Below, piece by piece: positions 1 to 64,000 of a DNA stretch of 64,000 nt. Source of the stretch: Rhodospirillum centenum SW (GTDB lineage: Bacteria > Pseudomonadota > Alphaproteobacteria > Azospirillales > Azospirillaceae); assembly GCF_000016185.1 (NCBI RefSeq), contig NC_011420.2, positions 1,074,501-1,138,500 on the forward strand. Reading direction: 5' to 3'. Below the pieces are notes generated by a model. The model worked only from the letters and a program-made list of their open reading frames with translations, did no database searches and had not been told where the DNA came from. Each line of letters begins with the position of its first letter. Position 1 is the first letter of the stretch. The position numbers and the translations under genes are program-made.

Positions 1-340
1 TGCGCACGCGCTCCTCCGCCAGCTTCACCCGCTTCTCGTGCAGCATCCGGGCGACGTCCAGCAGCTCCGCCACGTCGGCGTCGATGGAGACATGTTCCCG
101 CACGACCGAGGCCAGGGCGCCCAGCGCGTGCCAGATCTCGTCGCCGCGGAAGGCCAGCAGCGCCACGCAGGCGACGCCGCCGACCACGATGACCAGCCCC
201 TCCTCATTGTAGAAGAAGACGGCGCTGCCGCCGGTGCCGACCACGAACCAGAGCAGCGCCGCCGTCGCCAGCACGCCCAGCACCGTCGTCGCCAGGAATC
301 CGCCCGTCCGTCCGCCCTTCTTCGCTGCCGCCTGGGGCAC
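1..340 (-). CDS. MotA/ExbB-type proton-channel-like protein, N-terminal part (runs off window)
   Basis: The reading frame leaves the left edge, so only about 113 residues are visible. The start is GTG at 340 behind a strong GGAGGA ribosome site; an in-frame TAG lies just upstream, which fixes the 5' limit. The N-terminus is basic (KKGGRT) and is followed by a membrane segment (about residues 15-33) and a second one around residues 46-64 with the pattern GLVIVVGG, typical of the first two helices of MotA stator proteins. A soluble stretch rich in charged residues follows. The MotA/TolQ/ExbB family forms proton channels that power flagella or envelope machines. The C-terminal channel helices lie outside the window, so assignment rests on the N-terminal pattern alone. 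Confidence 0.5.
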   Translation of the reverse strand, partial: MPQAAAKKGGRTGGFLATTVLGVLATAALLWFVVGTGGSAVFFYNEEGLVIVVGGVACVALLAFRGDEIWHALGALASVVREHVSIDADVAELLDVARMLHEKRVKLAEERVR

Positions 341-544
341 GCCGTCCTCCGCAGAAACCCCGCCCTACCCATTTCGGACGTAAGGCAACCGTCCGCCCTG
401 CGCCGGGAATTCCCAATGATCTGGGTCAAGGGCGGCCCGGTCCGCCGGAACCGCGCGCGGCGGACGCCCCTGCGGCGCGCGATTTACCATTGTGTGGCGT
501 GCGCCGGACAGGCAGGGTTGCGCCGCAATGCGACCTCTGGGGGC

Positions 545-1135
545 ATGTTGTCCGTGATCCGCCCGCTCTATGACTGGACGATGCGTCTGGCCGCCCATCC
601 TCATGCCCTCTGGGCCCTGGCTGCGGTCAGCTTCGCCGAAAGCTCCTTCTTCCCGATCCCGCCCGACGTGATGCTGATTCCGCTGGTACTCGCCTGCCGG
701 GAGCGGGCGTTCCTGCTCGCCGGGGTCTGCACTCTGGCGTCCGTCGTCGGCGGCTACTTCGGCTACGCCATCGGCTATTTCCTGTTCGACGGGGTCGGCC
801 GCCACGTCTTCGACGCCTACGGCCTGATGCCAGCCTACGAGGGCCTCAAGGGCTATTTCGACCAGTACGGCGCCTGGGTCATCATGATCAAGGGCATGAC
901 GCCGATCCCCTACAAGCTGCTGACCATCGCCAGCGGCGCCCTGCACTTCGACCTGCTGGAGTTCACCACCGCGTCCATAATCTCCCGCAGCGTCCGGTTC
1001 TTCCTGGTCGCGGCATTGCTGTGGAAGTTCGGCGAACCGATCCGGGCCTTCGTCGAGACGCGGCTGACCCTGGTCACGACCCTGTTCGTCATCCTGCTGG
1101 TGGGCGGCTTCCTGGCCGTGGCCCTGATCCGCTGA
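545..1135 (+). CDS. DedA/YqaA-family integral membrane protein (SNARE-associated fold)
   Basis: The protein has 196 residues with several hydrophobic helices. The family signature is visible: FAESSFFPIPPDVMLIPL near residues 27-44, then GGYFGYAIGYFLFDGVG and, in the second half, a re-entrant region (KGMTPIPYKLLTIASGAL) followed by SRSVRFFLVA with the conserved Arg. DedA-superfamily proteins are thought to be proton-dependent lipid transporters/flippases of the inner membrane; YqaA types are the short branch. The frame is open far upstream, but homology begins at the ATG at 545, which follows a G-rich ribosome site. It diverges from the MotA-like gene and converges on the downstream tatA-like gene. 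Confidence 0.85.
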   Translation: MLSVIRPLYDWTMRLAAHPHALWALAAVSFAESSFFPIPPDVMLIPLVLACRERAFLLAGVCTLASVVGGYFGYAIGYFLFDGVGRHVFDAYGLMPAYEGLKGYFDQYGAWVIMIKGMTPIPYKLLTIASGALHFDLLEFTTASIISRSVRFFLVAALLWKFGEPIRAFVETRLTLVTTLFVILLVGGFLAVALIR

Positions 1136-1162
1136 CGACACCCCCGGCGGCATCCCCTGCGC

Positions 1163-1203
1163 GGCGCGACCGGCGGCGCGGCGATGCCCGCGCCGGTCGC
1201 GCC
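1163..1203. terminator. Hairpin between convergent genes
   Basis: Perfect 13-bp inverted repeat (arms 1163-1175 and 1191-1203, loop 15 nt) lying in the 77-bp gap between the DedA-type gene and the convergent tatA-like gene. There is no T tract, so it is either a weak bidirectional terminator or a transcript-end stabiliser. Confidence 0.5.
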
Positions 1204-1212
1204 GGGGCGCTG

Positions 1213-1395
1213 TCACGCCTGGGGCGGGGTCTGGGACGGCCCCGGCAGGGTCTCGTCGTCCTTGGAGAGCTCGCGCTTGAAGGCCTTCATGCCCTTCGCA
1301 AGGTCACCCATGGCGCGCGGCAGCTTCCCGGCGCCGAAGACGACCAGGACGACGCCCAGCACCACCACCCAGTGCAGCCAACTGAAACCGCCCAT
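1213..1395 (-). CDS. TatA/TatE-family protein (second copy in window)
   Basis: Sixty-residue protein of the TatA pattern: short N-terminus, one membrane helix ([21 protein letters not shown]), then an amphipathic helix with the hallmark [24 protein letters not shown], then a short polar tail. TatA oligomers form the translocation element of the twin-arginine pathway in the inner membrane. A complete tatABC operon is at 20.3-22.0 kb, so this is a paralogue. The start ATG follows a GGAGG site. It lies downstream of the SecDF fusion on the same strand but a strong terminator separates them, so it probably has its own promoter. It may be a TatE-like spare or a specialised subunit. Confidence 0.85.
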
Positions 1396-1527
1396 CTCTC
1401 AACCTCCATGCATGGAGCGCGGAGCATACACCCGCGTGAAGTCGCGGGAAATCTCCGGCTCTCCTGTCTCTCCTAATGGTCATCCCCGGACCGGCCGCCG
1501 TCCCGGGCCGGCCTCCCGGATGAAGGA

Positions 1528-1558
1528 CGCCCGCGGGAGCAGGGCGCTCCCGCGGGCG
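1528..1558 (-). terminator. Strong hairpin terminator downstream of secDF
   Basis: Perfect 13-bp GC-rich stem (1528-1540 with 1546-1558) and 5-nt loop, 29 bp beyond the secDF stop. Read on the minus strand it is followed by TCCTTCAT, mildly U-rich. This should end secDF transcription before the tatA-like gene. Confidence 0.7.
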
Positions 1559-1586
1559 GTTCTTCGGTCAGGGCAAGGCGCGGGGC

Positions 1587-4130
1587 TCAGCCCGCCGACT
1601 TCGCCCCGTCCGCGACCTGGGTGCCGCCCGCATCCTCGGCCGGACCCCGGCGCAGCCGCTTCTCGCCGAGATACAGCAGGATCGGCGCCGCGATGAAGAT
1701 GGACGACGAGGTCGCCAGCACCACGCCGAACAGCAGCACCCAGGCAAACTCCCGCAGCCCCTCGCCGGCGAACAGGGCCAGCGGAAGCGTGGCGAGGAAG
1801 ATGGCGATGCTGGTCGAGATGGTGCGCCCCATCGTCTCGTTGATGCTGCGGTCGATCAGCTCGCGCAGCGGCATCTTGCGGTAGAGCCGCAGGTTCTCGC
1901 GCACACGGTCATAGACGACGACCTTGTCGTTGATCGAGTAACCCATGATCGTCAGGATCGCCGCGATGGCCGTCAGGTTGAACTGGATTCCGGTCAGCGC
2001 GAAGAAGCCGATGGTCTTGGTCACGTCCAGCATCATCGTCACGACGGCGCCGACGCCGAACTGCCATTCGAAGCGGAAGGTGATGTAGGCCAGCATGGCG
2101 ATGGCCGCGAGGCCGAGCGCGATCATGCCGTTCTGGAAGAGCTCGGCGCTGACGGAGGCGCCGACCGCCTCGACGCGCCGGATCTCCAGGCCGGGGTAGA
2201 TCTCGACCAGTTTCGCCTGCAGCGTCTTCACGACCTGCTGCTGCGCCTCCTCGGCGCCCTCCTGGCGCTCCAACCGGATCAGCGTGTCGCGCGGGGAGCC
2301 GAACTCCTGGATCGCGACCGACCCGGTGGCGATGCCGGACACGGCGTCGCGGAGCCGGTCGATGTCGGTCGCCTCGGGGGTGCGCACCTCGATGACGATG
2401 CCGCCCGCGAAGTCAATGCCGTAGTTGAGGCCGGGCTTCACGAACAGCGCGATCGACGCGGCGCTCAGCAGGACCGACATGGCGATGCCGATGTGGCGGC
2501 CGCGCATGAAGGAGATGTTGAGGTTGTCGGGGGCCGGACGCAGCCAGGTCCCGACTTTCAGGATCTTGGGCTTCACGCGCCGGAACCAGCGCGCCGTGAT
2601 CATCCGCGCCACCACGGTGGCGGTGAACATGGAGGTGATGATGCCGAGGCTGATCGTGACGGCGAAGCCCTTCACCGTCCCGGTGCCCACGGCATAGAGG
2701 ATGATCATCTTGATCAGGGTGGTCAGATTGCTGTCGGTGATGGTGGCGTAGGCCTTCGAGAAGCCGGCCTCCAGCGCCGCCAGCGGCGTCCGACCGCGCC
2801 GCGCCTCCTCGCGGACGCGCTCGTTGATCAGGATGTTCGCGTCCACCGACATGCCGAGCGTCAGCAGCAGGCCGGCGATGCCGGGCAGCGTGAGCGTCGC
2901 CTCCAGCAGCGACAGCGCGGCGATCGTGAGGAACAGGTTGAAGATGAGGGCGACGTTCGCATAGAAGCCCAGCCGCCCGTAGGCCATGGCCATGTAGCTC
3001 ACGACCAGGACGAAGCCCACGAGGCAGGCGATCAGGCCGGCCCGGATGCTCTCGGCGCCCAGCTCGGGCCCGATGGAGCGTTCCTCGACCACGGTCAGCG
3101 GGGCCGGGAGCGCGCCGGCGCGCAGCAGCACGGCCAGCTCGGTCGCGGACTGGGCGGTGAAGCTGCCGCTGATCTGGCCCCGGCCGCCCAGGATCGGCTC
3201 GTTGATGCGCGGGGCGCTGATCACCCGGCCGTCCAGCACGATGGCGAAGAGACGTCCGACATTGTCCTTGGTGATGTCCCCGAAGCGGCGGGCGCCGATG
3301 GAGTCGAACCGGAAGTTGACGACCCACTGGCCGGTACGGGAATCGGCGCTCGGCTGGGCGTCCACCAGGGTGGCGCCGTCCACCTCGACGCGCTTGCGCA
3401 CCAGCACGCGGCCGCCGCCGGCGCCACGGTCGGCGTTCGGCAGCCATTCGGTGCCCGGCGGCGGAGGCGATCCGGGGTTGAGGGTCGCGTCATCGACCAC
3501 GAGATGGAAGGTCATCTTCGCGGTCTGGCCCAGCAGCCGCTTGATCCGGCCGGGGTCGCTGACGCCGGGGAGCTGGACCAGGATGCGGCCGCTGCCCTGG
3601 CGGGCGACGATCGGTTCGTTGACGCCCGTCTCGTCGATGCGGCGGCGCACGATCTCCAGGGACTGCTGGACCACGCGGTCCATCTTCGCCTGGAAGCCGC
3701 CTTCCGTCAGGGTCAGGCGGACGGCGCGCGGCGCCTCCGCGGCGTCGAACTCGCCGGGCTGGCCCGGACCGATCGGACCCCACAGCGGCCGCAACGCCGC
3801 GACGGCGGGGGACACCTGGGCGTCGTCGGCGAAGCTGACGGTCACCGTGTCGGCATCGGCGGTGACGCCCGTCGGGCGGATGCCGGCGTCGCGCAGCAGG
3901 GCGCGGGCCTGGTCTCCGGCGCTGGACAGGGTCTCCTTCCGCACAGTGTCGGCATCCACCTGCAGCAGCAGGTAGGAACCGCCCTGGAGGTCGAGGCCGA
4001 GATTGATGTGGCGGTAGGGCAGCCAGGCCGGGAGTGTGCCGGCCGGCAGCAGGCTCGGGAGCGAGAAGATCACGCCGAGCAGGCAGATGGCGGTCACGAC
4101 CGCCGTCCGCAGGGGGGAGAAGTTGAGCAT
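1587..4130 (-). CDS. secDF: SecD-SecF fusion protein (Sec translocon accessory)
   Basis: An 847-residue single chain carrying both halves of the SecDF export motor. N-terminal helix, then the SecD periplasmic head (GLDLQGGSYLLLQV near residue 45; VVQQSLEIVRRRIDETG; ISGSFTAQSATELAVLLRAG), then the SecD membrane block with SVDANILINERVREE. After about residue 540 the SecF half starts: GLNYGIDFAGGIVIEV, and the SecF counterpart of the DAN motif, GYSINDKVVVYDRVREN. SecDF uses the proton gradient to pull exported proteins out of SecYEG. A second, SecD-only gene sits at 29.2 kb beside yajC and has no secF next to it, so this fusion holds the only SecF domain in the window. Confidence 0.93.
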   Translation of the reverse strand: MLNFSPLRTAVVTAICLLGVIFSLPSLLPAGTLPAWLPYRHINLGLDLQGGSYLLLQVDADTVRKETLSSAGDQARALLRDAGIRPTGVTADADTVTVSFADDAQVSPAVAALRPLWGPIGPGQPGEFDAAEAPRAVRLTLTEGGFQAKMDRVVQQSLEIVRRRIDETGVNEPIVARQGSGRILVQLPGVSDPGRIKRLLGQTAKMTFHLVVDDATLNPGSPPPPGTEWLPNADRGAGGGRVLVRKRVEVDGATLVDAQPSADSRTGQWVVNFRFDSIGARRFGDITKDNVGRLFAIVLDGRVISAPRINEPILGGRGQISGSFTAQSATELAVLLRAGALPAPLTVVEERSIGPELGAESIRAGLIACLVGFVLVVSYMAMAYGRLGFYANVALIFNLFLTIAALSLLEATLTLPGIAGLLLTLGMSVDANILINERVREEARRGRTPLAALEAGFSKAYATITDSNLTTLIKMIILYAVGTGTVKGFAVTISLGIITSMFTATVVARMITARWFRRVKPKILKVGTWLRPAPDNLNISFMRGRHIGIAMSVLLSAASIALFVKPGLNYGIDFAGGIVIEVRTPEATDIDRLRDAVSGIATGSVAIQEFGSPRDTLIRLERQEGAEEAQQQVVKTLQAKLVEIYPGLEIRRVEAVGASVSAELFQNGMIALGLAAIAMLAYITFRFEWQFGVGAVVTMMLDVTKTIGFFALTGIQFNLTAIAAILTIMGYSINDKVVVYDRVRENLRLYRKMPLRELIDRSINETMGRTISTSIAIFLATLPLALFAGEGLREFAWVLLFGVVLATSSSIFIAAPILLYLGEKRLRRGPAEDAGGTQVADGAKSAG

Positions 4131-4255
4131 GGGTCCGTTACGCTGGCTGCCCCCGGAAGCGCTGCCTGCCGGTTCGGACGGGAGGCGGCGCAGCGCGGAG
4201 GGCGTGGAAGCGGGAGGGCCGGACCGGGGACCGGACCTCCGATGGAAAATCCGTC

Positions 4256-4678
4256 TCAGGCCCCGCGCGGCGGGCTGCGGGCCCGCACGCTGTCGGGCAG
4301 CGCCGGCCGGGGCTCATGGCCTTCCGGCCCGGCGCTCTCGGCCGGCCCGGAAGGACGCTCGAGCACGAGGGTGGCCGGCACGAGGAAAGGGGGTGCTGGA
4401 GGTGCCGCGGTCGCGGACTGCTTGCGCTCGACCCGCGGCCCGACGGTCGGGCTTCCCTTGTCGGGGGCGATGACGCCGGCATCGTCGCCGACCGAGCCGC
4501 CGGACGCCTTGCCGTGCGGCGCCGGCGACAGCGGTCCGGGCCCCATGGCCGGCAGTCCCAGGACGAAGCCCAGGAGCAGGGCCGCGCACCACGCACGCAG
4601 GTGTGCGAGTGCCGTCCCGGCGTCACCGGCGCTTCCGCTGGCATTGATGGCGCGTGTCACCGGACCGGAACCCGTCAT
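4256..4678 (-). CDS. Hypothetical exported Pro/Ala-rich protein
   Basis: I do not recognise a family. From the ATG at 4678 the product is 140 residues: a weakly basic N-terminus, a hydrophobic segment (AWCAALLLGFVLGLPAM, about residues 28-45) that looks like an uncleaved anchor or signal sequence, then a low-complexity Gly/Pro/Ala-rich tail. It lies upstream of secDF on the same strand with about 125 bp between, so the two could be cotranscribed. The ribosome site is poor and the composition is what random GC-rich sequence gives, so reality of the gene is uncertain. A longer form from a GTG-type start at 4828 is possible but its N-terminus looks like noise. Confidence 0.35.
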   Translation of the reverse strand: MTGSGPVTRAINASGSAGDAGTALAHLRAWCAALLLGFVLGLPAMGPGPLSPAPHGKASGGSVGDDAGVIAPDKGSPTVGPRVERKQSATAAPPAPPFLVPATLVLERPSGPAESAGPEGHEPRPALPDSVRARSPPRGA

Positions 4679-4912
4679 GTCGACATGGGGCAGTAGTACG
4701 GTGCTCGGGCTCCGCAGACAAGTGCGCGCGCGGGGACAGGGCCTGCCGACAGTCATGCAGGCGCGCGGCACCCCGCGACCGGCCGGGGCGGTCGAGGGCG
4801 CGGGGGCTGGTCTCCCGTCCTCCGGCACGCTCCGGCGGACGGGAGCGGCGGACGGGGACGGGGGGCGCGGCGGAGCACCCGGCTGGTGCCCCGCCGCGTC
4901 CGTCGGCCGGGG

Positions 4913-5692
4913 CTACCGCCCGGCCGCCTCCAGCCGTTCCGTGGCGGCGCGGATGAACGCGACCTCCTCGCGCCAGGGCAGCGTCCGGGAGAGGGCGGGG
5001 TCGGCCAGCGCCTCGTCCAGGACGGCCCGCATCCGGTCGAGCTTGTCCTTGTCGCCGCCGACGAAGCGGGCGGCCCGGTCCCGCCAGCGGCGCGCCAGGT
5101 CCATGGCCTCCGCTGTGGCCGGGTCCCGGCCGAGCATGGACCGGGCCTCCATCAGCAGCGCCTCCCGTTCCGCGGCATCCGTGGTCCCGACGGACGCCGC
5201 GGGCGCGGCGCCGGCCAGCGTCTCCCGCTCCTCCGCGGTGAAGTGCCGGGCGAAGAGGAGTGCGAGGCCCTCCCGCCAGTCCGGTGTTGCAGTGGTCATG
5301 ACGATCTCCCTTGTCAGTGTCACGAGATCGTCCATCGAGAGGGGGCGCCCGGCGGCCAGCCGCTCCCTGGCCCGGGCGACCAGCGCAAGCGCGGACTCCA
5401 GGGCGCCGAGGCGCTGCCGGAGGTCCTTCTCCTGCGCCTCCAGGATCGGGCCCAGGTCGTCGCCCAGCCCGGCGAGGCAGCGGCCGATCCGGGCCAGGGG
5501 AAGGCCGAGCGACCTGAGCGCCAGAACCTGGTGCAGCCGCCGCATCTGGTCGGGACCGTAGGTGCGGTACCCGGCCCCGGTGCGGACAGGCGTCACCAGC
5601 CCGTGGCGCTCGTAGACCCGCAGCGCCTTGGCGGTCACGCCCAGCAGGGCTGCGGTCTCGGCCGCGGTGCGGTACTGCGGGTCCAGCGTCAA
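4913..5692 (-). CDS. MerR-family transcriptional regulator with TipAS-like C-terminal domain
   Basis: 259 residues. The N-terminal 75 form a MerR winged helix (TAAETAALLGVTAKALRVYERHGLV, then GYRTYGPDQMRRLHQVLALRSLGLPL), followed by the dimerising coiled coil. The C-terminal ~130 residues are helical and Trp/Arg/Glu-rich (FTAEERETL, WREEVAFIRAATERLEAAGR), as in TipA-type drug-binding domains. No metal-binding Cys pattern is present, so a metal sensor of the MerR/ZntR kind is unlikely; an organic ligand or drug is more probable. The start is TTG at 5692 preceded by GGGAGGGG. No target gene is adjacent apart from the downstream small exported protein. Confidence 0.85.
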   Translation of the reverse strand: MTLDPQYRTAAETAALLGVTAKALRVYERHGLVTPVRTGAGYRTYGPDQMRRLHQVLALRSLGLPLARIGRCLAGLGDDLGPILEAQEKDLRQRLGALESALALVARARERLAAGRPLSMDDLVTLTREIVMTTATPDWREGLALLFARHFTAEERETLAGAAPAASVGTTDAAEREALLMEARSMLGRDPATAEAMDLARRWRDRAARFVGGDKDKLDRMRAVLDEALADPALSRTLPWREEVAFIRAATERLEAAGR

Positions 5693-5879
5693 CTGCCCCT
5701 CCCGTCGATGGACCCGCCGATCACGCAGGCCGGCCCCAGGGGCCGGGTCAAGCGCGAACGAGGATCAGAATCCACCTATGTCCGCCAACAGCGGCGCCAA
5801 TCCGCCGAAAAGTGTGAGGCAAACTGTGGGGGTGCTGGAGCGGATTTTGCTGTGAAATCAACATTCCAGCGCGAAAAAC

Positions 5880-5969
5880 TGGCGGATGGGGTGGGATTCG
5901 AACCCACGGTGGGCTTGCACCCACGGCGGTTTTCAAGACCGCTGCCTTAAACCGCTCGGCCACCCATCC
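5880..5969 (-). tRNA. tRNA-Ser (anticodon UGA)
   Basis: Read on the minus strand it has a 7-bp acceptor stem (GGATGGG with CCCATCC), D-arm, anticodon stem GCGGT/ACCGC with loop CTTGAAA giving anticodon TGA, a long class II variable arm, T-arm with TTCGAAT, discriminator G and an encoded CCA at 5880-5882. Long variable arm plus G discriminator are serine features. Confidence 0.96.
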
Positions 5970-6146
5970 GGCTGGGCCAACTGGTAACCGCAGCGCGGCG
6001 GCTTCGCAAGGGTGTTTGCGCGCCGGGGGGTTCCCCGTGGCTTTCACCCGCGTCCTCTCCGGCGGTCTCTCCGTGCCTTGATCCGGGGCCGTCGGTCGCG
6101 GGGGCCGGGGAGGGGCCGCCGCGCCTAAGGGGTGCCCAGGGGGCGG

Positions 6147-7415
6147 TCAGAGCAGCAGGTGCTCGCTCGCCTGTGCCCGCATGCAGTGGTTCGAGCCCAT
6201 GGCCGCGGCGTAGCCGCCGGCGTTCAGGAAGGCGATCACGTCGCCCTCCTCCACCGCCGGGAAGGGCAAGGCCTCGGCCCAGAGGTCCAGCGCCTCGTTG
6301 ATGTTGCCGGCGATGCTGACGGGGGCCAGCGCATCCGCCGCCCAGGCGCGGGCCGGGTCCTGGTGCAGCCGGGCCGGCACCGGCTCGCAGGGCAGGCGGT
6401 AGAACACGGGCTCCACCGCCAGATTGAAGCCGCCATCCACGCCGACGAAGGTGGTGGCGCGCTTGCGCTCCACCGTGTTGGCCTGGAGCAGCAGCACGCC
6501 CGCATCCTTGACGACATAGTCGCCGGGCTCGACCCAGACCTCGATGCCGCGGCCGGCGAAGCTGTCGCGGATCACCGCGGCCCAGGCCTCCAGGTCCAGC
6601 GGCCGGTCGCCGGCCGCATGCGGCACGCCCAGGCCGCCGCCCAGATTGACGAGGCGCGCCTGCGGCACCCGGTCCAGGAACCAGAGGCATTCGCGCACCA
6701 CCTCCGCCCAGGCGGGAAGCTGGGCGTTCAGATAGCCCCAGCCGACATGGAAATGGATGCCCCGGACCGTGAGCCCGTGGGATGCGGCCAGCGCCAGCGC
6801 CTCCTCGAAACGGTCGCGGTAGATGCCGAACTTGGAGGTGCGCTCGCCGCTGTAGCGGAGAAGCTGGTTCTCCCCGTACCCCACCCCCAGGGCCGGGTTG
6901 ACCCGGATGCCGATCTCCCGCCCCGGGCTGACGGCGGCCAGCCGCCGGAGGGTGGAGAGGCTGTCGGCGTTGACCCAGGTCTCCGGATGCCGCGCCAGCA
7001 CGGCGAGGTCGGCCTCCGAGACGGAGGTCGCGGTGTAGGACACCTCCTCCGGCCGGAAGCCGCACTGCACGGCGAAGCGCAGTTCGTTGGGGGAGCAGGC
7101 GTCGATGCCGCAGAGGCCGGACGCCTTCATCCAGGTCAGCAGCGGGCCGTGGCGGTTCGCCTTCATGGCATAGCGGATGGCGTGCGGCAGTCCGGTGGAC
7201 TCCAGCGCCGCCTTCAGCCGCCGCAGATTCTCCAGCACCCGAGGGCCGGAATAGACATAGGCCGGCGTGCCGGCCTGCCGCGCCAGTTCGGCGAGGTTCC
7301 GGCCGGCGAGGTGCAGGTCGCGGCCGACATAGCGCAGGTCCGGCCGCTCCCACCAGAGCGCGGGCGCGCAAGGAAGAGCCGCGGCGGACGTCGCCGCGAG
7401 GGCATCCGGGGTCAT
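6147..7415 (-). CDS. Fold-type III PLP-dependent decarboxylase (DAP/ornithine decarboxylase-like)
   Basis: 422 residues from the ATG at 7415, 11 bp after the SET gene's stop. An alanine-racemase-type barrel is visible: YAMKANRH holds the PLP lysine (about residue 81), HFHVGWG, GGGLG and VEPGDYVV bind cofactor phosphate, and a C-terminal beta domain carries the second-site residues. The usual CESxD active-site motif of diaminopimelate decarboxylase is replaced by AGNINEALDLW, so the catalytic Cys is missing and the substrate probably differs. It is closer to the divergent PvsE/Y4yA-like branches than to LysA. Family enzymes decarboxylate basic amino acids or conjugates. The tight pairing with a SET methyltransferase suggests they act in one pathway; this is inference. 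Confidence 0.8.
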   Translation of the reverse strand: MTPDALAATSAAALPCAPALWWERPDLRYVGRDLHLAGRNLAELARQAGTPAYVYSGPRVLENLRRLKAALESTGLPHAIRYAMKANRHGPLLTWMKASGLCGIDACSPNELRFAVQCGFRPEEVSYTATSVSEADLAVLARHPETWVNADSLSTLRRLAAVSPGREIGIRVNPALGVGYGENQLLRYSGERTSKFGIYRDRFEEALALAASHGLTVRGIHFHVGWGYLNAQLPAWAEVVRECLWFLDRVPQARLVNLGGGLGVPHAAGDRPLDLEAWAAVIRDSFAGRGIEVWVEPGDYVVKDAGVLLLQANTVERKRATTFVGVDGGFNLAVEPVFYRLPCEPVPARLHQDPARAWAADALAPVSIAGNINEALDLWAEALPFPAVEEGDVIAFLNAGGYAAAMGSNHCMRAQASEHLLL

Positions 7416-7426
7416 GGCGGCTATCC

Positions 7427-7954
7427 TCACTCGGCCATGGCGGGGGCCTGCATCGGCTCGCGCCGGCCGGTGATCCAGCGCCGGCAGTTGGGCGCGCCGC
7501 ACAGGCAGGGGAACTGCTTGAACAGCACGTCCTCGGTACTGGCGTAGTCCATGGTCAGCGGCTCACCGGGGTCGATGTCCTTGATCGCCCACAGCTCGAA
7601 CCGCTGCATGTCCAGAAAGCAGTTCGGGTCGCAGGAATGCAGCAGATAGCCGGTGAAGTAGGGGTCGTAGAGATGGCTGTCCGGGCTGATCTGCAGGGTG
7701 TGCTGGCGCACCGCGTGAACGACGGTGCCGCTGATCCGGCAGATGCGGTGGCCGCGGGCGAAGGCCCGGCGGGCATAGACGCCGAGGCCCTTGCCGTCGT
7801 CCCGGCGGGAGACGGCGAATTCCTCTTCCGTGGGGTAGCCGTCGCCCAGGGCGAAGGCGGCCGGATAGAGGGAGCGGGGCTGTTGGGGGTCGAGGGTGAT
7901 GACGGGGACGGGCGGAACGGACTGCGGCGCGCGGCGCGTTCGTGGGACGGTCAT
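7427..7954 (-). CDS. SET-domain protein-lysine methyltransferase-like protein with post-SET motif
   Basis: 175 residues, almost all SET domain. Motif I is GKGLGVYARRAFARGH (SAM binding); the pseudoknot motifs are LLHSCDPNC and DIDPGEPLTMDY with the catalytic Tyr; the C-terminus has a post-SET zinc motif CLCGAPNCRRW, which with the Cys of DPNC would bind one Zn. SET enzymes transfer methyl groups from SAM to lysine side chains. The complete post-SET cluster resembles eukaryotic histone methyltransferases, although such proteins occur in scattered bacteria. It is the first gene of a two-gene unit with the PLP decarboxylase (11 bp to its ATG). Target unknown: a protein, or a lysine-like small molecule handled by the partner. 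Confidence 0.85.
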   Translation of the reverse strand: MTVPRTRRAPQSVPPVPVITLDPQQPRSLYPAAFALGDGYPTEEEFAVSRRDDGKGLGVYARRAFARGHRICRISGTVVHAVRQHTLQISPDSHLYDPYFTGYLLHSCDPNCFLDMQRFELWAIKDIDPGEPLTMDYASTEDVLFKQFPCLCGAPNCRRWITGRREPMQAPAMAE

Positions 7955-8241
7955 CGGCGGAGCGGGACTCCAGGGTTACCCCGCGAGGGGAGCCCATAAT
8001 CGTTATCAGTCCCGTATCCGTCCGCAAGCAACACTTTGTGGGAAGTCGGGCCGCAGCCATGCGGTTTCCGGTGCCTGCCTTAACCCCCTCTCAAGGTCGG
8101 GTTAACCGATGGGCGGTGCGTCGCCAGGAGCCGGTGGCATGCGGGTCCGGGCCGACGCTATCCTGACCGCGGCCCGCCCGGCGGCGGGCCCAGGATTTGC
8201 CGCGGAAATGCGGCCAATGACGGTACCGGAGGAACGCTTCC

Positions 8242-9498
8242 ATGGATTTCGAGTACTCGGACAAGACCAAGGCCCTTCAGGAAAGGCTCTCCCGCTTCAT
8301 GGCGGAGCACCTCTACCCGAACGAGGCGACGCTGTTCGCCCAGGTCGGGCAGAGCGGCGACCGTTGGCAGCCCGTGCCGATGCTGGAGGAGCTGAAGGCG
8401 AAGGCCAAGGCCGAGGGGCTGTGGAACCTGTTCCTGCCGGAAAGCGAGCTGGGGGCGGGGCTGACGAACCTGGAATACGCCCCGCTCTGCGAGATCATGG
8501 GGCGGTCGCACTGGGCGCCGGAGGTCTTCAACTGCTCCGCCCCCGATACCGGCAACATGGAGGTGCTGGTCCGCTATGGCACCCCGGAGCAGAAGAAGCG
8601 CTGGCTGGAGCCGTTGCTGGACGGCTCGATCCGCTCCGGCTTCGCCATGACGGAGCCGGAGGTCGCATCCTCCGACGCGACGAACATCCGGACCGAAATC
8701 CGCCGCGACGGCGACGACTATGTCATCAACGGACGCAAGTGGTGGACCAGCGGGGCCGGCGATCCGCGCTGCAAGGTGCTGATCGTCATGGGCAAGTCCG
8801 ATCCGGACAGCCCCGACCGGCACCGCCAGCAGTCCATGATCCTGGTGCCGATGGACACGCCCGGGATCGACGTGCGCCGCATGCTGCCCGTGTTCGGCTA
8901 TGACGATGCCCCGCACGGCCACGCCGAGATCGTCTTCCGCGACGTCCGTGTGCCCGCGTCGAACATGCTGCTGGGCGAGGGGCGCGGCTTCGAGATCGCG
9001 CAGGGCCGCCTGGGGCCGGGCCGCATCCACCACTGCATGCGCCTGATCGGGCTGGCCGAGCGGGCGCTGGAGCGGATGTGCCGCCGCACCCTGAACCGCA
9101 ACGCCTTCGGCAAGGCGCTGGCGGCGCAGACCGTCTGGCAGGAGCGCATCGCCGAATCGCGGCTGCTGATCGACCAGGCCCGGCTGCTGACGCTGAAGGC
9201 CGCCTACATGATGGACACGGTCGGCAACAAGGTTGCCAGGGCCGAGATCGCCATGATCAAGGTCGTGGCGCCCAACATGGCCTGCAAGGTGATCGACTGG
9301 GCCATCCAGTCCTTCGGCGGTGCCGGTGTGACGGAGGATCACGGCCTCGCCTACGCCTATGCCGGGGCGCGCACCCTGCGGCTGGCGGACGGCCCCGACG
9401 AGGTCCACCGCAACCAGATCGCCAAGCTGGAACTGTCCAAGTACAGCACCCAGGAAGGCAGCCATACCGGCGGCGACGCCGCGGTCAAGGTCGCCTGA
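8242..9498 (+). CDS. Acyl-CoA dehydrogenase family protein (ACAD10/11-like)
   Basis: 418 residues with the three-part acyl-CoA dehydrogenase fold: N-terminal helices, the middle beta domain with [15 protein letters not shown] and the substrate loop [10 protein letters not shown], and the C-terminal FAD-binding helices ([40 protein letters not shown]). The ADGPDEVH ending is characteristic of the long-chain ACAD10/11-type branch. The enzyme would oxidise an acyl-CoA at C2-C3 and pass electrons to ETF. The start ATG has a good GGAGG site 10 nt upstream. It stands alone between a divergent SET gene and a small lipoprotein; no other beta-oxidation gene is nearby. Confidence 0.92.
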
Positions 9499-9612
9499 CG
9501 GGGGCACCGGAACGGGGCACCACGGGACGGGTATCCCCCTGTGACCGGGCGCACTGACCGGGCCAACGGGGCCGCGTAGGGTCTGCCGCATCATCAACCT
9601 GCGGCACTTCCC

Positions 9613-9855
9613 ATGCGCGGCCCCCTTGCACGTCTTCTCACCTTCGCGGCCCTGCTGGCCCTGGCCGCCTGCGCCGGGACTCCGGCCGGTACGGCCGACC
9701 GAACGACGGCGGAGCATCCGGGCTTCGGCTCCTGCGCCCGGACCGTCCAGGCAGCCTGGCCGGGCGACGAGAACCGGGAGAAACGGGCGCATGAACTGGC
9801 AACCTGCCTGGAGCGCGGCACGGCCCTCCAGGTCGCGGTCGCGGATCGGCCCTGA
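9613..9855 (+). CDS. Small hypothetical lipoprotein
   Basis: 80 residues. The N-terminus is a lipoprotein signal (MRGPLARLLTFAALLALAAC) with lipobox LAAC and Cys at residue 20; Gly follows the next Ala, so outer-membrane sorting is likely. The mature ~60 residues are polar and hold two further Cys (GSCART and LATCLE), which could form a disulphide. No family is recognised. It follows the acyl-CoA dehydrogenase after 114 bp and converges on the nuclease gene. Confidence 0.6.
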   Translation: MRGPLARLLTFAALLALAACAGTPAGTADRTTAEHPGFGSCARTVQAAWPGDENREKRAHELATCLERGTALQVAVADRP

Positions 9856-9876
9856 TCCCGGCGGACAATCCCCGCC

Positions 9877-10845
9877 TCACGCCTCGCTGACGGTCACCGA
9901 CACGGGGAAATGGTCGGCATAGCCGTCCGGATCGTAGCTCTTCGGCTCCGACGGGCGGCCGAACTTCCGGCCGCCGCCCTTGGCGGTGCGCAGGGCCGGC
10001 AAGGCCTCGATCGCCAGCGTCTCTTCCCGCACGGTCAGCGGCGCCCCCCGGCGCAGCAGCCCGCGGGAGACCAGGATCTGGTCCAGCACGTTCGGCTCCC
10101 CGTCATAGACATAGCTGCCGGCCGAACCCAGGAAGCGCCACATCGGGTTGTAGAAGGACTGGCTCTGCGGATGCGTCGCCTTGCTGCGCGCCCGGGTCGC
10201 CAGCGCATAGTCCTGGAGCGAGCGGTTGAACGGCTCGTCGTTGAAGTCGCCCATGGCCAGGATGGCGGTGTCGCGCCCCTTTTCCTCCAGGATGCGCTGG
10301 TGGAAATAGCTCAGGCTCTCCCCGGCCATGATGCGGTAGGGCTCGCTCTCATACGCGCCGCCGCTGCGCGAGGGCCAGTGGTTCACCAGCACCACGATCG
10401 TGTTGCCGCCGGCCACCGTGGTCAGCGTCGCCTGGAGGATGTCGCGCGTGGCCGAGCGGCGGACGATGAAGCGGGAGAAGATCTCGTCCCGGTTCACCGT
10501 GAACAGGGCCCGGTCATAGAGCAGGGCCACGTCGATGCCGCGCCCGTCCTGCCCCTCCGCATGGACGACCCCGTAGTCGCGGCCGGGGCCGAGTGCTGCC
10601 GCCAGCCGGCCCAGCACATGGGCGTTCTCCACCTCTGCCACGCCCAGCACGTCCGGGCCGCGGCCGCCGCCCAGCATCGGGATGACGGCGGCGAGCTGCG
10701 CCAGCTTGCGCGACAGCACCGCTTCGTCCCAGCCCACCAGTTCCCGGGCGATGCGGGAGCGGATGCGCTCCTCCCGCCGGGGCGAATCGGCCACGTCGAA
10801 CAGGTTCTCCACGTTCCAGAAGGCGAAGACATAGTCCCTGGACAT
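9877..10845 (-). CDS. Endonuclease/exonuclease/phosphatase (EEP) family protein
   Basis: 322 residues from the ATG at 10845, which follows a GGAG site. EEP motifs in order: FAFWNVENLFD (Asn metal ligand), GVAEVEN (catalytic Glu), LVNHWPSR, MGDFNDEP (Asp/Asn pair) and ADHFPVSV (catalytic His). These define the DNase I-like phosphodiesterase fold. No signal peptide is evident, so it is probably cytoplasmic. It resembles the nuclease-like proteins annotated as endonucleases in Proteobacteria; the true substrate (DNA, RNA or phospho-lipid head group) cannot be told. It is last in a same-strand group after GFA protein and xthA. Confidence 0.85.
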   Translation of the reverse strand: MSRDYVFAFWNVENLFDVADSPRREERIRSRIARELVGWDEAVLSRKLAQLAAVIPMLGGGRGPDVLGVAEVENAHVLGRLAAALGPGRDYGVVHAEGQDGRGIDVALLYDRALFTVNRDEIFSRFIVRRSATRDILQATLTTVAGGNTIVVLVNHWPSRSGGAYESEPYRIMAGESLSYFHQRILEEKGRDTAILAMGDFNDEPFNRSLQDYALATRARSKATHPQSQSFYNPMWRFLGSAGSYVYDGEPNVLDQILVSRGLLRRGAPLTVREETLAIEALPALRTAKGGGRKFGRPSEPKSYDPDGYADHFPVSVTVSEA

Positions 10846-10909
10846 GGAAAATCTCCAGCCGGTCACGTCCTGCACCAGTTTAGCGCGAAACCCGGGCCGA
10901 CGCCACGGA

Positions 10910-11350
10910 TCAGGGATCGGTCCGGTAGGGGGACCAGTCCGGCCCGTCGTCGGCGTGGCGGGGCAGGCTGTCGGCCGTCTCGAACCAGGGCAGGCGGCTG
11001 GAGGTCCAGATGTGGTAGGCGGGGACCAGGGCCGTGGGGTCGTCCAGGCTGCCCAGGGAGACATCCAGTTCCGGCTCGCCTTCCGTGTAGGCGAAGAAGA
11101 GCTGCGTCCCGCAGGCGGGGCAGAACTGGCGCAGCGCCTTCGGGGAGGAGGCATGGGCCGCCGGTACGCCCCGCGTCAGCCAGACGGAAGCGGCGGGGAA
11201 GGTGGCCCAGGCCATCACCGGCGCACCGGAGGAGCGGCGGCAGGTGCGGCAGTGGCAGTAGGCGACGCCGGTCGGCGCCATCGCGCCCGATATGCGGTAG
11301 CGCACGGCACCGCAGAGACAGCCCCCTTCAAGATCGCCCGTGTCCGCCAT
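10910..11350 (-). CDS. GFA (CENP-V) family zinc protein
   Basis: 146 residues with the two-zinc GFA fold: GGCLCGAVRY, then YCHCRTCRRSSGAP, and later FCPACGTQLFF, i.e. the Cys sets that bind structural and catalytic Zn. The family was named for glutathione-dependent formaldehyde-activating enzyme, but that activity is disputed for most members and the role here is unknown. The start ATG at 11350 begins directly before the first Cys motif; a longer upstream frame has no homology. Confidence 0.88.
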   Translation of the reverse strand: MADTGDLEGGCLCGAVRYRISGAMAPTGVAYCHCRTCRRSSGAPVMAWATFPAASVWLTRGVPAAHASSPKALRQFCPACGTQLFFAYTEGEPELDVSLGSLDDPTALVPAYHIWTSSRLPWFETADSLPRHADDGPDWSPYRTDP

Positions 11351-11417
11351 GCTCTCTGCCCCGTCCTGCGACTGCCGTGTCGTCCCCTGGCACGCCCCCT
11401 GAAAACCCGGCTCCGGA

Positions 11418-12191
11418 TCAGTCGGCCAGGTCGAGCAGGACCGGCGTGTGGTCGGACGCCTTCTCCTGCCCGCGCGGGCTGCGGTCGATGGTACAGCCGG
11501 CCAGCCGGTCGGCCGCCTGCGGCGACAACAGGAAATGGTCGATCCGCAGGCCCAGGTCGCGCGGCCAGGCGCCCGCCTGGTAGTCCCAGAAGGTGTAGGC
11601 ATGGCGGGCGGCGGGATGCAGCGCGCGGAACGCCTCCGTCAGGCCCAGATTCAGGATCTCGCGGAACTTCTCCCGAGTCTCCCGGCGGAACAGGGCGTCC
11701 CCGCTCCAGCCCTCCGGATCGTAGACGTCCTCCGGCGCGGGGATGACGTTGTAGTCCCCGCCCAGGACGAAGGGGACTTCCCGCGCCAGAAGCTCCCCCA
11801 CATGCGCCTTGAGCCGCTCCATCCAGCGCAGCTTGTAAGGGTACTTCTCCGAGCCCACCGGGTTGCCGTTCGGCAGGTAGAGGCTGGCGATGCGCAGACC
11901 GCCGATCGTGCCCTCGACATAGCGGGCCTGAACGTCCTCGGGCTCACCGGGCAGGCGCTCGATCAGATCCTCGACCGGCAGCCGGGAGAGGATCGCCACG
12001 CCGTTGTAGCTCTTCTGCCCGACGGCGTGGACACGGTAGCCGAGCGGCTCGAACTCCAGCGCCGGGAAGGAGGCCGTCTCGCACTTGATCTCCTGCAACA
12101 GCACCACGTCGGGGGCCGCGGCGTTCAGCCAGGACAGCACGTTGGGCAGGCGGGCCTTGACGGAATTGACGTTCCAGGTGGCGATCTTCAC
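11418..12191 (-). CDS. xthA: Exodeoxyribonuclease III (AP endonuclease)
   Basis: 257 residues. The start is GTG at 12191 with AAGGA 6-8 nt upstream, giving the canonical KIATWNVNSVKARL N-terminus; an upstream ATG would add 16 non-homologous residues. Active-site motifs: LQEIK (Glu), LGGDYNVIP (Asp, Asn), WDYQAGAWPRDLGLRIDHFLLSP and SDHTPV (His). The enzyme cleaves DNA 5' to abasic sites and removes 3' blocks in base-excision repair, and also works as a 3'-5' exonuclease. It is followed on the same strand by the GFA and EEP genes and preceded by erpA. Confidence 0.95.
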   Translation of the reverse strand: MKIATWNVNSVKARLPNVLSWLNAAAPDVVLLQEIKCETASFPALEFEPLGYRVHAVGQKSYNGVAILSRLPVEDLIERLPGEPEDVQARYVEGTIGGLRIASLYLPNGNPVGSEKYPYKLRWMERLKAHVGELLAREVPFVLGGDYNVIPAPEDVYDPEGWSGDALFRRETREKFREILNLGLTEAFRALHPAARHAYTFWDYQAGAWPRDLGLRIDHFLLSPQAADRLAGCTIDRSPRGQEKASDHTPVLLDLAD

Positions 12192-12263
12192 GGCGCTTCC
12201 TTGAGGGCGCGGGGACCGGGACGGCACTGCGGCCGGCACGGGCAGAGGAAGGGGCTGAGGGGG

Positions 12264-12650
12264 TCAGAGCGAGAAGGAGGAGCCGCAGCCGCAGGAGGAG
12301 GAGGCGTTCGGGTTGTTGATCCGGAAGGCCGAGCCCATCAGATCCTCGACATAATCGACCTCCGCTCCGGCCAGCAGATCGAGCGAGACCTCATCCACCA
12401 CGAGGCGGGAACCGTCCCGCTCGTAGACATGGTCGTCGTCGTTCGTGCTGTCGTCGAAGGAGAAGCCATACTGGAAGCCCGAACAGCCGCCGCCCGATAC
12501 CGACAGGCGCAGCATCAGGGCGGGGTTGCCCTCCTGCTGCGCCAGATGCGCGATCCGCCGGGCCGCACTGGCCGTCAGCAGAACGCGCCGCCCGGACGGG
12601 GCGGCGGGCGGGGTGGGGGATGCGGGTCCGTGGGTCGCCAGGGTTGCCAT
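12264..12650 (-). CDS. erpA: Iron-sulfur cluster insertion protein, ErpA/IscA type
   Basis: 128 residues. An A-type carrier domain follows a 20-residue low-complexity N-terminus: [11 protein letters not shown], then [12 protein letters not shown], and C-terminal [14 protein letters not shown], giving the three conserved Cys that hold the Fe-S cluster. Such proteins deliver [2Fe-2S] or [4Fe-4S] clusters to apo-enzymes. It is divergent from dgt, an arrangement (erpA-dgt-argS) I recall as usual in alphaproteobacteria. Confidence 0.93.
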
Positions 12651-12791
12651 GAGCCGGTTCCGTCTCGTCGCTACTGGACAAACTGTCGCTGACTATGTAA
12701 GCGCCGAATTGCGTTCCGTCAAAGCGCGGCCGGCGGATCTGGTCCGTACCCCGGTCGCGGATGAGAACCCGGCACTCCCGAGGAGGCAGCC

Positions 12792-14114
12792 ATGATGCGC
12801 TGGAAGAGCCTGCTGTCGCGCAAGCGGCTCGCCAAGCCTGTCCGCGATCCGGAGCTGCCCTATCGCAGTGCCTTCGAGATCGACATCGACCGCATCACCT
12901 TTTCCACCAGCTTCCGCCGGCTGTCGGACAAGCAGCAGGTCCACGGCATCGGCGGTTCCGATTATGTCCGCTCCCGCCTGACCCACTCCATGGAGGCGGC
13001 CCGGGTGGGACGCTCGCTGGGCACCTGGGCGGGGCGGGAGATCGTGGAGCGCTACGGCGGGGAGGAGGTCGGGGCGACCCCCTTCGACATCGGCCATGTC
13101 GTGGCTGCGGCGGCACTGGCCCACGATCTGGGCACGCCCTGCTTCGCCCATACCGGCGAGGACATCGTCTCCGACTGGTTCCGGGGCAGTGCCGTGGGCC
13201 GCGAGATCCTGTCCGGCCTGCCGGAGCAGCAGCGCAACGAGCTGCGCCATTTCGAGGGCAACGCCCAGGGCTTCCGGGTGCTGACCCGGCTCCAGGGCTG
13301 GCGGGCCACGGGCGGGTTGCAGCTCACGGCCGCCACGCTGGCGGCCTACAGCAAGTATCCCTGGAGCGCGCCCGGTGATGACGGCCGTCCGCGGCCGCAC
13401 CCGCGCAAGTACGGCTTCTTCGGCAGCGAGCGTGCGCTGTTCCGGGAGATGGCGGAGGAGGTCGGGCTGATCCCGACCGGCGACGATACCTGGTGCCGCC
13501 ACCCGCTCGCCTATCTGGTGGAGGCGGCGGACGATGCCTGCTACCGCGTCGTCGATATCGAGGACGCGGTGAAGATGCGGATGCTGAGCTTCGCCGACGC
13601 CGAATCCCTGCTGGCGCCGCTGGTCGTGGTGGACCGGCAGGAATATGACGAGATCGACGACGAGGACCGCCGGCTGATCTACCTGCGCGCCCGCGCCATC
13701 GACCGGCTTGTCCATGACGCCGCGGAGATGTTCCTGGAGCGCCTGCCGGAACTGATGCAGGGCAGGCCGTGCCCGGCGCTCCTGCACATGACGGAGCGGG
13801 CGACCGCACTCCAGGCCATCGAGCAGATCAGCTACACCCGCATCTACCGCGGCCAGCAGCGCTGCGAGACGGACATCGTCGCCGCCCGCACCATCACCAC
13901 GCTGCTGGACGCCTTCGGCGAGGCCCTGCTGGCGCGGGAGGATGCCGGCCCCGGGGCGGACCTGCCACGGCGTTTCGCGTCGCTGCTGGAGACGATGCCG
14001 ACGATCCGGCAGATGCCCTATGACCGCCCGTCCTGGGTGCGGGGGCTGGTGGACTACATCGCCGGCATGACGGACCGCTTCGCCCTGCGTCAGGCGCAAC
14101 TCATTGCCGGGTGA
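12792..14114 (+). CDS. dgt: Deoxyguanosinetriphosphate triphosphohydrolase-like protein
   Basis: 440 residues of the dGTPase HD superfamily. The HD motif is visible: RSRLTHSMEAARVGRSLG for the first His and AAALAHDLGTPCFAHTGE for the HD pair; a later Asp lies in VEAADDACYRVVDIED. Family members split dNTPs (dGTP best known) into nucleoside and triphosphate and so control dNTP pools. The start ATG follows GAGGAGG. The gene is 133 bp upstream of argS. Confidence 0.93.
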   Translation: MMRWKSLLSRKRLAKPVRDPELPYRSAFEIDIDRITFSTSFRRLSDKQQVHGIGGSDYVRSRLTHSMEAARVGRSLGTWAGREIVERYGGEEVGATPFDIGHVVAAAALAHDLGTPCFAHTGEDIVSDWFRGSAVGREILSGLPEQQRNELRHFEGNAQGFRVLTRLQGWRATGGLQLTAATLAAYSKYPWSAPGDDGRPRPHPRKYGFFGSERALFREMAEEVGLIPTGDDTWCRHPLAYLVEAADDACYRVVDIEDAVKMRMLSFADAESLLAPLVVVDRQEYDEIDDEDRRLIYLRARAIDRLVHDAAEMFLERLPELMQGRPCPALLHMTERATALQAIEQISYTRIYRGQQRCETDIVAARTITTLLDAFGEALLAREDAGPGADLPRRFASLLETMPTIRQMPYDRPSWVRGLVDYIAGMTDRFALRQAQLIAG

Positions 14115-14247
14115 GGCCGGGCCGGACGGGGCGGTCACCGCAAGGCCCCTGTGCGCGTGCGAAGGGATGCGCTAGGGTGCGCAGCCTGAAGGGTGGGTGG
14201 CGGCACGCCGGCGCCTACGGAACCCAGTTCTGCGTCCGATCGGAAAA

Positions 14248-16002
14248 ATGAACGTATTCAAAGATTTCGAGGCCAAGATCAAGGCCGCGCTTGAAGAGCT
14301 GATGGCGGACGGGTCGCTGCCGCAGGGTCTGGACCTTTCCCGCGTGACGGTCGAGCCGCCGCGCGATCCGAGCCATGGCGATGTCTCCACCAATGCCGCC
14401 ATGGTGCTGGCGAAGCCGGCCGGCAAGCCGCCGCGGTCCATCGCGGAGGCGCTGGTGGCGCGGCTGCGCAGCGTGGCCGACGTGACGGCGGCGGAGGTCG
14501 CGGGGCCGGGCTTCGTCAATCTGCGCATGGCGCCGGACTACTGGTGCCGCCGGCTGAGCGACGTGCTGGTGGCCGGCGTCACCTACGGCGCCAGCACGAT
14601 GGGCAACGGCAGCCGGGTCAATGTCGAATACGTCTCCGCCAACCCGACCGGGCCGCTGCATGCCGCCCATGCCCGCGGCGCCGTCGTCGGCGACGCGCTG
14701 GCGGCTCTGCTGGAGAAGGCGGGCTTCGAGGTCACGCGCGAGTACTACATCAACGACGCCGGCGCCCAGGTCGAGGTGCTGGGACGCTCCACCTACCTGC
14801 GTTACCGCGAGGCGGTGACGGGGGAGGAGGCGAGCATCCCCGCGGGCCTCTATCCGGGCGAGTATCTGAAGGAAGTCGGGCAGGCCATCGCCCGGCGCGA
14901 CGGCGACCGCTGGCTCACGGCGCCGGAGGCCGAGTGGCTGCCGGTGATGCGCGACTTCGCCGTCGGGATGATCATGGGCTGGATCAAGGAGGACCTCGCC
15001 TCCATGAACATCCACCATGATGTCTTCACCTCCGAGCGGGCGCTGGTGCAGAGCGGGGCGGTGGACGCCGCGCTCCAGACCCTGCGCGATCAGGACCTGA
15101 TCTATGTCGGCGTGCTGGAGCCGCCCAAGGGCAAGAAGCCGGACGACTGGGAACCGCGGCCGCAGACCCTGTTCAAGGCCACGCAGTTCGGCGACGACGT
15201 GGACCGGCCGTTGCAGAAGTCGGACGGGAGCTGGACCTACTTCGCCAACGACATCGCCTACCACTACGACAAGGCGCGCCGCGGCAGCCCCACCCTGATC
15301 GACGTCTGGGGGGCGGACCATGGCGGCTATGTCAAGCGGATGGAGGCGGCGGTGAAGGCCGTCACCGGCGGCGCTGGCGTACTGGACGTGAAGATCTGCC
15401 AGCTCGTCCACCTGCTGGAGAACGGCCAGCCGGTGAAGATGTCCAAGCGCGCCGGCACCTTCGTCACCCTGCGCGACGTGATGGAGGCGGTCGGCCGCGA
15501 CGTGGTCCGCTTCATCATGCTGACCCGGCGCAACGACCAGACGCTGGAGTTCGACTACGCCAAGGTCACGGAGCAGTCGAAGGACAACCCGGTCTTCTAT
15601 GTGCAGTACGCCCATGCCCGCTGCCGCTCCGTCCTGCGGCACGCGGAGGAGGCGCATCCGGACTGGGACATCACCGGCCCGGCGCTTGCCGGGGTGGATC
15701 TTGCGCGGCTGTCCGCGCCGGAGGAGATCGAGCTGATCCGCCAGATGCTGTCCTGGCCGCGCCAGATCGAGGCCGCGGCGGAGGCGCACGAACCCCACCG
15801 CGTCGCGTTCTACCTGTACGACCTCGCCTCCGCCTTCCACGCCCTCTGGAACAAGGGCAAGGACGACGCCACCCTGCGCTTCCTGATCGAGTCCGACCCC
15901 GAGCTGACCAAGGCGCGGCTGGCGCTGGTGAAGGCGGTGTCCATCGTGATCGCCTCCGGCCTCCAGGTGATGGGGGTCGTGCCGGTCGAGGAAATGCGCT
16001 GA
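14248..16002 (+). CDS. argS: Arginyl-tRNA synthetase
   Basis: 584 residues from the ATG at 14248 (an upstream in-frame start adds 17 unrelated residues). Class I synthetase motifs: [19 protein letters not shown] is the HIGH region, and [12 protein letters not shown] is KMSK. The N-terminal Add1 domain and C-terminal DALR anticodon domain ([13 protein letters not shown], ending [11 protein letters not shown]) are present, and the length fits the family. It charges tRNA-Arg in the cytoplasm. The next gene, a SPOR protein, starts 12 bp after its stop, so the pair is probably one transcript. Confidence 0.97.
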
Positions 16003-16014
16003 GGACCCCGAGCC

Positions 16015-16935
16015 ATGTCCATGCATGACGACGACCAGTATCCGCGGGACCAGTATCCGCGCGACGACTACCGGGCGGACCAGGGCTACTACCGGCGCGA
16101 CAGCGCCGACGGCTACGGTTACGGCTACGAGGCCGAAACGCCCCCGCGGCGCCGGCTGACCAGCATCCTGGTCGTCGCGCTCGGCGTCGGCGCCTTCGGC
16201 GGCATCATCTGGTACGCCTACAGCCAGGGCATGCGGGCCGGCAGCGAGAGCGTCGCTCCCGTCCTGCGTGCCGACGCAGGGCCGACGAAGGTGCGCCCCG
16301 AACAGCCCGGCGGCATGCAGGTCCCGCATCAGGACAAGCTCGTCTACGACCGGCTGAACCCTTCGGCCGCACCCGAACCGGGCGTCGAGCGGCTGCTGCC
16401 GCCGCCGGAGGCCCCGCTGGACCGGCCGCGTCCGCCCGAGCCGCAACCCGACCCCGCCGCTCTGGCGGAGGGCGACCCCGGGCTTGCCGAGCCGCCGGCC
16501 TCGGCCGCCCTGACGGAGGAACCGGAGGAGGTGCCGGCGCAGGAACCCGCTCCCGCGCCGCTGCCGCCCCCTGCGGCAGCCCGCCAGCCGGTCGCCCCGC
16601 CGCCTGTCGCCACGGCCCCCGCAGCTCCCCCGCCCAAGGCAACGCCGGCTCCGGCGACCGTGGCACCTGCCGCACCGCCCGCTCCGGTCACGGGCGGCGT
16701 GCGTGTGCAGATCGCCGCCGTGGACAGCGAGGCCAAGGCGCAGTCGGAATGGAGCCGCCTGCAGAAGCGCTATGCGGCCCAGCTCGGCGGGCTGGGCGTG
16801 CGCTATGTGCGGGCCGATCTCGGCGCCAAGGGCACCTTCTACCGCATCCAGGCCGGTCCCGTTGAGGACAGCCGGGCCCGCGAGATCTGCACCCAGCTCA
16901 AGGCCCAGAATGTCGGCTGCATCATCGTCAAGTGA
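16015..16935 (+). CDS. SPOR-domain cell-division/envelope protein
   Basis: 306 residues: an acidic/Tyr-rich cytoplasmic N-terminus with the short repeat DQYPRDQYPRDD, one membrane helix at about residues 49-67 (SILVVALGVGAFGGIIW), a long Pro/Ala-rich periplasmic linker (about 100-225), and a C-terminal SPOR domain (VRVQIAAVDSEAKAQSEWSRL to CTQLKAQNVGCIIVK). SPOR domains bind glycan strands stripped of peptides at the division septum. The topology matches FtsN-like proteins, so a role at the septum is likely. It is translationally coupled to nagZ, which starts inside its last codons. Confidence 0.9.
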   Translation: MSMHDDDQYPRDQYPRDDYRADQGYYRRDSADGYGYGYEAETPPRRRLTSILVVALGVGAFGGIIWYAYSQGMRAGSESVAPVLRADAGPTKVRPEQPGGMQVPHQDKLVYDRLNPSAAPEPGVERLLPPPEAPLDRPRPPEPQPDPAALAEGDPGLAEPPASAALTEEPEEVPAQEPAPAPLPPPAAARQPVAPPPVATAPAAPPPKATPAPATVAPAAPPAPVTGGVRVQIAAVDSEAKAQSEWSRLQKRYAAQLGGLGVRYVRADLGAKGTFYRIQAGPVEDSRAREICTQLKAQNVGCIIVK

Positions 16936-17959
16936 GCCCCCGCGTCGGCCGCTGGCGGTCGCCTTCGGCTGCGCCGGCCCCGACCTGACGGCGCAGGAGC
17001 GGGCCTTCTTCCGTGAGGCCGATCCCTTCGGGTTCATCCTGTTCCGACGCAATGCGGAGACGCCGGAGCAGGTCCGCCGCCTGACCGGCGACCTGCGCGA
17101 TGCCGTGGGCCGCGACGCCCCCGTCCTGATCGACCAGGAGGGCGGGCGTGTGGCCCGGCTGCGCCCGCCGCACTGGCCGGAGTTCCCCGCAGCCCGCCGC
17201 ATCGGCGATCTGGCGGAGCGCGACCCGGAGGCGGGCGCACGCGCGGCCTGGCTGGACGGCCGCCTGCTGGCGCACATGCTGGCCGATGTCGGCATCGACG
17301 TGGACTGCGCACCCGTGGCCGACCTGCCTGTGCCGGGGTCGCATGACGTGATCGGCGACCGTGCCTTCGGTGCCGATCCGGGGCTGGTCGCCCGGCTGGC
17401 GCGGGCGCAGGCGGAGGGGCTGCTGGCCGGCGGCGTCCTGCCGGTGGTGAAGCACCTGCCGGGCCACGGACGGGCCAGTGCCGACAGCCACAGGGAACTG
17501 CCGGTGGTGACGGCGGAGCGGGCGGTGCTGGAGGCGACGGATTTCGCCCCCTTCCGGGCGCTTTCCGATCTGCCCTGCGGGATGGCGGCCCATGTCGTCT
17601 ACACCGCCGTCGATCCGGCCATGCCGGCCAGCACCTCGGCCGCGGTGATCAGGACCGTCATCCGGGGCTGGATCGGCTTCCAGGGGCTGCTGTTCAGCGA
17701 CGACCTGTCCATGCAGGCGCTCAGCGGTGGCCCGGGCGAGCGGGCCCGGGCCGTGCTCGCCGGCGGCTGCGATGTCGCCTTGCACTGCAACGGCGTTCTT
17801 GCGGAGATGCTCGAAATCGCGGCCGCGGCTCCCCATCTGAGTGAGGCCGGTGCCGTGCGCTGGGGCCGCGCGGCGGCCCTGCGCGATGCGGTCGAACCGG
17901 CCGATGCCGGTGCCCTGCGCCGGGAGTTCGACGCCCTGCTGGCCGCGCGGATCGCCTGA
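16910..17959 (+). CDS. nagZ: Beta-N-acetylhexosaminidase (NagZ)
   Basis: 349 residues of glycoside hydrolase family 3: DQEGGRVARL, GVLPVVKHLPGHGRASADSHRELPVV (the NagZ signature with the catalytic His loop), AAHVVYTAVDP and FSDDLSMQAL with the nucleophile Asp. NagZ removes GlcNAc from anhydro-muropeptides in peptidoglycan recycling and can feed ampC induction. No start codon lies between the SPOR stop and the homology, so I chose the ATG at 16910, which overlaps the SPOR gene by 26 nt and has AAGG upstream. Coupling to a septal SPOR protein fits a cell-wall theme. Confidence 0.93.
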   Translation: MSAASSSSEPPRRPLAVAFGCAGPDLTAQERAFFREADPFGFILFRRNAETPEQVRRLTGDLRDAVGRDAPVLIDQEGGRVARLRPPHWPEFPAARRIGDLAERDPEAGARAAWLDGRLLAHMLADVGIDVDCAPVADLPVPGSHDVIGDRAFGADPGLVARLARAQAEGLLAGGVLPVVKHLPGHGRASADSHRELPVVTAERAVLEATDFAPFRALSDLPCGMAAHVVYTAVDPAMPASTSAAVIRTVIRGWIGFQGLLFSDDLSMQALSGGPGERARAVLAGGCDVALHCNGVLAEMLEIAAAAPHLSEAGAVRWGRAAALRDAVEPADAGALRREFDALLAARIA

Positions 17960-17962
17960 GAC

Positions 17963-18649
17963 ATGCCCGATTTCGGTTCCGTCCTTTTCCAGATCTCCAT
18001 CATCGCCCTGCCGGTCGTCATCGCCATCACCTTCCACGAGGCGGCGCACGGCTGGGTTGCCAGGCGGCTGGGCGACGACACCGCCTATCTCCAGGGGCGG
18101 GTGACCTTCAATCCGCTGAAGCATATTGATCCGGTCGGCACGGTGCTGCTGCCGGGACTGATGTTCCTGACCACCGGATTCCTGTTCGGCTGGGCAAAGC
18201 CGGTCCCGGTCGATTTCCGGAACCTGCGCGACCCGAGGCGCGACATGGTCTGGGTCGCCCTGGCCGGACCGGGGGTGAACATCGCGCTCGCGCTCGTCTC
18301 TGCGCTGCTGCTGCATGTCGTGCCGCTGCTGCCGCCCTTCGTCGGGGAGTGGCTTGGCAACAACCTCCAGGTCTCCATCCTGATCAACGTGATCCTGGCG
18401 GTCTTCAACATGCTGCCGCTGCCGCCGCTGGACGGTGGCCGGGTCGCCGTGGGGCTGCTGCCGGACGTGCTGGCGTTTCCGCTGGCGCGGCTGGAGCGCT
18501 ACGGCATCCTGATCCTGCTGCTGGCGCTGATCCTGGTGCCCTTCGCCTCGCGCGAGTTCGGGTATCCGGTCGATCCGCTGCGCTGGATCATCGGTCCGCC
18601 GGTGGACTACATTATCGAGCTGATCGCCCGGGTGACCGGGCTCTCCTGA
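17963..18649 (+). CDS. Site-2 protease family (M50) membrane metalloprotease
   Basis: 228 residues and about five or six membrane segments. The zinc motif HEAAHG sits in the first half (residue ~26) and the third ligand in FNMLPLPPLDGGR, the S2P signature. NPLKHIDPVGT is also conserved in the small YwhC/Rip-like subgroup. The protease cleaves substrates inside the membrane; its targets are unknown. It begins 3 bp after nagZ and runs into scpA 7 bp later, in the usual alphaproteobacterial nagZ-S2P-scpAB order. Confidence 0.92.
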   Translation: MPDFGSVLFQISIIALPVVIAITFHEAAHGWVARRLGDDTAYLQGRVTFNPLKHIDPVGTVLLPGLMFLTTGFLFGWAKPVPVDFRNLRDPRRDMVWVALAGPGVNIALALVSALLLHVVPLLPPFVGEWLGNNLQVSILINVILAVFNMLPLPPLDGGRVAVGLLPDVLAFPLARLERYGILILLLALILVPFASREFGYPVDPLRWIIGPPVDYIIELIARVTGLS

Positions 18650-18656
18650 GGTCCCG

Positions 18657-19448
18657 ATGGCCCGCGCCCCCGCGCCCGAGACGTTCGAAACCGCGGAACG
18701 CCCGCCGGTCGATCCGGCCGAGCAGTTCCTGCTGGACATCGACGGGTTCGAGGGGCCGATCGACCTTCTGCTGACGCTGGCGCGCGACCAGAAGGTCGAT
18801 CTCACCCGCGTCTCCATCCTGCAACTGGCCGAACAGTATCTGGCCTTCGTGGCGGAGGCCCGGCGCCTGCGGCTGGAACTGGCGGCGGACTATCTGGTGA
18901 TGGCGGCCTGGCTGGCCTACCTGAAGTCGCGCCTGCTGCTGCCCGAGCCGGAGGAGGAGGAACCGAGCGGCGAGGAACTGGCGGCCGCCCTGGCCTTCCA
19001 GCTTCAGCGGCTGGAGGCGATGCAGGGTGCTGCCGCCCGGCTGCTGGCGCGGCCGCAGCTCGGCCGCGACCGCTTCGCCCGCGGCGCGCCCGAGGCCATG
19101 CCCGTGCTGGAGAAGCGGGTCGTGGACGTGACGCTGTATGATCTTCTGAAGGCCTATGGCGAGCACAGGCAGCGGCAGAGCCGCAGCGACCCTCTGCAGA
19201 TCCGCCCGACCGAGCTGTACTCCATCGAGGAGGCGCTGGAGCGGATGACGGAAATGCTCGGCCGCCTGCCGGACTGGACGCGCCTCGGCAGCTTCCTGCC
19301 GGCCGGCTGGCGCGGCAACCCGCTGAAGGCGCGCTCGGCGCTTGCCAGCACCTTCGTCGCCACGCTGGAACTGGCGAAGGCCGGGCAGGTGGAGTTGCGC
19401 CAGGACCGTCCCTTCGACCCGATCTATCTCCGTCGGCTGCCGGGCTGA
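18657..19448 (+). CDS. scpA: Segregation and condensation protein A
   Basis: 263 residues. The kleisin N-terminus is clear (FLLDIDGFEGPIDLLLTLARDQKVDL, with VSILQLAEQYL and ADYLVMAAWLAYLKSRLLLP), as is the C-terminal winged-helix region. ScpA bridges SMC heads with ScpB in the condensin-like complex that organises the nucleoid. Starts 7 bp after the S2P stop and is followed by scpB after 56 bp. Confidence 0.95.
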   Translation: MARAPAPETFETAERPPVDPAEQFLLDIDGFEGPIDLLLTLARDQKVDLTRVSILQLAEQYLAFVAEARRLRLELAADYLVMAAWLAYLKSRLLLPEPEEEEPSGEELAAALAFQLQRLEAMQGAAARLLARPQLGRDRFARGAPEAMPVLEKRVVDVTLYDLLKAYGEHRQRQSRSDPLQIRPTELYSIEEALERMTEMLGRLPDWTRLGSFLPAGWRGNPLKARSALASTFVATLELAKAGQVELRQDRPFDPIYLRRLPG

Positions 19449-19504
19449 CCTGCGCCGCAGGTCCCCGGCGCCTTCGTTACCGGCAGCATACAGGCAGCAT
19501 CCCC

Positions 19505-20113
19505 ATGATCGTGCCCGATGACCATGTCCAGCGCCTGCGCCTTCTGGAGGCGGTCCTGTTCGCCTCTGCCGAGCCGGTGGAGGAAGCCGCCTTGCAGTAC
19601 CGCCTGGGCGACGGGGTGGATGTGCGCGCCCTGTTGCAGGAACTGGCGGCGCTCTATGAGAACCGCGGCGTGACCCTGGTGGCCAGTGGTGGCCGCTGGG
19701 CCTTCCGCACGGCACCGGACCTGGCCGTCTTCCTGCGCACGGAGACGGAGGTGACGGCGAAGCTGTCCCGCGCCGCCATCGAGACTCTGGCCATCATCGC
19801 CTATCACCAGCCCGTCACCCGGGCGGAGATCGAGAGCATCCGCGGCGTCGCCACCAGCAAGGGCACGCTGGACATCCTGATGGAGGCGGGCTGGATCAGG
19901 CCCGGCCGCCGGCGGGAGACGCCGGGGCGGCCCGTGACCTGGGTGACCACGCCCCATTTCCTGGATCATTTCGGCCTGGAGTCCCTGCGCGACCTTCCGG
20001 GGGTGGAGGATCTGCGTGCGGCCGGGCTGCTGGATGCGCGGCCGGCCATCGCCTCCCTGCCGGGCGGGCCGGACCTGCTGACCGAGCGGGAGGAGGAACC
20101 GGCGGAGGGGTGA
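19505..20113 (+). CDS. scpB: Segregation and condensation protein B
   Basis: 202 residues with two winged-helix domains: RLLEAVLFASAEPV at the start, SRAAIETLAIIAYHQPVTRAEIESIRGV in the middle (the ScpB signature) and DHFGLESLRDLPG near the end. It forms the ScpB dimer that binds ScpA and SMC. A strong terminator-like hairpin lies 82 bp after its stop, separating it from tatA. Confidence 0.95.
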   Translation: MIVPDDHVQRLRLLEAVLFASAEPVEEAALQYRLGDGVDVRALLQELAALYENRGVTLVASGGRWAFRTAPDLAVFLRTETEVTAKLSRAAIETLAIIAYHQPVTRAEIESIRGVATSKGTLDILMEAGWIRPGRRRETPGRPVTWVTTPHFLDHFGLESLRDLPGVEDLRAAGLLDARPAIASLPGGPDLLTEREEEPAEG

Positions 20114-20194
20114 GCCTGCCCGGCTGCTTCCCTCTGCGGGCGCGGGCCAAGCCATTGTTCCACCGGTGATCGTGCCCACCTGTCCGGGGGCAGG

Positions 20195-20232
20195 AAAGGG
20201 CCGGGTGCCGTCGTTGCGGCGCCCGGGCCTTT
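20195..20232 (+). terminator. Intrinsic-type terminator after scpB
   Basis: Sixteen-base arms (20195-20210 and 20217-20232) with one mismatch and one G-T pair around a 6-nt loop; the stem begins AAAGG and ends CCTTT, so a short U run closes it. It probably ends the argS-scpB transcript ahead of tatA. Confidence 0.65.
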
Positions 20233-20288
20233 CTGCCATTATCCCGGCCCGTCGGCCGGGGGCCCCCCGGCGCCAAGGAGTTATGGCA

Positions 20289-20522
20289 ATGTCCATCGGT
20301 ATTTGGCAGATCGTCCTCATCCTTCTGATCGTGTTGATCATCTTCGGCGCCGGCAAGCTGCCCAAGGTGATGGGGGACGTCGCCAAGGGTGTCCGGAACT
20401 TCAAGTCCGGCCTCAAGGATGACAGCGACGATCAGGGGGCCGACGAGCCCAAGGTCCTCCGCTCGGAGACGCCGGTCGGGACCGACGCCACCGTGAAGAA
20501 GGACGAGGCGGTCAAGGGCTGA
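20289..20522 (+). CDS. tatA: Sec-independent protein translocase TatA
   Basis: 77 residues: membrane helix (IGIWQIVLILLIVLIIFGAG), hinge and amphipathic helix FGAGKLPKVMGDVAKGVRNFKSG, then an acidic tail. There are two in-frame ATGs, at 20283 and 20289; AAGGAG is only 2 nt before the first but 8 nt before the second, which also matches the usual MSxGxWQ start, so 20289 is chosen. TatA forms the variable-size pore for folded twin-arginine substrates. First gene of tatABC. Confidence 0.95.
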   Translation: MSIGIWQIVLILLIVLIIFGAGKLPKVMGDVAKGVRNFKSGLKDDSDDQGADEPKVLRSETPVGTDATVKKDEAVKG

Positions 20523-20594
20523 CGCCCTGTTCCGCCGTACACTGCTCCCGACGCGACTGTCGCCGCGCTTCCGCATCAGCCGGACGTTTGATCC

Positions 20595-21173
20595 ATGTTC
20601 GATATCGGCTGGCCCGAACTGGCGGTCATCCTGATCGTCGCCCTGATCGTGATCGGGCCGAAAGATCTGCCGCGCGCCATGCACACCGTCGGCAAGTGGG
20701 TACGCAAGGCCCGGATGCTGGCGCGTGAGTTCCAGTCCAACATGGACGAAATGGTGCGGCAGGCGGAGCTTGAGGACCTGAAGAAGGAGGTCGAGCGCGC
20801 CCGGCAGCTCAACCTCAGGGACCAGCTTGAAAAGCACATCGACCCCAAGGGAACGCTCAAGGAGTCGCTGAGCTTCGATCCCGTCCCGCTGGACGGCGAC
20901 GAGGCGGAGGAGGACGAGGGCGGACGCCCGGCACCGACACCGCTGACCCGGACGGTCCCGACGGACACCCAGGCACCGCAGCCGGCACCGGCCGGTGCCG
21001 TCCCGGCCTCCGCGGTCCCGGTCTCTACGGCCCCGGTGCCGCCCGCCCCGGTATCACCCCTTGCCGCTCCCCAGTCCGCCATACCTTCAGCGGCACCCCC
21101 GGCAGCGCCGCGGGACGTGCCTGTGGCCGCAGTCCCGGCTGCGGACCAGCCGGCAGCCGAGAAGCAGGGGTAG
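20595..21173 (+). CDS. tatB: Sec-independent protein translocase TatB
   Basis: 192 residues. MFDIGWPELAVILIVALIVI then GPKDLPRAMHTVGKWVRKAR is the TatB form (Glu in the helix, GPKDLP hinge), followed by a long amphipathic helix and a Pro/Ala/Val-rich low-complexity tail from about residue 120. TatB binds TatC and the twin-arginine signal. It is 72 bp after tatA and 5 bp before tatC. Confidence 0.95.
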   Translation: MFDIGWPELAVILIVALIVIGPKDLPRAMHTVGKWVRKARMLAREFQSNMDEMVRQAELEDLKKEVERARQLNLRDQLEKHIDPKGTLKESLSFDPVPLDGDEAEEDEGGRPAPTPLTRTVPTDTQAPQPAPAGAVPASAVPVSTAPVPPAPVSPLAAPQSAIPSAAPPAAPRDVPVAAVPAADQPAAEKQG

Positions 21174-21178
21174 GCACC

Positions 21179-21994
21179 ATGGCCGGACCGGACCGTCCTG
21201 ATGAGATCGACGAGATGGATGCGGGCAAGATGCCGCTGCTCGACCATCTGCTCGAGCTGCGCAACCGCCTCATGTACAGCGCCGCGGCGCTGCTGATCGC
21301 CTTCATCGGCTGCTACTTCGTGGCGCCGCAGATCTATCAGGCGCTGATGTGGCCGCTGGTCCAGGCCTACGGCCCGGAAGCGGCGAACCGGCGGATGATC
21401 TTCACCGCCCCGCAGGAAGCCTTCTTCACCTACATGAAGGTGGCATTCTGGGCCGGCGCCCTGATCGCGTTTCCGATCATCGCCAACCAGATCTGGAAGT
21501 TCGTGGCTCCCGGCCTCTACCGGCATGAGAGGAAGGCGTTCCTGCCGTTCATCGTGGCCACTCCGGTGCTCTTCGTGATCGGCGGCTGCATGGTCTATTT
21601 CTTCATCATGCCGCTTGCGCTTACCTTCTTCGTCAGTTTCGAGACGGTGGGGGGAGAGGGAACCCTTCCCATCGTCGCAGAGACCCGGGTGGCGGAGTAT
21701 CTGTCGCTGGTGATGACGCTGATCTTCGCCTTCGGCATCGCCTTCCAGCTTCCGGTGTTGCTGACGCTGCTGGCGCGGGCCGGAATCGTCACGGCCGACG
21801 GGCTTGCCTCGAAGCGGCGCTATGCGATCGTCGCCATCTTCATCGTCGCCGCCGTGCTGACTCCGCCGGATGTCATCAGCCAGATCGGGCTCGCCGTGCC
21901 GTTGCTGGCGCTCTACGAGGTGTCCGTCTTCCTGGCGCGGCGGATGGAACGCAAGCGGGACGAGACCGAAGCGGCCGAGGCGGCGGGCGACTGA
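21179..21994 (+). CDS. tatC: Sec-independent protein translocase TatC
   Basis: 271 residues with six membrane helices. Conserved parts include MPLLDHLLELRNRLMYS (signal-peptide binding face), FTAPQEAFFTYMKVAFWAG, PGLYRHERKAFLPF and FGIAFQLPVLL. It is the receptor for twin-arginine signals in the inner membrane. The charged C-terminal tail (RRMERKRDETEAAEAAGD) is typical. Last gene of tatABC; serS follows after 162 bp. Confidence 0.97.
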   Translation: MAGPDRPDEIDEMDAGKMPLLDHLLELRNRLMYSAAALLIAFIGCYFVAPQIYQALMWPLVQAYGPEAANRRMIFTAPQEAFFTYMKVAFWAGALIAFPIIANQIWKFVAPGLYRHERKAFLPFIVATPVLFVIGGCMVYFFIMPLALTFFVSFETVGGEGTLPIVAETRVAEYLSLVMTLIFAFGIAFQLPVLLTLLARAGIVTADGLASKRRYAIVAIFIVAAVLTPPDVISQIGLAVPLLALYEVSVFLARRMERKRDETEAAEAAGD

Positions 21995-22156
21995 AGCGCC
22001 TGACGGACGTGTCGGTCGCCCCTTGAAGGGTTTCGGCAGGGTTTACGGCGGGACGGCGGAGCCTGCGGTTTCCGCGGTCCCGGCCGCCCGGGGTCACTGG
22101 ACCGGGCGGCAGGCGCGCCGTATAAGTCCACACCCCGTTCACCGTACCCGACGATC

Positions 22157-23431
22157 ATGCACGACCTCCGCGCCATCCGCGACAACCCCGAGGCTTTCGA
22201 TACCGGGCTGGCCCGTCGCGGGCTTCCGCCGGCTTCCGCCGCGATTCTCGACCTCGACCAGCGCCGCCGTGCCGCGCAGACCTCCTTCCAGGAGTGCCAG
22301 GCCCGGCGCAACGAGGCGTCCCGGCTGATCGGCGCCTACAAGAAGGACGGCAAGGACGCGCAGCCCCTGCTGGACGAGGTGGCGGCGCTGAAGGAGCGCA
22401 TCCCCGCTCTGGAGGAGGAGGACAGGCGCCTGGGCGCCGAGCTGGACGCCCTGCTGGCCGCCCTGCCGAACCTGCCCGCCGCCGACGTGCCCGAGGGCAA
22501 GGACGAACACGACAACGTGGAGATCCGCCGCGTCGGCACCCCGCGCGACATCCCTGGCGCGAAGCAGCACTTCGAGCTGGGTGAGGCGCTGGGCCTGATG
22601 GATTTCGAGGGGGCCGCCCGCATGTCCGGCGCCCGCTTCACCGTTCTGAAAGGGCAGCTCGCCCGGCTTGAGCGGGCTCTCGGCGACTTCATGCTGGACC
22701 TGCACACCCGGGAGTTCGGCTACACCGAGGTGTCGCCGCCGCTGCTGGTGCGCGACGAGGCCGTGTTCGGCACCGGACAGTTGCCGAAGTTCGCCGACGA
22801 CCTGTTCCGCACGACGACCGGCCACTGGCTGATCCCGACGGCGGAGGTCACCCTGACCAACCTTGCCAACGACAGCATCATCGACGCCGAGGCGCTGCCC
22901 TGGCGCCTGACGGCGCGCACGCCGTGCTTCCGGTCGGAGGCCGGCAGCGCTGGCAAGGACACCCGCGGCATGATCCGGCAGCACCAGTTCATGAAGGTGG
23001 AACTGGTCAGCATCACCCTGCCGGAGCAGTCGGAGGCCGAGCACGAGCGGATGACGAAGGCGGCGGAGACGGTTCTGGAGCGGCTGGGGCTGCCGTTCCG
23101 CACGGTCGTCCTCTGCACCGGCGACATGGGCTTCAGCGCGCGCAAGACCTACGACATCGAGGTCTGGTTGCCCGGCCAGGGCGCCTACCGCGAGATTTCG
23201 AGCTGCTCCAACTGCGGCGACTTCCAGGCCCGGCGCATGAAGGCCCGGTCCAGGCCGAAGGGCGAGAAGGGGACCCAGGTGGTGCATACGCTGAACGGCT
23301 CGGGCGTGGCCGTCGGCCGTGCCCTCATCGCCGTGATGGAGAACTACCAGCAGCCGGACGGGTCCATCCTCGTGCCCGAGGCCCTGCGGCCCTACATGGG
23401 CGGGCAGGAACGGATCACGGCCCATGGCTGA
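22157..23431 (+). CDS. serS: Seryl-tRNA synthetase
   Basis: 424 residues. An N-terminal coiled-coil arm (residues ~25-105) binds the long variable arm of tRNA-Ser; the class II core has [20 protein letters not shown] (motif 2) and, at the end, [19 protein letters not shown] (motif 3). The [16 protein letters not shown] segment is conserved in bacterial SerRS. The only serine tRNA in the window is the UGA isoacceptor at 5.9 kb. The stop overlaps the surE start by 8 nt. Confidence 0.97.
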
Positions 23432-24200
23432 GGTGGATCTGCGCGGCGCCCGCATCCTCGTCACCAACGACGACGGCATCAACGCCCCCGGGCTACAGGT
23501 GCTGGAGCGGATCGCGCGGGGGCTCAGCGACGATGTCTGGGTGGTGGCGCCGGAACTGGAACAGTCCGGTGCCAGTCACTCCCTGACCATGCACCGGCCG
23601 CTGCGGCTGCGGCAGGTGGCGGAGCGGCGCCACAGCGTGGACGGCACGCCCACCGACTGCGTGCTGCTGGCGCTCAACCACCTGCTGGCCGACAAGCGGC
23701 CGGCGCTGGTCCTGTCCGGCGTCAACCACGGTCAGAACCTGGGCGAGGACGTCACCTATTCCGGCACCATCGCTGCGGCGATGGAGGCGACCCTGCTGGG
23801 GGTGCGGGCCATTGCCATGAGCCAGCGGATCGAGCCGGGTGAGCCCCCCTTCTGGGAGACGGCCGAGCGTTTCGGGCCGGAAGTGGTGCGCAAGGCCCTG
23901 GCGCTGGACTGGCCGCGGCATGTGCTGGTCAACGTCAACTTCCCGCACCGCCCGCCGGAACAGGTGACCGGCATCCAGGTCGTCCGCCACGGCAACCGCA
24001 AGATCGGCGACGAACTGGATGAGCGGACCGACCCGCGTGGCCGGCGCTACTTCTGGGTCGGTGCGGTGCGCAGCGAGGCGGAGGTGCCAGAGGATACCGA
24101 CATCCATGTGGTGACCCATGGCGGCGTGGCGGTCACCCCGCTCTACCTCGATCTGACGCACTATGCCTGCCTGGAGGCACTGAAGGGGGCCTTCGCGTGA
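23424..24200 (+). CDS. surE: 5'-nucleotidase SurE (survival protein)
   Basis: 258 residues. SurE motifs: [13 protein letters not shown] (metal Asp pair), the Ser site [28 protein letters not shown] and [18 protein letters not shown]. The enzyme dephosphorylates 5'/3'-nucleotides. It overlaps serS at its start and pcm at its end (GTGA), making serS-surE-pcm a coupled unit, as in many proteobacteria where surE-pcm-nlpD are linked to stationary-phase survival. Confidence 0.96.
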
Positions 24201-24862
24201 GCACGGCCGCCCGCAAGATCCGGCTGCTGATGCTGTTGCGCCGCAACGGTGTCAGCGATACCGGCGTTCTGCGGGCGATCGAGATGATCCCGCGTGAGGT
24301 GTTCGTGCCCCCGACCTTCCACGATCAGGCCTATGAGGATACCGCCCTGCCCATCGGCCATGGCCAGACCATCAGCCAGCCCCTGGTCGTGGGACTGATG
24401 ACCCAGGTGCTGGACCTGCACGACCGCCTGCGGGTGCTGGAGATCGGCACGGGCAGCGGCTATCAGGCGGCGGTCCTGTCCCGGATCGTCCGCCGGGTCT
24501 ATACGATCGAGCGCCACCGTCCCCTGCTGATGGAGGCCGAGCGGCGGTTCAACACCCTGCGCCTGCACAACATCACCGCCCGTCTGGGCGACGGGATGCG
24601 CGGCTGGCCCGAAGCGGCGCCGTTCGAGCGCATCCTGGTGACCGCCGGCGGCGGTGCCGAGCCGCCGGCGGACCTGGTGAAGCAACTGGCCGTCGGCGGG
24701 GTCATGGTGATCCCGCTGGGGCCGGACCGCCGGGAGCAGCGGGTCGTCCGTCTGCGCCGGACGGAGAGCGGGCTGGCGCGCGAGGATCTGTGGCCCGTCC
24801 GCTTCGTTCCGCTGCTGCCGGACGTGGCTCCCGAAGCGCCCCGCGCCGAGCGGGCTTCCTGA
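24197..24862 (+). CDS. pcm: Protein-L-isoaspartate O-methyltransferase
   Basis: 221 residues with a GTG start overlapping the surE stop. GHGQTISQPLVVGLMTQ and VLEIGTGSGYQAAVLSRIV (SAM-binding motif I) are the PIMT signature; GAEPPADLVKQLAVGGVMVIPLG is motif III. It methylates isoaspartyl residues to begin repair of aged proteins. The substrate motif near residue 55 and the length are normal. Confidence 0.96.
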   Translation: MSTAARKIRLLMLLRRNGVSDTGVLRAIEMIPREVFVPPTFHDQAYEDTALPIGHGQTISQPLVVGLMTQVLDLHDRLRVLEIGTGSGYQAAVLSRIVRRVYTIERHRPLLMEAERRFNTLRLHNITARLGDGMRGWPEAAPFERILVTAGGGAEPPADLVKQLAVGGVMVIPLGPDRREQRVVRLRRTESGLAREDLWPVRFVPLLPDVAPEAPRAERAS

Positions 24863-24867
24863 CGGGG

Positions 24868-26175
24868 ATGGCGATGCACCGCCTGACCGCCGCCCTGGTC
24901 GGCCTTCTCTTCCTTGCCGGTTGCGCCGATCCCGGAGCGCGGCCCCTGCCGGTCCGGCAGGCGCCGACGGGCACCATCTTCGTCTCCAAGGGGGAGACGG
25001 TCTACGACGTGGCCCGGCGCTACGGTGTGCCGCTGCGCGACCTGATCGAAGCCAACCGCCTGGAGCCGCCCTATACCCTGCGCGCCGGGCAGCCGCTGGT
25101 TCTGCCGGTGCCGCAGGAATACGTGGTCCGCAAGGGCGATACGATCTACGCCATCTCCCGCCAGTACCAGATCGACATGGGCGAGCTGGTCAGGCTCAAC
25201 GGCATCAGTGCGCCCTACACCATCCGCGTGGGGCAGACGCTCCGTCTGCCCGGCCGACGGCCGGGACAGGGGACGACCGTCGCACAGGCGCCGGCCGCCG
25301 CCATGCCCGTGCGCAAGCCGGAGGGGCCACCCCCCACCGTCGTGCCGCCACCGTCCCGGTCGAGCCGGACCATCGAGACGGCGGAACTCCCGCCGCTGGA
25401 GGGGGCCGCGCCGGCGGCAACGGCCAGCCGCCCAGTCCCAGGCCCGGCTCCGGCGACGACATCGGCCCGGCGGGGTGTGGATGTCCAGGAACTGCCGGCG
25501 CTGGGCGATCCCGCGCCGGATTCCCCCGCAGGCAGCCCGCCGGCCCCGGCCGGGTCCGCTCCGTCAGCGGTTGGCCCGTCCACCGTCGGCCCGTCCACCG
25601 TCGGCCCGTCCACGGTTGCCCGCGATCCCGCGCCCCAGCCGCCGGCCGCATCCCCGCCGCGGCCGCAGCCGGCCCCCGCCACGTCTGCCGCAGGCGGAAT
25701 CGCGGCCGCTCCGTCCGTTCCGCCGCCAGCCGCCGCACCGGCCAGACCGTCGCCCGGAAAGGCCGGCCGCTTTGCCTGGCCAGTGTCGGGACCCGTCGTG
25801 TCGGAGTTCGGGCCGAAGGAGGGCGGCCTGCACAATGACGGCATCAACATCGGTGCGCCCCGGGGGACCCCGGTCCTGGCCGCCGAGTCCGGCGTCGTGG
25901 CCTATGCCGGCAATGAGCTGCGCGGCTTCGGCAACCTGCTCCTGATCCGGCATGAGGGCGGGCTTGTCACCGCCTACGCGCATCTTGATACGCTCCAGGT
26001 GGAGCGGGGGCAGACCGTGCGGCGGGGACAGCAGATCGGCACCGTCGGGCAGACGGGAAACGTGCGCAGTCCCCAGCTCCATTTCGAGGTCCGGCGGGGC
26101 AGCCGGGTGCTCGATCCCCGCGACCATCTCGACGGCTCCGCCCCGGCGGCGCGGCAGACCAGCGAACTGCGATAG
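24868..26175 (+). CDS. nlpD: NlpD-type lipoprotein with two LysM repeats and an M23 (LytM) domain
   Basis: 435 residues from the ATG at 24868 (a second ATG is two codons on). Lipoprotein signal with lipobox LAGC at about residue 17-20; two LysM glycan-binding repeats (VSKGETVYDVARRYGVP and VRKGDTIYAISRQYQI); a Pro/Ala linker of some 170 residues carrying a triplicated GPSTV repeat; and a C-terminal M23 domain. The Zn ligands look intact (HNDGINIGAP, AYAHLDT, LHFEVRR), so unlike E. coli NlpD it might be catalytic. NlpD-type proteins activate or perform cell-wall cleavage at the septum. It follows pcm by 5 bp. Confidence 0.92.
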   Translation: MAMHRLTAALVGLLFLAGCADPGARPLPVRQAPTGTIFVSKGETVYDVARRYGVPLRDLIEANRLEPPYTLRAGQPLVLPVPQEYVVRKGDTIYAISRQYQIDMGELVRLNGISAPYTIRVGQTLRLPGRRPGQGTTVAQAPAAAMPVRKPEGPPPTVVPPPSRSSRTIETAELPPLEGAAPAATASRPVPGPAPATTSARRGVDVQELPALGDPAPDSPAGSPPAPAGSAPSAVGPSTVGPSTVGPSTVARDPAPQPPAASPPRPQPAPATSAAGGIAAAPSVPPPAAAPARPSPGKAGRFAWPVSGPVVSEFGPKEGGLHNDGINIGAPRGTPVLAAESGVVAYAGNELRGFGNLLLIRHEGGLVTAYAHLDTLQVERGQTVRRGQQIGTVGQTGNVRSPQLHFEVRRGSRVLDPRDHLDGSAPAARQTSELR

Positions 26176-26261
26176 AATGGTTTCCGTCCAGTCGGCCTCA
26201 CACCCTGCTGTGGTGAAGAAGTTCGCGCATCCGGCTGGAAAGAACGCGCTCGATGAGGGGG

Positions 26262-26279
26262 CCTCTGGCGTGCCAGAGG
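26262..26279. promoter_or_regulatory. Perfect palindrome upstream of the two-gene insert (possible operator)
   Basis: CCTCTGGC-GT-GCCAGAGG: 8-bp arms with a 2-nt centre, 104 bp before the ATG at 26383. A 2-nt loop cannot form a good RNA hairpin, so a binding site for a dimeric protein is more likely than a terminator. Its link to the genes downstream is inference from position. Confidence 0.4.
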
Positions 26280-26382
26280 TGGTCGAGGGTGCGTGGCGGC
26301 TTCGCGCAGCAGGGCCTTCCCGTCGTTTGGCGAAGCAGATAACGTCGTATCCGTCCATGCGGGCGGAGACAGCAAGCACACG

Positions 26383-26826
26383 ATGGACCGTAACGAGTTC
26401 GAGCGTCTGCGCGACCTGCCCGGAAAGCGCATCGTCGGTGACATCCGCCTGACCCAGCGCAGCGACATTTCCGCCGCATGGGAGGCGAAGGATATCGCCA
26501 TCGACAACGACGACGGGGTGGACGTGCGCTTGACGGTGCAGATCGTTTCGGAAACCGGTGCGAAAACGCTGAACGTCAAGGTCACAGGCATCGGACCGAT
26601 CTGTCGGCTTGAGGTGGACAGCCGCCCGCACAAACCCGCCGGGCGCAGCCACAAGCACGCGCTGCACACCCCTGATTGCCCGCGCGAGAACCTGAAGCGC
26701 AGTGTCATCGACCGTGGCGACCTGAACGGGCAATCGCTGAAAGCGGTGTTTGACGCCTTCTGCCGGATGGCCCACATAGTTCATGACGGTAAGTTGATCG
26801 TGCCTCCCGAAGCGGCCGGGGCATGA
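26383..26826 (+). CDS. DUF6978-like hypothetical protein, first gene of a two-gene accessory module
   Basis: 147 residues from the ATG at 26383. The start MDRNEFERLRDLPGKRI, a central beta-rich part (TVQIVSETGAKTLNVKVTG, then ICRLEVDSRPHKP) and a His-containing segment HKHALHTPDCPRENLK resemble the small proteins annotated DUF6978, from memory; no function is known to me. There is no signal peptide or membrane helix. GC is lower than in flanking genes. The stop overlaps the next start (ATGA), so the two proteins are translationally coupled. A ribosome site (GGCGGAG) is about 14 nt upstream of the ATG, which is distant; an upstream alternative start within the frame (to 26293) cannot be excluded. 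Confidence 0.6.
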   Translation: MDRNEFERLRDLPGKRIVGDIRLTQRSDISAAWEAKDIAIDNDDGVDVRLTVQIVSETGAKTLNVKVTGIGPICRLEVDSRPHKPAGRSHKHALHTPDCPRENLKRSVIDRGDLNGQSLKAVFDAFCRMAHIVHDGKLIVPPEAAGA

Positions 26827-27617
26827 AGATCATGATGGGGATGAACGAAGCGATAGCGATCCTGAGCCATACGCCCCTGATCGAAACGGTTGATACCGTT
26901 CCGAAGGGACATTTGCGCATCGCCACGGCCTTCCGCTATCCGGATGGATCGACGGTCGATCTGTTCGTCGTCAACCGCCGCGACCTGCTCTCCGAGATTG
27001 GTCCGCTGACCTTGACCGATTTCGGCAACACCTTTCTGTGGCTGGATCAACTCGACATCCGCCCGTTGAAATCGGTGCGGCGTAAGCGGTTGACCGAAGA
27101 CGTGCTGAACACCTACGGCGTCACCCACGACAAGGGCGCCTTGTCCTGCATGGTGAACGCCGACGATCTGCTTGCCGGCATCATCCGCTTGGGACAGGCG
27201 TGTATCCGCGTCGCCGATCTGACCTTCACCCAGCGCATCGCCGCACAGGGCAGCTTCACGGAAGAGGTGGAAAGCCTGATCGACGACACCGGCCTGGACT
27301 ATGAACCGAACGCCAAGCTGCCGGGGCGAGGCAACGTGATCGTCCCCGTTGATTTCCTGATTCGCGCGCCGCGCCTTGACATGGCAGTGTTCACCTTGCC
27401 CGCCGAAAGCAGCTACCCCAGCGCCGCGAAAACCAGAGCCAATGAGGTGTTCGCCCGCTGTTACGACCTGCGTGACTGGCAGGGGCAGCGCATCGCAGCA
27501 CTGGATGACCGGCGCGCGCTGTATCGGGAAGACGACATCGGACGTATCCGGGACGTGGCGACGGTTATTCCGATTTCGGAAGCAGGGGCGTTGCGGCAAC
27601 TGCTGTCGGCGGCGTAA
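26823..27617 (+). CDS. DUF1828/DUF1829-like hypothetical protein, second gene of the module
   Basis: 264 residues, soluble. The N-terminal third fits DUF1828: FRYPDGSTVDLFVVNRR, PLTLTDFGNTFLWLDQL and a following RRKRLTEDVLNTYGV helix. The C-terminal half (YEPNAKLPGRGNVIVPVDFLIRA, then SYPSAAKTRANEVFARCYDLRDW) resembles DUF1829. The order small beta strands–PVDF–strand–Lys helix could be a degenerate restriction-endonuclease-like fold, but this is a guess. In other genomes such proteins are found in variable regions and prophages. One counted 60-nt line (26821-26880) is 53% G+C, clearly below neighbours. Possible roles: defence, toxin-antitoxin, or plasmid/phage housekeeping. Confidence 0.65.
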   Translation: MKIMMGMNEAIAILSHTPLIETVDTVPKGHLRIATAFRYPDGSTVDLFVVNRRDLLSEIGPLTLTDFGNTFLWLDQLDIRPLKSVRRKRLTEDVLNTYGVTHDKGALSCMVNADDLLAGIIRLGQACIRVADLTFTQRIAAQGSFTEEVESLIDDTGLDYEPNAKLPGRGNVIVPVDFLIRAPRLDMAVFTLPAESSYPSAAKTRANEVFARCYDLRDWQGQRIAALDDRRALYREDDIGRIRDVATVIPISEAGALRQLLSAA

Positions 27618-27675
27618 ACGCTGATGAAAAGCCGTCCCGTGGAAATCCCTCACGATTCCCGTCCCACGGAAACGC

Positions 27676-27697
27676 CCTGGCCCTGGTAAGGGTCAGG
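27676..27697. terminator. Hairpin at the convergent end of the module and the DUF815 gene
   Basis: Nine-bp arms 27676-27684 and 27689-27697 (one G-T pair) with a GGTA loop. It overlaps the last codons of the DUF815 gene and stands 59 bp after the DUF1828-like stop. No U tract on either strand. Confidence 0.35.
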
Positions 27698-28559
27698 CGA
27701 GCCGGTGGCCCAGTCGGCCTGCGAGATCCTGGAAGAACTGCCAGGCCACGCGGCCGGACCGCGCACCGCGCGTCACCGACCATTCAACCGCCTGGGCGCG
27801 CAGGGCCTCCGGCGCAATGTCCAGGCCGTAGGCGGCGGCATAGCCCTCCACCATGGCGAAGAAGGTCTCCTGGTCGCAGTTGTGGAAGCCGAGCCAGAGG
27901 CCGAAACGGTCCGACAGGCTGACCTTTTCCTCCACCGCCTCGGCCGGGTTGATGGCGGTCGAGCGTTCGTTCTCGATCATGTCGCGCGGCATCAGGTGGC
28001 GGCGGTTGGACGTGGCGTAGAACAGGACGTTGGCCGGGCGGCCTTCGATGCCGCCCTCCAGGACCGCCTTCAGCGACTTGTAATGGGCATCCTCCGCCGC
28101 GAAGGAGAGGTCGTCGCAGAACACGAGAAAGCGGCGCGGGGCGGCCCGCAGCAGCGTGAGCAGCCGGGGCAGGGAAGGGATGTCCTCCCGGTGGATCTCC
28201 ACCAGCGCCAGGGCGCCAGGATGCTCCGCCGCCACGGCTCCATGGACGGACTTCACCAGCGAACTCTTGCCCATGCCGCGGGCGCCCCAGAGCAGGGCGT
28301 TGTTCGCCGGCAGTCCTGCGGCGAAGCGGCGCGTGTTGTCCAGCAGGGTGTCCCGCTGCCGCTCCACCCCCTTCAGCAGGCCGATCTCCACCCGGTTGAC
28401 CTGGGTGACCGGCACCAGCCGGCCCCCTTCCGCCTGCCAGACATAAGCGTCGTCCCCCGTGGCATCGGTGGCGGGCGGCGGGGGCGGGGTCAGGCGGTCC
28501 AGGGCGTCCGCGATGCGGGTCAGGACCGGCAGAAGGGCTGAAATCTCGCTCTGGGTCAT
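27693..28559 (-). CDS. DUF815-family AAA-type ATPase
   Basis: 288 residues from the ATG at 28559. Walker A is LLWGARGMGKSSLVKS and Walker B is FLVFCDDLSF, followed by YKSLKAVLEGGIEGRP and VLFYATSNRRHLMPRDM, the family's conserved sensor region. An N-terminal helical region of about 80 residues precedes the ATPase. DUF815 proteins are widespread, with no established role that I know of. It is divergent from yajC with a 189-bp gap, the arrangement I recall as standard in Rhodospirillales, so the gene is ancestral and the neighbouring DUF1828 module is the newcomer. Confidence 0.92.
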   Translation of the reverse strand: MTQSEISALLPVLTRIADALDRLTPPPPPATDATGDDAYVWQAEGGRLVPVTQVNRVEIGLLKGVERQRDTLLDNTRRFAAGLPANNALLWGARGMGKSSLVKSVHGAVAAEHPGALALVEIHREDIPSLPRLLTLLRAAPRRFLVFCDDLSFAAEDAHYKSLKAVLEGGIEGRPANVLFYATSNRRHLMPRDMIENERSTAINPAEAVEEKVSLSDRFGLWLGFHNCDQETFFAMVEGYAAAYGLDIAPEALRAQAVEWSVTRGARSGRVAWQFFQDLAGRLGHRLA

Positions 28560-28748
28560 TTGCGGGGACCGTCGTCCGTCACCATTTGAGGCCACGACCC
28601 GACCGTAACCACAGGCCGGTGCGGCCGCAAGCGGGGTGCCTTCCCCCGCGGTCTGCGCCGATCGGACCGGGCCGGTTTCCATTGCAAGCGCGGCCGGGGC
28701 GGGTATAGTCGCGCCGTCCGCGCGAATGACATCCCCAAGGAGAGTTCC

Positions 28749-29126
28749 ATGTTCATTTCCACGGCCTTCGCCCAGGGTGCGGGCGCACCCGCGGAGCCGA
28801 ATGCACTGGTGTCGCTGCTGCCGCTGATCCTGATCTTCGTCGTCTTCTACTTCCTGCTGATCCGTCCGCAGCAGAAGAAGATGAAGGAGCACAAGGCCAT
28901 GCTGGAGGCGCTGCGCCGGGGCGACCGGGTCGTCACGGGTGGCGGCATCGTCGGCACCGTCGTGAAGGTCGGGCCGGACGACGAACTCACCGTCGAGATC
29001 GCCGAGGGCGTGCGCGTGCGCGTGATCCGCGGGACCGTCTCCGCCGTGCTGGCGAAGACCGAGCCGGCGAAGGCGAAGGCCGATTCCAAGGCAGACGACG
29101 CGGCCGACGCCGCGGCCAAGAAGTAA
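28749..29126 (+). CDS. yajC: Preprotein translocase subunit YajC
   Basis: 125 residues: short periplasmic N-terminus, one helix (VSLLPLILIFVVFYFLLIRP), then QQKKMKEHKAMLEALRRGDRVVTGGGIVGTV, the YajC signature, and an Ala/Asp/Lys-rich tail. It joins SecD and SecF in the auxiliary Sec complex. AAGGAG precedes the ATG. secD follows after 45 bp. Confidence 0.95.
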   Translation: MFISTAFAQGAGAPAEPNALVSLLPLILIFVVFYFLLIRPQQKKMKEHKAMLEALRRGDRVVTGGGIVGTVVKVGPDDELTVEIAEGVRVRVIRGTVSAVLAKTEPAKAKADSKADDAADAAAKK

Positions 29127-29171
29127 TTCCGCTCCTCCGCCTGAGCCGTTTTCCTGGGGTCGGCACGCACC

Positions 29172-30740
29172 ATGATCTATTTTGCCAAGTGGAAGGTCGT
29201 CCTCGTCGTGGGCGTCTGCCTGCTGTCGCTGCTGTACGCGGCGCCGAACGTGCTGGGGCGCGCCAAGGTCGATTCCTGGGCGTCCAGCCTTCCAGGGTGG
29301 CTCCCGACGAAGACCGTCAACCTCGGACTTGACCTCCAGGGCGGGTCCCACCTGCTTCTGGAGGTCAAGGTCGACGTGGTCGTTCAGGAGCGGCTGAACG
29401 CCTTGCAGGACGGGGCGCGCGCTGCGCTGCGTGATGCCAGGATCGGCTATACCGACCTGGGCGTCGTCGGCAACGGCATCGCCTTCACGCTGCGCGACCC
29501 GGCGGACCTGGAGACTGCCCGCTCCGCCGTGCGCAACGTGGAGAGCGATCTTTCCATCCGGACCGATGAGGGCAACCGGATCGTCGCATCCCTGACGGAT
29601 TCCACGGTCCAGGGGTTGCGCCGGGCGGCGGTGGAGCAGTCCATCGAGATCGTCCGTCGCCGTATCGACGAGACCGGCACGCGCGAGCCGACCATCCAGC
29701 GGCAGGGCGAGGACCGCATCCTTGTCCAGCTTCCGGGTGTGGACGACCCCGAGCGTGTCAAGCGCCTGCTGGGCCAGACGGCGAAGCTCACCTTCCGGCT
29801 GGTGGATGACGACATTTCTCCGGCCGATGCCCAGGCCGGCCGCATCCCGCCCGGTTCCGAACTGCTGCCCAGCCGCGACGGCGGTGTCGAGGTCGTGCGC
29901 AAGCGCGTCATGGTGGACGGTTCGACCCTGGTCGACTCGCAGCCCAGCTTCCAGGATGGCCAGCCCGTCGTCAGCTTCCGTTTCGACAGCCTGGGGGCCC
30001 GCCGTTTCGGCGAGGCGACCAGCGCCAATGTGGAGAAGCGGTTCGCCATCGTTCTGGACAACCAGGTTATCTCCGCCCCCCGCATCCAGGAGCCGATCCT
30101 GGGTGGCAGCGGCATCATCCGTGGCAGCTTCACCGTGGAGACGGCCAACGACCTGTCCCTGCTGCTGCGCGCCGGTGCCCTCCCGGCACCGCTGACGGTG
30201 CTGGAGGAGCGGACGGTCGGTCCGGGCCTGGGCGCCGATTCCATCGAAGCCGGGCGGATCGCCAGCATCGCCGGTCTGGTGATGGTCGTCGCCTTCATGG
30301 CGCTCTGCTACGGCCTGTTCGGCCTGTTCGCCAATCTGGCGCTGGTCTTCAACATCGCCCTGATCTTCGCGGCGCTGTCCATCCTTCAGGCGACGCTGAC
30401 TCTCCCCGGAATCGCCGGCATCGTGCTGACCATCGGCATGGCGGTGGACGCCAACGTGCTGATCTTCGAGCGCATCCGTGAGGAGCTGCGGTTCGGGCGC
30501 ACGCCCATCGCCGCCATCGACGCGGGCTACAACCGCGCCCTGACGACCATCATCGACAGCAATCTGACGACGCTCATCGCAGCACTGTTGTTGTTCATGT
30601 TCGGATCGGGGCCGGTGAAGGGATTCGCCGTGACACTGTCCATCGGCATTCTCGCCTCCATGTTCACGGCGATCATGGTGACGCGCCTGATGGTGGTGGT
30701 GTGGCTGCGGCGGACCCGGCCGAAGACCGTCCCCATCTGA
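29172..30740 (+). CDS. secD: Protein translocase subunit SecD
   Basis: 522 residues. N-terminal helix, P1 domain (NLGLDLQGGSHLLLEV, EQSIEIVRRRIDETGTREP, IIRGSFTVETANDLSLLLRAG), then five C-terminal helices with GMAVDANVLIFERIREEL and SNLTTLIAALLLFMFGSGPVKGFAVTLSIG. Length is that of a stand-alone SecD. It would act with SecF to drive late translocation, but no secF follows: a hairpin and then an Mth938-like gene come next. SecF function must come from the SecDF fusion at 1.6-4.1 kb or from elsewhere in the genome. Clearly a paralogue of the SecD half of that fusion. Confidence 0.95.
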   Translation: MIYFAKWKVVLVVGVCLLSLLYAAPNVLGRAKVDSWASSLPGWLPTKTVNLGLDLQGGSHLLLEVKVDVVVQERLNALQDGARAALRDARIGYTDLGVVGNGIAFTLRDPADLETARSAVRNVESDLSIRTDEGNRIVASLTDSTVQGLRRAAVEQSIEIVRRRIDETGTREPTIQRQGEDRILVQLPGVDDPERVKRLLGQTAKLTFRLVDDDISPADAQAGRIPPGSELLPSRDGGVEVVRKRVMVDGSTLVDSQPSFQDGQPVVSFRFDSLGARRFGEATSANVEKRFAIVLDNQVISAPRIQEPILGGSGIIRGSFTVETANDLSLLLRAGALPAPLTVLEERTVGPGLGADSIEAGRIASIAGLVMVVAFMALCYGLFGLFANLALVFNIALIFAALSILQATLTLPGIAGIVLTIGMAVDANVLIFERIREELRFGRTPIAAIDAGYNRALTTIIDSNLTTLIAALLLFMFGSGPVKGFAVTLSIGILASMFTAIMVTRLMVVVWLRRTRPKTVPI

Positions 30741-30754
30741 CCGCTCCCGGCGGA

Positions 30755-30781
30755 GGGGGACCCGGCTGGTCGGGTTCCCCC
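30755..30781 (+). terminator. Hairpin after secD
   Basis: GGGGGACCCG and CGGGTTCCCCC pair (30755-30764 with 30771-30781, one bulged T), 14 bp after the secD stop and just ahead of the next gene's ribosome site. It has no U tract and may act as attenuator or terminator. Confidence 0.45.
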
Positions 30782-30819
30782 GTCCCTGGGAGGAAATGCG
30801 TCCCGGGGAGGAGATGCGC

Positions 30820-31194
30820 ATGGACATCACGCCGCTGATCCCTGCCGACCGGCAGGTGATCGACACGTACGGGCCGGGCCGCTTCCGGATCAGCAACACG
30901 CTCTATGAGACGGCGGTCATCGTCTTTCCGGACCGGACCGTCCTCTGGGATATCGGCACCTTCGAGGGACTGGACGCGGCGAGCGTCCAGGCCGTGCGCA
31001 CGGCGGAGCCGCCGGTCGAACTGCTGCTGCTGGGCTGCGGGCCGCGGATGCGGTTGCTGCCCTCCGCCGTGAAGCAGGATCTGCGCCGGGCCGGCATCGT
31101 CGTGGAGGCGATGGACACCCCGGCCGCCTGCCGGACCTACAACGTCCTGCTGGCCGAAGGCCGCCGCGTCGCGGCCGCGCTGCTGCCGATCTGA
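30820..31194 (+). CDS. Mth938-like domain protein
   Basis: 124 residues. The pattern TYGPGRFRISNTLYETAVIVFPDRTVLWDI and LLLGCGPRMRLLPSAVKQDLRRAGIVVEAMDTPAACRTYNVLLAEGRRVAAALLP is that of the Mth938/NDUFAF3-related family, whose mitochondrial member helps assemble complex I. The gene normally follows secF in alphaproteobacteria. Three in-frame ATGs occur; the third (30820) has GGGGAGGAG at good spacing. The 3' end overlaps the convergent hpnE gene by 58 bp. Confidence 0.88.
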   Translation: MDITPLIPADRQVIDTYGPGRFRISNTLYETAVIVFPDRTVLWDIGTFEGLDAASVQAVRTAEPPVELLLLGCGPRMRLLPSAVKQDLRRAGIVVEAMDTPAACRTYNVLLAEGRRVAAALLPI

Positions 31195-32540
31195 TCCCGG
31201 AGCAGGATTGCCGCCGCCCGGTGGCCAGAGAGCACGGCCCCCTCGATGGTGGCCGGCAGGCCGGTATCGGTCCAGTCCCCCGCCAGCAGCAGGTTGTCCA
31301 GAGCCGTGCGCGGCCCTGGCCGGTCGGCCGCGATGCCCGGCGTGGCGGCGAAGGTCGCCCGCTTCTCCTTCACGATCCGATGGGCCGGCGGACAGGCGTC
31401 CGGCAGGCACAGGGCGCGGGCCACGTCGGACCAGAGCCGGACGGCAAGGGTGTCGCTGTCCTCCCCGATCAGGCGGTCGGCGGCGCTGACCGTGACCGAG
31501 AGGACGTCGCCACGCTGGAACAGCCACTCCGCCGTGCCGCCGATGAGCCCGAGCAGCGGCAATCCGCCGGGCAGGGCGACCGGCGCGGGCAACCGGAAGT
31601 GGGCGTTGAGGATGGCGCGATGTTCCGCGGGGACGCGCAGGCCGGGCAGCAGGTCCGCCGCCTGCCAGGCGGGAACCGCCAGCACGACCCGGTCTTCCGG
31701 CGCCAGGGCGACCGTCTGCCCGCCCTCGAACCGCAGGGCCGCCACGGCGCCGTTCCCGACCTCCAGGGTGCGCAGCCGGGCATGGAAACGCAGCTCCGCC
31801 CCCGTTCCGGCCAGGAAGGCGAGGGCGGGATCGACCAGCGCCTCCGACAGGCCCTCGCAGGCGATGTGCGGCCGGCACGCCGCTTCGCCCTTCAGCAGCG
31901 TCTGCGACAGCACGCTCCAGAGCAGCCGGGCCGAGGCGGCCTCCGGTTCGGTGTTGAGGATGGAGACGGCCAAGGGGCGCCAGAGCCGCCGGCCCAGGGT
32001 CGTATCGAGCGGCAGCATCGCCGCCACGGTGGCATCGGCGCCGGCCAGGGACAGACGCAGGGGCGCCAGATGCGGCAGGGCCGCGGCCCCGGCGACGCGG
32101 CGCGCCGGGTCCAGCAGCCAGAGCGGCAGCGGTCCCGCGCCGGGGCGCACGGTCCAGGTGCTGCCGTCGGCCAGATCGTGGAACGGGATCGCGGCCGGGG
32201 CGACGGGGCGGAGCCCGTCCCGCCCGCCGGTCCGGTCGAGATAGCGGAAGGTCTCCGGATTGGCGCCCAGGATCAGGTGGTTGCCGTTGTCGATCCGGCA
32301 GCCCAGACGGGCATCCCCGTAGCTGCGGCAGCGCCCGCCGGCCTGCGTCGCCGCTTCGTAGAGGGTGACCGGCCTGCCGGTCGCTGCGAGGGTCGTCGCA
32401 CAGGCAAGCCCGGCCAGCCCGGCGCCGACGACATGGATGCGGGCATCGGCGCCGGCACCATGCCGGGCAGGGGATCGGGGGAAGGAAGACACGCGCGGGC
32501 CGTTCGTGCTCTCAGGTCCGGGGCGGATGCCCGATGGCAC
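31137..32540 (-). CDS. hpnE: Hydroxysqualene dehydroxylase HpnE
   Basis: 467 residues of the amine-oxidase/phytoene-desaturase FAD family: N-terminal IHVVGAGLAGLACATTLAATGRPVTLYEA is the dinucleotide-binding fold, GGRCRSY and DNGNHLILGAN follow, and the C-terminal FAD motif is LLLAGDWTDTGLPATIEGAVLSG. HpnE reduces hydroxysqualene to squalene in hopanoid synthesis, after HpnD and HpnC, which are encoded immediately upstream. The start is uncertain: ATG at 32540 overlaps hpnCD by 29 nt; GTG at 32492 is an alternative. The last 19 codons lie antisense to the Mth938-like gene. Confidence 0.92.
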   Translation of the reverse strand: MPSGIRPGPESTNGPRVSSFPRSPARHGAGADARIHVVGAGLAGLACATTLAATGRPVTLYEAATQAGGRCRSYGDARLGCRIDNGNHLILGANPETFRYLDRTGGRDGLRPVAPAAIPFHDLADGSTWTVRPGAGPLPLWLLDPARRVAGAAALPHLAPLRLSLAGADATVAAMLPLDTTLGRRLWRPLAVSILNTEPEAASARLLWSVLSQTLLKGEAACRPHIACEGLSEALVDPALAFLAGTGAELRFHARLRTLEVGNGAVAALRFEGGQTVALAPEDRVVLAVPAWQAADLLPGLRVPAEHRAILNAHFRLPAPVALPGGLPLLGLIGGTAEWLFQRGDVLSVTVSAADRLIGEDSDTLAVRLWSDVARALCLPDACPPAHRIVKEKRATFAATPGIAADRPGPRTALDNLLLAGDWTDTGLPATIEGAVLSGHRAAAILLRDQIGSSAAATRRPSASRTL

Positions 32541-34248
32541 AGCGCAGTGCCGTCATGACCTTTTCCCGCCTGGTCAGGACGGGGCGGTCGGCCAGCTCGG
32601 ACCAGCCGCGTGCCGTCATGCGGTCGAGCAGGCGGCGATAGAGCAGCATCATCGCCACCGCGGGCCAGAGCATCCGGCAGTCCTGGCGGGGCAGCGCCTC
32701 CTGTGCCTCCACGAAGCGGGCATCCGCCCGGGCCGCCACACTCTCGCAGACGCGGGCGACGGCGGGATCGGCCAGCACCGCGGCGGGCTCCACCTCCGTG
32801 CCGTCGCTCAGCAGACCGGCCTGGGCCAGCGCCTCCCGCGGCAGGTAGAGGCGGCCCAGGGCCGCATCCTCGGTCAGGTCGCGCAGGATGTTGGTGAGTT
32901 GCAGCGCCTCCCCGAGCGCGATGGCGAAGCGGTCATGCCGGTCGTCGGGGGAGCCGAAGACCCGTACCGCCAGCATGCCGACCGCACCTGCGACCCGGCG
33001 ACAGTAGAGGGTCAGATCCTCCTGCGACGGCGCCCGGATCGGGCCTTCGAGATCCATCGCCATGCCGTCCACGATGGCGTCGAACTCGGCCCGGGGCAGC
33101 GCGTAGTGCCGGACCGCCTCGGCCAGATCGCGCAGCAGCGGATCGGCGATGCCGCCCTCATCGCCATACACCGCGTCCAGCCGGCGGCGCCAGTCGGACA
33201 GGGCGGCCCGCTTGGCTTCCAGCGGCCCCGGCTCGTCCGCGATGTCGTCAACCTGCCGGCAGAAGGCGTAGACGGCGAACATGGCGCGGCGCTTGGCGGC
33301 CGGCAGGAAACGCAGGGGCCAGTAGAAGGTGCTGGTGCGAGAACCCGCCGCGCCGCCAGTCCGCCGGCGTGCCTTCGGCCGGGCAGCGATGCCGTCGCCG
33401 ACCCCGCGCAGGACGGCGCCCAGCTTGACCATGCCCTTCAGCTCGATCCGTTCGGCCAGGGGATCGCGGCGGCGCAGCTCGCGCGCCAGGGACCGGGCCA
33501 GCCGGATGATGACGGCGGTCTCCAGCCGCAGGCCGCGGTCGGCGATCTGGCGGGGCAGGGTGTCCGCCCGCAGCAGCAGGGCGTCCACCTCGTCCAGGCA
33601 GCGGTCGATGACCGCGCGGACGGCCGGGGTCGCCGCCGTCTCCACCAGTTGCTCCGGGTCGCCGCCGGCCTCACGGAACCACGTCGTGGGCAGGTAGCAC
33701 CGTCCCAGATCGACCCAGTCGGTCCGGCAGTCCTGGAGGTGGTTGATGATCTGGAGCGCGCTGCACAGCGCATCCGCGGCCGGTGCGGCCGCCATCGGTT
33801 CTCCGTGCAGTTCCAGCAGATACCGGCCGACGGGATTGGCGGAATAGCGGCAGTAGAGCAGCAGGTCCGCCCACTGCTTGCAGCGGCCGCAATGGGCATC
33901 GCGCCGGAAGGCCTGGAGCATCTGCCGGGCGTGCAGGCCGGAGACGCCGGTGGCGGCCAGACTGGCCTTGAGCTGAAGGGCCGGGGCCAGCCAGGTCTGG
34001 GCGCCGATGCCGCTGACCAGCGCGCGCTCCAGCGCGTCGAGCTGGGCGATCTTCATCTCGGGATCGAGGTTCGGATCGTCGGCGATGTCGTCCGCCAAGC
34101 GGACGAAGGCATAGAACGCCATGACGTGCGGCCGCAGGTGCTTGGGCACCAGCCGCGAGGCGACCGGGAAATTCTCTTCCCCCGCGCTCTTCCGGGGAGC
34201 GGGCTCCGACTGTTCCGGAACCAGGGGGGCGGTACGGAAATCGGCCAT
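32512..34248 (-). CDS. hpnCD: HpnC-HpnD fusion: hydroxysqualene synthase plus presqualene diphosphate synthase
   Basis: 578 residues in one uninterrupted frame. Residues ~20-280 are HpnC: ENFPVASRLVPKHLRPHVMAFYAF, first aspartate motif DDIAD at 53-57, second motif DCRTD at 173-177. A basic linker (ARPKARRRTGGAAGSR, about 285-305) leads to HpnD: STFYWPLRFLP, DDIAD at 334-338, LRDLTEDAALGRLYLP from about 455. Both halves keep their prenyl-diphosphate Mg-binding Asp sets. HpnD couples two farnesyl diphosphates to presqualene diphosphate, and HpnC turns that into hydroxysqualene, which HpnE reduces. The genes are normally separate, so the fusion would channel intermediates. ATG at 34248 is preferred (GAGGG upstream); a TTG five codons earlier is possible. 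Confidence 0.93.
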   Translation of the reverse strand: MADFRTAPLVPEQSEPAPRKSAGEENFPVASRLVPKHLRPHVMAFYAFVRLADDIADDPNLDPEMKIAQLDALERALVSGIGAQTWLAPALQLKASLAATGVSGLHARQMLQAFRRDAHCGRCKQWADLLLYCRYSANPVGRYLLELHGEPMAAAPAADALCSALQIINHLQDCRTDWVDLGRCYLPTTWFREAGGDPEQLVETAATPAVRAVIDRCLDEVDALLLRADTLPRQIADRGLRLETAVIIRLARSLARELRRRDPLAERIELKGMVKLGAVLRGVGDGIAARPKARRRTGGAAGSRTSTFYWPLRFLPAAKRRAMFAVYAFCRQVDDIADEPGPLEAKRAALSDWRRRLDAVYGDEGGIADPLLRDLAEAVRHYALPRAEFDAIVDGMAMDLEGPIRAPSQEDLTLYCRRVAGAVGMLAVRVFGSPDDRHDRFAIALGEALQLTNILRDLTEDAALGRLYLPREALAQAGLLSDGTEVEPAAVLADPAVARVCESVAARADARFVEAQEALPRQDCRMLWPAVAMMLLYRRLLDRMTARGWSELADRPVLTRREKVMTALRCAIGHPPRT

Positions 34249-34423
34249 CACGGCCCTCGGCAACGGGCTTGGTCGCCTACTCTGCCAGAACCCGGCGGCG
34301 CAATGAAGACGGGATAGCGCCTAGGACGCTCGGCCGACATTCTGCCCCAGGGTAAGCCGGATGACCGGCTCCTGCCGGCGCCCCGGGGAACCGTCTCCCC
34401 AGGGCGCGCACGGCCGGGTCAGG

Positions 34424-34443
34424 GATGCCCCATCGGGGGCATC
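34424..34443 (-). terminator. Hairpin after the SOD gene
   Basis: Perfect 8-bp arms (34424-34431 and 34436-34443), 4-nt loop, 14 bp beyond the sod stop on the minus strand. No U tract; may stop transcription before hpnCD. Confidence 0.45.
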
Positions 34444-34456
34444 AGGGGCGGGGGCG

Positions 34457-35083
34457 TCAGAGGACGCCGCCGTTCCGGATGGCGGACAGGCGCTCGTTGA
34501 CGGCGGTCCAGTTCACCGTGTTCCACCACGCGGCCAGATAGTCGGCGCGGCGGTTCTGGTACTTCAGGTAATAGGCGTGCTCCCACACGTCGTTGCCCAT
34601 CAGCACCGGCTTGCCGTCCATCAGCGGCGTGTCCTGGTTCGGACGCGCGACGATCTCCAGCTTGCCGGCGGGATCGACGGTGACGAAGACCCAGCCCGAG
34701 CCGAACTGCTTGGTGCCGGCCTCGTTGAACTTCTTCTTGAAGTCCTCGAAGGCGCCGAAGTCGCGGGCGATGGCTTCCCCGACCGCGCCGGTCGGCTCAC
34801 CGCCGCCGTTCGGCCCCATGATGGTCCAGAACATGCTGTGGTTGGCGTGGCCGCCGCCATTGTTGCGCACGGCGGTGCGGATGCCCTCCGGCAGTTCGCC
34901 CAGCCGCTTCAGCAGGTCGGTCAGCGACAGGCCATGCAGCTGGCTGTGCTCGGCCAGGGCGTTGTTCAGGTTCGTGACGTAGGCCTGATGATGCTTGCCA
35001 TGGTGCAGGCCCATGGTCTGCGCATCGATGTGCGGCTCCAGCGCCGTCACGTCATAGGTAAGGTCCGGGAGGGTGAAGGCCAT
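34457..35083 (-). CDS. sod: Superoxide dismutase (Fe/Mn family)
   Basis: 208 residues. Metal ligands in family positions: MGLHHGKHHQAYV (first His), NNGGGHANHSMFW (second His), and DVWEHAYYLKYQNRRADYL (Asp and third His). GGGHANHSMFW is the form seen in Mn or cambialistic enzymes rather than the Fe-type AAQVWNHTFYW. No signal peptide, so it is cytoplasmic. Metal choice cannot be fixed from sequence. Single gene, transcribed away from the squalene-synthase-like gene. Confidence 0.95.
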   Translation of the reverse strand: MAFTLPDLTYDVTALEPHIDAQTMGLHHGKHHQAYVTNLNNALAEHSQLHGLSLTDLLKRLGELPEGIRTAVRNNGGGHANHSMFWTIMGPNGGGEPTGAVGEAIARDFGAFEDFKKKFNEAGTKQFGSGWVFVTVDPAGKLEIVARPNQDTPLMDGKPVLMGNDVWEHAYYLKYQNRRADYLAAWWNTVNWTAVNERLSAIRNGGVL

Positions 35084-35260
35084 GTTTCGGCTCCTGTGGT
35101 TGTCTCGTTAACTCCCAGGCGCAAGGCGCCGCGCGAGAGATACGTCCGGTGCCGGAGGGGGTCAAGGCAGGCAGGTCCGCTTTTCCAGCCGCCGGGACTT
35201 CCGGCCGGCTCCCGCTTTGCCATATAAGCGCGACGCCCCTTCGCAACCACCCGGCCCCTC

Positions 35261-36106
35261 ATGGCCCCCTCCGATCTATCCTACTGCGCCGATCAGGTAC
35301 GCCGGTTCGATAACGACCGCTTCCTGACGGCCCTGTTCGCGCCCGCCGACCGCCGCGAGGACCTGTTCGCGCTCTACGCCTGCAATCTTGAGGTCGCCAA
35401 GACGCGCGAGGTGGTGAGCGAGGCGACGCTGGGCCTGATCCGGCTGCAGTGGTGGCGGGATGCGCTGGAGGGGATCGGCCGGGGCGAGGTGCGGCGGCAC
35501 GAGGTGGTGGAGGCACTGGCCGGCACCATCGGACGCCATGGCCTGGACTCTGCCCGTCTCGACCGGCTGATCGAGGCGCGCGAGGCCGATCTGGAGGAGG
35601 GGCCGCCGGCCAGCCTCGTTGCCCTCACCGCCTATGCCGAGGCCACCGCGGCGCCGCTGGCCCAGCTCGCGCTGGAGGTTCTGGGGGTGCGCCAGGACGC
35701 GGCGATGGAGGCGGCGCGCCATGCCGCCACGGCCTGGGCGCTCACCGGCGTGCTGCGCGCGGTCCCGTTCCATGCTTCGCATCAGCGCCTGCTGCTGCCG
35801 GCCGACCTGATGGCGTGCCATGGCGTGCCGGAGACGGCACTGTTCGCCGGGACGCCGCCGGCGGGACTCGCGGCTGTCGTCCAGGTGGTCGCGGAGGAGG
35901 CGTCTCGGCGTCAGGCGCAGGCCCGGGCGCTGCGCCGGCAGGTGCCGGCCGCGGCCCTGCCGGCCCTGCTGACGGGGCCGCTCTGCGACCTTTATCTCAC
36001 CGCTCTGGCAAAGGCGGGATTCGACCCCTTCGCACCGCGGATGCAGATGCCCCACCCGCTGCGTCAGCTCCGTCTGGGCTGGGCCGCGCTGACCGGGCGC
36101 TGGTAA
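35261..36106 (+). CDS. Squalene/phytoene synthase family protein (NDUFAF6-like)
   Basis: 281 residues of the trans-isoprenyl diphosphate synthase fold: DRFLTALFAPADRREDLFALYACNLEVAKTREVVSE and LIRLQWWRDALEGI are typical of the NDUFAF6-like branch. The first Asp motif is replaced by NLEVAKTRE, so catalysis on prenyl diphosphates is doubtful. In eukaryotes this branch helps complex I assembly; the bacterial role is unknown. Its neighbour at 30.8 kb (Mth938/NDUFAF3-like) belongs to another complex I assembly-factor family, so the pair may share that function. It is not a third hopanoid synthase, as judged by the lost Asp motif. Confidence 0.85.
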   Translation: MAPSDLSYCADQVRRFDNDRFLTALFAPADRREDLFALYACNLEVAKTREVVSEATLGLIRLQWWRDALEGIGRGEVRRHEVVEALAGTIGRHGLDSARLDRLIEAREADLEEGPPASLVALTAYAEATAAPLAQLALEVLGVRQDAAMEAARHAATAWALTGVLRAVPFHASHQRLLLPADLMACHGVPETALFAGTPPAGLAAVVQVVAEEASRRQAQARALRRQVPAAALPALLTGPLCDLYLTALAKAGFDPFAPRMQMPHPLRQLRLGWAALTGRW

Positions 36107-36122
36107 GACGCCCGGCGGTCGC

Positions 36123-37496
36123 TCAGGCCGCGGCGGCCGGGCCGCGGCCCAGCCAGGCGTCCAGATCGGCCAGGGCCCGGCCGGTATAGGCGCGCTTGCG
36201 GTCCTTGCCGTGCAGTTCCTTGCCGTTGGGCTGGCGGGCGTCCAGCGGCGGGAACAGGCCGAAATTGACGTTCATCGGCTGGAAGGTCTCCGCCTCAGCC
36301 CCGCCGGTGATGTGGTTCAGGAGCGCCCCCAGGGCCGTGGTCGCCGGCGGGATGATGGGATCGCGTCCCAGCCGCTCGGCCGCGGCGAACCGGCCTGCCA
36401 GGAGACCCACGGCCGCGCTCTCGACATAGCCCTCGCAGCCGGTGATCTGGCCGGCGAAGCGCAGCCGGGGCATCGCCTTCAGGCGCAGCACCGGGTCCAG
36501 CAGTCGCGGGCTGTTCAGGAAGGTGTTGCGGTGCATGCCGCCCAGCCGGGCGAACTCGGCGTTCTCCAGACCGGGGATCATCCGGAAGACCCTGGTCTGC
36601 TCCGCGTATTTCAGCTTGGTCTGGAAGCCGACCAGATTGTAGAGCGTGCCCAGCGCGTTGTCCTGGCGGAGCTGGACCACGGCGTAGGGGCGGCGGGCGG
36701 TGTGCGGGTCGGTCAGGCCGACCGGCTTCATCGGGCCGTAGCGCAGCGTGTCTACCCCGCGCTCCGCCATGACCTCGATGGGCAGGCAGCCCTCGAAGTA
36801 GGGCGTATCCTTCTCCCAGTCCTTGAACTCGGTCTTCGGCGCGTCCAGCAGGGCCTGGATGAAGGCCAGGTACTGCTCCTTGTCCATGGCGCAGTTGATG
36901 TAGTCCTTGCCCGTCCCGCCGGGGCCTTCCTTGTCGTAGCGGGACTGGAACCACGCCTTGGTCAGGTCGATGCTCTCGAAATAGACGATCGGCGCGATGG
37001 CGTCGAAGAAGGAGAGCTGCGCCTCCCCGGTCAGGTCCAGGATGGCGCGCGCGAGATCGGGCGAGGTCAGAGGCCCCGTCGCCACCACCACGCTGTCCCA
37101 GTCGGCCGGCGGCAGGCCGGTCAGCTCGCCCCGCTCGATCCGGATCAGCGGGTGCGCCTCCAGGGCGGCCGTCACGGCGTCCGCGAATCCGTCGCGGTCC
37201 ACCGCCAGGGCACCGCCCGCCGGGACCTTGTGCGCGTCGCCGGTGGTGAGGATGAGCGAGCCGCAGCGCCGCATCTCCTCGTGCAGAAGGCCGACGGCGT
37301 TGTACTCGGCATCGTCCGAGCGGAAGGAGTTGGAGCAGACCAGCTCGGCGCAGCGGTCGGTCTGGTGCGCGTCCGTGCGGCGGACGGGGCGCATCTCGTG
37401 CAGCACGACCGGAATACCGGCCTGCGCGATCTGCCAGGCGGCCTCGCTGCCGGCGAGGCCGGCACCGACGATATGGATGGGGGCTGTGTCAGTCAT
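36123..37496 (-). CDS. trmFO: Methylenetetrahydrofolate-tRNA-(uracil-5-)-methyltransferase TrmFO
   Basis: 457 residues from the ATG at 37496. N-terminal FAD fold [18 protein letters not shown], then [41 protein letters not shown] and [13 protein letters not shown], which are TrmFO/Gid signatures; C-terminal [11 protein letters not shown] is conserved. It makes m5U54 in tRNA using methylene-THF and FADH2. Note that a 33-residue upstream extension is open but not conserved. Convergent with the squalene-synthase-like gene (16 bp). Confidence 0.95.
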
Positions 37497-37615
37497 GCGG
37501 ACAGGTGTGGCGAGCCGCCCGCACGCCGTCAAGCCTGACGGAAACGGGAAAGGGGCTGACGGCGCGGCCGGGCCGTCTGTAAGGTGGCGCCACAATAATA
37601 AGAGGGAGGACAGAG

Positions 37616-38134
37616 GTGATCGCGTTCCTTGGAAAACTGCTTGTCTGGGCCATCGGCATCGTCGCCGTCCTGTTCGTCGGCTGGCAGGTCTTCATCACCG
37701 CCCGGATCGGCGCCATCGAGGAGGAGCATGGCGGCCTGATCGACTTCCAGACCCTGGAACTGGGCTGGAAGCCCAACCAGTTCCTCGTCGCGCCGCCGGG
37801 GGCGACGCCGCTCGCGCAGCCCCATGCGGCCGCCCCCGTCTTTCCGGTCCCGGCCGCAAGCCTGCGCGATGCCGTCATCGCCCTGGTGGAACAGGAGCCG
37901 CGGACCCGCATCGTCCGACGCTCCGATGACGGCATGCGCCTGACCGCGGTCCAGCAGTCCCGCGCCATGCGCTTCCCGGATTTCGTGAGCATCGAGATCC
38001 GCCCGGCGGAGGGCGGCGGCAGCACGCTGCTGGTCTACAGCCGTGCCGTGTTCGGTGTCCGCGACTTCGGGGTCAATCAGGCGCGGGTGGAGGGCTGGCT
38101 GACCCGGCTGCCGGACAGGATCGCCGCGCCGTAG
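37616..38134 (+). CDS. DUF1499-family membrane-anchored protein
   Basis: 172 residues with a GTG start behind GGGAGGA. One N-terminal membrane helix ([19 protein letters not shown]), then a DUF1499-like domain ([46 protein letters not shown] and [19 protein letters not shown]). The function of the family is unknown. The gene is divergent from trmFO and converges on the LivK-like gene across a good terminator. Confidence 0.85.
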
Positions 38135-38137
38135 AAG

Positions 38138-38169
38138 GCGGGGCGGGGCCCTCCCGACCGCCGCCCCGC
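38138..38169. terminator. Bidirectional GC-rich hairpin between DUF1499 and LivK-like genes
   Basis: Perfect 9-bp arms GCGGGGCGG (38138-38146) and CCGCCCCGC (38161-38169) in the 43-bp convergent gap; GC-rich with no T run. Confidence 0.5.
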
Positions 38170-38177
38170 ATCCGTCC

Positions 38178-39296
38178 TCAGTCGGCGGCAAGCGGGGCGT
38201 AGCCGGCGCTGCCCCAGCGGTACATGACATAATCCGTGCTGGTGCGGTCGCCCTTGGCGTCGAAGGCGAGCGGCCCCACGACCGTGGCATAGTCCCCCTG
38301 GCGCAGCGTTGCCGCGACCCGGGCGCCGTCGGTGCTGCCGGCCTTCTCCGCCGCCTTGGCCCAGACCTGCACGGCGGCATAGGCGTAGAGCGTGTAGGCA
38401 CCCGGCTCGCCGCCGTTGGCGCGCAGGCGGGCGATCAGGTCCTGCGCCTCCGGCTTCGCGCGGGCATCGGCGCTGAAGGTCATGGTCATGCCCTCGGCGG
38501 CCGGCCCGGCGATGGCCTGGAACTCGTCCGTGGCGAGCGTGTCACCGGAGACGAACAGGGCGGTGACTCCCGCCTCCCGCGCCTGCCGGATCAGCAGGGC
38601 GGCTTCGGTGTAGAGGCCGCCGAAATAGACGGCATCCACATTGGCGGCCTTGATCCGGGTGACCAGTGCCGTGAAGTCGCGTTCACCCAGCGTCAGGGAG
38701 GTGTAGAGCACGTCGTTCAGGCCCTTGGCTGCCATCGCGGCGCGGGTGGCGTCGGCCAGTCCCTTGCCGTAGGTGGTCTGGTCGTGGACCACGGCCACGC
38801 GCCGGCCGGCGAAATGGCGCGCCAGCCAGCCGCCGGCGACATCGCCCTGCTGGTCGTCGCGGCCGCAGGTGCGGAAGACCAGGGTGCGGTCGCCCTCCGT
38901 CACTTCGGGGCTGGTGGCGGTCGGGGTGATGGTGACGATCCCCTCGTCCTCATAGACCTGCGAGGCCGGAATCGTGGTGCCGGACTGGAGGTGGCCGACG
39001 ACCAGGGCCACGCCCTCCGTCGCCAGCCGGTTGGCCACGGCCACCGCCTGCGCCGGCACGCCGCCGTCGTCCGCCGGGATCAGGCGCAGGGGCTCACCCA
39101 GGACGCCGCCGGCCGCGTTGATGTCGGCCACGGCCTGCTCGGCACCGCGGCGGAGCTGCTCGCCGACGGCGGCGAGCTGGCCGGTCAACGGGGCCGCGAG
39201 GCCGACAGCCGTTTCCGCCGCGGCCGGACCCGCCATCAGGATGGCGGTGGCCAGAACCGCCGGGACCGCCATGGCGGACAGAAAGGGGATGCGCAC
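38178..39296 (-). CDS. LivK-type branched-chain amino acid ABC transporter substrate-binding protein (copy 2)
   Basis: 372 residues from the GTG at 39296, which has GGGAGAG upstream and gives a signal peptide ending GPAAAETA. Type I periplasmic-binding fold: AVGLAAPLTGQLAAVGEQLRRGAEQAVADINAAGG, VGHLQSGTTIPASQVYEDEGI, RTCGRDDQQGDVAGG, VHDQTTYGKGLADATR, VDAVYFGGLYTEAALLIRQA. These bind Leu/Ile/Val or related amino acids in the periplasm. The next gene upstream is a close paralogue with the same motif series. There are no livHMGF permease/ATPase genes in the window, so the pair is an orphan set serving a transporter elsewhere. Confidence 0.92.
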   Translation of the reverse strand: MRIPFLSAMAVPAVLATAILMAGPAAAETAVGLAAPLTGQLAAVGEQLRRGAEQAVADINAAGGVLGEPLRLIPADDGGVPAQAVAVANRLATEGVALVVGHLQSGTTIPASQVYEDEGIVTITPTATSPEVTEGDRTLVFRTCGRDDQQGDVAGGWLARHFAGRRVAVVHDQTTYGKGLADATRAAMAAKGLNDVLYTSLTLGERDFTALVTRIKAANVDAVYFGGLYTEAALLIRQAREAGVTALFVSGDTLATDEFQAIAGPAAEGMTMTFSADARAKPEAQDLIARLRANGGEPGAYTLYAYAAVQVWAKAAEKAGSTDGARVAATLRQGDYATVVGPLAFDAKGDRTSTDYVMYRWGSAGYAPLAAD

Positions 39297-39408
39297 GGGA
39301 ACTCTCCCGACCGGGTTGTTCTTCGCTCGTTGTGGATCGGACTGCAGGAGCCTCCGCGCGCCGCCCGGCGGGACCGGGCGGCGGCAGGCGGAAAGGCGGA
39401 GCGCCGGA

Positions 39409-40509
39409 TCACTTGATCGGCGTGTAGGCGCCGTCGGACCAGCGGTAGATGATGTAGTCGGTGGAGCGGCGATCGCCCTTCTCGTCATAGGAGAGGGGGC
39501 CGATCACGGTCTGGTACTCGCCCTCGCGCAGCGCCTCGGCCACCTTCTCCGCATCCGCGCTCTTCGCCTTCTCGGCCGCGGCAGCCCAGGCCTGGACGGC
39601 GGCATAGCTGTAGAGCGTGTAGGCCTCGGGCTCGTAGCCCTGGTCGCGGAAGCGCTTCACCACGTCGGCCGCGATCGGCTCGTCGCGGTAGTCGGCACCG
39701 AAGGTCACCAGGGCGCCCTCGCCGGTCGGGCCGGTGATGTTCCAGAACTCCTGGTTCACGGTGCCGTCGCCCGACATGAAGACGGCCTTCATGCCGGCAT
39801 CGGCCATCTGCCGCACGATCAGGCCGCCCTCGGTGTGCAGGCCGCCGAAATAGACGACGTTCACGCCGGCATCCCGCATGCGGGTGATCAGGGCGGACAT
39901 GTCGCGCTCGCCCACCGTGACCGCCTGGTACATGACCTCCTGGAGGCCGCCCTTGTTCATCGCCGCCTTGGTCGCGTCGGCCAGTCCCTTGCCGTAGGTG
40001 GTCTGGTCGTGGATCACCGCGATGCGGTCGTTCCTGTGGTTCTTGATCAGGTAGCTGGCGGCGACGTCGCCCTGCTGGTCGTCGCGTCCGCAGGTGCGGA
40101 ACACCGTCTCCAGCCCCTGCTCGGTGAGCTGCGGGTTGGTCGAGGCGGGCGTGATCAGGAGGATGCCCTCGTCCGCATAGACCTTGGCGGCGGGGATCGT
40201 CACGGCGGAATTGAAGTGCCCGACGACAAGGGCGGCACCGGCCGTCGCCATCTTGTTGGCCACGGCGACGCCCTGGCTGGGATTGGAGGCGTCGTCCTCG
40301 GCGACGAAGCGCAGCGTCTCGCCCAGCACGCCGCCCTTCGCGTTCAGGTCCTTGACCGCCATTTCGGTGCCGCGCCGCATCTGCTCGCCGAACACGGCGT
40401 TGGGGCCGGTGATCGGGGCGCCCAGCCCGACCACGATGTCGGCGCGCGCCGGCGCCGCGGCGAGGGTCGCCACCGCCGCCAGGGCGAGTAGGGACGTCTT
40501 CAACTGCAT
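39409..40509 (-). CDS. LivK-type branched-chain amino acid ABC transporter substrate-binding protein (copy 1)
   Basis: 366 residues from the ATG at 40509 with GGGGAG upstream; clean signal peptide (MQLKTSLLALAAVATLAAAPARA). Motifs: VVGLGAPITGPNAVFGEQMRRGTEMAVKDLNAKGG, VGHFNSAVTIPAAKVYADEGI, TCGRDDQQGDVA, VIHDQTTYGKGLADATK, VVYFGGLHTEGGLIVRQMADAG. It resembles the well-studied Leu/Ile/Val-binding protein closely. It precedes the second copy by 112 bp on the same strand, an evident tandem duplication with later divergence. Confidence 0.93.
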   Translation of the reverse strand: MQLKTSLLALAAVATLAAAPARADIVVGLGAPITGPNAVFGEQMRRGTEMAVKDLNAKGGVLGETLRFVAEDDASNPSQGVAVANKMATAGAALVVGHFNSAVTIPAAKVYADEGILLITPASTNPQLTEQGLETVFRTCGRDDQQGDVAASYLIKNHRNDRIAVIHDQTTYGKGLADATKAAMNKGGLQEVMYQAVTVGERDMSALITRMRDAGVNVVYFGGLHTEGGLIVRQMADAGMKAVFMSGDGTVNQEFWNITGPTGEGALVTFGADYRDEPIAADVVKRFRDQGYEPEAYTLYSYAAVQAWAAAAEKAKSADAEKVAEALREGEYQTVIGPLSYDEKGDRRSTDYIIYRWSDGAYTPIK

Positions 40510-40612
40510 TGTGTCGCTCCCCCAGAACGAAGCCTGTTGCGCAGTTCTCTGCGCGATGTGCCCGGACCCTAGCACAGCCCTCCCGACGGAAGAATGGCGT
40601 GTGTGCGGGCCT

Positions 40613-41323
40613 TCAGCGCCAGGGGCCGGAGAGCGTGCGCCACAGGCTGAGCCCGACGATCCAGGCGCTGGCGGCCAGGAAGAGGACCAGGGGAAACAGG
40701 GGCCGCGCCGGGTAGGCGAGCACCAGCCAGACCGCCGCCGCGCCCCAGCCCGCCGTCAGCGCCACCGTCACGGGCCGGAAGCGGCGGACCCGGAACGGGT
40801 GCAGGAAGCGCACCGGCAGGAAGGTCAGGATACCGCAGGCCAGCACCACCGCCGCGTTCGTCCAGGGGCCGCCGTCGAGCAGGAAGAGGTACAGCACCAC
40901 CACGTTCCAGACGGCCGGGAAGCCCAGGAAATGGTTGTCCGGCTCCTTCATGTCGAGCTTGGCGAAGAGATGCAGCGAGGTCAGCAGCACCCAGGCACAG
41001 CCCACCAGATCGAGGGACTGCGGCAGCATGTCGAAGCGCCAGAGGAAGGCGACCGGAACGAAGACATAGGTCAGATAATCGACGATCAGGTCCAGCGCCG
41101 CCCCGTCGAACAGCGGCACGCGCGTCCTGACCTCGAAGCGGCGGGCCAGGGGACCGTCGATCCCGTCCACCAGAAGGGCGAGGGCAAGCCAGAGGAACAC
41201 CGCCGGCGCGTCGCCGTCGATCACCGCCAGCAGGGCCAGGAAGGCCCAGACGGCGCCGGTCGCGGTGAGCAGATGAATGGCCCAGGCGGACCAGGGGAAC
41301 GGGCGGGCGGACGGTTCTGACAT
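40613..41323 (-). CDS. pcs: Phosphatidylcholine synthase (CDP-alcohol phosphatidyltransferase family)
   Basis: 236 residues from the ATG at 41323; about seven or eight membrane segments. The catalytic CDP-alcohol motif is LVDGIDGPLARRFEVRTRVPLFDGAALDLIVDYLTYVFVP, of which DGIDGPLAR and DGAALDLIVDY supply the Asp residues; KLDMKEPDNHFLGFPAVWN is a Pcs-specific conserved segment. Pcs condenses CDP-diacylglycerol with choline, a route restricted largely to bacteria living with eukaryotes and some soil alphaproteobacteria. It implies phosphatidylcholine in the membrane when choline is available. Confidence 0.92.
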   Translation of the reverse strand: MSEPSARPFPWSAWAIHLLTATGAVWAFLALLAVIDGDAPAVFLWLALALLVDGIDGPLARRFEVRTRVPLFDGAALDLIVDYLTYVFVPVAFLWRFDMLPQSLDLVGCAWVLLTSLHLFAKLDMKEPDNHFLGFPAVWNVVVLYLFLLDGGPWTNAAVVLACGILTFLPVRFLHPFRVRRFRPVTVALTAGWGAAAVWLVLAYPARPLFPLVLFLAASAWIVGLSLWRTLSGPWR

Positions 41324-41494
41324 CCGCCCACTATAGGGCGTCGCCGCCGCGGCAGCCAAGCCGCGCTACCTGCCGCGGCTGGCCGCCGGCCGCGGCGGGC
41401 GCGACGCATGGGATCTGCCGGCAGCCACAGGTCCGATCAGGAACGGTACCCTTCCCAGCTCACGCGCTTCCGGCACAGGTTCAGCAGCACAGGT

Positions 41495-41956
41495 TCAAGA
41501 GTGCGCGGACGTCAACAACCTGGACCGGACATGGCGAATTTCAGTGAACGGTCCGGTTATTTCCGCTCGTCCATCACGAATGGATATCGAAACCAGATCG
41601 GAACCAAGACGGAACAGGCGAGGACCGGGAGGCCGGAAGAAGTGGAGGCTTTCTCCTGATTTCTGATCGTCCTTCACATATCCGTTCTTTTCTACGGATC
41701 GGAAAATTTCCCGGATGTCATCGCTGCCGATTTTTCCGACAACGAAAAGAACCGGCAAGCGCAAAAGCAATAATATCCAGATGGCAAAAAGACACCCAAG
41801 GGCTGCGTCCCAACCCCTTCCGCCACCCCTTATCAATTCTATGAGGAAATAGCAGGTGACTGGCGGAAATAACAAAATCAAAAGCTGTTCAATGTCTCTG
41901 ACGGGAAAAAGAAACCGGATGGGAGAGGTGGCAAGGCGAACAGGGCTGACTTGCAT
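41495..41956 (-). CDS. Hypothetical two-helix membrane protein in a low-GC patch
   Basis: 153 residues from the ATG at 41956, with an excellent AAGGAGAG site 8 nt upstream. Two hydrophobic segments (about residues 20-45, LLILLFPPVTCYFLIELI, and 53-75, GCLFAIWILLLLRLPVLFVV) are followed by a soluble tail with DIREIFRSVEKNGYVKDD and a beta-like end (LVSISIRDGRAEITGPF). No family recognised. The gene is markedly AT-rich against the neighbourhood (line 41821-41880 is 26/60 G+C), suggesting recent gain. Same-strand neighbour is pcs, 171 bp downstream. Confidence 0.65.
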   Translation of the reverse strand: MQVSPVRLATSPIRFLFPVRDIEQLLILLFPPVTCYFLIELIRGGGRGWDAALGCLFAIWILLLLRLPVLFVVGKIGSDDIREIFRSVEKNGYVKDDQKSGESLHFFRPPGPRLFRLGSDLVSISIRDGRAEITGPFTEIRHVRSRLLTSAHS

Positions 41957-42451
41957 GGCTTCGCTCTCCTTGGCGCCAGAAAGCTGGTGAACACCGGCCG
42001 GAGCCCTCTTTTCGGCAGCGCGGACGGCGCAGAGACAAACGATATCGGCAAGCCATTGCAAGTCAATGAAATGGTTGTGCCCCGAAGGGAAAAGCCCGCA
42101 AAGCGGGTTCTGTACCCGCGCCTCGGCGGAAGGATTGAAGTGCGGGGAGCCGACCCCGATCGCTTGAACGCAGCCGCCGGCGATCGGCCGAACGAAACCG
42201 CGCGGGACCCGAACGAGGGGGGATGCCACCTTGCGGGCCCCCGTGATCAAGTCGCCGTGACCAAGTCGCCGTGACCAAGCCGCCGCGCACGCCCCGGGAG
42301 GGTGCCGAACACAGGTGCGCGATGGTGTCACCCTATGCGAACTGCCCGTCCGGAACCAGCGCCGGTTCCGCGGGGCTGGCCGGTGGAACCGGCCATGGCG
42401 CCCGGCGCCGTCCGGCCTCATCTCCGGGCGGCGACAGGCAGGGAGGAAGGG
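41957..42451. other. Gene-poor stretch between divergent hypotheticals
   Basis: About 495 bp without a convincing gene. Composition passes from low GC on the left to high GC on the right. It contains a three-unit tandem repeat (42241-42282) and presumably the promoters for both flanking genes. A 107-codon plus-strand frame at 41951-42274 lacks a ribosome site and family resemblance, so it is not called. Confidence 0.5.
42241..42282. repeat. Three-copy 14-bp tandem repeat
   Basis: Units CCGTGATCAAGTCG, CCGTGACCAAGTCG, CCGTGACCAAGCCG, each differing at one base from the middle one; 170 bp upstream of the ATG at 42452. Could be a regulator-binding array or slippage product. Confidence 0.8.
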
Positions 42452-42799
42452 ATGCAGCCGACGGGGGGAACCACCGTCCTGTCCCGGGGACAGTGGCTGA
42501 AGCTGGTCCGCGTGCTGGGGATGCTGGGCTCCGACCATGCCGGGGAACGGGCCGCGGCGGCGCTGGCGGCGCATCGACTGGTCAGGGGATGGGGAACGGA
42601 CTGGGCGGCCCTGCTGGCGCCGCGCCGCATGAGCGAGGCAGAGCGCCGCCGGCCGCGCGGGCCGTTCCACGACGCCTTCCACGACCCCGCCGCGGCGGCG
42701 CAGTCGCGGCTGCGCCAGATGGCGGCGGAGGTGGCCCGGCTGGAGGCGGAGGTGAAGCGGCTGAAGCGTCTGCTCGACGCCCGTCACCAGCGCGGCTGA
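42452..42799 (+). CDS. Hypothetical protein with DUF2786-like helical motif and C-terminal coiled coil
   Basis: 115 residues from the ATG at 42452 behind GGGAGGAAGG. The segment LVRVLGMLGSDHAGERAAAALAAHRLVRGWGTDWAALL (residues ~16-53) is a helix pair seen in many small alphaproteobacterial proteins and resembles the N-terminal helices of DUF2786-type proteins. A Pro/Arg linker leads to a coiled coil (RQMAAEVARLEAEVKRLKRLL). No function known. It converges on uvrA over 21 bp. Confidence 0.65.
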   Translation: MQPTGGTTVLSRGQWLKLVRVLGMLGSDHAGERAAAALAAHRLVRGWGTDWAALLAPRRMSEAERRRPRGPFHDAFHDPAAAAQSRLRQMAAEVARLEAEVKRLKRLLDARHQRG

Positions 42800-42820
42800 A
42801 CGGTGCGGGTCCGGGCGGTG

Positions 42821-45676
42821 TCAGGAGGCGCGTCTGCGCGGCTTCCGGGCGCTCTCCAGATAGGGTCGGAGATAGCGTCCGGTGTAGCTGCGCTCGACAC
42901 CGACGACATCCTCCGGCGTACCGGCGGCCACGATCTGGCCGCCGCCGGCACCGCCCTCCGGCCCCAGGTCGATGATCCAGTCGGCGGTCTTGATGACCTC
43001 CAGATTGTGCTCGATCACCAGCACCGTGTTGCCCTGTTCGACAAGGGCATGAAGGACTTCCAGGAGTTTCCTCACATCCTCGAAATGCAGGCCCGTGGTC
43101 GGTTCGTCCAGGATGTAGAGGGTGCGGCCGGTGGCCCGGCGCGACAGTTCCTTGGCCAGCTTGACGCGCTGTGCCTCGCCGCCGGACAGGGTGGTGGCCG
43201 GCTGCCCGATCTTGATGTAGCCGAGCCCGACCCGGGCGAGCGTGTCCAGCTTGTCCCGGATCGAGGGCACGGCCCGGAAGAACTCGGCCCCTTCCTCCAC
43301 CGTCATCTCAAGGACCTGCGCGATGCTCTTGTCCTTGTAGGTGATCTCCAGGGTTTCGCGGTTGTAGCGGTGGCCGTGGCAGACGTCGCAGGTGACGTAG
43401 ACGTCCGGCAGGAAGTGCATTTCGATCTTGATGACGCCGTCGCCCTGGCAGGCCTCGCAGCGGCCCCCCTTGACGTTGAAGCTGAACCGGCCGGGTCCGT
43501 AGCCGCGCGCCTTGGCCTCCGGCAGGCCGGCGAACCAGTCGCGGATCGGGGTGAAGCAGCCCGTGTAAGTGGCTGGATTCGACCGCGGCGTCCGGCCGAT
43601 CGGGGACTGGTCGATGTCGATCACCTTGTCCAGATGCTCGATCCCGCGCAGGGCGGCGAACTCGCCGGGATGCTCCCGCGCGCCCATCAGCTTCTTCGCC
43701 AGCGCCTTGTACAGCGTCTCGATCACCAGGGTGGACTTGCCGCCGCCCGAGACGCCGGTGACGCAGGTGAAGGTGCCCAGCGGAATGCGCGCGGTCACGT
43801 CGCGCAGGTTGTTCGAGCGGCAGCCGGCCAGTTCCAGCACCTGGTCACGGTGGCCGCTCCGGCGCAGGGCTGGCACGGGGATCGAGCGTTGGCCCGTAAG
43901 ATACTGTCCTGTAACGGAATTCTGGTTGGACTTGACCTCTTCCGGCGTGCCCTGTGCGACCACCGTGCCGCCATGCACGCCGGCACCCGGCCCCATGTCG
44001 ACCAGATAGTCGGCCTGGCGGATGGCATCCTCGTCATGCTCCACGACCAGCACGGTGTTGCCCAGGTCGCGCAGGCGCTTCAGCGTCTCCAGCAGGCGGT
44101 CGTTGTCGCGCTGGTGCAGGCCGATGGAGGGCTCGTCCAGCACGTAGAGCACGCCCGTCAGGCCGGACCCGATCTGCGAGGCCAGCCGGATGCGCTGGCT
44201 CTCGCCGCCCGACAGGGTTCCCGAGGCGCGGTCGAGCGCGAGATAGTCCAGCCCGACATTATTAAGGAAACCAAGGCGCTCGTTGATTTCCTTCAGAATC
44301 CGGTGCGCGATCTCGCGCTGCTTCGCCGTCAGGTGCGCGTCCAGTTCCCCGAACCAGTCGCCGGCCTCCCGGATCGACTTTGCCGACACCTGGGAGATGT
44401 TCAGGCCACGGATGCGGACGGCCAGCGCCTCCGGCTTGAGGCGGGCGCCGCCGCAGGATTCGCAGGGCTGCGAGGACTGGTACTTGCCCAGCTCCTCCTT
44501 CACCCAGGCGCTCTCCGTCTCCTTCCAGCGGCGTTCCAGGTTGGTGACCACGCCCTCGAACGGCTTGTTCGTCTCATAGGCGCGCAGGCCGTCGTCATAG
44601 CGCATGGTGATCGCCTTGCCGTCCGATCCGAACAGGATCGTCCGCCGGACCGCCTCGGGCAGGTCCTTCCAGGGCGTCTCCAGGCTGACCTTGTGGTGCC
44701 GGGCGATGCTTTCCAGCGTCTGGAGATAGTACTGGGAGGAACTGCCGGCCCAGGGGGCGATGGCGCCCTCCCGCAGGCTCAGCCGGTCGTCCGGGACGAC
44801 CAGCCCCGGATCGAAGTAGAGCCGCGCGCCCAGCCCGTCGCAGGCCGGGCAGGCACCGTAGGGATTGTTGAAGGAGAACAGGCGCGGCTCGATCTCCTCG
44901 ATGGTGAAGCCGCTTTCCGGGCAGGCGAACTTGGCGGAGAAGGTGGTGCGCTCGGCGGTATCCGCGTTCTCCGCGAACAGCAGCCCGTCGGACAGCTCCA
45001 GCGCCGTCTCGATACTGTCGGCCAGCCGGTTGCCCAGCCCCTCGCGCACGACGATGCGGTCCACCACCACTTCGATGTCGTGCTTCAGCTTCTTGTCCAG
45101 CGCCGGCGCGTCCTCGATCTCCATCAGCTCGCCGTTGAGCTTGATGCGCTGGAAGCCGCGCTTGCGCAGCTCCGCCAGCTCCTTCTTGAACTCGCCCTTC
45201 TTGCCGCGGGCGATGGGGGCCAGCAGGTAGAGGCGGGTGCCTTCCGGCATCGCCAGGATGCGGTCCACCATCTGGCTGACCGTCTGGCTCTCGATCGGCA
45301 GGCCGGTGACCGGCGAATAGGGCACGCCGACACGGGCATAGAGCAGCCGCATGTAGTCGTAGATCTCCGTCACCGTGCCGACGGTGGAGCGGGGATTGCG
45401 GCTGGTCGTCTTCTGCTCGATGGAGATGGCCGGGGACAGCCCCTCGATGCTGTCCACGTCCGGCTTCTGCATCAGCTCCAGGAACTGGCGCGCGTAGGCC
45501 GACAGGCTCTCCACATAGCGGCGCTGCCCCTCGGCATAGATGGTGTCGAACGCCAGGGACGACTTGCCGGACCCGGACAGCCCGGTGATCACCACCAGAC
45601 TGTCGCGCGGCAGATCCACGTCGACGTTCTTGAGGTTGTGCTCGCGCGCACCGCGGACGCTGATCGTCTTGTTCAT
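42821..45676 (-). CDS. uvrA: UvrABC system protein A (excinuclease subunit)
   Basis: 951 residues with the two-ABC-ATPase architecture: Walker [16 protein letters not shown] near residue 33 and [15 protein letters not shown] near 650; signature motifs [18 protein letters not shown] and [15 protein letters not shown]; zinc sites [11 protein letters not shown] and [29 protein letters not shown]. UvrA scans DNA for damage and loads UvrB in nucleotide excision repair. It is divergent from ssb with a consensus alphaproteobacterial LexA box between them (45898-45912), so SOS control is expected. Confidence 0.98.
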
Positions 45677-46160
45677 GCTGTGTTCTGTATAGCAGGCCCG
45701 GCCGCAGGGGAAGGGGCAAGCACGGCGTCAGCAATATGGATCGGAACGGTGGACGGAAAAACCCGGATGCGATGCCGGACGGGCATACCGCCCCGGCCCC
45801 TGGCGGAAGGCTCGGACGCTCCGGCGGGCGGTAACGGGGCGGGACTCGGGCGGTTGTCCCGGACTGTCCGGCGCAGGGCTCATGCTCCCTTCCGAAAGTT
45901 CCTGAAATGTTCCATATATCGACGCGACGGGAACCCGCGCGGTCTCCTGTGTCGCGGGTTTCCCGGCGACCACGACGGGACACGGATGGCGCCGTGGCGG
46001 TGGCTTCCCTGGACCCGACAGGCCGTGTAGGGTGGCCGTCCTTCTGCGCCCGGACGGTTACCGGAACGCAGCCGACGGTCAGGACCCGCCACAGGGAGCC
46101 CGGCCGGTTGGCGCTCAGGACGTTTGGCGAAAGAACGAAACGACAGCGAAAGAACGACCC
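45677..46160. other. uvrA-ssb divergent regulatory region
   Basis: 484 bp without a convincing gene. It holds the LexA box roughly in its middle (222 bp from uvrA, 249 bp from ssb) and must contain the two promoters. Overlapping frames through the region are not supported by ribosome sites or homology. Confidence 0.7.
45898..45912. promoter_or_regulatory. LexA (SOS) box, alphaproteobacterial type
   Basis: GTTC-CTGAAAT-GTTC, an exact match to the alphaproteobacterial LexA consensus GTTCN7GTTC, located in the divergent uvrA-ssb region. In this class LexA uses a direct repeat rather than the E. coli palindrome. The exact promoter positions are not visible, so which genes it represses (both, or only one) is inference. 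Confidence 0.85.
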
Positions 46161-46727
46161 ATGGCAGGCAGCGTCAACAAGGTCATCCTGATCGGCAATC
46201 TGGGCAAGGACCCGGAAATCCGGAACATGCAGAACGGCGGCAAGGTCTGCAATCTGCGCATCGCCACCTCCGAGAACTGGAAGGACCGCAACACCGGGGA
46301 GCGCCAGGAGCGCACCCAGTGGCATTCCGTCGTCATCTTCAACGAGAATCTGGCCCAGATCGCCGAGCGCTATCTGCGCAAGGGCTCCAAGGTCTATATC
46401 GAGGGCCAGCTCGAAACCCGGAAATGGACCGACCAGTCCGGGCAGGAGAAGTACACGACCGAGGTCGTGCTGCGGCAGTTCCGGGGGGAGCTGACCCTGC
46501 TGGATGGCCGTGAGGGCAGTGGCGGTGGCAGCGGCGGGGGCGATTACGGCGGCGGCGGGGACTATGACCGTGGTGGCGACTACGGCGGCAGCTATGGCGG
46601 CGGGGGCGGCTATGGCGCATCGCCCCAGCGCGGCCCCCGTGGTGGCGCGGGCGGTGGTCAGGCGGGCGGACAGGGCGGCGGCCGTCCGCCGGTCAACAAC
46701 GATCTCGACGACGAGATTCCGTTCTGA
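46161..46727 (+). CDS. ssb: Single-stranded DNA-binding protein
   Basis: 188 residues. The OB fold covers residues 1-112 ([65 protein letters not shown]). A Gly/Tyr-rich disordered linker follows, and the C-terminus is DLDDEIPF, the acidic tip that recruits repair partners. SSB coats single strands in replication and repair. The frame is open upstream but homology begins at the ATG at 46161. Its stop overlaps the ATG of the CpcT-like gene. Confidence 0.97.
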
Positions 46728-47434
46728 TGCTGCTCTCCCGCGTTTCCGGCCGACCTCGCCCGATCATCGCCGCCCTGATCCTGCTCGGGGTCCTGATCGG
46801 GCCGTTGGTGCCGGCCGGAGCAGCGCGGGCGGATGAAAGCCAGACCCTGGCAGCACTGCTCACGGGCAGCTTCAGCACGGCACAGCAGGCGGCGGCCGAC
46901 CCGCGGGTTCCGCCCCTGCGCCGTCAGGTCACGCCGATCTGGCCGCGCCGGCATGACGGGCCCTGGCTCTATGTGGAAGAGGCGCCGGAGGACGACCGCG
47001 ACCGGCCGATCCGCCAGGCCATCATGCAGATCCGCTTCGCGCCGGAGCGGGGCGGGGTGGAACTGCGCAGCTATCGCCTGCCCGATCCCGCCGCTGCGGT
47101 CGGGGCCTGGCGCGATCCGGCGCGCCTGAAGGCGCTGATGCCCGAGCAGCTCGACCGGATCGCGGGTTGCGAGGTGGTGCTGTACCGCCGCGGTGAATGG
47201 ACCTTCTCCGGCAATACCGTCGGGACGGACTGTGCCGATCCCGACGGCAGGGCCGCCTACCGCCTCATCCAGATGTCCGTGCAGTCCGCCTTCACCCGCA
47301 TCTGGGAGCGCGGCTTCACCGGCGCTGGCGAGGCTGTCCAGGAGACGGCCGCGGGCGGCTTGCGCTTCGACAAGGTCGCTCCGGATACTCTGGAGACAGG
47401 GGCCGGCGACACGGCCGGACCGTCCGGCCGCTGA
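46727..47434 (+). CDS. CpcT/CpeT-family protein (phycobilin-lyase fold), exported
   Basis: 235 residues. Signal peptide (PIIAALILLGVLIGPLVPAGAARA) then a CpcT/CpeT-like barrel: TLAALLTGSFSTAQQAAAD, VTPIWPRRHDGPWLYVEEAPEDDRDRPIRQAIMQI, and CEVVLYRRGEWTFSGNTVGTDC. In cyanobacteria these lyases attach bilins to phycobiliproteins; in organisms without phycobilisomes the role is unknown, and an exported member cannot act in a cytoplasmic antenna. Its ATG overlaps the ssb stop (TGATG), so it shares the SOS-linked transcript of ssb. Confidence 0.8.
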   Translation: MLLSRVSGRPRPIIAALILLGVLIGPLVPAGAARADESQTLAALLTGSFSTAQQAAADPRVPPLRRQVTPIWPRRHDGPWLYVEEAPEDDRDRPIRQAIMQIRFAPERGGVELRSYRLPDPAAAVGAWRDPARLKALMPEQLDRIAGCEVVLYRRGEWTFSGNTVGTDCADPDGRAAYRLIQMSVQSAFTRIWERGFTGAGEAVQETAAGGLRFDKVAPDTLETGAGDTAGPSGR

Positions 47435-47442
47435 GCATCCGG

Positions 47443-47634
47443 TCAGGTCCGGGCCTTCGGGGCGCCGGGCGGGTCCGGCGCCGGGGCGGGGGCCGGCCTC
47501 TCCGGACCGGGATTGTCCGTACCCGGCGGCACCGGCGACGGATCGGTCGGTCCGGGGGCGGGGGTGTCTCCCGGCGGCGGGATCTCCGTCTGTCCCGGCG
47601 TCGGCGCGCCGGGCGGGCTTGGTGCGATGGCCAT
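47443..47634 (-). CDS. Small proline-rich hypothetical protein
   Basis: 63 residues, about a third Pro, with repeats of PPG/PAPG type and no hydrophobic stretch, so it would be disordered. The ATG at 47634 follows AGGGAGA at good spacing, which is the main argument for a real gene. Similar Pro-rich peptides of this size occur in alphaproteobacteria, from memory. Convergent with the CpcT-like gene (8 bp). Confidence 0.5.
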   Translation of the reverse strand: MAIAPSPPGAPTPGQTEIPPPGDTPAPGPTDPSPVPPGTDNPGPERPAPAPAPDPPGAPKART

Positions 47635-47846
47635 TGTCGCTGTCTCCCTTCCGTGATCGGTCCTGCGCTCTGCAGGGCAGCCGGGAGAACCGGCCGGACC
47701 TGTGCGGGTTCCCTGCCTGTCGGTCGGTAGTCCGTCCGCGAGGCGGGGTTGCGTCGCACCGGGGTTGACGGCCCGCGGTGAATTGTTGTTGATCCGTCAT
47801 TGTTCCGATATCGGATGATTTTCCTGTCTGCAGCCCCCGGATCCCC

Positions 47847-49199
47847 ATGTCCACCGCCCTGACCGAGACGCCCCCCCTTGCGGCGCAGATCCGCCGCCAT
47901 GCCGCCGACCTGATCCGGCTCGCCATTCCGGTGATGGTGGCCCGCGCCGGCATGATGACCATGGTGGTGGTCGATACGCTGGTTGTCGGCCAGTACGGCT
48001 CGGAGGATCTTGCCTGGCTGGGGCTCGCCAGCGCGGCGCAGAGCACCATGTTCGCCGTGCTGGTGGGGCTGTTGCTCGGCACCGTGGTGATGACAGCCCA
48101 GGCGGTCGGTGCCGGCGACCGCGTCGCCACGGGGCGGATCTGGCGGCAGTCCCTGTCCTATGCGCTGCTGGTCGGCCTTGTCTGCACGGCCCTGAGTTTC
48201 CTGGGCGAGCCGTTCTTCCTTCTGACCGGCCAGTCGCAGGAGCTGGCGGCCGGGGGCGGGCGGCTGATGGAGGTCTATGGCTACGGCATGGTCGGCGGCG
48301 CCCTGTTCACCACGACGACCTTCTTCCTGGAGGGACTGAAGCGGCCGCTCCCCGGCATGGTCGCCATCCTTGTGGCCAATCTTGTCAATCTGGGGCTGGA
48401 CTGGGCCCTGGTCTTCGGTCTGTTCGGCCTGCCGGAACTGGGGGCGGAGGGGTCGGCCTGGGCGACCACGCTGATCCGCTGGGGCATGGCAGCCGGTCTG
48501 ATCGCCTATGTCTGGTGGATGCCGGACCAGGAGGCGCACGGGGTGCGGCAGCCCGGCGGCGGCTGGCGGGCCGGGGCGGAACAGCGTCGTCTGGGCTATG
48601 CCGCCGGGGCCAGCAACGGGCTGGAGGCATCGGCCTTCGCCACGCTGACCCTGTTCGCGGGCTGGATGGGACCGCTGGCGCTGGCCGCTTATACGGTGGG
48701 GCTGAACCTGATCGCGCTGCCCTTCATGAGCGCGCTGGGACTGGCCGCGGCCACCGCGGTGCGGGTCGGCAATGCGCACGGGGCCAAGGACCGGCGGGAG
48801 ACGGCCCTGGCCGGCTGGACCGGGCTGGGCGTCACCACCGTGCTGCTGGGGGTGGCGGCACTGGCCTTCGCCCTGTTCCCGGCGGAGATCGCCCGCGGAT
48901 TCGCGGCCGATCCGGCGCTGATCGCGATCACGGTTTCCGTCGTCAGCTTCAGCGCCTGGATTCTCATCGCCGACGGCGGCCAGGTGGTGATGGCACAGGC
49001 CCTGCGGGGCCGCGGCGATACCTGGATGCCGACGGTGCTGCATTTCTTCAGCTACTTCGCCGTGATGGTGCCGCTGTGCTGGTTCCTCGGCATCCGGGCG
49101 GAGCGGGGTGTGCTGGGCCTGTTCGAGGGCATCTTCGTCGCCAGCGTCATCTCCGTCGGTGTGCTGTCGGCCCGCTTCGCCTGGCTGTCCCGGCGCTGA
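47847..49199 (+). CDS. MATE-family multidrug efflux transporter
   Basis: 450 residues with twelve predicted membrane helices in two related halves: RLAIPVMVARAGMMTMVVVDTLVVGQYG, MVGGALFTTTTFFLEGLKRP, and in the second half YAAGASNGLEASAFATLTLFAGWMGP and GDTWMPTVLHFFSYFAVMVPLCWFLG. MATE proteins export cationic drugs or metabolites with Na+ or H+ exchange. No regulator lies next to it. Start ATG is 26 bp after an AT-rich promoter-like stretch. It ends in a hairpin before gyrA. Confidence 0.92.
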   Translation: MSTALTETPPLAAQIRRHAADLIRLAIPVMVARAGMMTMVVVDTLVVGQYGSEDLAWLGLASAAQSTMFAVLVGLLLGTVVMTAQAVGAGDRVATGRIWRQSLSYALLVGLVCTALSFLGEPFFLLTGQSQELAAGGGRLMEVYGYGMVGGALFTTTTFFLEGLKRPLPGMVAILVANLVNLGLDWALVFGLFGLPELGAEGSAWATTLIRWGMAAGLIAYVWWMPDQEAHGVRQPGGGWRAGAEQRRLGYAAGASNGLEASAFATLTLFAGWMGPLALAAYTVGLNLIALPFMSALGLAAATAVRVGNAHGAKDRRETALAGWTGLGVTTVLLGVAALAFALFPAEIARGFAADPALIAITVSVVSFSAWILIADGGQVVMAQALRGRGDTWMPTVLHFFSYFAVMVPLCWFLGIRAERGVLGLFEGIFVASVISVGVLSARFAWLSRR

Positions 49200-49241
49200 C
49201 GTCCCAGGAGCGGGGGCAGTTGCCGGCAGGACGCGGCGGGG

Positions 49242-49264
49242 CCGGGCACGTTGTTCGTGCCCGG
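49242..49264 (+). terminator. Hairpin between the MATE gene and gyrA
   Basis: Perfect 9-bp arms (49242-49250 and 49256-49264) with TTGTT loop, 43 bp after the MATE stop. No T run follows. It lies about 90 bp ahead of gyrA. Confidence 0.5.
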
Positions 49265-49352
49265 GAATGATGATAAAAGGTCGCAAACCTCGGAGACCCC
49301 GCCGAAATGCGGCCTCCGGCATTGTTTTCCGCTGACGTCAGAGCTGTATTCG

Positions 49353-52121
49353 GTGACTTCCACGATCCCGACTCCGTCCGACATCTCGCCGATCACCATC
49401 GAAGAGGAGATGCGGCGGTCGTACCTCGATTACGCCATGAGCGTGATCGTGAGCCGTGCCCTGCCGGACGTCCGCGACGGGCTGAAGCCGGTCCATCGCC
49501 GCATCCTCTACGCCATGAAGGACGGCGGCTACGACAGCACCAAGCCCTACAAGAAGTCGGCCCGCATCGTCGGCGACGTGATGGGTAAGTACCACCCGCA
49601 CGGCGACGGTGCGATCTACGACGCCATGGTCCGCATGGCGCAGGATTTCTCCATGCGCCTGCCGCTGATCGACGGGCAGGGCAACTACGGCTCCATGGAC
49701 GGCGACCCGCCGGCGGCGATGCGCTACACCGAGGCGCGTCTGGCCAAGGCGGCGGAATTCCTGCTGGACGACATCGACAAGGAAACGGTCGATTTCCAGC
49801 CCAACTACGACGAATCGTCGTTGGAACCCACGGTTCTGCCGGCCAAGTTCCCGAACCTGCTGGTCAACGGCGCCGGCGGCATCGCCGTCGGCATGGCGAC
49901 GAACATCCCGACCCATAATCTGGGCGAGGTGATCGACGCCTGCTGCGCCTATATCGACAATCCCGAGATCACGATCGACGAGCTGATCGACATCGTCCCC
50001 GGCCCGGATTTCCCCACCGGGGCGCTGATCCTGGGCCGGTCGGGCATCCGTTCCGCCTATCACACGGGCCGCGGCTCCATCGTGATGCGGGCGAAGACGG
50101 ACATCGAGGAGATCCGCAAGGACCGCTGGGCCATCGTCGTCACCGAGATCCCCTATCAGGTCAACAAGGCGAAGCTCCAGGAGCGCATCGCGGAGGTCGT
50201 CCACGAGAAGCTGGTCGAGGGCATCTCCGACGTCCGCGACGAGTCCGACCGCGACGGTGTGCGCGTGGTGATCGAGCTGAAGCGTGACGCCGTGGCCGAC
50301 GTGGTGCTGAACCAGCTCTTCCGCTTCACCCCGCTGCAGACCAGCTTCGGCGTGAACATGCTGGCGCTGAACGGCGGCCGGCCGGAACTGCTGGACCTGA
50401 AGTCCATCATCGCGGCCTTCGTCCGGTTCCGCGAACAGGTCATCACCCGCCGCACCGAGTTCGAGCTGGGCAAGGCGCGCGAACGGGCCCACACTCTGGT
50501 CGGCCTTGCCGTCGCCGTCGCCAACATCGACGAGATGATCGCCCTGATCCGCAACGCGCCCGATCCGGGCACGGCGCGCGAGCAGATGATGGCGCGCGAG
50601 TGGCCGGCCCTGGACGTGGCGCCCCTGATCCAGTTGATCGACGAGCCGGGCCGCGGCCTGTCGGAAGCCGGCACTTACCGGCTGTCGGAGGGGCAGGCCA
50701 AGGCCATCCTGGACCTGCGCCTGCACCGCCTGACCGGGCTGGAGCGCGACAAGATCAGCGAGGAGCTGAACCAGGTCGTGGACCAGATCCGCCACCTGCT
50801 GGCGATCCTGGCCGACCGTGGCCTGCTGTTGGACATTCTGCGCGGCGAGCTGGTGGACATGAAGGCGCGGTTCGGCAATCCGCGCCGCACCACCATCGAG
50901 GAACTGGAGTTCGAGGCCGACGTCGAGGACCTGATCCAGCGCGAGGACATGGTCGTCATCGTCACCCAGGGCGGCTACATCAAGCGCGTCCCGGTCTCCA
51001 CCTACCGGGCCCAGGCGCGCGGCGGCAAGGGGCGCTCCGGTATGAGCCTGAAGGCGGAGGACACGGTTTCCGACCTGTTCGTCGCCAACACGCACACGCC
51101 CATGCTGTTCTTCACGAACCGCGGCATGGTCTACACCCTCAAGGTCTGGCGCCTGCCGCAGGGCACGCCTCAGACCCGCGGCAAGGCGCTGGTGAACCTG
51201 CTGCCGCTGGAGGAAGGGGACTTCATCACCACCGTCATGCCGATGCCGGAGGATCAGGCGAGCTGGGGCGACCTGCACGTCCTGTTCGCCACCAGCCGCG
51301 GCGGCGTGCGGCGCAACCGGCTGTCGGACTTCGCCAACATCCGCTCCAACGGCCTGATCGCCATGAAGCTTGAGGAGGAGGGCGAGCGCCTGATCGCCGC
51401 ACGGCCGTGCAGCGAGGCGGACGACGTTCTTCTGTCCACGCGCCTCGGCCGCTGCATCCGCTTCCCCGTGGGCGAGATCCGCGTCTTCAGCGGTCGCACC
51501 TCGACGGGTGTGCGCGGCATCAAGCTGGTGGAGGACGGGGACGAGGTCATCGGCATGTCCATCCTTCGCCACACCGACTATTCCGCCGAGCAGCGGGCCG
51601 CCTACCTGAAGCAGGCGCGCCAGCTCCGTCAGGCGATGGGCGAGCCGACCGACGCCGACGAGGCGCCGGACGTGGAGGCGGAGCCGGTCGAGACCTCCCT
51701 CGTTCTGCCTCAGGAGCTGTTCATCGAGATGCAGGCGGCGGAGGAGATCATCCTCACCGTCTCCGAACAGGGGTTCGGCAAGCGCACCTCCGCCTACGAG
51801 TACCGGCTGACCGGCCGCGGCGGGCAGGGGATCTGGAACATGGACATGGGCGAACGCAACAAGGCGATCGCGGCCGTGTTCCCCATCTCCGAAACGGATC
51901 AGGTGATGATGATCAGCGACAACGGCCAGGTCATCCGCATGCCGGTCCACGACATCCGCCTCACCGGCCGCAAGAGCAAGGGCGTCACCCTGTTCCGGCT
52001 GGGGCCTGACGAGCGTGTGGTGTCTGTCGCCCGGCTGGCCGAGGAGGCCGCCGGCGACGGGCAGGGGATCGAGGGCAACGGAAACGGTGCGGCTGACGCG
52101 CCGGGTCCGGACGGGGCTTGA
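49353..52121 (+). CDS. gyrA: DNA gyrase subunit A
   Basis: 922 residues. [31 protein letters not shown] begins the breakage-reunion domain; the catalytic Tyr is in [10 protein letters not shown]; the C-terminal beta-pinwheel repeats carry the GyrA-box [11 protein letters not shown] (Gln-Arg-Gly-Gly-Lys-Gly). The quinolone-determining region reads [17 protein letters not shown]: Gly stands at the E. coli Ser83 position, Asp87 is kept. GyrA supercoils DNA with GyrB. The start is uncertain: GTG at 49353 gives a normal N-terminus; the upstream open frame is not conserved and a ribosome site is not evident. Confidence 0.96.
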
Positions 52122-52141
52122 GCCGAGAGGAGAGGGCGCGG

Positions 52142-52693
52142 ATGTCGGTACGCAAGCGCATCGGGGTCTATCCCGGCACCTTCGACCCGATCACGAACGG
52201 GCATTTCGACATCATCCAGCGTGCGACCCTGGTCGTGGACCACCTGATCGTCGGGGTGGCGCGCAATGCGGGCAAGGGGCCTCTCTTCTCCACCGACGAG
52301 CGGGTGGAGATGGTCCGCGACGAACTGCCGCACATCTCGACCCATGGAGCGACGGTCGAGGTGCGGGCCTTCGATTCGCTGCTGATGCACTTCGCCGTGG
52401 AGATGGGGGCGCAGGTCATCATCCGCGGCCTGCGCGCCGTCTCCGACTTCGAGTACGAATTCCAGATGGCGGGGATGAACCACCGGCTCAATCCGCAGGT
52501 TGAGACCCTGTTCCTGATGGCGTCGGATCGGCACCAGTTCATCTCTTCCCGCTTCGTGAAGGAGATCGGGCGTCTGGGCGGCGACATCCGGCCGTTCGTC
52601 AGCCCGCGGGTGGCGAAAAGGCTGCTCTCCCGCTTCGCGCAGGAGATGCCTCTTCCGGCGGATACGACGTTGCCGCTTCAGGCTGCCCCCTGA
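52142..52693 (+). CDS. coaD: Phosphopantetheine adenylyltransferase
   Basis: 183 residues from the ATG at 52142 with GAGAGGAG upstream. VYPGTFDPITNGHFDII holds the nucleotidyl-transferase T/HxGH motif (NGH here), RGLRAVSDFEYEFQMAGMN is conserved, and DRHQFISSRFVKEIG is the ISSxxxR motif. It catalyses the fourth step of CoA synthesis. 20 bp after gyrA on the same strand; gyrA-coaD linkage is common in alphaproteobacteria. Confidence 0.96.
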   Translation: MSVRKRIGVYPGTFDPITNGHFDIIQRATLVVDHLIVGVARNAGKGPLFSTDERVEMVRDELPHISTHGATVEVRAFDSLLMHFAVEMGAQVIIRGLRAVSDFEYEFQMAGMNHRLNPQVETLFLMASDRHQFISSRFVKEIGRLGGDIRPFVSPRVAKRLLSRFAQEMPLPADTTLPLQAAP

Positions 52694-52831
52694 CCCCGGC
52701 GAAGGACGATCCGGAAGAACCTGTTCCGGGGCCGCCCTGACCGTCGGGATGCTTGACGGACGGGACGTCGTCGGCCATCTCCCGCGGTGTTGACCGGACG
52801 CCATGTCCTGCCTATGGTGCGCCGCGGCAGC

Positions 52832-52907
52832 GATCCCGTAGCTCAGCCGGTAGAGCATCTGACTTTTAATCAGAGGGTCCTGGGTTCGAGTCCCAGCGGG
52901 ATCACCA
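52832..52907 (+). tRNA. tRNA-Lys (anticodon UUU)
   Basis: 76 nt with encoded CCA. Acceptor GATCCCG pairs with CGGGATC, discriminator A; D-loop GCCGGTAGAGC; anticodon stem TCTGA/TCAGA with loop CTTTTAA giving TTT; T-arm CTGGGTTCGAGTCCCAG. Confidence 0.97.
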
Positions 52908-53285
52908 ACTTTTCAAGGGGTCGACAGTTGTCCCCCAGCCCTCTGCGGAACAGGTTTTCGCGGAATAAAGTCCGAAAATAAGGATCTGGTCCTCCGGGCG
53001 TGCCCCCGAAGAGGCGATATGCCTCTCGGGATCCGTATTCGCTCTGTCCGCGCGACTCTGTTCCTGTATCCGTGCCAAGGAATTGCATACCTGTCGAAGT
53101 GAAAAGAGCGGCAGTCATATCCTTTCGTGTTGCGAATACGTCCGAATGTCATGAGGTGGCAGAGACGAACCACATTGTCCCTTGCGTGGTGGTCTGACTA
53201 TCCCAAGGACTGGCTACTCCTTTTGCACACTTAGAGGAAGGGCACCTCGAAATTTAGACTGGGGTCATCAAGCCATGAGGGTGGA
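52908..53285. other. Gene-poor, lower-GC segment after tRNA-Lys
   Basis: About 380 bp with no convincing gene; short frames on both strands lack ribosome sites and family resemblance. One counted line (53101-53160) is 30/60 G+C. Such tails behind tRNA genes are common integration scars, but no integrase, attachment repeat or IS end was seen. Confidence 0.5.
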
Positions 53286-53456
53286 ATGATCCAGCGTGCC
53301 GCAGTCCGGGATCCGTTCGATGCCGAAGACCTCCTGATCGAGGCTTTCCGGCTGACCGAAGTCTATTCCCTGGCCACGGACGAGGAACGGGCCGAACTGG
53401 AAGCTTTCCTCCTTGAACTGGCGGACCAGGCCCAGCCTGTGCTGCTCCGCGCCTGA
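53286..53456 (+). CDS. Small hypothetical protein (56 aa)
   Basis: ATG at 53286 with GAGGGTGGA immediately upstream; product 56 residues, strongly acidic and helical (EDLLIEAFRLTEVYSL, DEERAELEAFLLELADQAQP). No signal peptide, no family recognised. It lies 67 bp before the PilZ gene and could be cotranscribed with it. A real gene is likelier than not given the even helix pattern and ribosome site, but length is against certainty. Confidence 0.5.
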   Translation: MIQRAAVRDPFDAEDLLIEAFRLTEVYSLATDEERAELEAFLLELADQAQPVLLRA

Positions 53457-53522
53457 TCCGGAGGGCGCGTTCAGCGATACCCCTCTCCCCGGAAACCGAT
53501 CTCTGCTACGCTTCCGCGCACT

Positions 53523-53954
53523 GTGATCGACGACCCGTCCCGGCAATCGGACGGGCGGGGTCACGGGCCAGTACACGGGCCAGTAACGGTGTCAGCGATC
53601 GTGTCCCCCAGCCCCGATGAATCCTGTCCCGGATGTCCCGACCGGCGCGAATTCGAGCGGCGCTCTGTTGGCGCCGCTGTCCGTCTCTGGCTCGATGATG
53701 TGCCGACCGTCTGCCGGATCGAGGATGTCTCTCCCGGCGGCGCCTTCCTGAGCCCGCGGCTGGATGCCGCCGATGGTGCCGTCGCTGTCCTGGAAATCCC
53801 CGAACTCCTCATCCGCGCCGAGGTGCGGATCGTCCGCAGCACGCCGGCGGGATCGGGGGTCGAGTTCCTGAAGGACGGCATCGGCGCCATCGTGGCCGGC
53901 TGGGTCCAGGGCCGGTCGTCCGCAACGGACCTCCCGTCCCCGGGCGGGGCGTGA
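53523..53954 (+). CDS. PilZ-domain protein
   Basis: 143 residues from a GTG at 53523. PilZ motifs: RREFERRSVGAAVRLWLD (the RxxxR c-di-GMP-binding arm) and CRIEDVSPGGAFL (D/NxSxxG). The 40-residue N-terminus is weakly conserved with two Cys (SCPGCPDRRE), so a start further in (e.g. GTG near 53590) is possible. PilZ proteins bind c-di-GMP and adjust motility or envelope processes. Its effector is unknown. Confidence 0.82.
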   Translation: MIDDPSRQSDGRGHGPVHGPVTVSAIVSPSPDESCPGCPDRREFERRSVGAAVRLWLDDVPTVCRIEDVSPGGAFLSPRLDAADGAVAVLEIPELLIRAEVRIVRSTPAGSGVEFLKDGIGAIVAGWVQGRSSATDLPSPGGA

Positions 53955-53986
53955 GCGGCCCGGACCGGGCCGCCCCCCCACGCGCG

Positions 53987-54667
53987 TCAGCCCGCCTCCG
54001 CCGAGCGCAGTGCCCGGAGCAGATCCGCCGTCACCTCGCCATCGACCGACTGGTCGCGGTCCTTCTGGAAGCCCTCGATGGCTGACCGGGTGCTGGGTCC
54101 GTAGAGCCCGTCGGGTTTCCCGGCGGAATAGCCCAGCCGGTTCAGCTCCTGCTGGATGTTGCGCACCAGGTCCCGCCGTCCCATGGAGGCGATGTCGTCC
54201 ACCGCAGCCGTCTGCGCGGGGGCGCTCCCGTCCGATGAAGCGGCGGCCGGGCTGGCCATCGCCACCTCGTCCTGTCCGCTGCCGCCCTCCGCGGAGGCTG
54301 TGAGGATTTCGTTCTGGCGGCGCAGCGAGGTGACGATGTCCCGCTGGCTCAGGCTGTCGCCGATCCGCGCCTTGGCGAAAAGTGCCTCGGTAACCCCCTG
54401 GTTCGCGGCCAGGGTCAGCCAGGTGTGGGCGAGGGACGGGTCGCGCAGAACGCCCTGTCCTTCGGCGTACATGGTGCCAAGGTAATACTGCGCCTGGGCA
54501 TCGCCTTGCCGCGCCGCGGGTTCCAGCTCGGTCAGGGCCTGATCGTACTCGCCCGCCTGATAGGCGGCGATCCCCTCATCGACCCCCGCCATCGCCGGGG
54601 TTGCCGTCCAGACCAGGACGGCGATGCCGCAGGCCAGAAGCGCTCGCATACGGATGTCATTCACCAT
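53987..54667 (-). CDS. Sel1-repeat and peptidoglycan-binding exported protein
   Basis: 226 residues from the ATG at 54667 (GGAG upstream). Signal peptide MRALLACGIAVLVWTATPAMA, about residues 7-27; one Sel1/TPR-like repeat (GDAQAQYYLGTMYAEGQGVLRDPSLAHTWLTLAANQG); C-terminal peptidoglycan-binding domain (NIQQELNRLGYSAGKPDGLYGPSTRSAIEGFQKDR). Likely a periplasmic scaffold bound to the cell wall. Same strand as the next envelope protein, 70 bp downstream of it. Confidence 0.88.
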   Translation of the reverse strand: MVNDIRMRALLACGIAVLVWTATPAMAGVDEGIAAYQAGEYDQALTELEPAARQGDAQAQYYLGTMYAEGQGVLRDPSLAHTWLTLAANQGVTEALFAKARIGDSLSQRDIVTSLRRQNEILTASAEGGSGQDEVAMASPAAASSDGSAPAQTAAVDDIASMGRRDLVRNIQQELNRLGYSAGKPDGLYGPSTRSAIEGFQKDRDQSVDGEVTADLLRALRSAEAG

Positions 54668-54736
54668 CGGACAGATCTCCACTCGCGGACCGTGCCCCCG
54701 GCCCTGTCGCCCCCTCACGCACTCCGGCGTGTTCCG

Positions 54737-55213
54737 TCAGCCCACCAGTCGCCAGGTTCCATCGTCCTGGCGGCAGGCGGTGCCCCGGGCCGTCTCGGCC
54801 CGGCCGTCCACATGGACGGTATGAGTATACTCCCGGCACAGGTTGCCAGCGTCGTCCGTGTAGCTGCGCGTCGGCGCGATCGTTCCGCGGTTGCCTGTGT
54901 CCGGATTGTTCCAGGTGATCTGCTCGTTGCGGGTCACGGCCTCCTCCTCCGCGGCGATGGCACGTTCCTTGTCCTTGTCGCCGAGGTTCCGGGCCAGCTC
55001 ACGCCCGGCCAACGCGCCCAGAACGGCACCGACGGCCGTCGCCACCGTCCGCCCGCCACCGCCGCCGATCTGGGACCCCAGCAAGGCACCGCCGGCCGCA
55101 CCGCCCAGGGTGCCCACCGTCTCCCGGTCGATCCCGCCCCCTGTGCCCTGCTGGCATCCGGTCATGAGCAGGGCGGCGGTTACGAAGGCAGCGGCTGTCC
55201 GTCGTGCAGGCAT
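54737..55213 (-). CDS. Glycine-zipper lipoprotein (17 kDa surface-antigen-like)
   Basis: 158 residues. Lipobox LMTGC at about residues 16-20, then a glycine zipper (GTLGGAAGGALLGSQIGGGGGRTVATAVGAVLGALAGRELARNL, residues ~34-75) and a Cys-containing C-terminal domain (CREYTHTVHVDGRAETARGTACRQDDGTWRLV) as in the rickettsial 17-kDa antigen/RT0821 family. Outer-membrane anchored, role structural. Upstream gene of the Sel1 protein, and divergent from msbA. Confidence 0.88.
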   Translation of the reverse strand: MPARRTAAAFVTAALLMTGCQQGTGGGIDRETVGTLGGAAGGALLGSQIGGGGGRTVATAVGAVLGALAGRELARNLGDKDKERAIAAEEEAVTRNEQITWNNPDTGNRGTIAPTRSYTDDAGNLCREYTHTVHVDGRAETARGTACRQDDGTWRLVG

Positions 55214-55402
55214 GGCACCGTCTCCCGTTCGGGGTCCCTCTGCCCCCCTAAAACCCGGTTATCCCCGACAGGTTCCATTCCTCCCCGACCGGAGGGGGCA
55301 GTGACCTGCGGCAGCGGCTGGGCGGGGGTGCGGGGCTTCCGCAGTGAAGCGCCCGTCCATCTGTGCTATTCAGACCCACGCCACCGGCGACGGTGGCCCT
55401 TC

Positions 55403-57214
55403 GTGCCGTTCAGTCTGCCGGTAACCGACTTGTCTTCATCCGCAAGCCAATCCTCCCGCCACACGGCGACATGGCCGCTCGTCAAGCGCCTTGCCGGCAG
55501 CTATCTGCTGCCGCACCGGGCCAGCCTTGCGCTCGCGCTCTTCATGATGACGCTCGATGCCGCCGCCACCGGCGCGCTGGCCAAGCTCATGGAGCCGATG
55601 ATCGACGACATCTTCACCCAGCAGCGGGCCTCCGCCCTGTGGCCGGTGGCGGGTGCCGTCTTCGCGGCCTTCGTCGTGCGCGGGATTGCGGGATATCTGC
55701 ATGCGGTGCTGCTGAACCGTGTCGGCCAGCGGATCGTCGCCAATGTGCAGTCGGCGCTCTTCGGCCATCTCATGCAGGCCGATCTTGCCTATTTCCATGC
55801 GAACCCGTCGGGGAACCTGATCTCCCGTCTGGTCAACGATGTCAGCCTGATGCGGAACGCGGTCGCGGAGTGTCTGACCGGCATCGGCAAGAGCACCCTG
55901 TCGCTGCTGATCCTTGTGGGCGTCATGTTCCATCAGGACTGGGGGCTTTCGATCATCGCCTTCACGGCTTTTCCGCTGGCGGCCTTCGCGCTGGCGCGGA
56001 TCGGCCGCCGGCTGCGCCGGGTCTCCGCGCGGACCCAGCATGAACTGGGCGTCTTCGCCACCTTCCTGGGCCAGACCTTCCAAGGGGTGCGCCATGTCAA
56101 GGCCTACGGCATGGAGGGGCATGAGGTGCGCCGGGTCGACGGCATGGTGGAGAAGCTGTTCAGCCTGACGAACAAGGGATTCCGCACCTCCGCCATGCTG
56201 ACCCCGATCAACGAGGTGGTCAGCGGCATCGCCATCGTCACCGTCATCGTCTATGGCGGCATGCAGGTCATCAGCGGCGCCAATTCCGCGGGCTCTCTGC
56301 TCAGCTTCATCACCGCCTTCATGCTGGCCTTCGACCCCATGAAGAAGCTCAGCAAGCTGAACGCGCAGCTCCAGGTCGGTCTGGCCGCGGCCGAGCGGGT
56401 GTTCGAGGTGCTGGACACGCAGCCCGAGATCGTGGAGCGGCCCGATGCGGCCGTGCTGCCGCGCGCCGTCCACGACGTGCGGTTCCAGGATGTCCATTTC
56501 CGCTACGATGGCGGGCGCGAGGCGTTGGACGGGCTGGACCTGGAGGTGCCCGCCGGCCGCATGGTTGCCCTGGTCGGCGCTTCGGGGGCCGGCAAATCGA
56601 CGGTACTGAACCTGATCCCCCGCTTCTACGATGTCATCGGCGGCAGGGTAATGGTCGGCGGGCATGATGTGCGCGACCTGACGCTCGCCTCCCTGCGGGC
56701 CAACATCGCCATCGTCAGCCAGGAGACGGCGCTGTTCGATGAAACGGTCCGCGCCAACATCGCCTATGGCCGCGCCGATGCCAGCGAGGCGGAGATCGTG
56801 CAGGCCGCCCGCGATGCCGCGGCGCACGACTTCATCATGGAACTGCCCGACGGCTACGACACGATGGTGGGCGAACAGGGGGTGAAGCTCTCCGGCGGTC
56901 AGCGCCAGCGCATCGCCATCGCCCGCGCCATGCTGAAGAACGCCCCCGTCCTGCTGCTGGACGAGGCCACCTCGGCGCTGGACAGCGAGTCCGAGCGCGC
57001 GATCCAGGAGGCGCTTAAGCGGTTGCAGAAGGGGCGCACGACCCTGGTGATCGCCCACCGTCTCTCCACCATCATCGATGCCGACCGCATCTACGTGCTG
57101 GAGAACGGCAAGGTGGTGGAATGGGGCACCCATGCCGAACTGATCCGCCATGGCGGCCCCTACAGCCGCTACCACGCGCTCCAGGCCGGGTTCGAGCGGG
57201 CGGCTGCGGGATGA
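55403..57214 (+). CDS. msbA: MsbA-type ABC exporter (lipid/multidrug)
   Basis: 603 residues: six membrane helices (LALALFMMTLDAAATGALAKLMEPMIDDIF; GNLISRLVNDVSLMRNAV) fused to an ATPase with Walker A LVGASGAGKSTVLNLIP, signature LSGGQRQRIAIARAM, Walker B VLLLDEATSALD and H-loop VIAHRLS. PMIDDIF is typical of MsbA. It flips lipid A or similar lipids to the periplasmic leaflet. GTG at 55403 is chosen as the start; no ribosome site is clear and a TTG a few codons later is possible. Overlaps the hydrolase start (ATGA). Confidence 0.9.
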   Translation: MPFSLPVTDLSSSASQSSRHTATWPLVKRLAGSYLLPHRASLALALFMMTLDAAATGALAKLMEPMIDDIFTQQRASALWPVAGAVFAAFVVRGIAGYLHAVLLNRVGQRIVANVQSALFGHLMQADLAYFHANPSGNLISRLVNDVSLMRNAVAECLTGIGKSTLSLLILVGVMFHQDWGLSIIAFTAFPLAAFALARIGRRLRRVSARTQHELGVFATFLGQTFQGVRHVKAYGMEGHEVRRVDGMVEKLFSLTNKGFRTSAMLTPINEVVSGIAIVTVIVYGGMQVISGANSAGSLLSFITAFMLAFDPMKKLSKLNAQLQVGLAAAERVFEVLDTQPEIVERPDAAVLPRAVHDVRFQDVHFRYDGGREALDGLDLEVPAGRMVALVGASGAGKSTVLNLIPRFYDVIGGRVMVGGHDVRDLTLASLRANIAIVSQETALFDETVRANIAYGRADASEAEIVQAARDAAAHDFIMELPDGYDTMVGEQGVKLSGGQRQRIAIARAMLKNAPVLLLDEATSALDSESERAIQEALKRLQKGRTTLVIAHRLSTIIDADRIYVLENGKVVEWGTHAELIRHGGPYSRYHALQAGFERAAAG

Positions 57215-58104
57215 CGGGAAGGGGGACCCGGACGATGCTCTGGCTGTTTGTGCTGATCGTCCTGGTCGCCGGCGGCGGTCTCGCCACCCTCTACGCCAAC
57301 CAGCGCAAGCTCCAGTACTTCCCCTCGACCGCGGTCGTCGTCCCGGCGGACTGGGGCCTGCCGGACTTCAGCGTCGTCACCGTGACGACGGCCGACGGGG
57401 TGGGCATCGACGGCTGGTACGCCCCGGCCGCGGCCGGTCGGCCCACGGTCGTGCTGTTCCATGGCAATGCCGGGCACCTGGGGCTGCGGGCGGACAAGGC
57501 CCGGGTCCTGCGCGACGCCGGGTTCGGTGTTCTGCTGGCCGGCTACCGCGGCTATGGCGGCAATCCCGGACAGCCGGACGAGCCTGGCCTGATGGCGGAT
57601 GCCCGCGCCCAGCTCGATTTCCTGGTGGAGCAGGGGGTGTCCGGGCAGCGGGTGGTGCTCTACGGGGAATCGCTGGGCACCGGCGTGGCCGTGCGGATGG
57701 CGACGGAGCGCCGGGTCGGCGGGCTGGTGCTGGAGGCGCCCTACACCTCCATGACCGACGTGGCCGCGGCGCATTACCCGTTCCTTCCCGTGCGTCTCCT
57801 GCTGCGCGACCGCTATGACAGCCTGTCCCGCATCGACCGGATCGCGGCCCCCCTGCTGGTCGTGGTGGCGCAGCGGGACGCGGTGGTGCCTGCCGCCCTG
57901 TCCGACACCCTGTTCCGGGCGGCGCCGGAGCCGAAATACATCGTCCGGCTGCCCGGTGCCGGGCACAACGACATGATGGAGCACGGGCTGGCGGAGGTGG
58001 TGGTGGATTTCGTCGCCACCCTCGCCAGACCGGCCGGGCGGGCCGAGCCCGTGGTGATCGAGCAGGAGCGGACGCGGGGAACGGCGATCATTCCCCGCCC
58101 ATGA
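57211..58104 (+). CDS. Alpha/beta hydrolase with N-terminal membrane anchor
   Basis: 297 residues coupled to msbA by ATGA overlap. One N-terminal helix (MLWLFVLIVLVAGGGLATLYA), then the hydrolase fold: VVLFHGNAGHLGL (oxyanion region), VVLYGESLGTGVAVRMA with the nucleophile Ser, QRDAVVPA (acid Asp) and GAGHNDMM (His). It resembles the Bem46/YfhR-type hydrolases, of unknown substrate; the membrane anchor and linkage to MsbA suggest a lipid-related ester. The 3' end overlaps the convergent MoeA-like/MocA gene by 17 bp. Confidence 0.9.
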   Translation: MTGRGTRTMLWLFVLIVLVAGGGLATLYANQRKLQYFPSTAVVVPADWGLPDFSVVTVTTADGVGIDGWYAPAAAGRPTVVLFHGNAGHLGLRADKARVLRDAGFGVLLAGYRGYGGNPGQPDEPGLMADARAQLDFLVEQGVSGQRVVLYGESLGTGVAVRMATERRVGGLVLEAPYTSMTDVAAAHYPFLPVRLLLRDRYDSLSRIDRIAAPLLVVVAQRDAVVPAALSDTLFRAAPEPKYIVRLPGAGHNDMMEHGLAEVVVDFVATLARPAGRAEPVVIEQERTRGTAIIPRP

Positions 58105-59728
58105 TGGCCCCACCCGTGATGGCCCCGCCCGTAAGCGCCGCCAGCGCCTCCGGCGTGTCCACGTCCACCAGCACGCCGTCATCCGGCATCTCCACCTCGC
58201 AGACCAGGTCGGCATGGCGGTCCAGCAGGGCTTTCGCCCCGGTGTCGCCGGTCAGGTCCAGCATCTCGGCGACGAAGCGGCGGTCCCACAGCACCGGGTT
58301 GCCCCGCCGGCCGCGGCAGGTGGGGACGCAGACGGCCCGGCCCTCGGCGGGAGCATAGGCGGCGATCAGCCGGTCGATGGCCGCCGGTCCCACCCGCGGC
58401 ATGTCGCCCAGAAGCACCAGCACGCCGTCCGCATCCTCCGGCAGGGCGCGCAGGCCGGCCTTCAGGGATGCGCTCAGGCCCGCGGCATGCTCCGCCGCCT
58501 CCACGGTCCGGACAGCCCGGCCGGCAAGGGCCTCGCGGACGGCATCCTGCTGGTGGCCGACGACGACGGTGACGGACCGGACCTGGGAGGCCAGCGCCGC
58601 GTCCACGGCGCGCGTCACCAGGGGGACGCCGCCGACATCGGCCAGCAGCTTGTTCCGGCCCATCCGGCGCGACAGGCCGGCCGCCAGCACCAGCGCCGCG
58701 ATCCGGGGCGCCCGGGGCGGAGTGGTCGCCTGGGCACGCGGCAGCGGGCGGGTCGGGATCTCCGAGAGAAGCCCGCCGACGCCCAGGCGCATGATGTCCG
58801 GGCCTGTCACCTCCAGACCGGCGGCCAGCCGGTGCAGAACCCAGTCGAAGCCGTTCAGCCTGGGGGAGCGGGCGCAGCCGGGCAGGCCCAGCACCGGCAC
58901 GCCCCCCATCCGGCCCAGCAGCAGGAGGTTGCCCGGGTCCACCGGCATGCCGAAATGCAGCACCTCGCCGCCCGCCGCCCCGATCCCGGCCGGCACCACG
59001 TCGCGGCGGTCCGTGATGGCGGAGGCGCCGGCAACCAGCAGCAGGGTGCAGCCGGCATCGTGCAGGTCCGTCAGCGCCGCGGCCACGGCGGCGGCCTCGT
59101 GCGGCACCCGCCGTTCGGCAGCCAGGATGGCGCCGACACCGGCCAGCCGGTCGCGCGTGGCGGCCTGGGTCTTCTCCAGCACGGTCGGCTTCAGCCCCGG
59201 CAGCAGGGTCTGCACAAGACCGGCCCGCAGCCCCTGCCAGGGGGCGACGTGCAGCAGGGGGGCGGGGGCCGCCAGACCCTCCGCCGCTGCGATCGCCGTT
59301 TCCGGTGCCGCAAAGGGGATCACCTTCACCGTCGCCACCATCTGCCCCGCCTCCACCGGCGTGTGGGCGGGCAGGGTGGCGAGGGTGAGGGATTCGTGCA
59401 GCAGATTCAGGCGGTCCACCTGCTCCCTGTCCACGACCGCAAGACCGGCCACCGCGGCGAACAGGTTGACCCGGCCGGTGAAGGCGGCGCTGACCGTCAG
59501 GCCCGGACCGGCCACCGCACGGGCGAGACGCGCCGCCGCCTCGTCCTCCGCCACGTCGCCCGGCTCCGGCAGGGCCGCGACCACCGTATCCAGCCCGGCC
59601 GCGGCCAGGGTGGCGACGTCTTCCCCCGACAGAACGCGGCCCTTGCGGAAGGTCACGTCCCGCAGTTTCAGGGAATGGGCCAGAACGGCCCCTGCGGCGT
59701 CGGCCAGCGGCAGGGGGCCGAAGCGCAT
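58088..59728 (-). CDS. Fusion of molybdopterin-binding domain and MocA-type cytidylyltransferase
   Basis: 546 residues. Residues ~1-340 carry a MoeA/MogA-like molybdopterin-binding domain (LLLVAGASAITDRRDVVPAGI, MGGVPVLGLPGCARSPRLNGFDW); residues ~345-530 are a nucleotidyltransferase (ALVLAAGLSRRMGRNKLLADVGGVPLVTR, VVVGHQQDAV, LLGDMPRVG, PTCRGRRGNPVLWDRRF). MocA makes molybdopterin cytosine dinucleotide, the cofactor of CO dehydrogenase and other bacterial hydroxylases; the N-domain may hold or activate the precursor. The last gene of the cox-type operon, consistent with a maturation role. The C-terminus ends in a GGAITGGAIMGGE repeat. Start ATG at 59728 follows the xdhC stop by 1 bp. Confidence 0.9.
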   Translation of the reverse strand: MRFGPLPLADAAGAVLAHSLKLRDVTFRKGRVLSGEDVATLAAAGLDTVVAALPEPGDVAEDEAAARLARAVAGPGLTVSAAFTGRVNLFAAVAGLAVVDREQVDRLNLLHESLTLATLPAHTPVEAGQMVATVKVIPFAAPETAIAAAEGLAAPAPLLHVAPWQGLRAGLVQTLLPGLKPTVLEKTQAATRDRLAGVGAILAAERRVPHEAAAVAAALTDLHDAGCTLLLVAGASAITDRRDVVPAGIGAAGGEVLHFGMPVDPGNLLLLGRMGGVPVLGLPGCARSPRLNGFDWVLHRLAAGLEVTGPDIMRLGVGGLLSEIPTRPLPRAQATTPPRAPRIAALVLAAGLSRRMGRNKLLADVGGVPLVTRAVDAALASQVRSVTVVVGHQQDAVREALAGRAVRTVEAAEHAAGLSASLKAGLRALPEDADGVLVLLGDMPRVGPAAIDRLIAAYAPAEGRAVCVPTCRGRRGNPVLWDRRFVAEMLDLTGDTGAKALLDRHADLVCEVEMPDDGVLVDVDTPEALAALTGGAITGGAIMGGE

Positions 59729-59729
59729 C

Positions 59730-60446
59730 TCAGGCCCCGTCCGCCCGGGCCTTCGGGCCGCCGCGCAGGGCGAGCGTAACCTGGGCCAGGATGGCGACGG
59801 CGATTTCCGCCGGGGTCAGGGCACCGATGTCCAGCCCCACCGGCCCGTGGATGCGGGCGAGCCTGTCCTCCGCGACTCCCGCCTCCCGCAGCCGCGCCAG
59901 CCGGCCCGCATGCGTCTTCCGGCTGCCCAGGGCGCCGATGTAGAAGGCCGGGGATTCCAGCGCGGCGATCAGGGCGGGATCGTCCAGCTTGGGGTCGTGC
60001 GTCAGGGTCACGACGGCCGTGCGCCGGTCCGGTGCGAGCGTCCGCAGCGCATCGTCCGGCCAGTCCCCGTTCAGGCTCACGCTGGGGAAGCGGGCATCCG
60101 TGGCGAAGGCGCGGCGCGGATCGACCACCACCACCTCGTACCCCGCCAGCGCCGCCATGGGGGCCAGCGCCTGGGCGATGTGGACGGCCCCGACCAGGAT
60201 CAGGCGCAGTGGCGGGTTCACGGCCTGGATGAAGTAGCGGCCTTCGTAGAACTCGATGATGCCGCTGCGGTCCTCCCGCAGGGCCTGCCGCACCATCTCC
60301 AGCAGCTCGTCCTCAAGCCCGGCGTCGCCCTCCACATGCTCCGGATGCACGAGCGTCTGCATTCCGGTGCCGAGGTCCGTCACCAGGGCGGTGGGCAGCT
60401 TCGCCGCCGTCGCGCGGCGCAGCGCGTCGAAGATGCGGCGCTTCAC
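59730..60446 (-). CDS. XdhC-family protein, Rossmann (C-terminal) half
   Basis: 238 residues. Contains the XdhC C-terminal Rossmann domain LRLILVGAVHIAQALAPMAALAGYEVVVVDPRRAF and IHGPVGLDIGALTPAEIAVAILAQVT. XdhC/CoxF-type proteins bind the molybdenum cofactor and add its sulfido ligand before insertion into the hydroxylase. The start is GTG at 60446, overlapping the upstream N-half gene by 4 nt (GTGA). Normally one gene encodes both halves; here two coupled ones. Confidence 0.88.
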   Translation of the reverse strand: MKRRIFDALRRATAAKLPTALVTDLGTGMQTLVHPEHVEGDAGLEDELLEMVRQALREDRSGIIEFYEGRYFIQAVNPPLRLILVGAVHIAQALAPMAALAGYEVVVVDPRRAFATDARFPSVSLNGDWPDDALRTLAPDRRTAVVTLTHDPKLDDPALIAALESPAFYIGALGSRKTHAGRLARLREAGVAEDRLARIHGPVGLDIGALTPAEIAVAILAQVTLALRGGPKARADGA

Positions 60447-60775
60447 GTCACCGGCTCCACATAGACCTGGACCTGCCCACCGCAGGCAAGGCCGACCTCC
60501 CAGGCCCTCTCGTTGGTGACGCCGAACTGGAGCAGGCGGGGTTCGCCGTCCCGGAGCGTCGCCATGGCCTCATGGACGACGGCCCCTTCGATGCAGCCGC
60601 CGGAGACGGACCCGGCCATGGCGCCGGTGTCGTCCACGGCCATCTGGCTGCCGACCGGGCGGGGAGAGGACCCCCAGGTGGCGATCACGGTGGCAAGTGC
60701 CACGCGACGGCCGCTCTCCAGCCAGTCCGCGGCCTGCGCCAGAACCTGGGTGGTGTCGGCGGAGAGTGTGCTCAT
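60443..60775 (-). CDS. XdhC-family protein, N-terminal half (CoxI-like)
   Basis: 110 residues: ALATVIATWGSSPRPVGSQMAV and GSVSGGCIEGAVVHEAM are the conserved N-domain motifs of XdhC/CoxI proteins, with the Cys at GGC. It would pair with the Rossmann half encoded immediately downstream. The ATG at 60775 overlaps the coxE stop by 4 nt. Either a split xdhC or the usual coxI-type stand-alone; both occur, so I call it by domain only. Confidence 0.87.
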   Translation of the reverse strand: MSTLSADTTQVLAQAADWLESGRRVALATVIATWGSSPRPVGSQMAVDDTGAMAGSVSGGCIEGAVVHEAMATLRDGEPRLLQFGVTNERAWEVGLACGGQVQVYVEPVT

Positions 60776-61995
60776 GCGGCCTCCGTTCGTGCTGTATCCC
60801 CGAGCCAGCGCTCCATCCCGGGTGCCCGCCGCGGCCCCGCGGGGGCGAGCACGGCGGCGAGTTGCGACAGGCTGCGCAGATTATGCACCGGACGGAAGTC
60901 ATCGACATGGGGCAGCATCGCGCGGACACCCGACGCTTTAGGCGCGAACCCCTCCCAGCGCAGCAGCGGGTTCAGCCAGATCAGGCGGCGGCAGCTCCGG
61001 TGCAGCCGCTCCATCTCGGCCGAAAGTCCCTCGGCCGCGTCGCGGTCCAGACCGTCGGTGATCAGCAGCACCAGCGCCCCCTGGCCCAGGACGCGGCGCG
61101 ACCAGACGCGGTTGAACTCGTGCAGGCACTGGCCGATCCGGGTGCCGCCTGACCAGTCCTGCACGGTCCTGCCGACCTTCTCCAGCGCCAGGTCCACGTC
61201 GCGGGTACGCAGATGGCGGGTGATGTTGCTGAGCCGCGTTCCGAACAGGAAGCAGTGCACGCGGTCGCGGTCGTTGGTGACGGCGTGCAGGAAGTGCAGC
61301 AGCATCCGGCTGTACTGACCCATCGACCCGGAGATGTCGCAGAGCACCACCAGCGGCGGGTGCCGGGTCCGCGGCCGGCGGCGGGCGATCTCCACCAGCG
61401 CCCCGCCGGTGCGCAGGCTCCGGCGCAGGGTCGCGCGCAGGTCGGCCCGCCGGCCGGCCCGCGCCGGTTCGGAGCGCCGCGTGCGCACTTCCGGGAGCGA
61501 CAGCCGCATCCGGGCGATGGCCTGTTTCGCGGCGGCGACCTCCGCCGCGGTCATCTTCTCGAAGTCCAGGGTCTGCAACCGTTCCTCGGCGGAGAAGGTG
61601 AGGGTAGCGTCGATCGTCACCTCTTCCGCGGCGTCCCGCGGGCTCTCCCCCGCATCGGGGCGGCCGAAGGCGTCGGCCACCCGGCGGGAGAGGTCCGGTC
61701 CCTGGGGCTGGAGTTCGGCACGCACGGTCGGCAGCAGCAGGTCCAGCATCCGCTCCAGAATCTGCGGGTTGCGCCAGAACAGATGGAACGCCTGGTCGAA
61801 CAGTTCCCGCTGGTCGCGGCGGGTGACGAAGACGGCGTGCAGGGTCCAGTAGAAGTCCCGGCGGTCGCCCAGCCCCACCGCCTCCACCGCCTCCACGGCC
61901 CGCAGAACCTGCCCGGGGCCGACCGGCAGCCCGGCGGCGCGCAGGGCCCGGCCGAAATGCACCAGATTGTCCAGCAGGCGGGAGGGAGCGGTCAT
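60772..61995 (-). CDS. coxE: VWA-domain protein, CoxE type
   Basis: 407 residues from the ATG at 61995. N-terminal helical half (LLDNLVHFGRALRAAGLPVGPGQV, FYWTLHAVFVTRRDQRELFDQAFHLFW) and a C-terminal von Willebrand A domain with MIDAS LCDISGSMGQYSRM and a later LVLLITDGLDRDAAEGLS. CoxE works with the CoxD ATPase to assemble the copper-molybdenum site of CO dehydrogenase. Overlaps coxD by 4 nt. Confidence 0.92.
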   Translation of the reverse strand: MTAPSRLLDNLVHFGRALRAAGLPVGPGQVLRAVEAVEAVGLGDRRDFYWTLHAVFVTRRDQRELFDQAFHLFWRNPQILERMLDLLLPTVRAELQPQGPDLSRRVADAFGRPDAGESPRDAAEEVTIDATLTFSAEERLQTLDFEKMTAAEVAAAKQAIARMRLSLPEVRTRRSEPARAGRRADLRATLRRSLRTGGALVEIARRRPRTRHPPLVVLCDISGSMGQYSRMLLHFLHAVTNDRDRVHCFLFGTRLSNITRHLRTRDVDLALEKVGRTVQDWSGGTRIGQCLHEFNRVWSRRVLGQGALVLLITDGLDRDAAEGLSAEMERLHRSCRRLIWLNPLLRWEGFAPKASGVRAMLPHVDDFRPVHNLRSLSQLAAVLAPAGPRRAPGMERWLGDTARTEAA

Positions 61996-62957
61996 GCGCC
62001 CTCCTGGCCCAGCCGCGCCGTCGCCAGTTCCGTCCGCACCTGGGTCAGGATGCGGGCGGCCTCGGACCCCTGGATGCGGGCGATGTCGTCCTGGTACTTC
62101 AACAGCGTGCCCAGCGTGTCGTTGATCGTCTCCGGGGACAGTTCCAGCTTGTCGAGCTGTACCAGCGCCTGCGCCCAGTCCAGCGTCTCCGCCACGCCGG
62201 GCAGCTTGAACAGGTCCTGCCGTCGCAGGGCCTGGACGAAACCCACCACCTCCGCCGCCAGCCGTTCGGGCGCGCCGGGCGCCTTGCGCCGGAGGATCTC
62301 CAGCTCCCGCGCCGCGCCCGGATAGTCCACCCAGGCGTAGAAGCAGCGCCGCTTCAGCGCGTCGTGGATCTCCCGCGTCCGGTTGGAGGTGAGGATCACG
62401 AGCGGCGGCTCCTCCGCCCGGATGGTGCCCAGTTCGGGCACCGTCACCTGCCAGTCGGACAGCACTTCCAGCAGGAACGCCTCGAACGGCTCGTCCGCCC
62501 GGTCCAGTTCGTCGATCAGCAGCACGGGCGGCCCCTCCGGGCGTGGCTCCAGCGCCTGGAGGACGGGCCGTTCGATCAGGAAGTCGCGGGCGAAGATGTC
62601 CTTCTCCAGCGCCGCCCGGTCGCGGTCGCCGGCCGCTTCCGCCAGCCGGATGGCGATCATCTGGCGCGGATAGTTCCATTCGTAGACGGCAGACGCGATG
62701 TCCAGCCCCTCGTAGCATTGCAGACGGAGCAGCCGGCGCCCCAGCGTGCCGGCCAGGACCTTGGCGACCTCCGTCTTGCCGACGCCCGCTTCGCCCTCCA
62801 GGAACAGCGGGCGATTCAGCTTGAGCGCCAGGAACAGGGCCGTCGCCAGGGCGCGGTCGGCGACATAGTCCCCGGCCTGCAGCAAGGCCAGGGTCTCCTC
62901 GACCGAGCCGGGAAGCGCGCGGGACAGAAGTGCGCGGGGCATGGTGCCGCTGGTCAC
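61992..62957 (-). CDS. coxD: MoxR-family AAA+ ATPase, CoxD type
   Basis: 321 residues. Walker A LFLEGEAGVGKTEVAKVLA, Walker B VLLIDELDRADEPFEAFLLEVLSD, sensor ILTSNRTREIHDALKRRCFYAWVDYP. CoxD is a chaperone-like ATPase needed for active-site maturation, partner of CoxE. The start is either GTG at 62957 (GTGA overlap with the coxM stop) or ATG at 62942; no ribosome site decides. Confidence 0.93.
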   Translation of the reverse strand: MTSGTMPRALLSRALPGSVEETLALLQAGDYVADRALATALFLALKLNRPLFLEGEAGVGKTEVAKVLAGTLGRRLLRLQCYEGLDIASAVYEWNYPRQMIAIRLAEAAGDRDRAALEKDIFARDFLIERPVLQALEPRPEGPPVLLIDELDRADEPFEAFLLEVLSDWQVTVPELGTIRAEEPPLVILTSNRTREIHDALKRRCFYAWVDYPGAARELEILRRKAPGAPERLAAEVVGFVQALRRQDLFKLPGVAETLDWAQALVQLDKLELSPETINDTLGTLLKYQDDIARIQGSEAARILTQVRTELATARLGQEGA

Positions 62958-63745
62958 GCGCCCGCCACCGCGCGCTGTGCCATGACCCGGACCAGATGCG
63001 CCCGGTACTCCGCGCTGGCGTGCAGGTCGCTGTTGAGGTCCGAGGCATCGACCGTCAGCCCGTCCAGCGCGGCGGGGGAGAAGTCGGCCGCCAGGGCGCG
63101 CTCGGCTTCCGTCCAGCGGAAGACGCAGGCGCCGGCCCCCGTCACGGCCACGCGCACCCCGTCCCCGCTCACGGCCACGAAGACGCCGACGACGGCGTAG
63201 CGGCTGGCCGGGTTGCGGAACTTCGTGTACTTCGCCCGCTCCGGCCGGGGGAAATGCACGGCCACGACGATCTCCCCCGGTTCCAGGGCTGTCTCGAACA
63301 GGCCGGTGAAGAAGTCGCGCGCCGCGATTTCCCGTCGGTCGGTGCGGACCGTGGCGCCCAGCGCCAGAAGGGCGGCGGGGTAGTCGGCGGCCGGGTCGCT
63401 GTTGGCGATGGAGCCGCCGAGCGTGCCGCGGTTGCGCACCTGCGGGTCACCGATCAGACCGGCCAGTTCGGCCAGCGCCGGGATCGTGGCCGTGACGGTC
63501 GGATCGAACTGGACCTCGTGATGGGTGGTGCCGGCGCCGATGCTGACACCGTCGCCTTCGGGACAGATCCCCCTGATCTCGGGGATACGGCCGAGGTCGA
63601 TCAGATCCGTGGGCTGGGCCAGCCGCTGCTTCAGGGTGGGCAACAGCGTCTGCCCCCCGGCCAGCAGCTTCGCGTCCTCCCGGCCCTGGAGCAGGGCGGC
63701 CGCAGCGGCAAGGGACAGGGGCCTGTGGTACTCGAAGCTGTACAT
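62954..63745 (-). CDS. coxM: FAD-binding (medium) subunit of a molybdenum hydroxylase, CoxM type
   Basis: 263 residues from the ATG at 63745 (GAGGGAG upstream). FAD contacts: KLLAGGQTLLPTLKQRLA near residue 33 and IGDPQVRNRGTLGGSIANSDPAADYPA near residue 100, the standard CODH/xanthine-dehydrogenase flavoprotein pattern; C-terminal domain LRGLT-like region present. It passes electrons from the Fe-S subunit to quinone or other carrier. A coxS gene (Fe-S subunit) is not visible and would be at or beyond the right edge. Confidence 0.93.
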   Translation of the reverse strand: MYSFEYHRPLSLAAAAALLQGREDAKLLAGGQTLLPTLKQRLAQPTDLIDLGRIPEIRGICPEGDGVSIGAGTTHHEVQFDPTVTATIPALAELAGLIGDPQVRNRGTLGGSIANSDPAADYPAALLALGATVRTDRREIAARDFFTGLFETALEPGEIVVAVHFPRPERAKYTKFRNPASRYAVVGVFVAVSGDGVRVAVTGAGACVFRWTEAERALAADFSPAALDGLTVDASDLNSDLHASAEYRAHLVRVMAQRAVAGA

Positions 63746-63756
63746 GGCGGGCTCCC

Positions 63757-64000
63757 TCACTCGGCCGCGGCGGGGACGGAACGGGCGGATCGGATGGCGC
63801 GCCAGACCCGTTCGGGTGTGGCCGGCATGTCGAGATGGCGGATGCCCAGGTCCGAGAGGGCATCGACCACGGCGTTCATCACGCAGGCGGCCCCGCCGAT
63901 CGTGCCGGCCTCGCCACAGCCCTTCACGCCCAGCGGGTTGTGCGTGCAGGGGGCGTGCTCGTTCGTCTTCACCGTCATGAACGGCACGTCGTCCGCCCGC
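63757..64000 (-). CDS. coxL: Large (molybdopterin) subunit of a molybdenum hydroxylase, CoxL type, C-terminal fragment
   Basis: Only the last 80 residues are in the window; the 5' end lies past the right edge. [44 protein letters not shown] is the C-terminal signature of the xanthine-oxidase/CODH large-subunit family (conserved Glu of GCGEAGT is the catalytic base). CODH form I or II cannot be assigned because the active-site Cys loop is outside. The coxM gene follows 11 bp downstream. Confidence 0.88.

Follow-up and report, generated by a model that had tools for sequence, protein, structure and literature searches.

The fused hpnCD gene of Rhodospirillum centenum: a previously described arrangement, its distribution among relatives and the fate of squalene

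The reactions of HpnC, HpnD and HpnE are given in PMC5462960 and PMC6439483, where the three steps are attributed by description to the proteins of Zymomonas mobilis and Rhodopseudomonas palustris (Pan et al. 2015, as cited there). The R. centenum proteins belong to the same families. In Z. mobilis and R. palustris the enzymes are separate polypeptides and the organisms are described as hopanoid producers, whereas R. centenum carries HpnC and HpnD in one chain and has no detectable shc. A fused hpnCD gene was described by Damsté et al. (2017; PMC5462960) in Acidobacteria, Actinobacteria and Alphaproteobacteria, and Rhodospirillum centenum was named. By that description, the fused gene of subdivision-2 Acidobacteria, Actinopolyspora and Blastococcus saxobsidens is, like that of R. 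centenum, a single gene roughly double the usual size, and in the Acidobacteria it lies within an hpnC-D-E cluster. The engineered CrtE-HpnD fusion of R. palustris TIE-1 is similar to hpnCD in that a squalene-pathway enzyme is joined to its neighbor by a flexible linker, but it is man-made and contains another upstream enzyme; the squalene content rose with this fusion (PMC6439483).

The HpnC-HpnD fusion is a known arrangement and not a discovery. A sequence-only reading of the R. centenum DNA had taken the fusion to be undescribed, and that claim fails: the fusion has been in print for this organism since 2017 (PMC5462960), which settles the matter of novelty. No biochemical study of a natural HpnC-HpnD fusion was found among the titles and abstract openings of the open-licence PMC papers listed.

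The window analyzed here is a stretch of 64,000 nucleotides of the R. centenum SW genome. The features of the locus are as follows.

32512..34248, minus strand: hpnCD, fused HpnC-HpnD gene of 578 amino acids, with ATG at 34248 and stop at 32514-32512.
33403..34188, minus strand: HpnC domain, residues 21-282 (TIGR03464), with motifs DDIAD at 53-57 and DCRTD at 173-177.
33337..33402, minus strand: basic linker, about residues 283-304, with model pLDDT below 50 at 293-305.
32533..33345, minus strand: HpnD domain, residues 302-572 (TIGR03465), with motifs DDIAD at 334-338 and DLTED at 457-461.
31137..32540, minus strand: hpnE, hydroxysqualene dehydroxylase (TIGR03467, 389.1 bits against a cut-off of 283.05; also matched by Pfam).

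The single 578-residue frame with both domains, as proposed by the sequence-only reading, was confirmed by translation, Pfam and the TIGR models; it lies on the minus strand, which that reading had left unstated. The positions it gave for the four Asp-rich motifs are exact, and the basic linker of about 20 residues contains RPKARRR. Its placement of the gene directly upstream of hpnE was borne out by the TIGR03467 match that comes next on the same strand. The order C-D-E on one strand, with hpnE directly downstream of hpnCD, is the one described for most bacteria. A plus-strand reading of 32512-34248 was discarded; its translation is an open frame in which no family content was recognized.

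Two SQS_PSY matches are detected by Pfam in the hpnCD protein. The whole protein scores 383.2 bits with TIGR03465 and 376.8 bits with TIGR03464, each value being a sum over two stretches. When scanned alone, the HpnD half gives 291.7 bits with TIGR03465 (cut-off 278.6) and 136.6 with the HpnC model. The HpnC half alone gives 250.4 bits with TIGR03464, 0.05 below the cut-off of 250.45, and 103.4 with the HpnD model. Each half favors its own model by far. Across the family TIGR03464 exceeds its cut-off in 34 of 82 genomes and stays below it in 48. The residues D53, D54, D57, D173, D177, D334, D335, D338, D457 and D461 are invariant among 20 aligned fused-frame sequences, which include the frameshifted locus (L026) of genome G045 discussed below.

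A GAGG-type stretch resembling a ribosome-binding site is seen by eye just 5' of the hpnCD ATG, and TTG 34263 is an alternative start. For hpnE, the candidate starts are GTG 32540, which overlaps hpnCD, and GTG 32492, 19 nt past the hpnCD stop; the latter is more likely from the sequence as read by eye. The R. centenum linker contains no ATG, GTG or TTG codon, and the in-frame ATG nearest to HpnD lies 33 residues ahead of the HpnD domain, within HpnC, an arrangement that speaks against independent initiation of HpnD in this organism. Possible start codons are present in or near the linker of several members of the same clade, where HpnD may be translated separately.

A sequencing or assembly artefact, in which a missed stop or an indel joins two genes on paper, was considered for the R. 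centenum frame. Precisely this situation is found in a relative, G045, where the fusion exists only through a frameshift close to where hpnC ends, with the native HpnC tail and its stop in another frame. G045 was rejected as an independent fusion, and its frameshift may be either real or technical. The HpnC tail of the R. centenum protein, however, continues in the correct frame through the GAVLxGVxRGxxxRP region into the linker, and the multiple alignment shows it in the same reading frame as in the 10 other clade members included. Thirteen further members of the clade have the same architecture. Between relatives of genus g12, nearly all codon differences in the linker stretch are synonymous, with synonymous/nonsynonymous codon counts of 6/0, 12/1, 10/2, 5/0 and 11/1 (44/4 in total) for five pairs that carry the same fusion and overlap in that two genomes are used twice. 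The stretch compared is 41-42 codons long, the final ten codons of the HpnC match being part of it, and its pattern resembles that of the domains. The GC content at the third codon position is 0.83-1.00 throughout the gene, and hpnCD lies within a single-contig genome of 4,355,543 bases, with which the window agrees fully across the 8,501 bases that were compared. An artefact is thereby extremely improbable. A missed stop near the linker, for which the sequence-only reading proposed a check, is not indicated by these comparisons of tail frame, clade sharing and codon differences.

The distribution of the fusion was surveyed at three levels. In the family, TIGR03464 matched 82 of 82 genomes at E <= 0.001, and both domains were present in the fetched DNA of 81 of them, with G053 left out. 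HpnC and HpnD share one frame in 16 of the 81, or 15 once G045 is removed: R. centenum, G052, G054, G055 and all 11 genomes of g12, the genus of Niveispirillum lacus (G070). The sequence-only reading had named a common and already described fusion in the family as a point against its claim; the 15 of 81 genomes and the description in PMC5462960 are just that. In a class-wide draw, HpnC was detected at E <= 1e-60, a threshold that misses more divergent fused copies, in 137 of 385 genomes. Ten of these 137 are fused (G000, G068, G070, G202, G213, G305, G307, G325, G390 and G404) and 127 are not. Every genome with a frame of at least 500 amino acids, 22 in all, was examined, and shorter frames were counted as not fused because they are too short for both domains.

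A scan of named genomes gave at least 11 fused, at least 50 separate, at least 10 HpnC-only and at least 9 HpnD-only loci among the 80 matches listed; because the query was an alignment of fused proteins and the loci are those listed, the share of 11 in 80 gives no frequency. The fused loci among these matches include Microvirga, Roseomonas, Roseococcus, Rubritepida, Pseudoroseomonas, Acetobacter sacchari and an Inquilinus MAG. The frameshift check among fused frames beyond the clade of R. centenum was confined to G045. We are least sure of the fusions in Acetobacter sacchari (L161) and Omnitrophota (L171). The latter, from a Candidatus Omnitrophota MAG, is a possible fused frame outside the Alphaproteobacteria with a weak HpnC score of 170 bits. 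An apparent fusion in Azospirillum brasilense was rejected; the tblastn match ran across a stop, and separate genes were found by six-frame analysis. A search of a phage collection returned two weak matches, both in Staphylococcus aureus phage records (OR849911.1 and OR844999.1), where an unannotated stretch shares about 30 per cent identity with residues 308-476 of HpnD. This stretch may have come into the assembly from the host.

In a tree of the joined domains, R. centenum, G054, G055 and the 11 g12 genomes form one clade (SH-aLRT 99), and all 14 of its 14 genomes keep the fusion. The sister group is made up of G045 and 49 genomes in which the genes are separate, 50 in all. Ten rows form a second fused clade (SH-aLRT 99), with Microvirga, the Roseomonas group, f15, G052 and the Inquilinus MAG. 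The state changes between fused and separate at least 4 times on the 110-row tree and at least 7 times on a larger tree of 166 scored rows, counts that are rough, as both trees come from fast searches and contain several long branches. The larger tree was built without L171 (low HpnC score), L156 (a duplicate of G070) and the single-domain loci.

Within the clade of R. centenum the fusion most likely arose once, in an ancestor of R. centenum, g12 (with Niveispirillum lacus) and the neighboring genera g6 and g7. The route would have been loss of the stop between adjacent, co-oriented hpnC and hpnD genes. In all five g13 genomes and in G001, where hpnC and hpnD are separate, a possible HpnD ATG is located at -4 from the base after the HpnC stop (ATGA, a 4-nt overlap), although other candidate HpnD starts exist in 4 of these 6 genomes. 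Since these six genomes belong to the sister group, the simplest route would start from overlapping genes and combine loss of the stop with a small indel. The two genes are farther apart in the Azospirillum-like g3.

The structure of the fused protein was predicted with AlphaFold2 using 20 sequences. Two confident helical domains are obtained (mean pLDDT 87, pTM 0.52), joined by the poorly predicted linker. The low pTM makes the model silent on domain packing and channeling. Foldseek ranks a CrtM-like enzyme, dehydrosqualene synthases and HpnC (4HD1) as the best PDB matches. With phmmer, 4HD1 is matched by residues 24-255, and phytoene and dehydrosqualene synthases are matched by the HpnD half. 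The model supports two intact enzymes on a tether.

The hpnCD protein would consist of two domains of the squalene/phytoene-synthase fold connected by a short flexible tether. From family knowledge, the C-terminal HpnD domain is predicted to convert two molecules of farnesyl diphosphate to presqualene diphosphate, and the N-terminal HpnC domain to convert presqualene diphosphate to hydroxysqualene. Reduction of hydroxysqualene to squalene would then fall to HpnE, encoded by the next gene. We regard it as very probable that hpnCD encodes a single bifunctional protein that acts in this order, D before C with HpnE next, and that the fusion has a single origin within its clade by stop loss.

It is plausible that having both steps in one chain is advantageous. 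The chances are about even, however, that the fusion, though real, does no more than supply the two enzymes in equal amounts, with each acting independently and presqualene diphosphate not being channeled. The short, low-confidence linker and a model that does not predict domain packing are in keeping with this alternative, as are the unfused majority of HpnC-bearing genomes in the class sample (127 of 137) and the occurrence of the fusion in several lineages whose sister lineages keep separate genes. On the other side, retention in every genome of the clade is allowed, but not predicted, by neutral drift. As a bifunctional enzyme, hpnCD could serve squalene engineering as a ready-made two-step catalyst, and could be used to test whether tethering two consecutive terpenoid steps alters the release of presqualene diphosphate.

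In Azospirillum brasilense, hpnCDE is used for carotenoids via squalene, and the carotenoids need hpnCDE together with crtNPOQ (PMC13274349). By analogy, hpnCD of R. centenum might serve carotenoid synthesis, either C30 via squalene or another C30/C40 product, with squalene not the end product. The second, divergent fused clade lends this some weight. In Microvirga, Roseococcus, Rubritepida and G052, HpnC and HpnD share one frame as in R. centenum, but this separate clade differs in adjoining CrtN/CrtP-like genes: CrtP-like frames, partial and at the locus edge, in L159, L164, L166 and L167, and both CrtN-like and CrtP-like genes in G052. The fused protein of G052 (L237) is 43 per cent identical to R. 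centenum hpnCD. These neighbors suggest that the second clade is a fused version dedicated to carotenoids.

No CrtN/CrtP pair was found in the R. centenum genome, where the only CrtI-family matches at E <= 1e-40 are CrtI (607 bits) and a CrtD-like protein (267 bits). These same two proteins are the best matches to A. brasilense CrtN, with 36 and 33 per cent identity. The CrtI and CrtB-like genes lie together, with the CrtD-like gene nearby and hpnCDE about 1 Mb away. An internal stop suspected in the CrtD-like gene proved to be its natural end. The crtFEDCBI genes are reported in one photosynthesis cluster of the R. centenum SW chromosome (PMC2890560). A carotenoid role for hpnCD in R. centenum appears unlikely.

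The usual consumers of squalene were sought in the R. centenum genome. Squalene-hopene cyclase (TIGR01507, PF13243) and squalene epoxidase (PF08491) were not found, and the best HpnH match scores 30.3 bits against a cut-off of 225.05; the HpnH and squalene epoxidase searches covered this genome. Because hopanoids or C30 carotenoids normally account for squalene in bacteria, the missing squalene user is a better question than the fusion. The cyclase is detected in 40 of 82 family genomes. Both the cyclase and a CrtN/CrtP pair are missing from 21 of the 81 family genomes in the tree (R. centenum and G045 included; 20 of 80 relatives), where CrtN/CrtP calls in relatives are score classes (about 496-552 and 402-433 bits) and not trees. 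In each of the 21, HpnC and HpnD are present and the retrieved DNA also gives an HpnE-like match. HpnC, HpnD and an HpnE-like neighbor are kept, with no detectable squalene user of the two usual kinds, in R. centenum and 9 of 11 g12 genomes, both fused, and in some ten Azospirillum-like genomes. In these organisms squalene itself, or the product of an unrecognized enzyme, may possibly have a role, for instance in membranes or cysts, a tentative proposal. The absence of a user says as much about the reach of the models as about the organism, and we treat it as a lead. The absence of shc from genera such as Niveispirillum is stated in PMC12583986. The main texts of the R. centenum transcriptome and genome papers contain no instance of hopan, squalene or hpn, and besides the fused gene no statement on squalene or hopanoids in R. 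centenum was found in the open-licence PMC literature.

A link between the fusion and loss of the cyclase was examined and rejected. The cyclase is present in 0 of 15 fused and 40 of 65 separate family genomes (naive Fisher p 1.2e-5), but the independent pairs behind them number only two within the family and four across the tree as a whole, and the sign test is not significant. In other families, 6 of 7 fused genomes contain the cyclase, which counts against such a link.

A third protein of the SQS_PSY family is encoded at 35261-36106 on the plus strand. It scores 185 bits with the Pfam model and far below the HpnC and HpnD cut-offs. The gene points away from hpnCD, and a superoxide dismutase gene (34457-35083, minus strand) separates the two. 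No DDxxD motif was seen by eye in the protein, which we take to be reminiscent of NDUFAF6-like proteins. A similar weak match is located on the strand opposite hpnC at many loci of the family.
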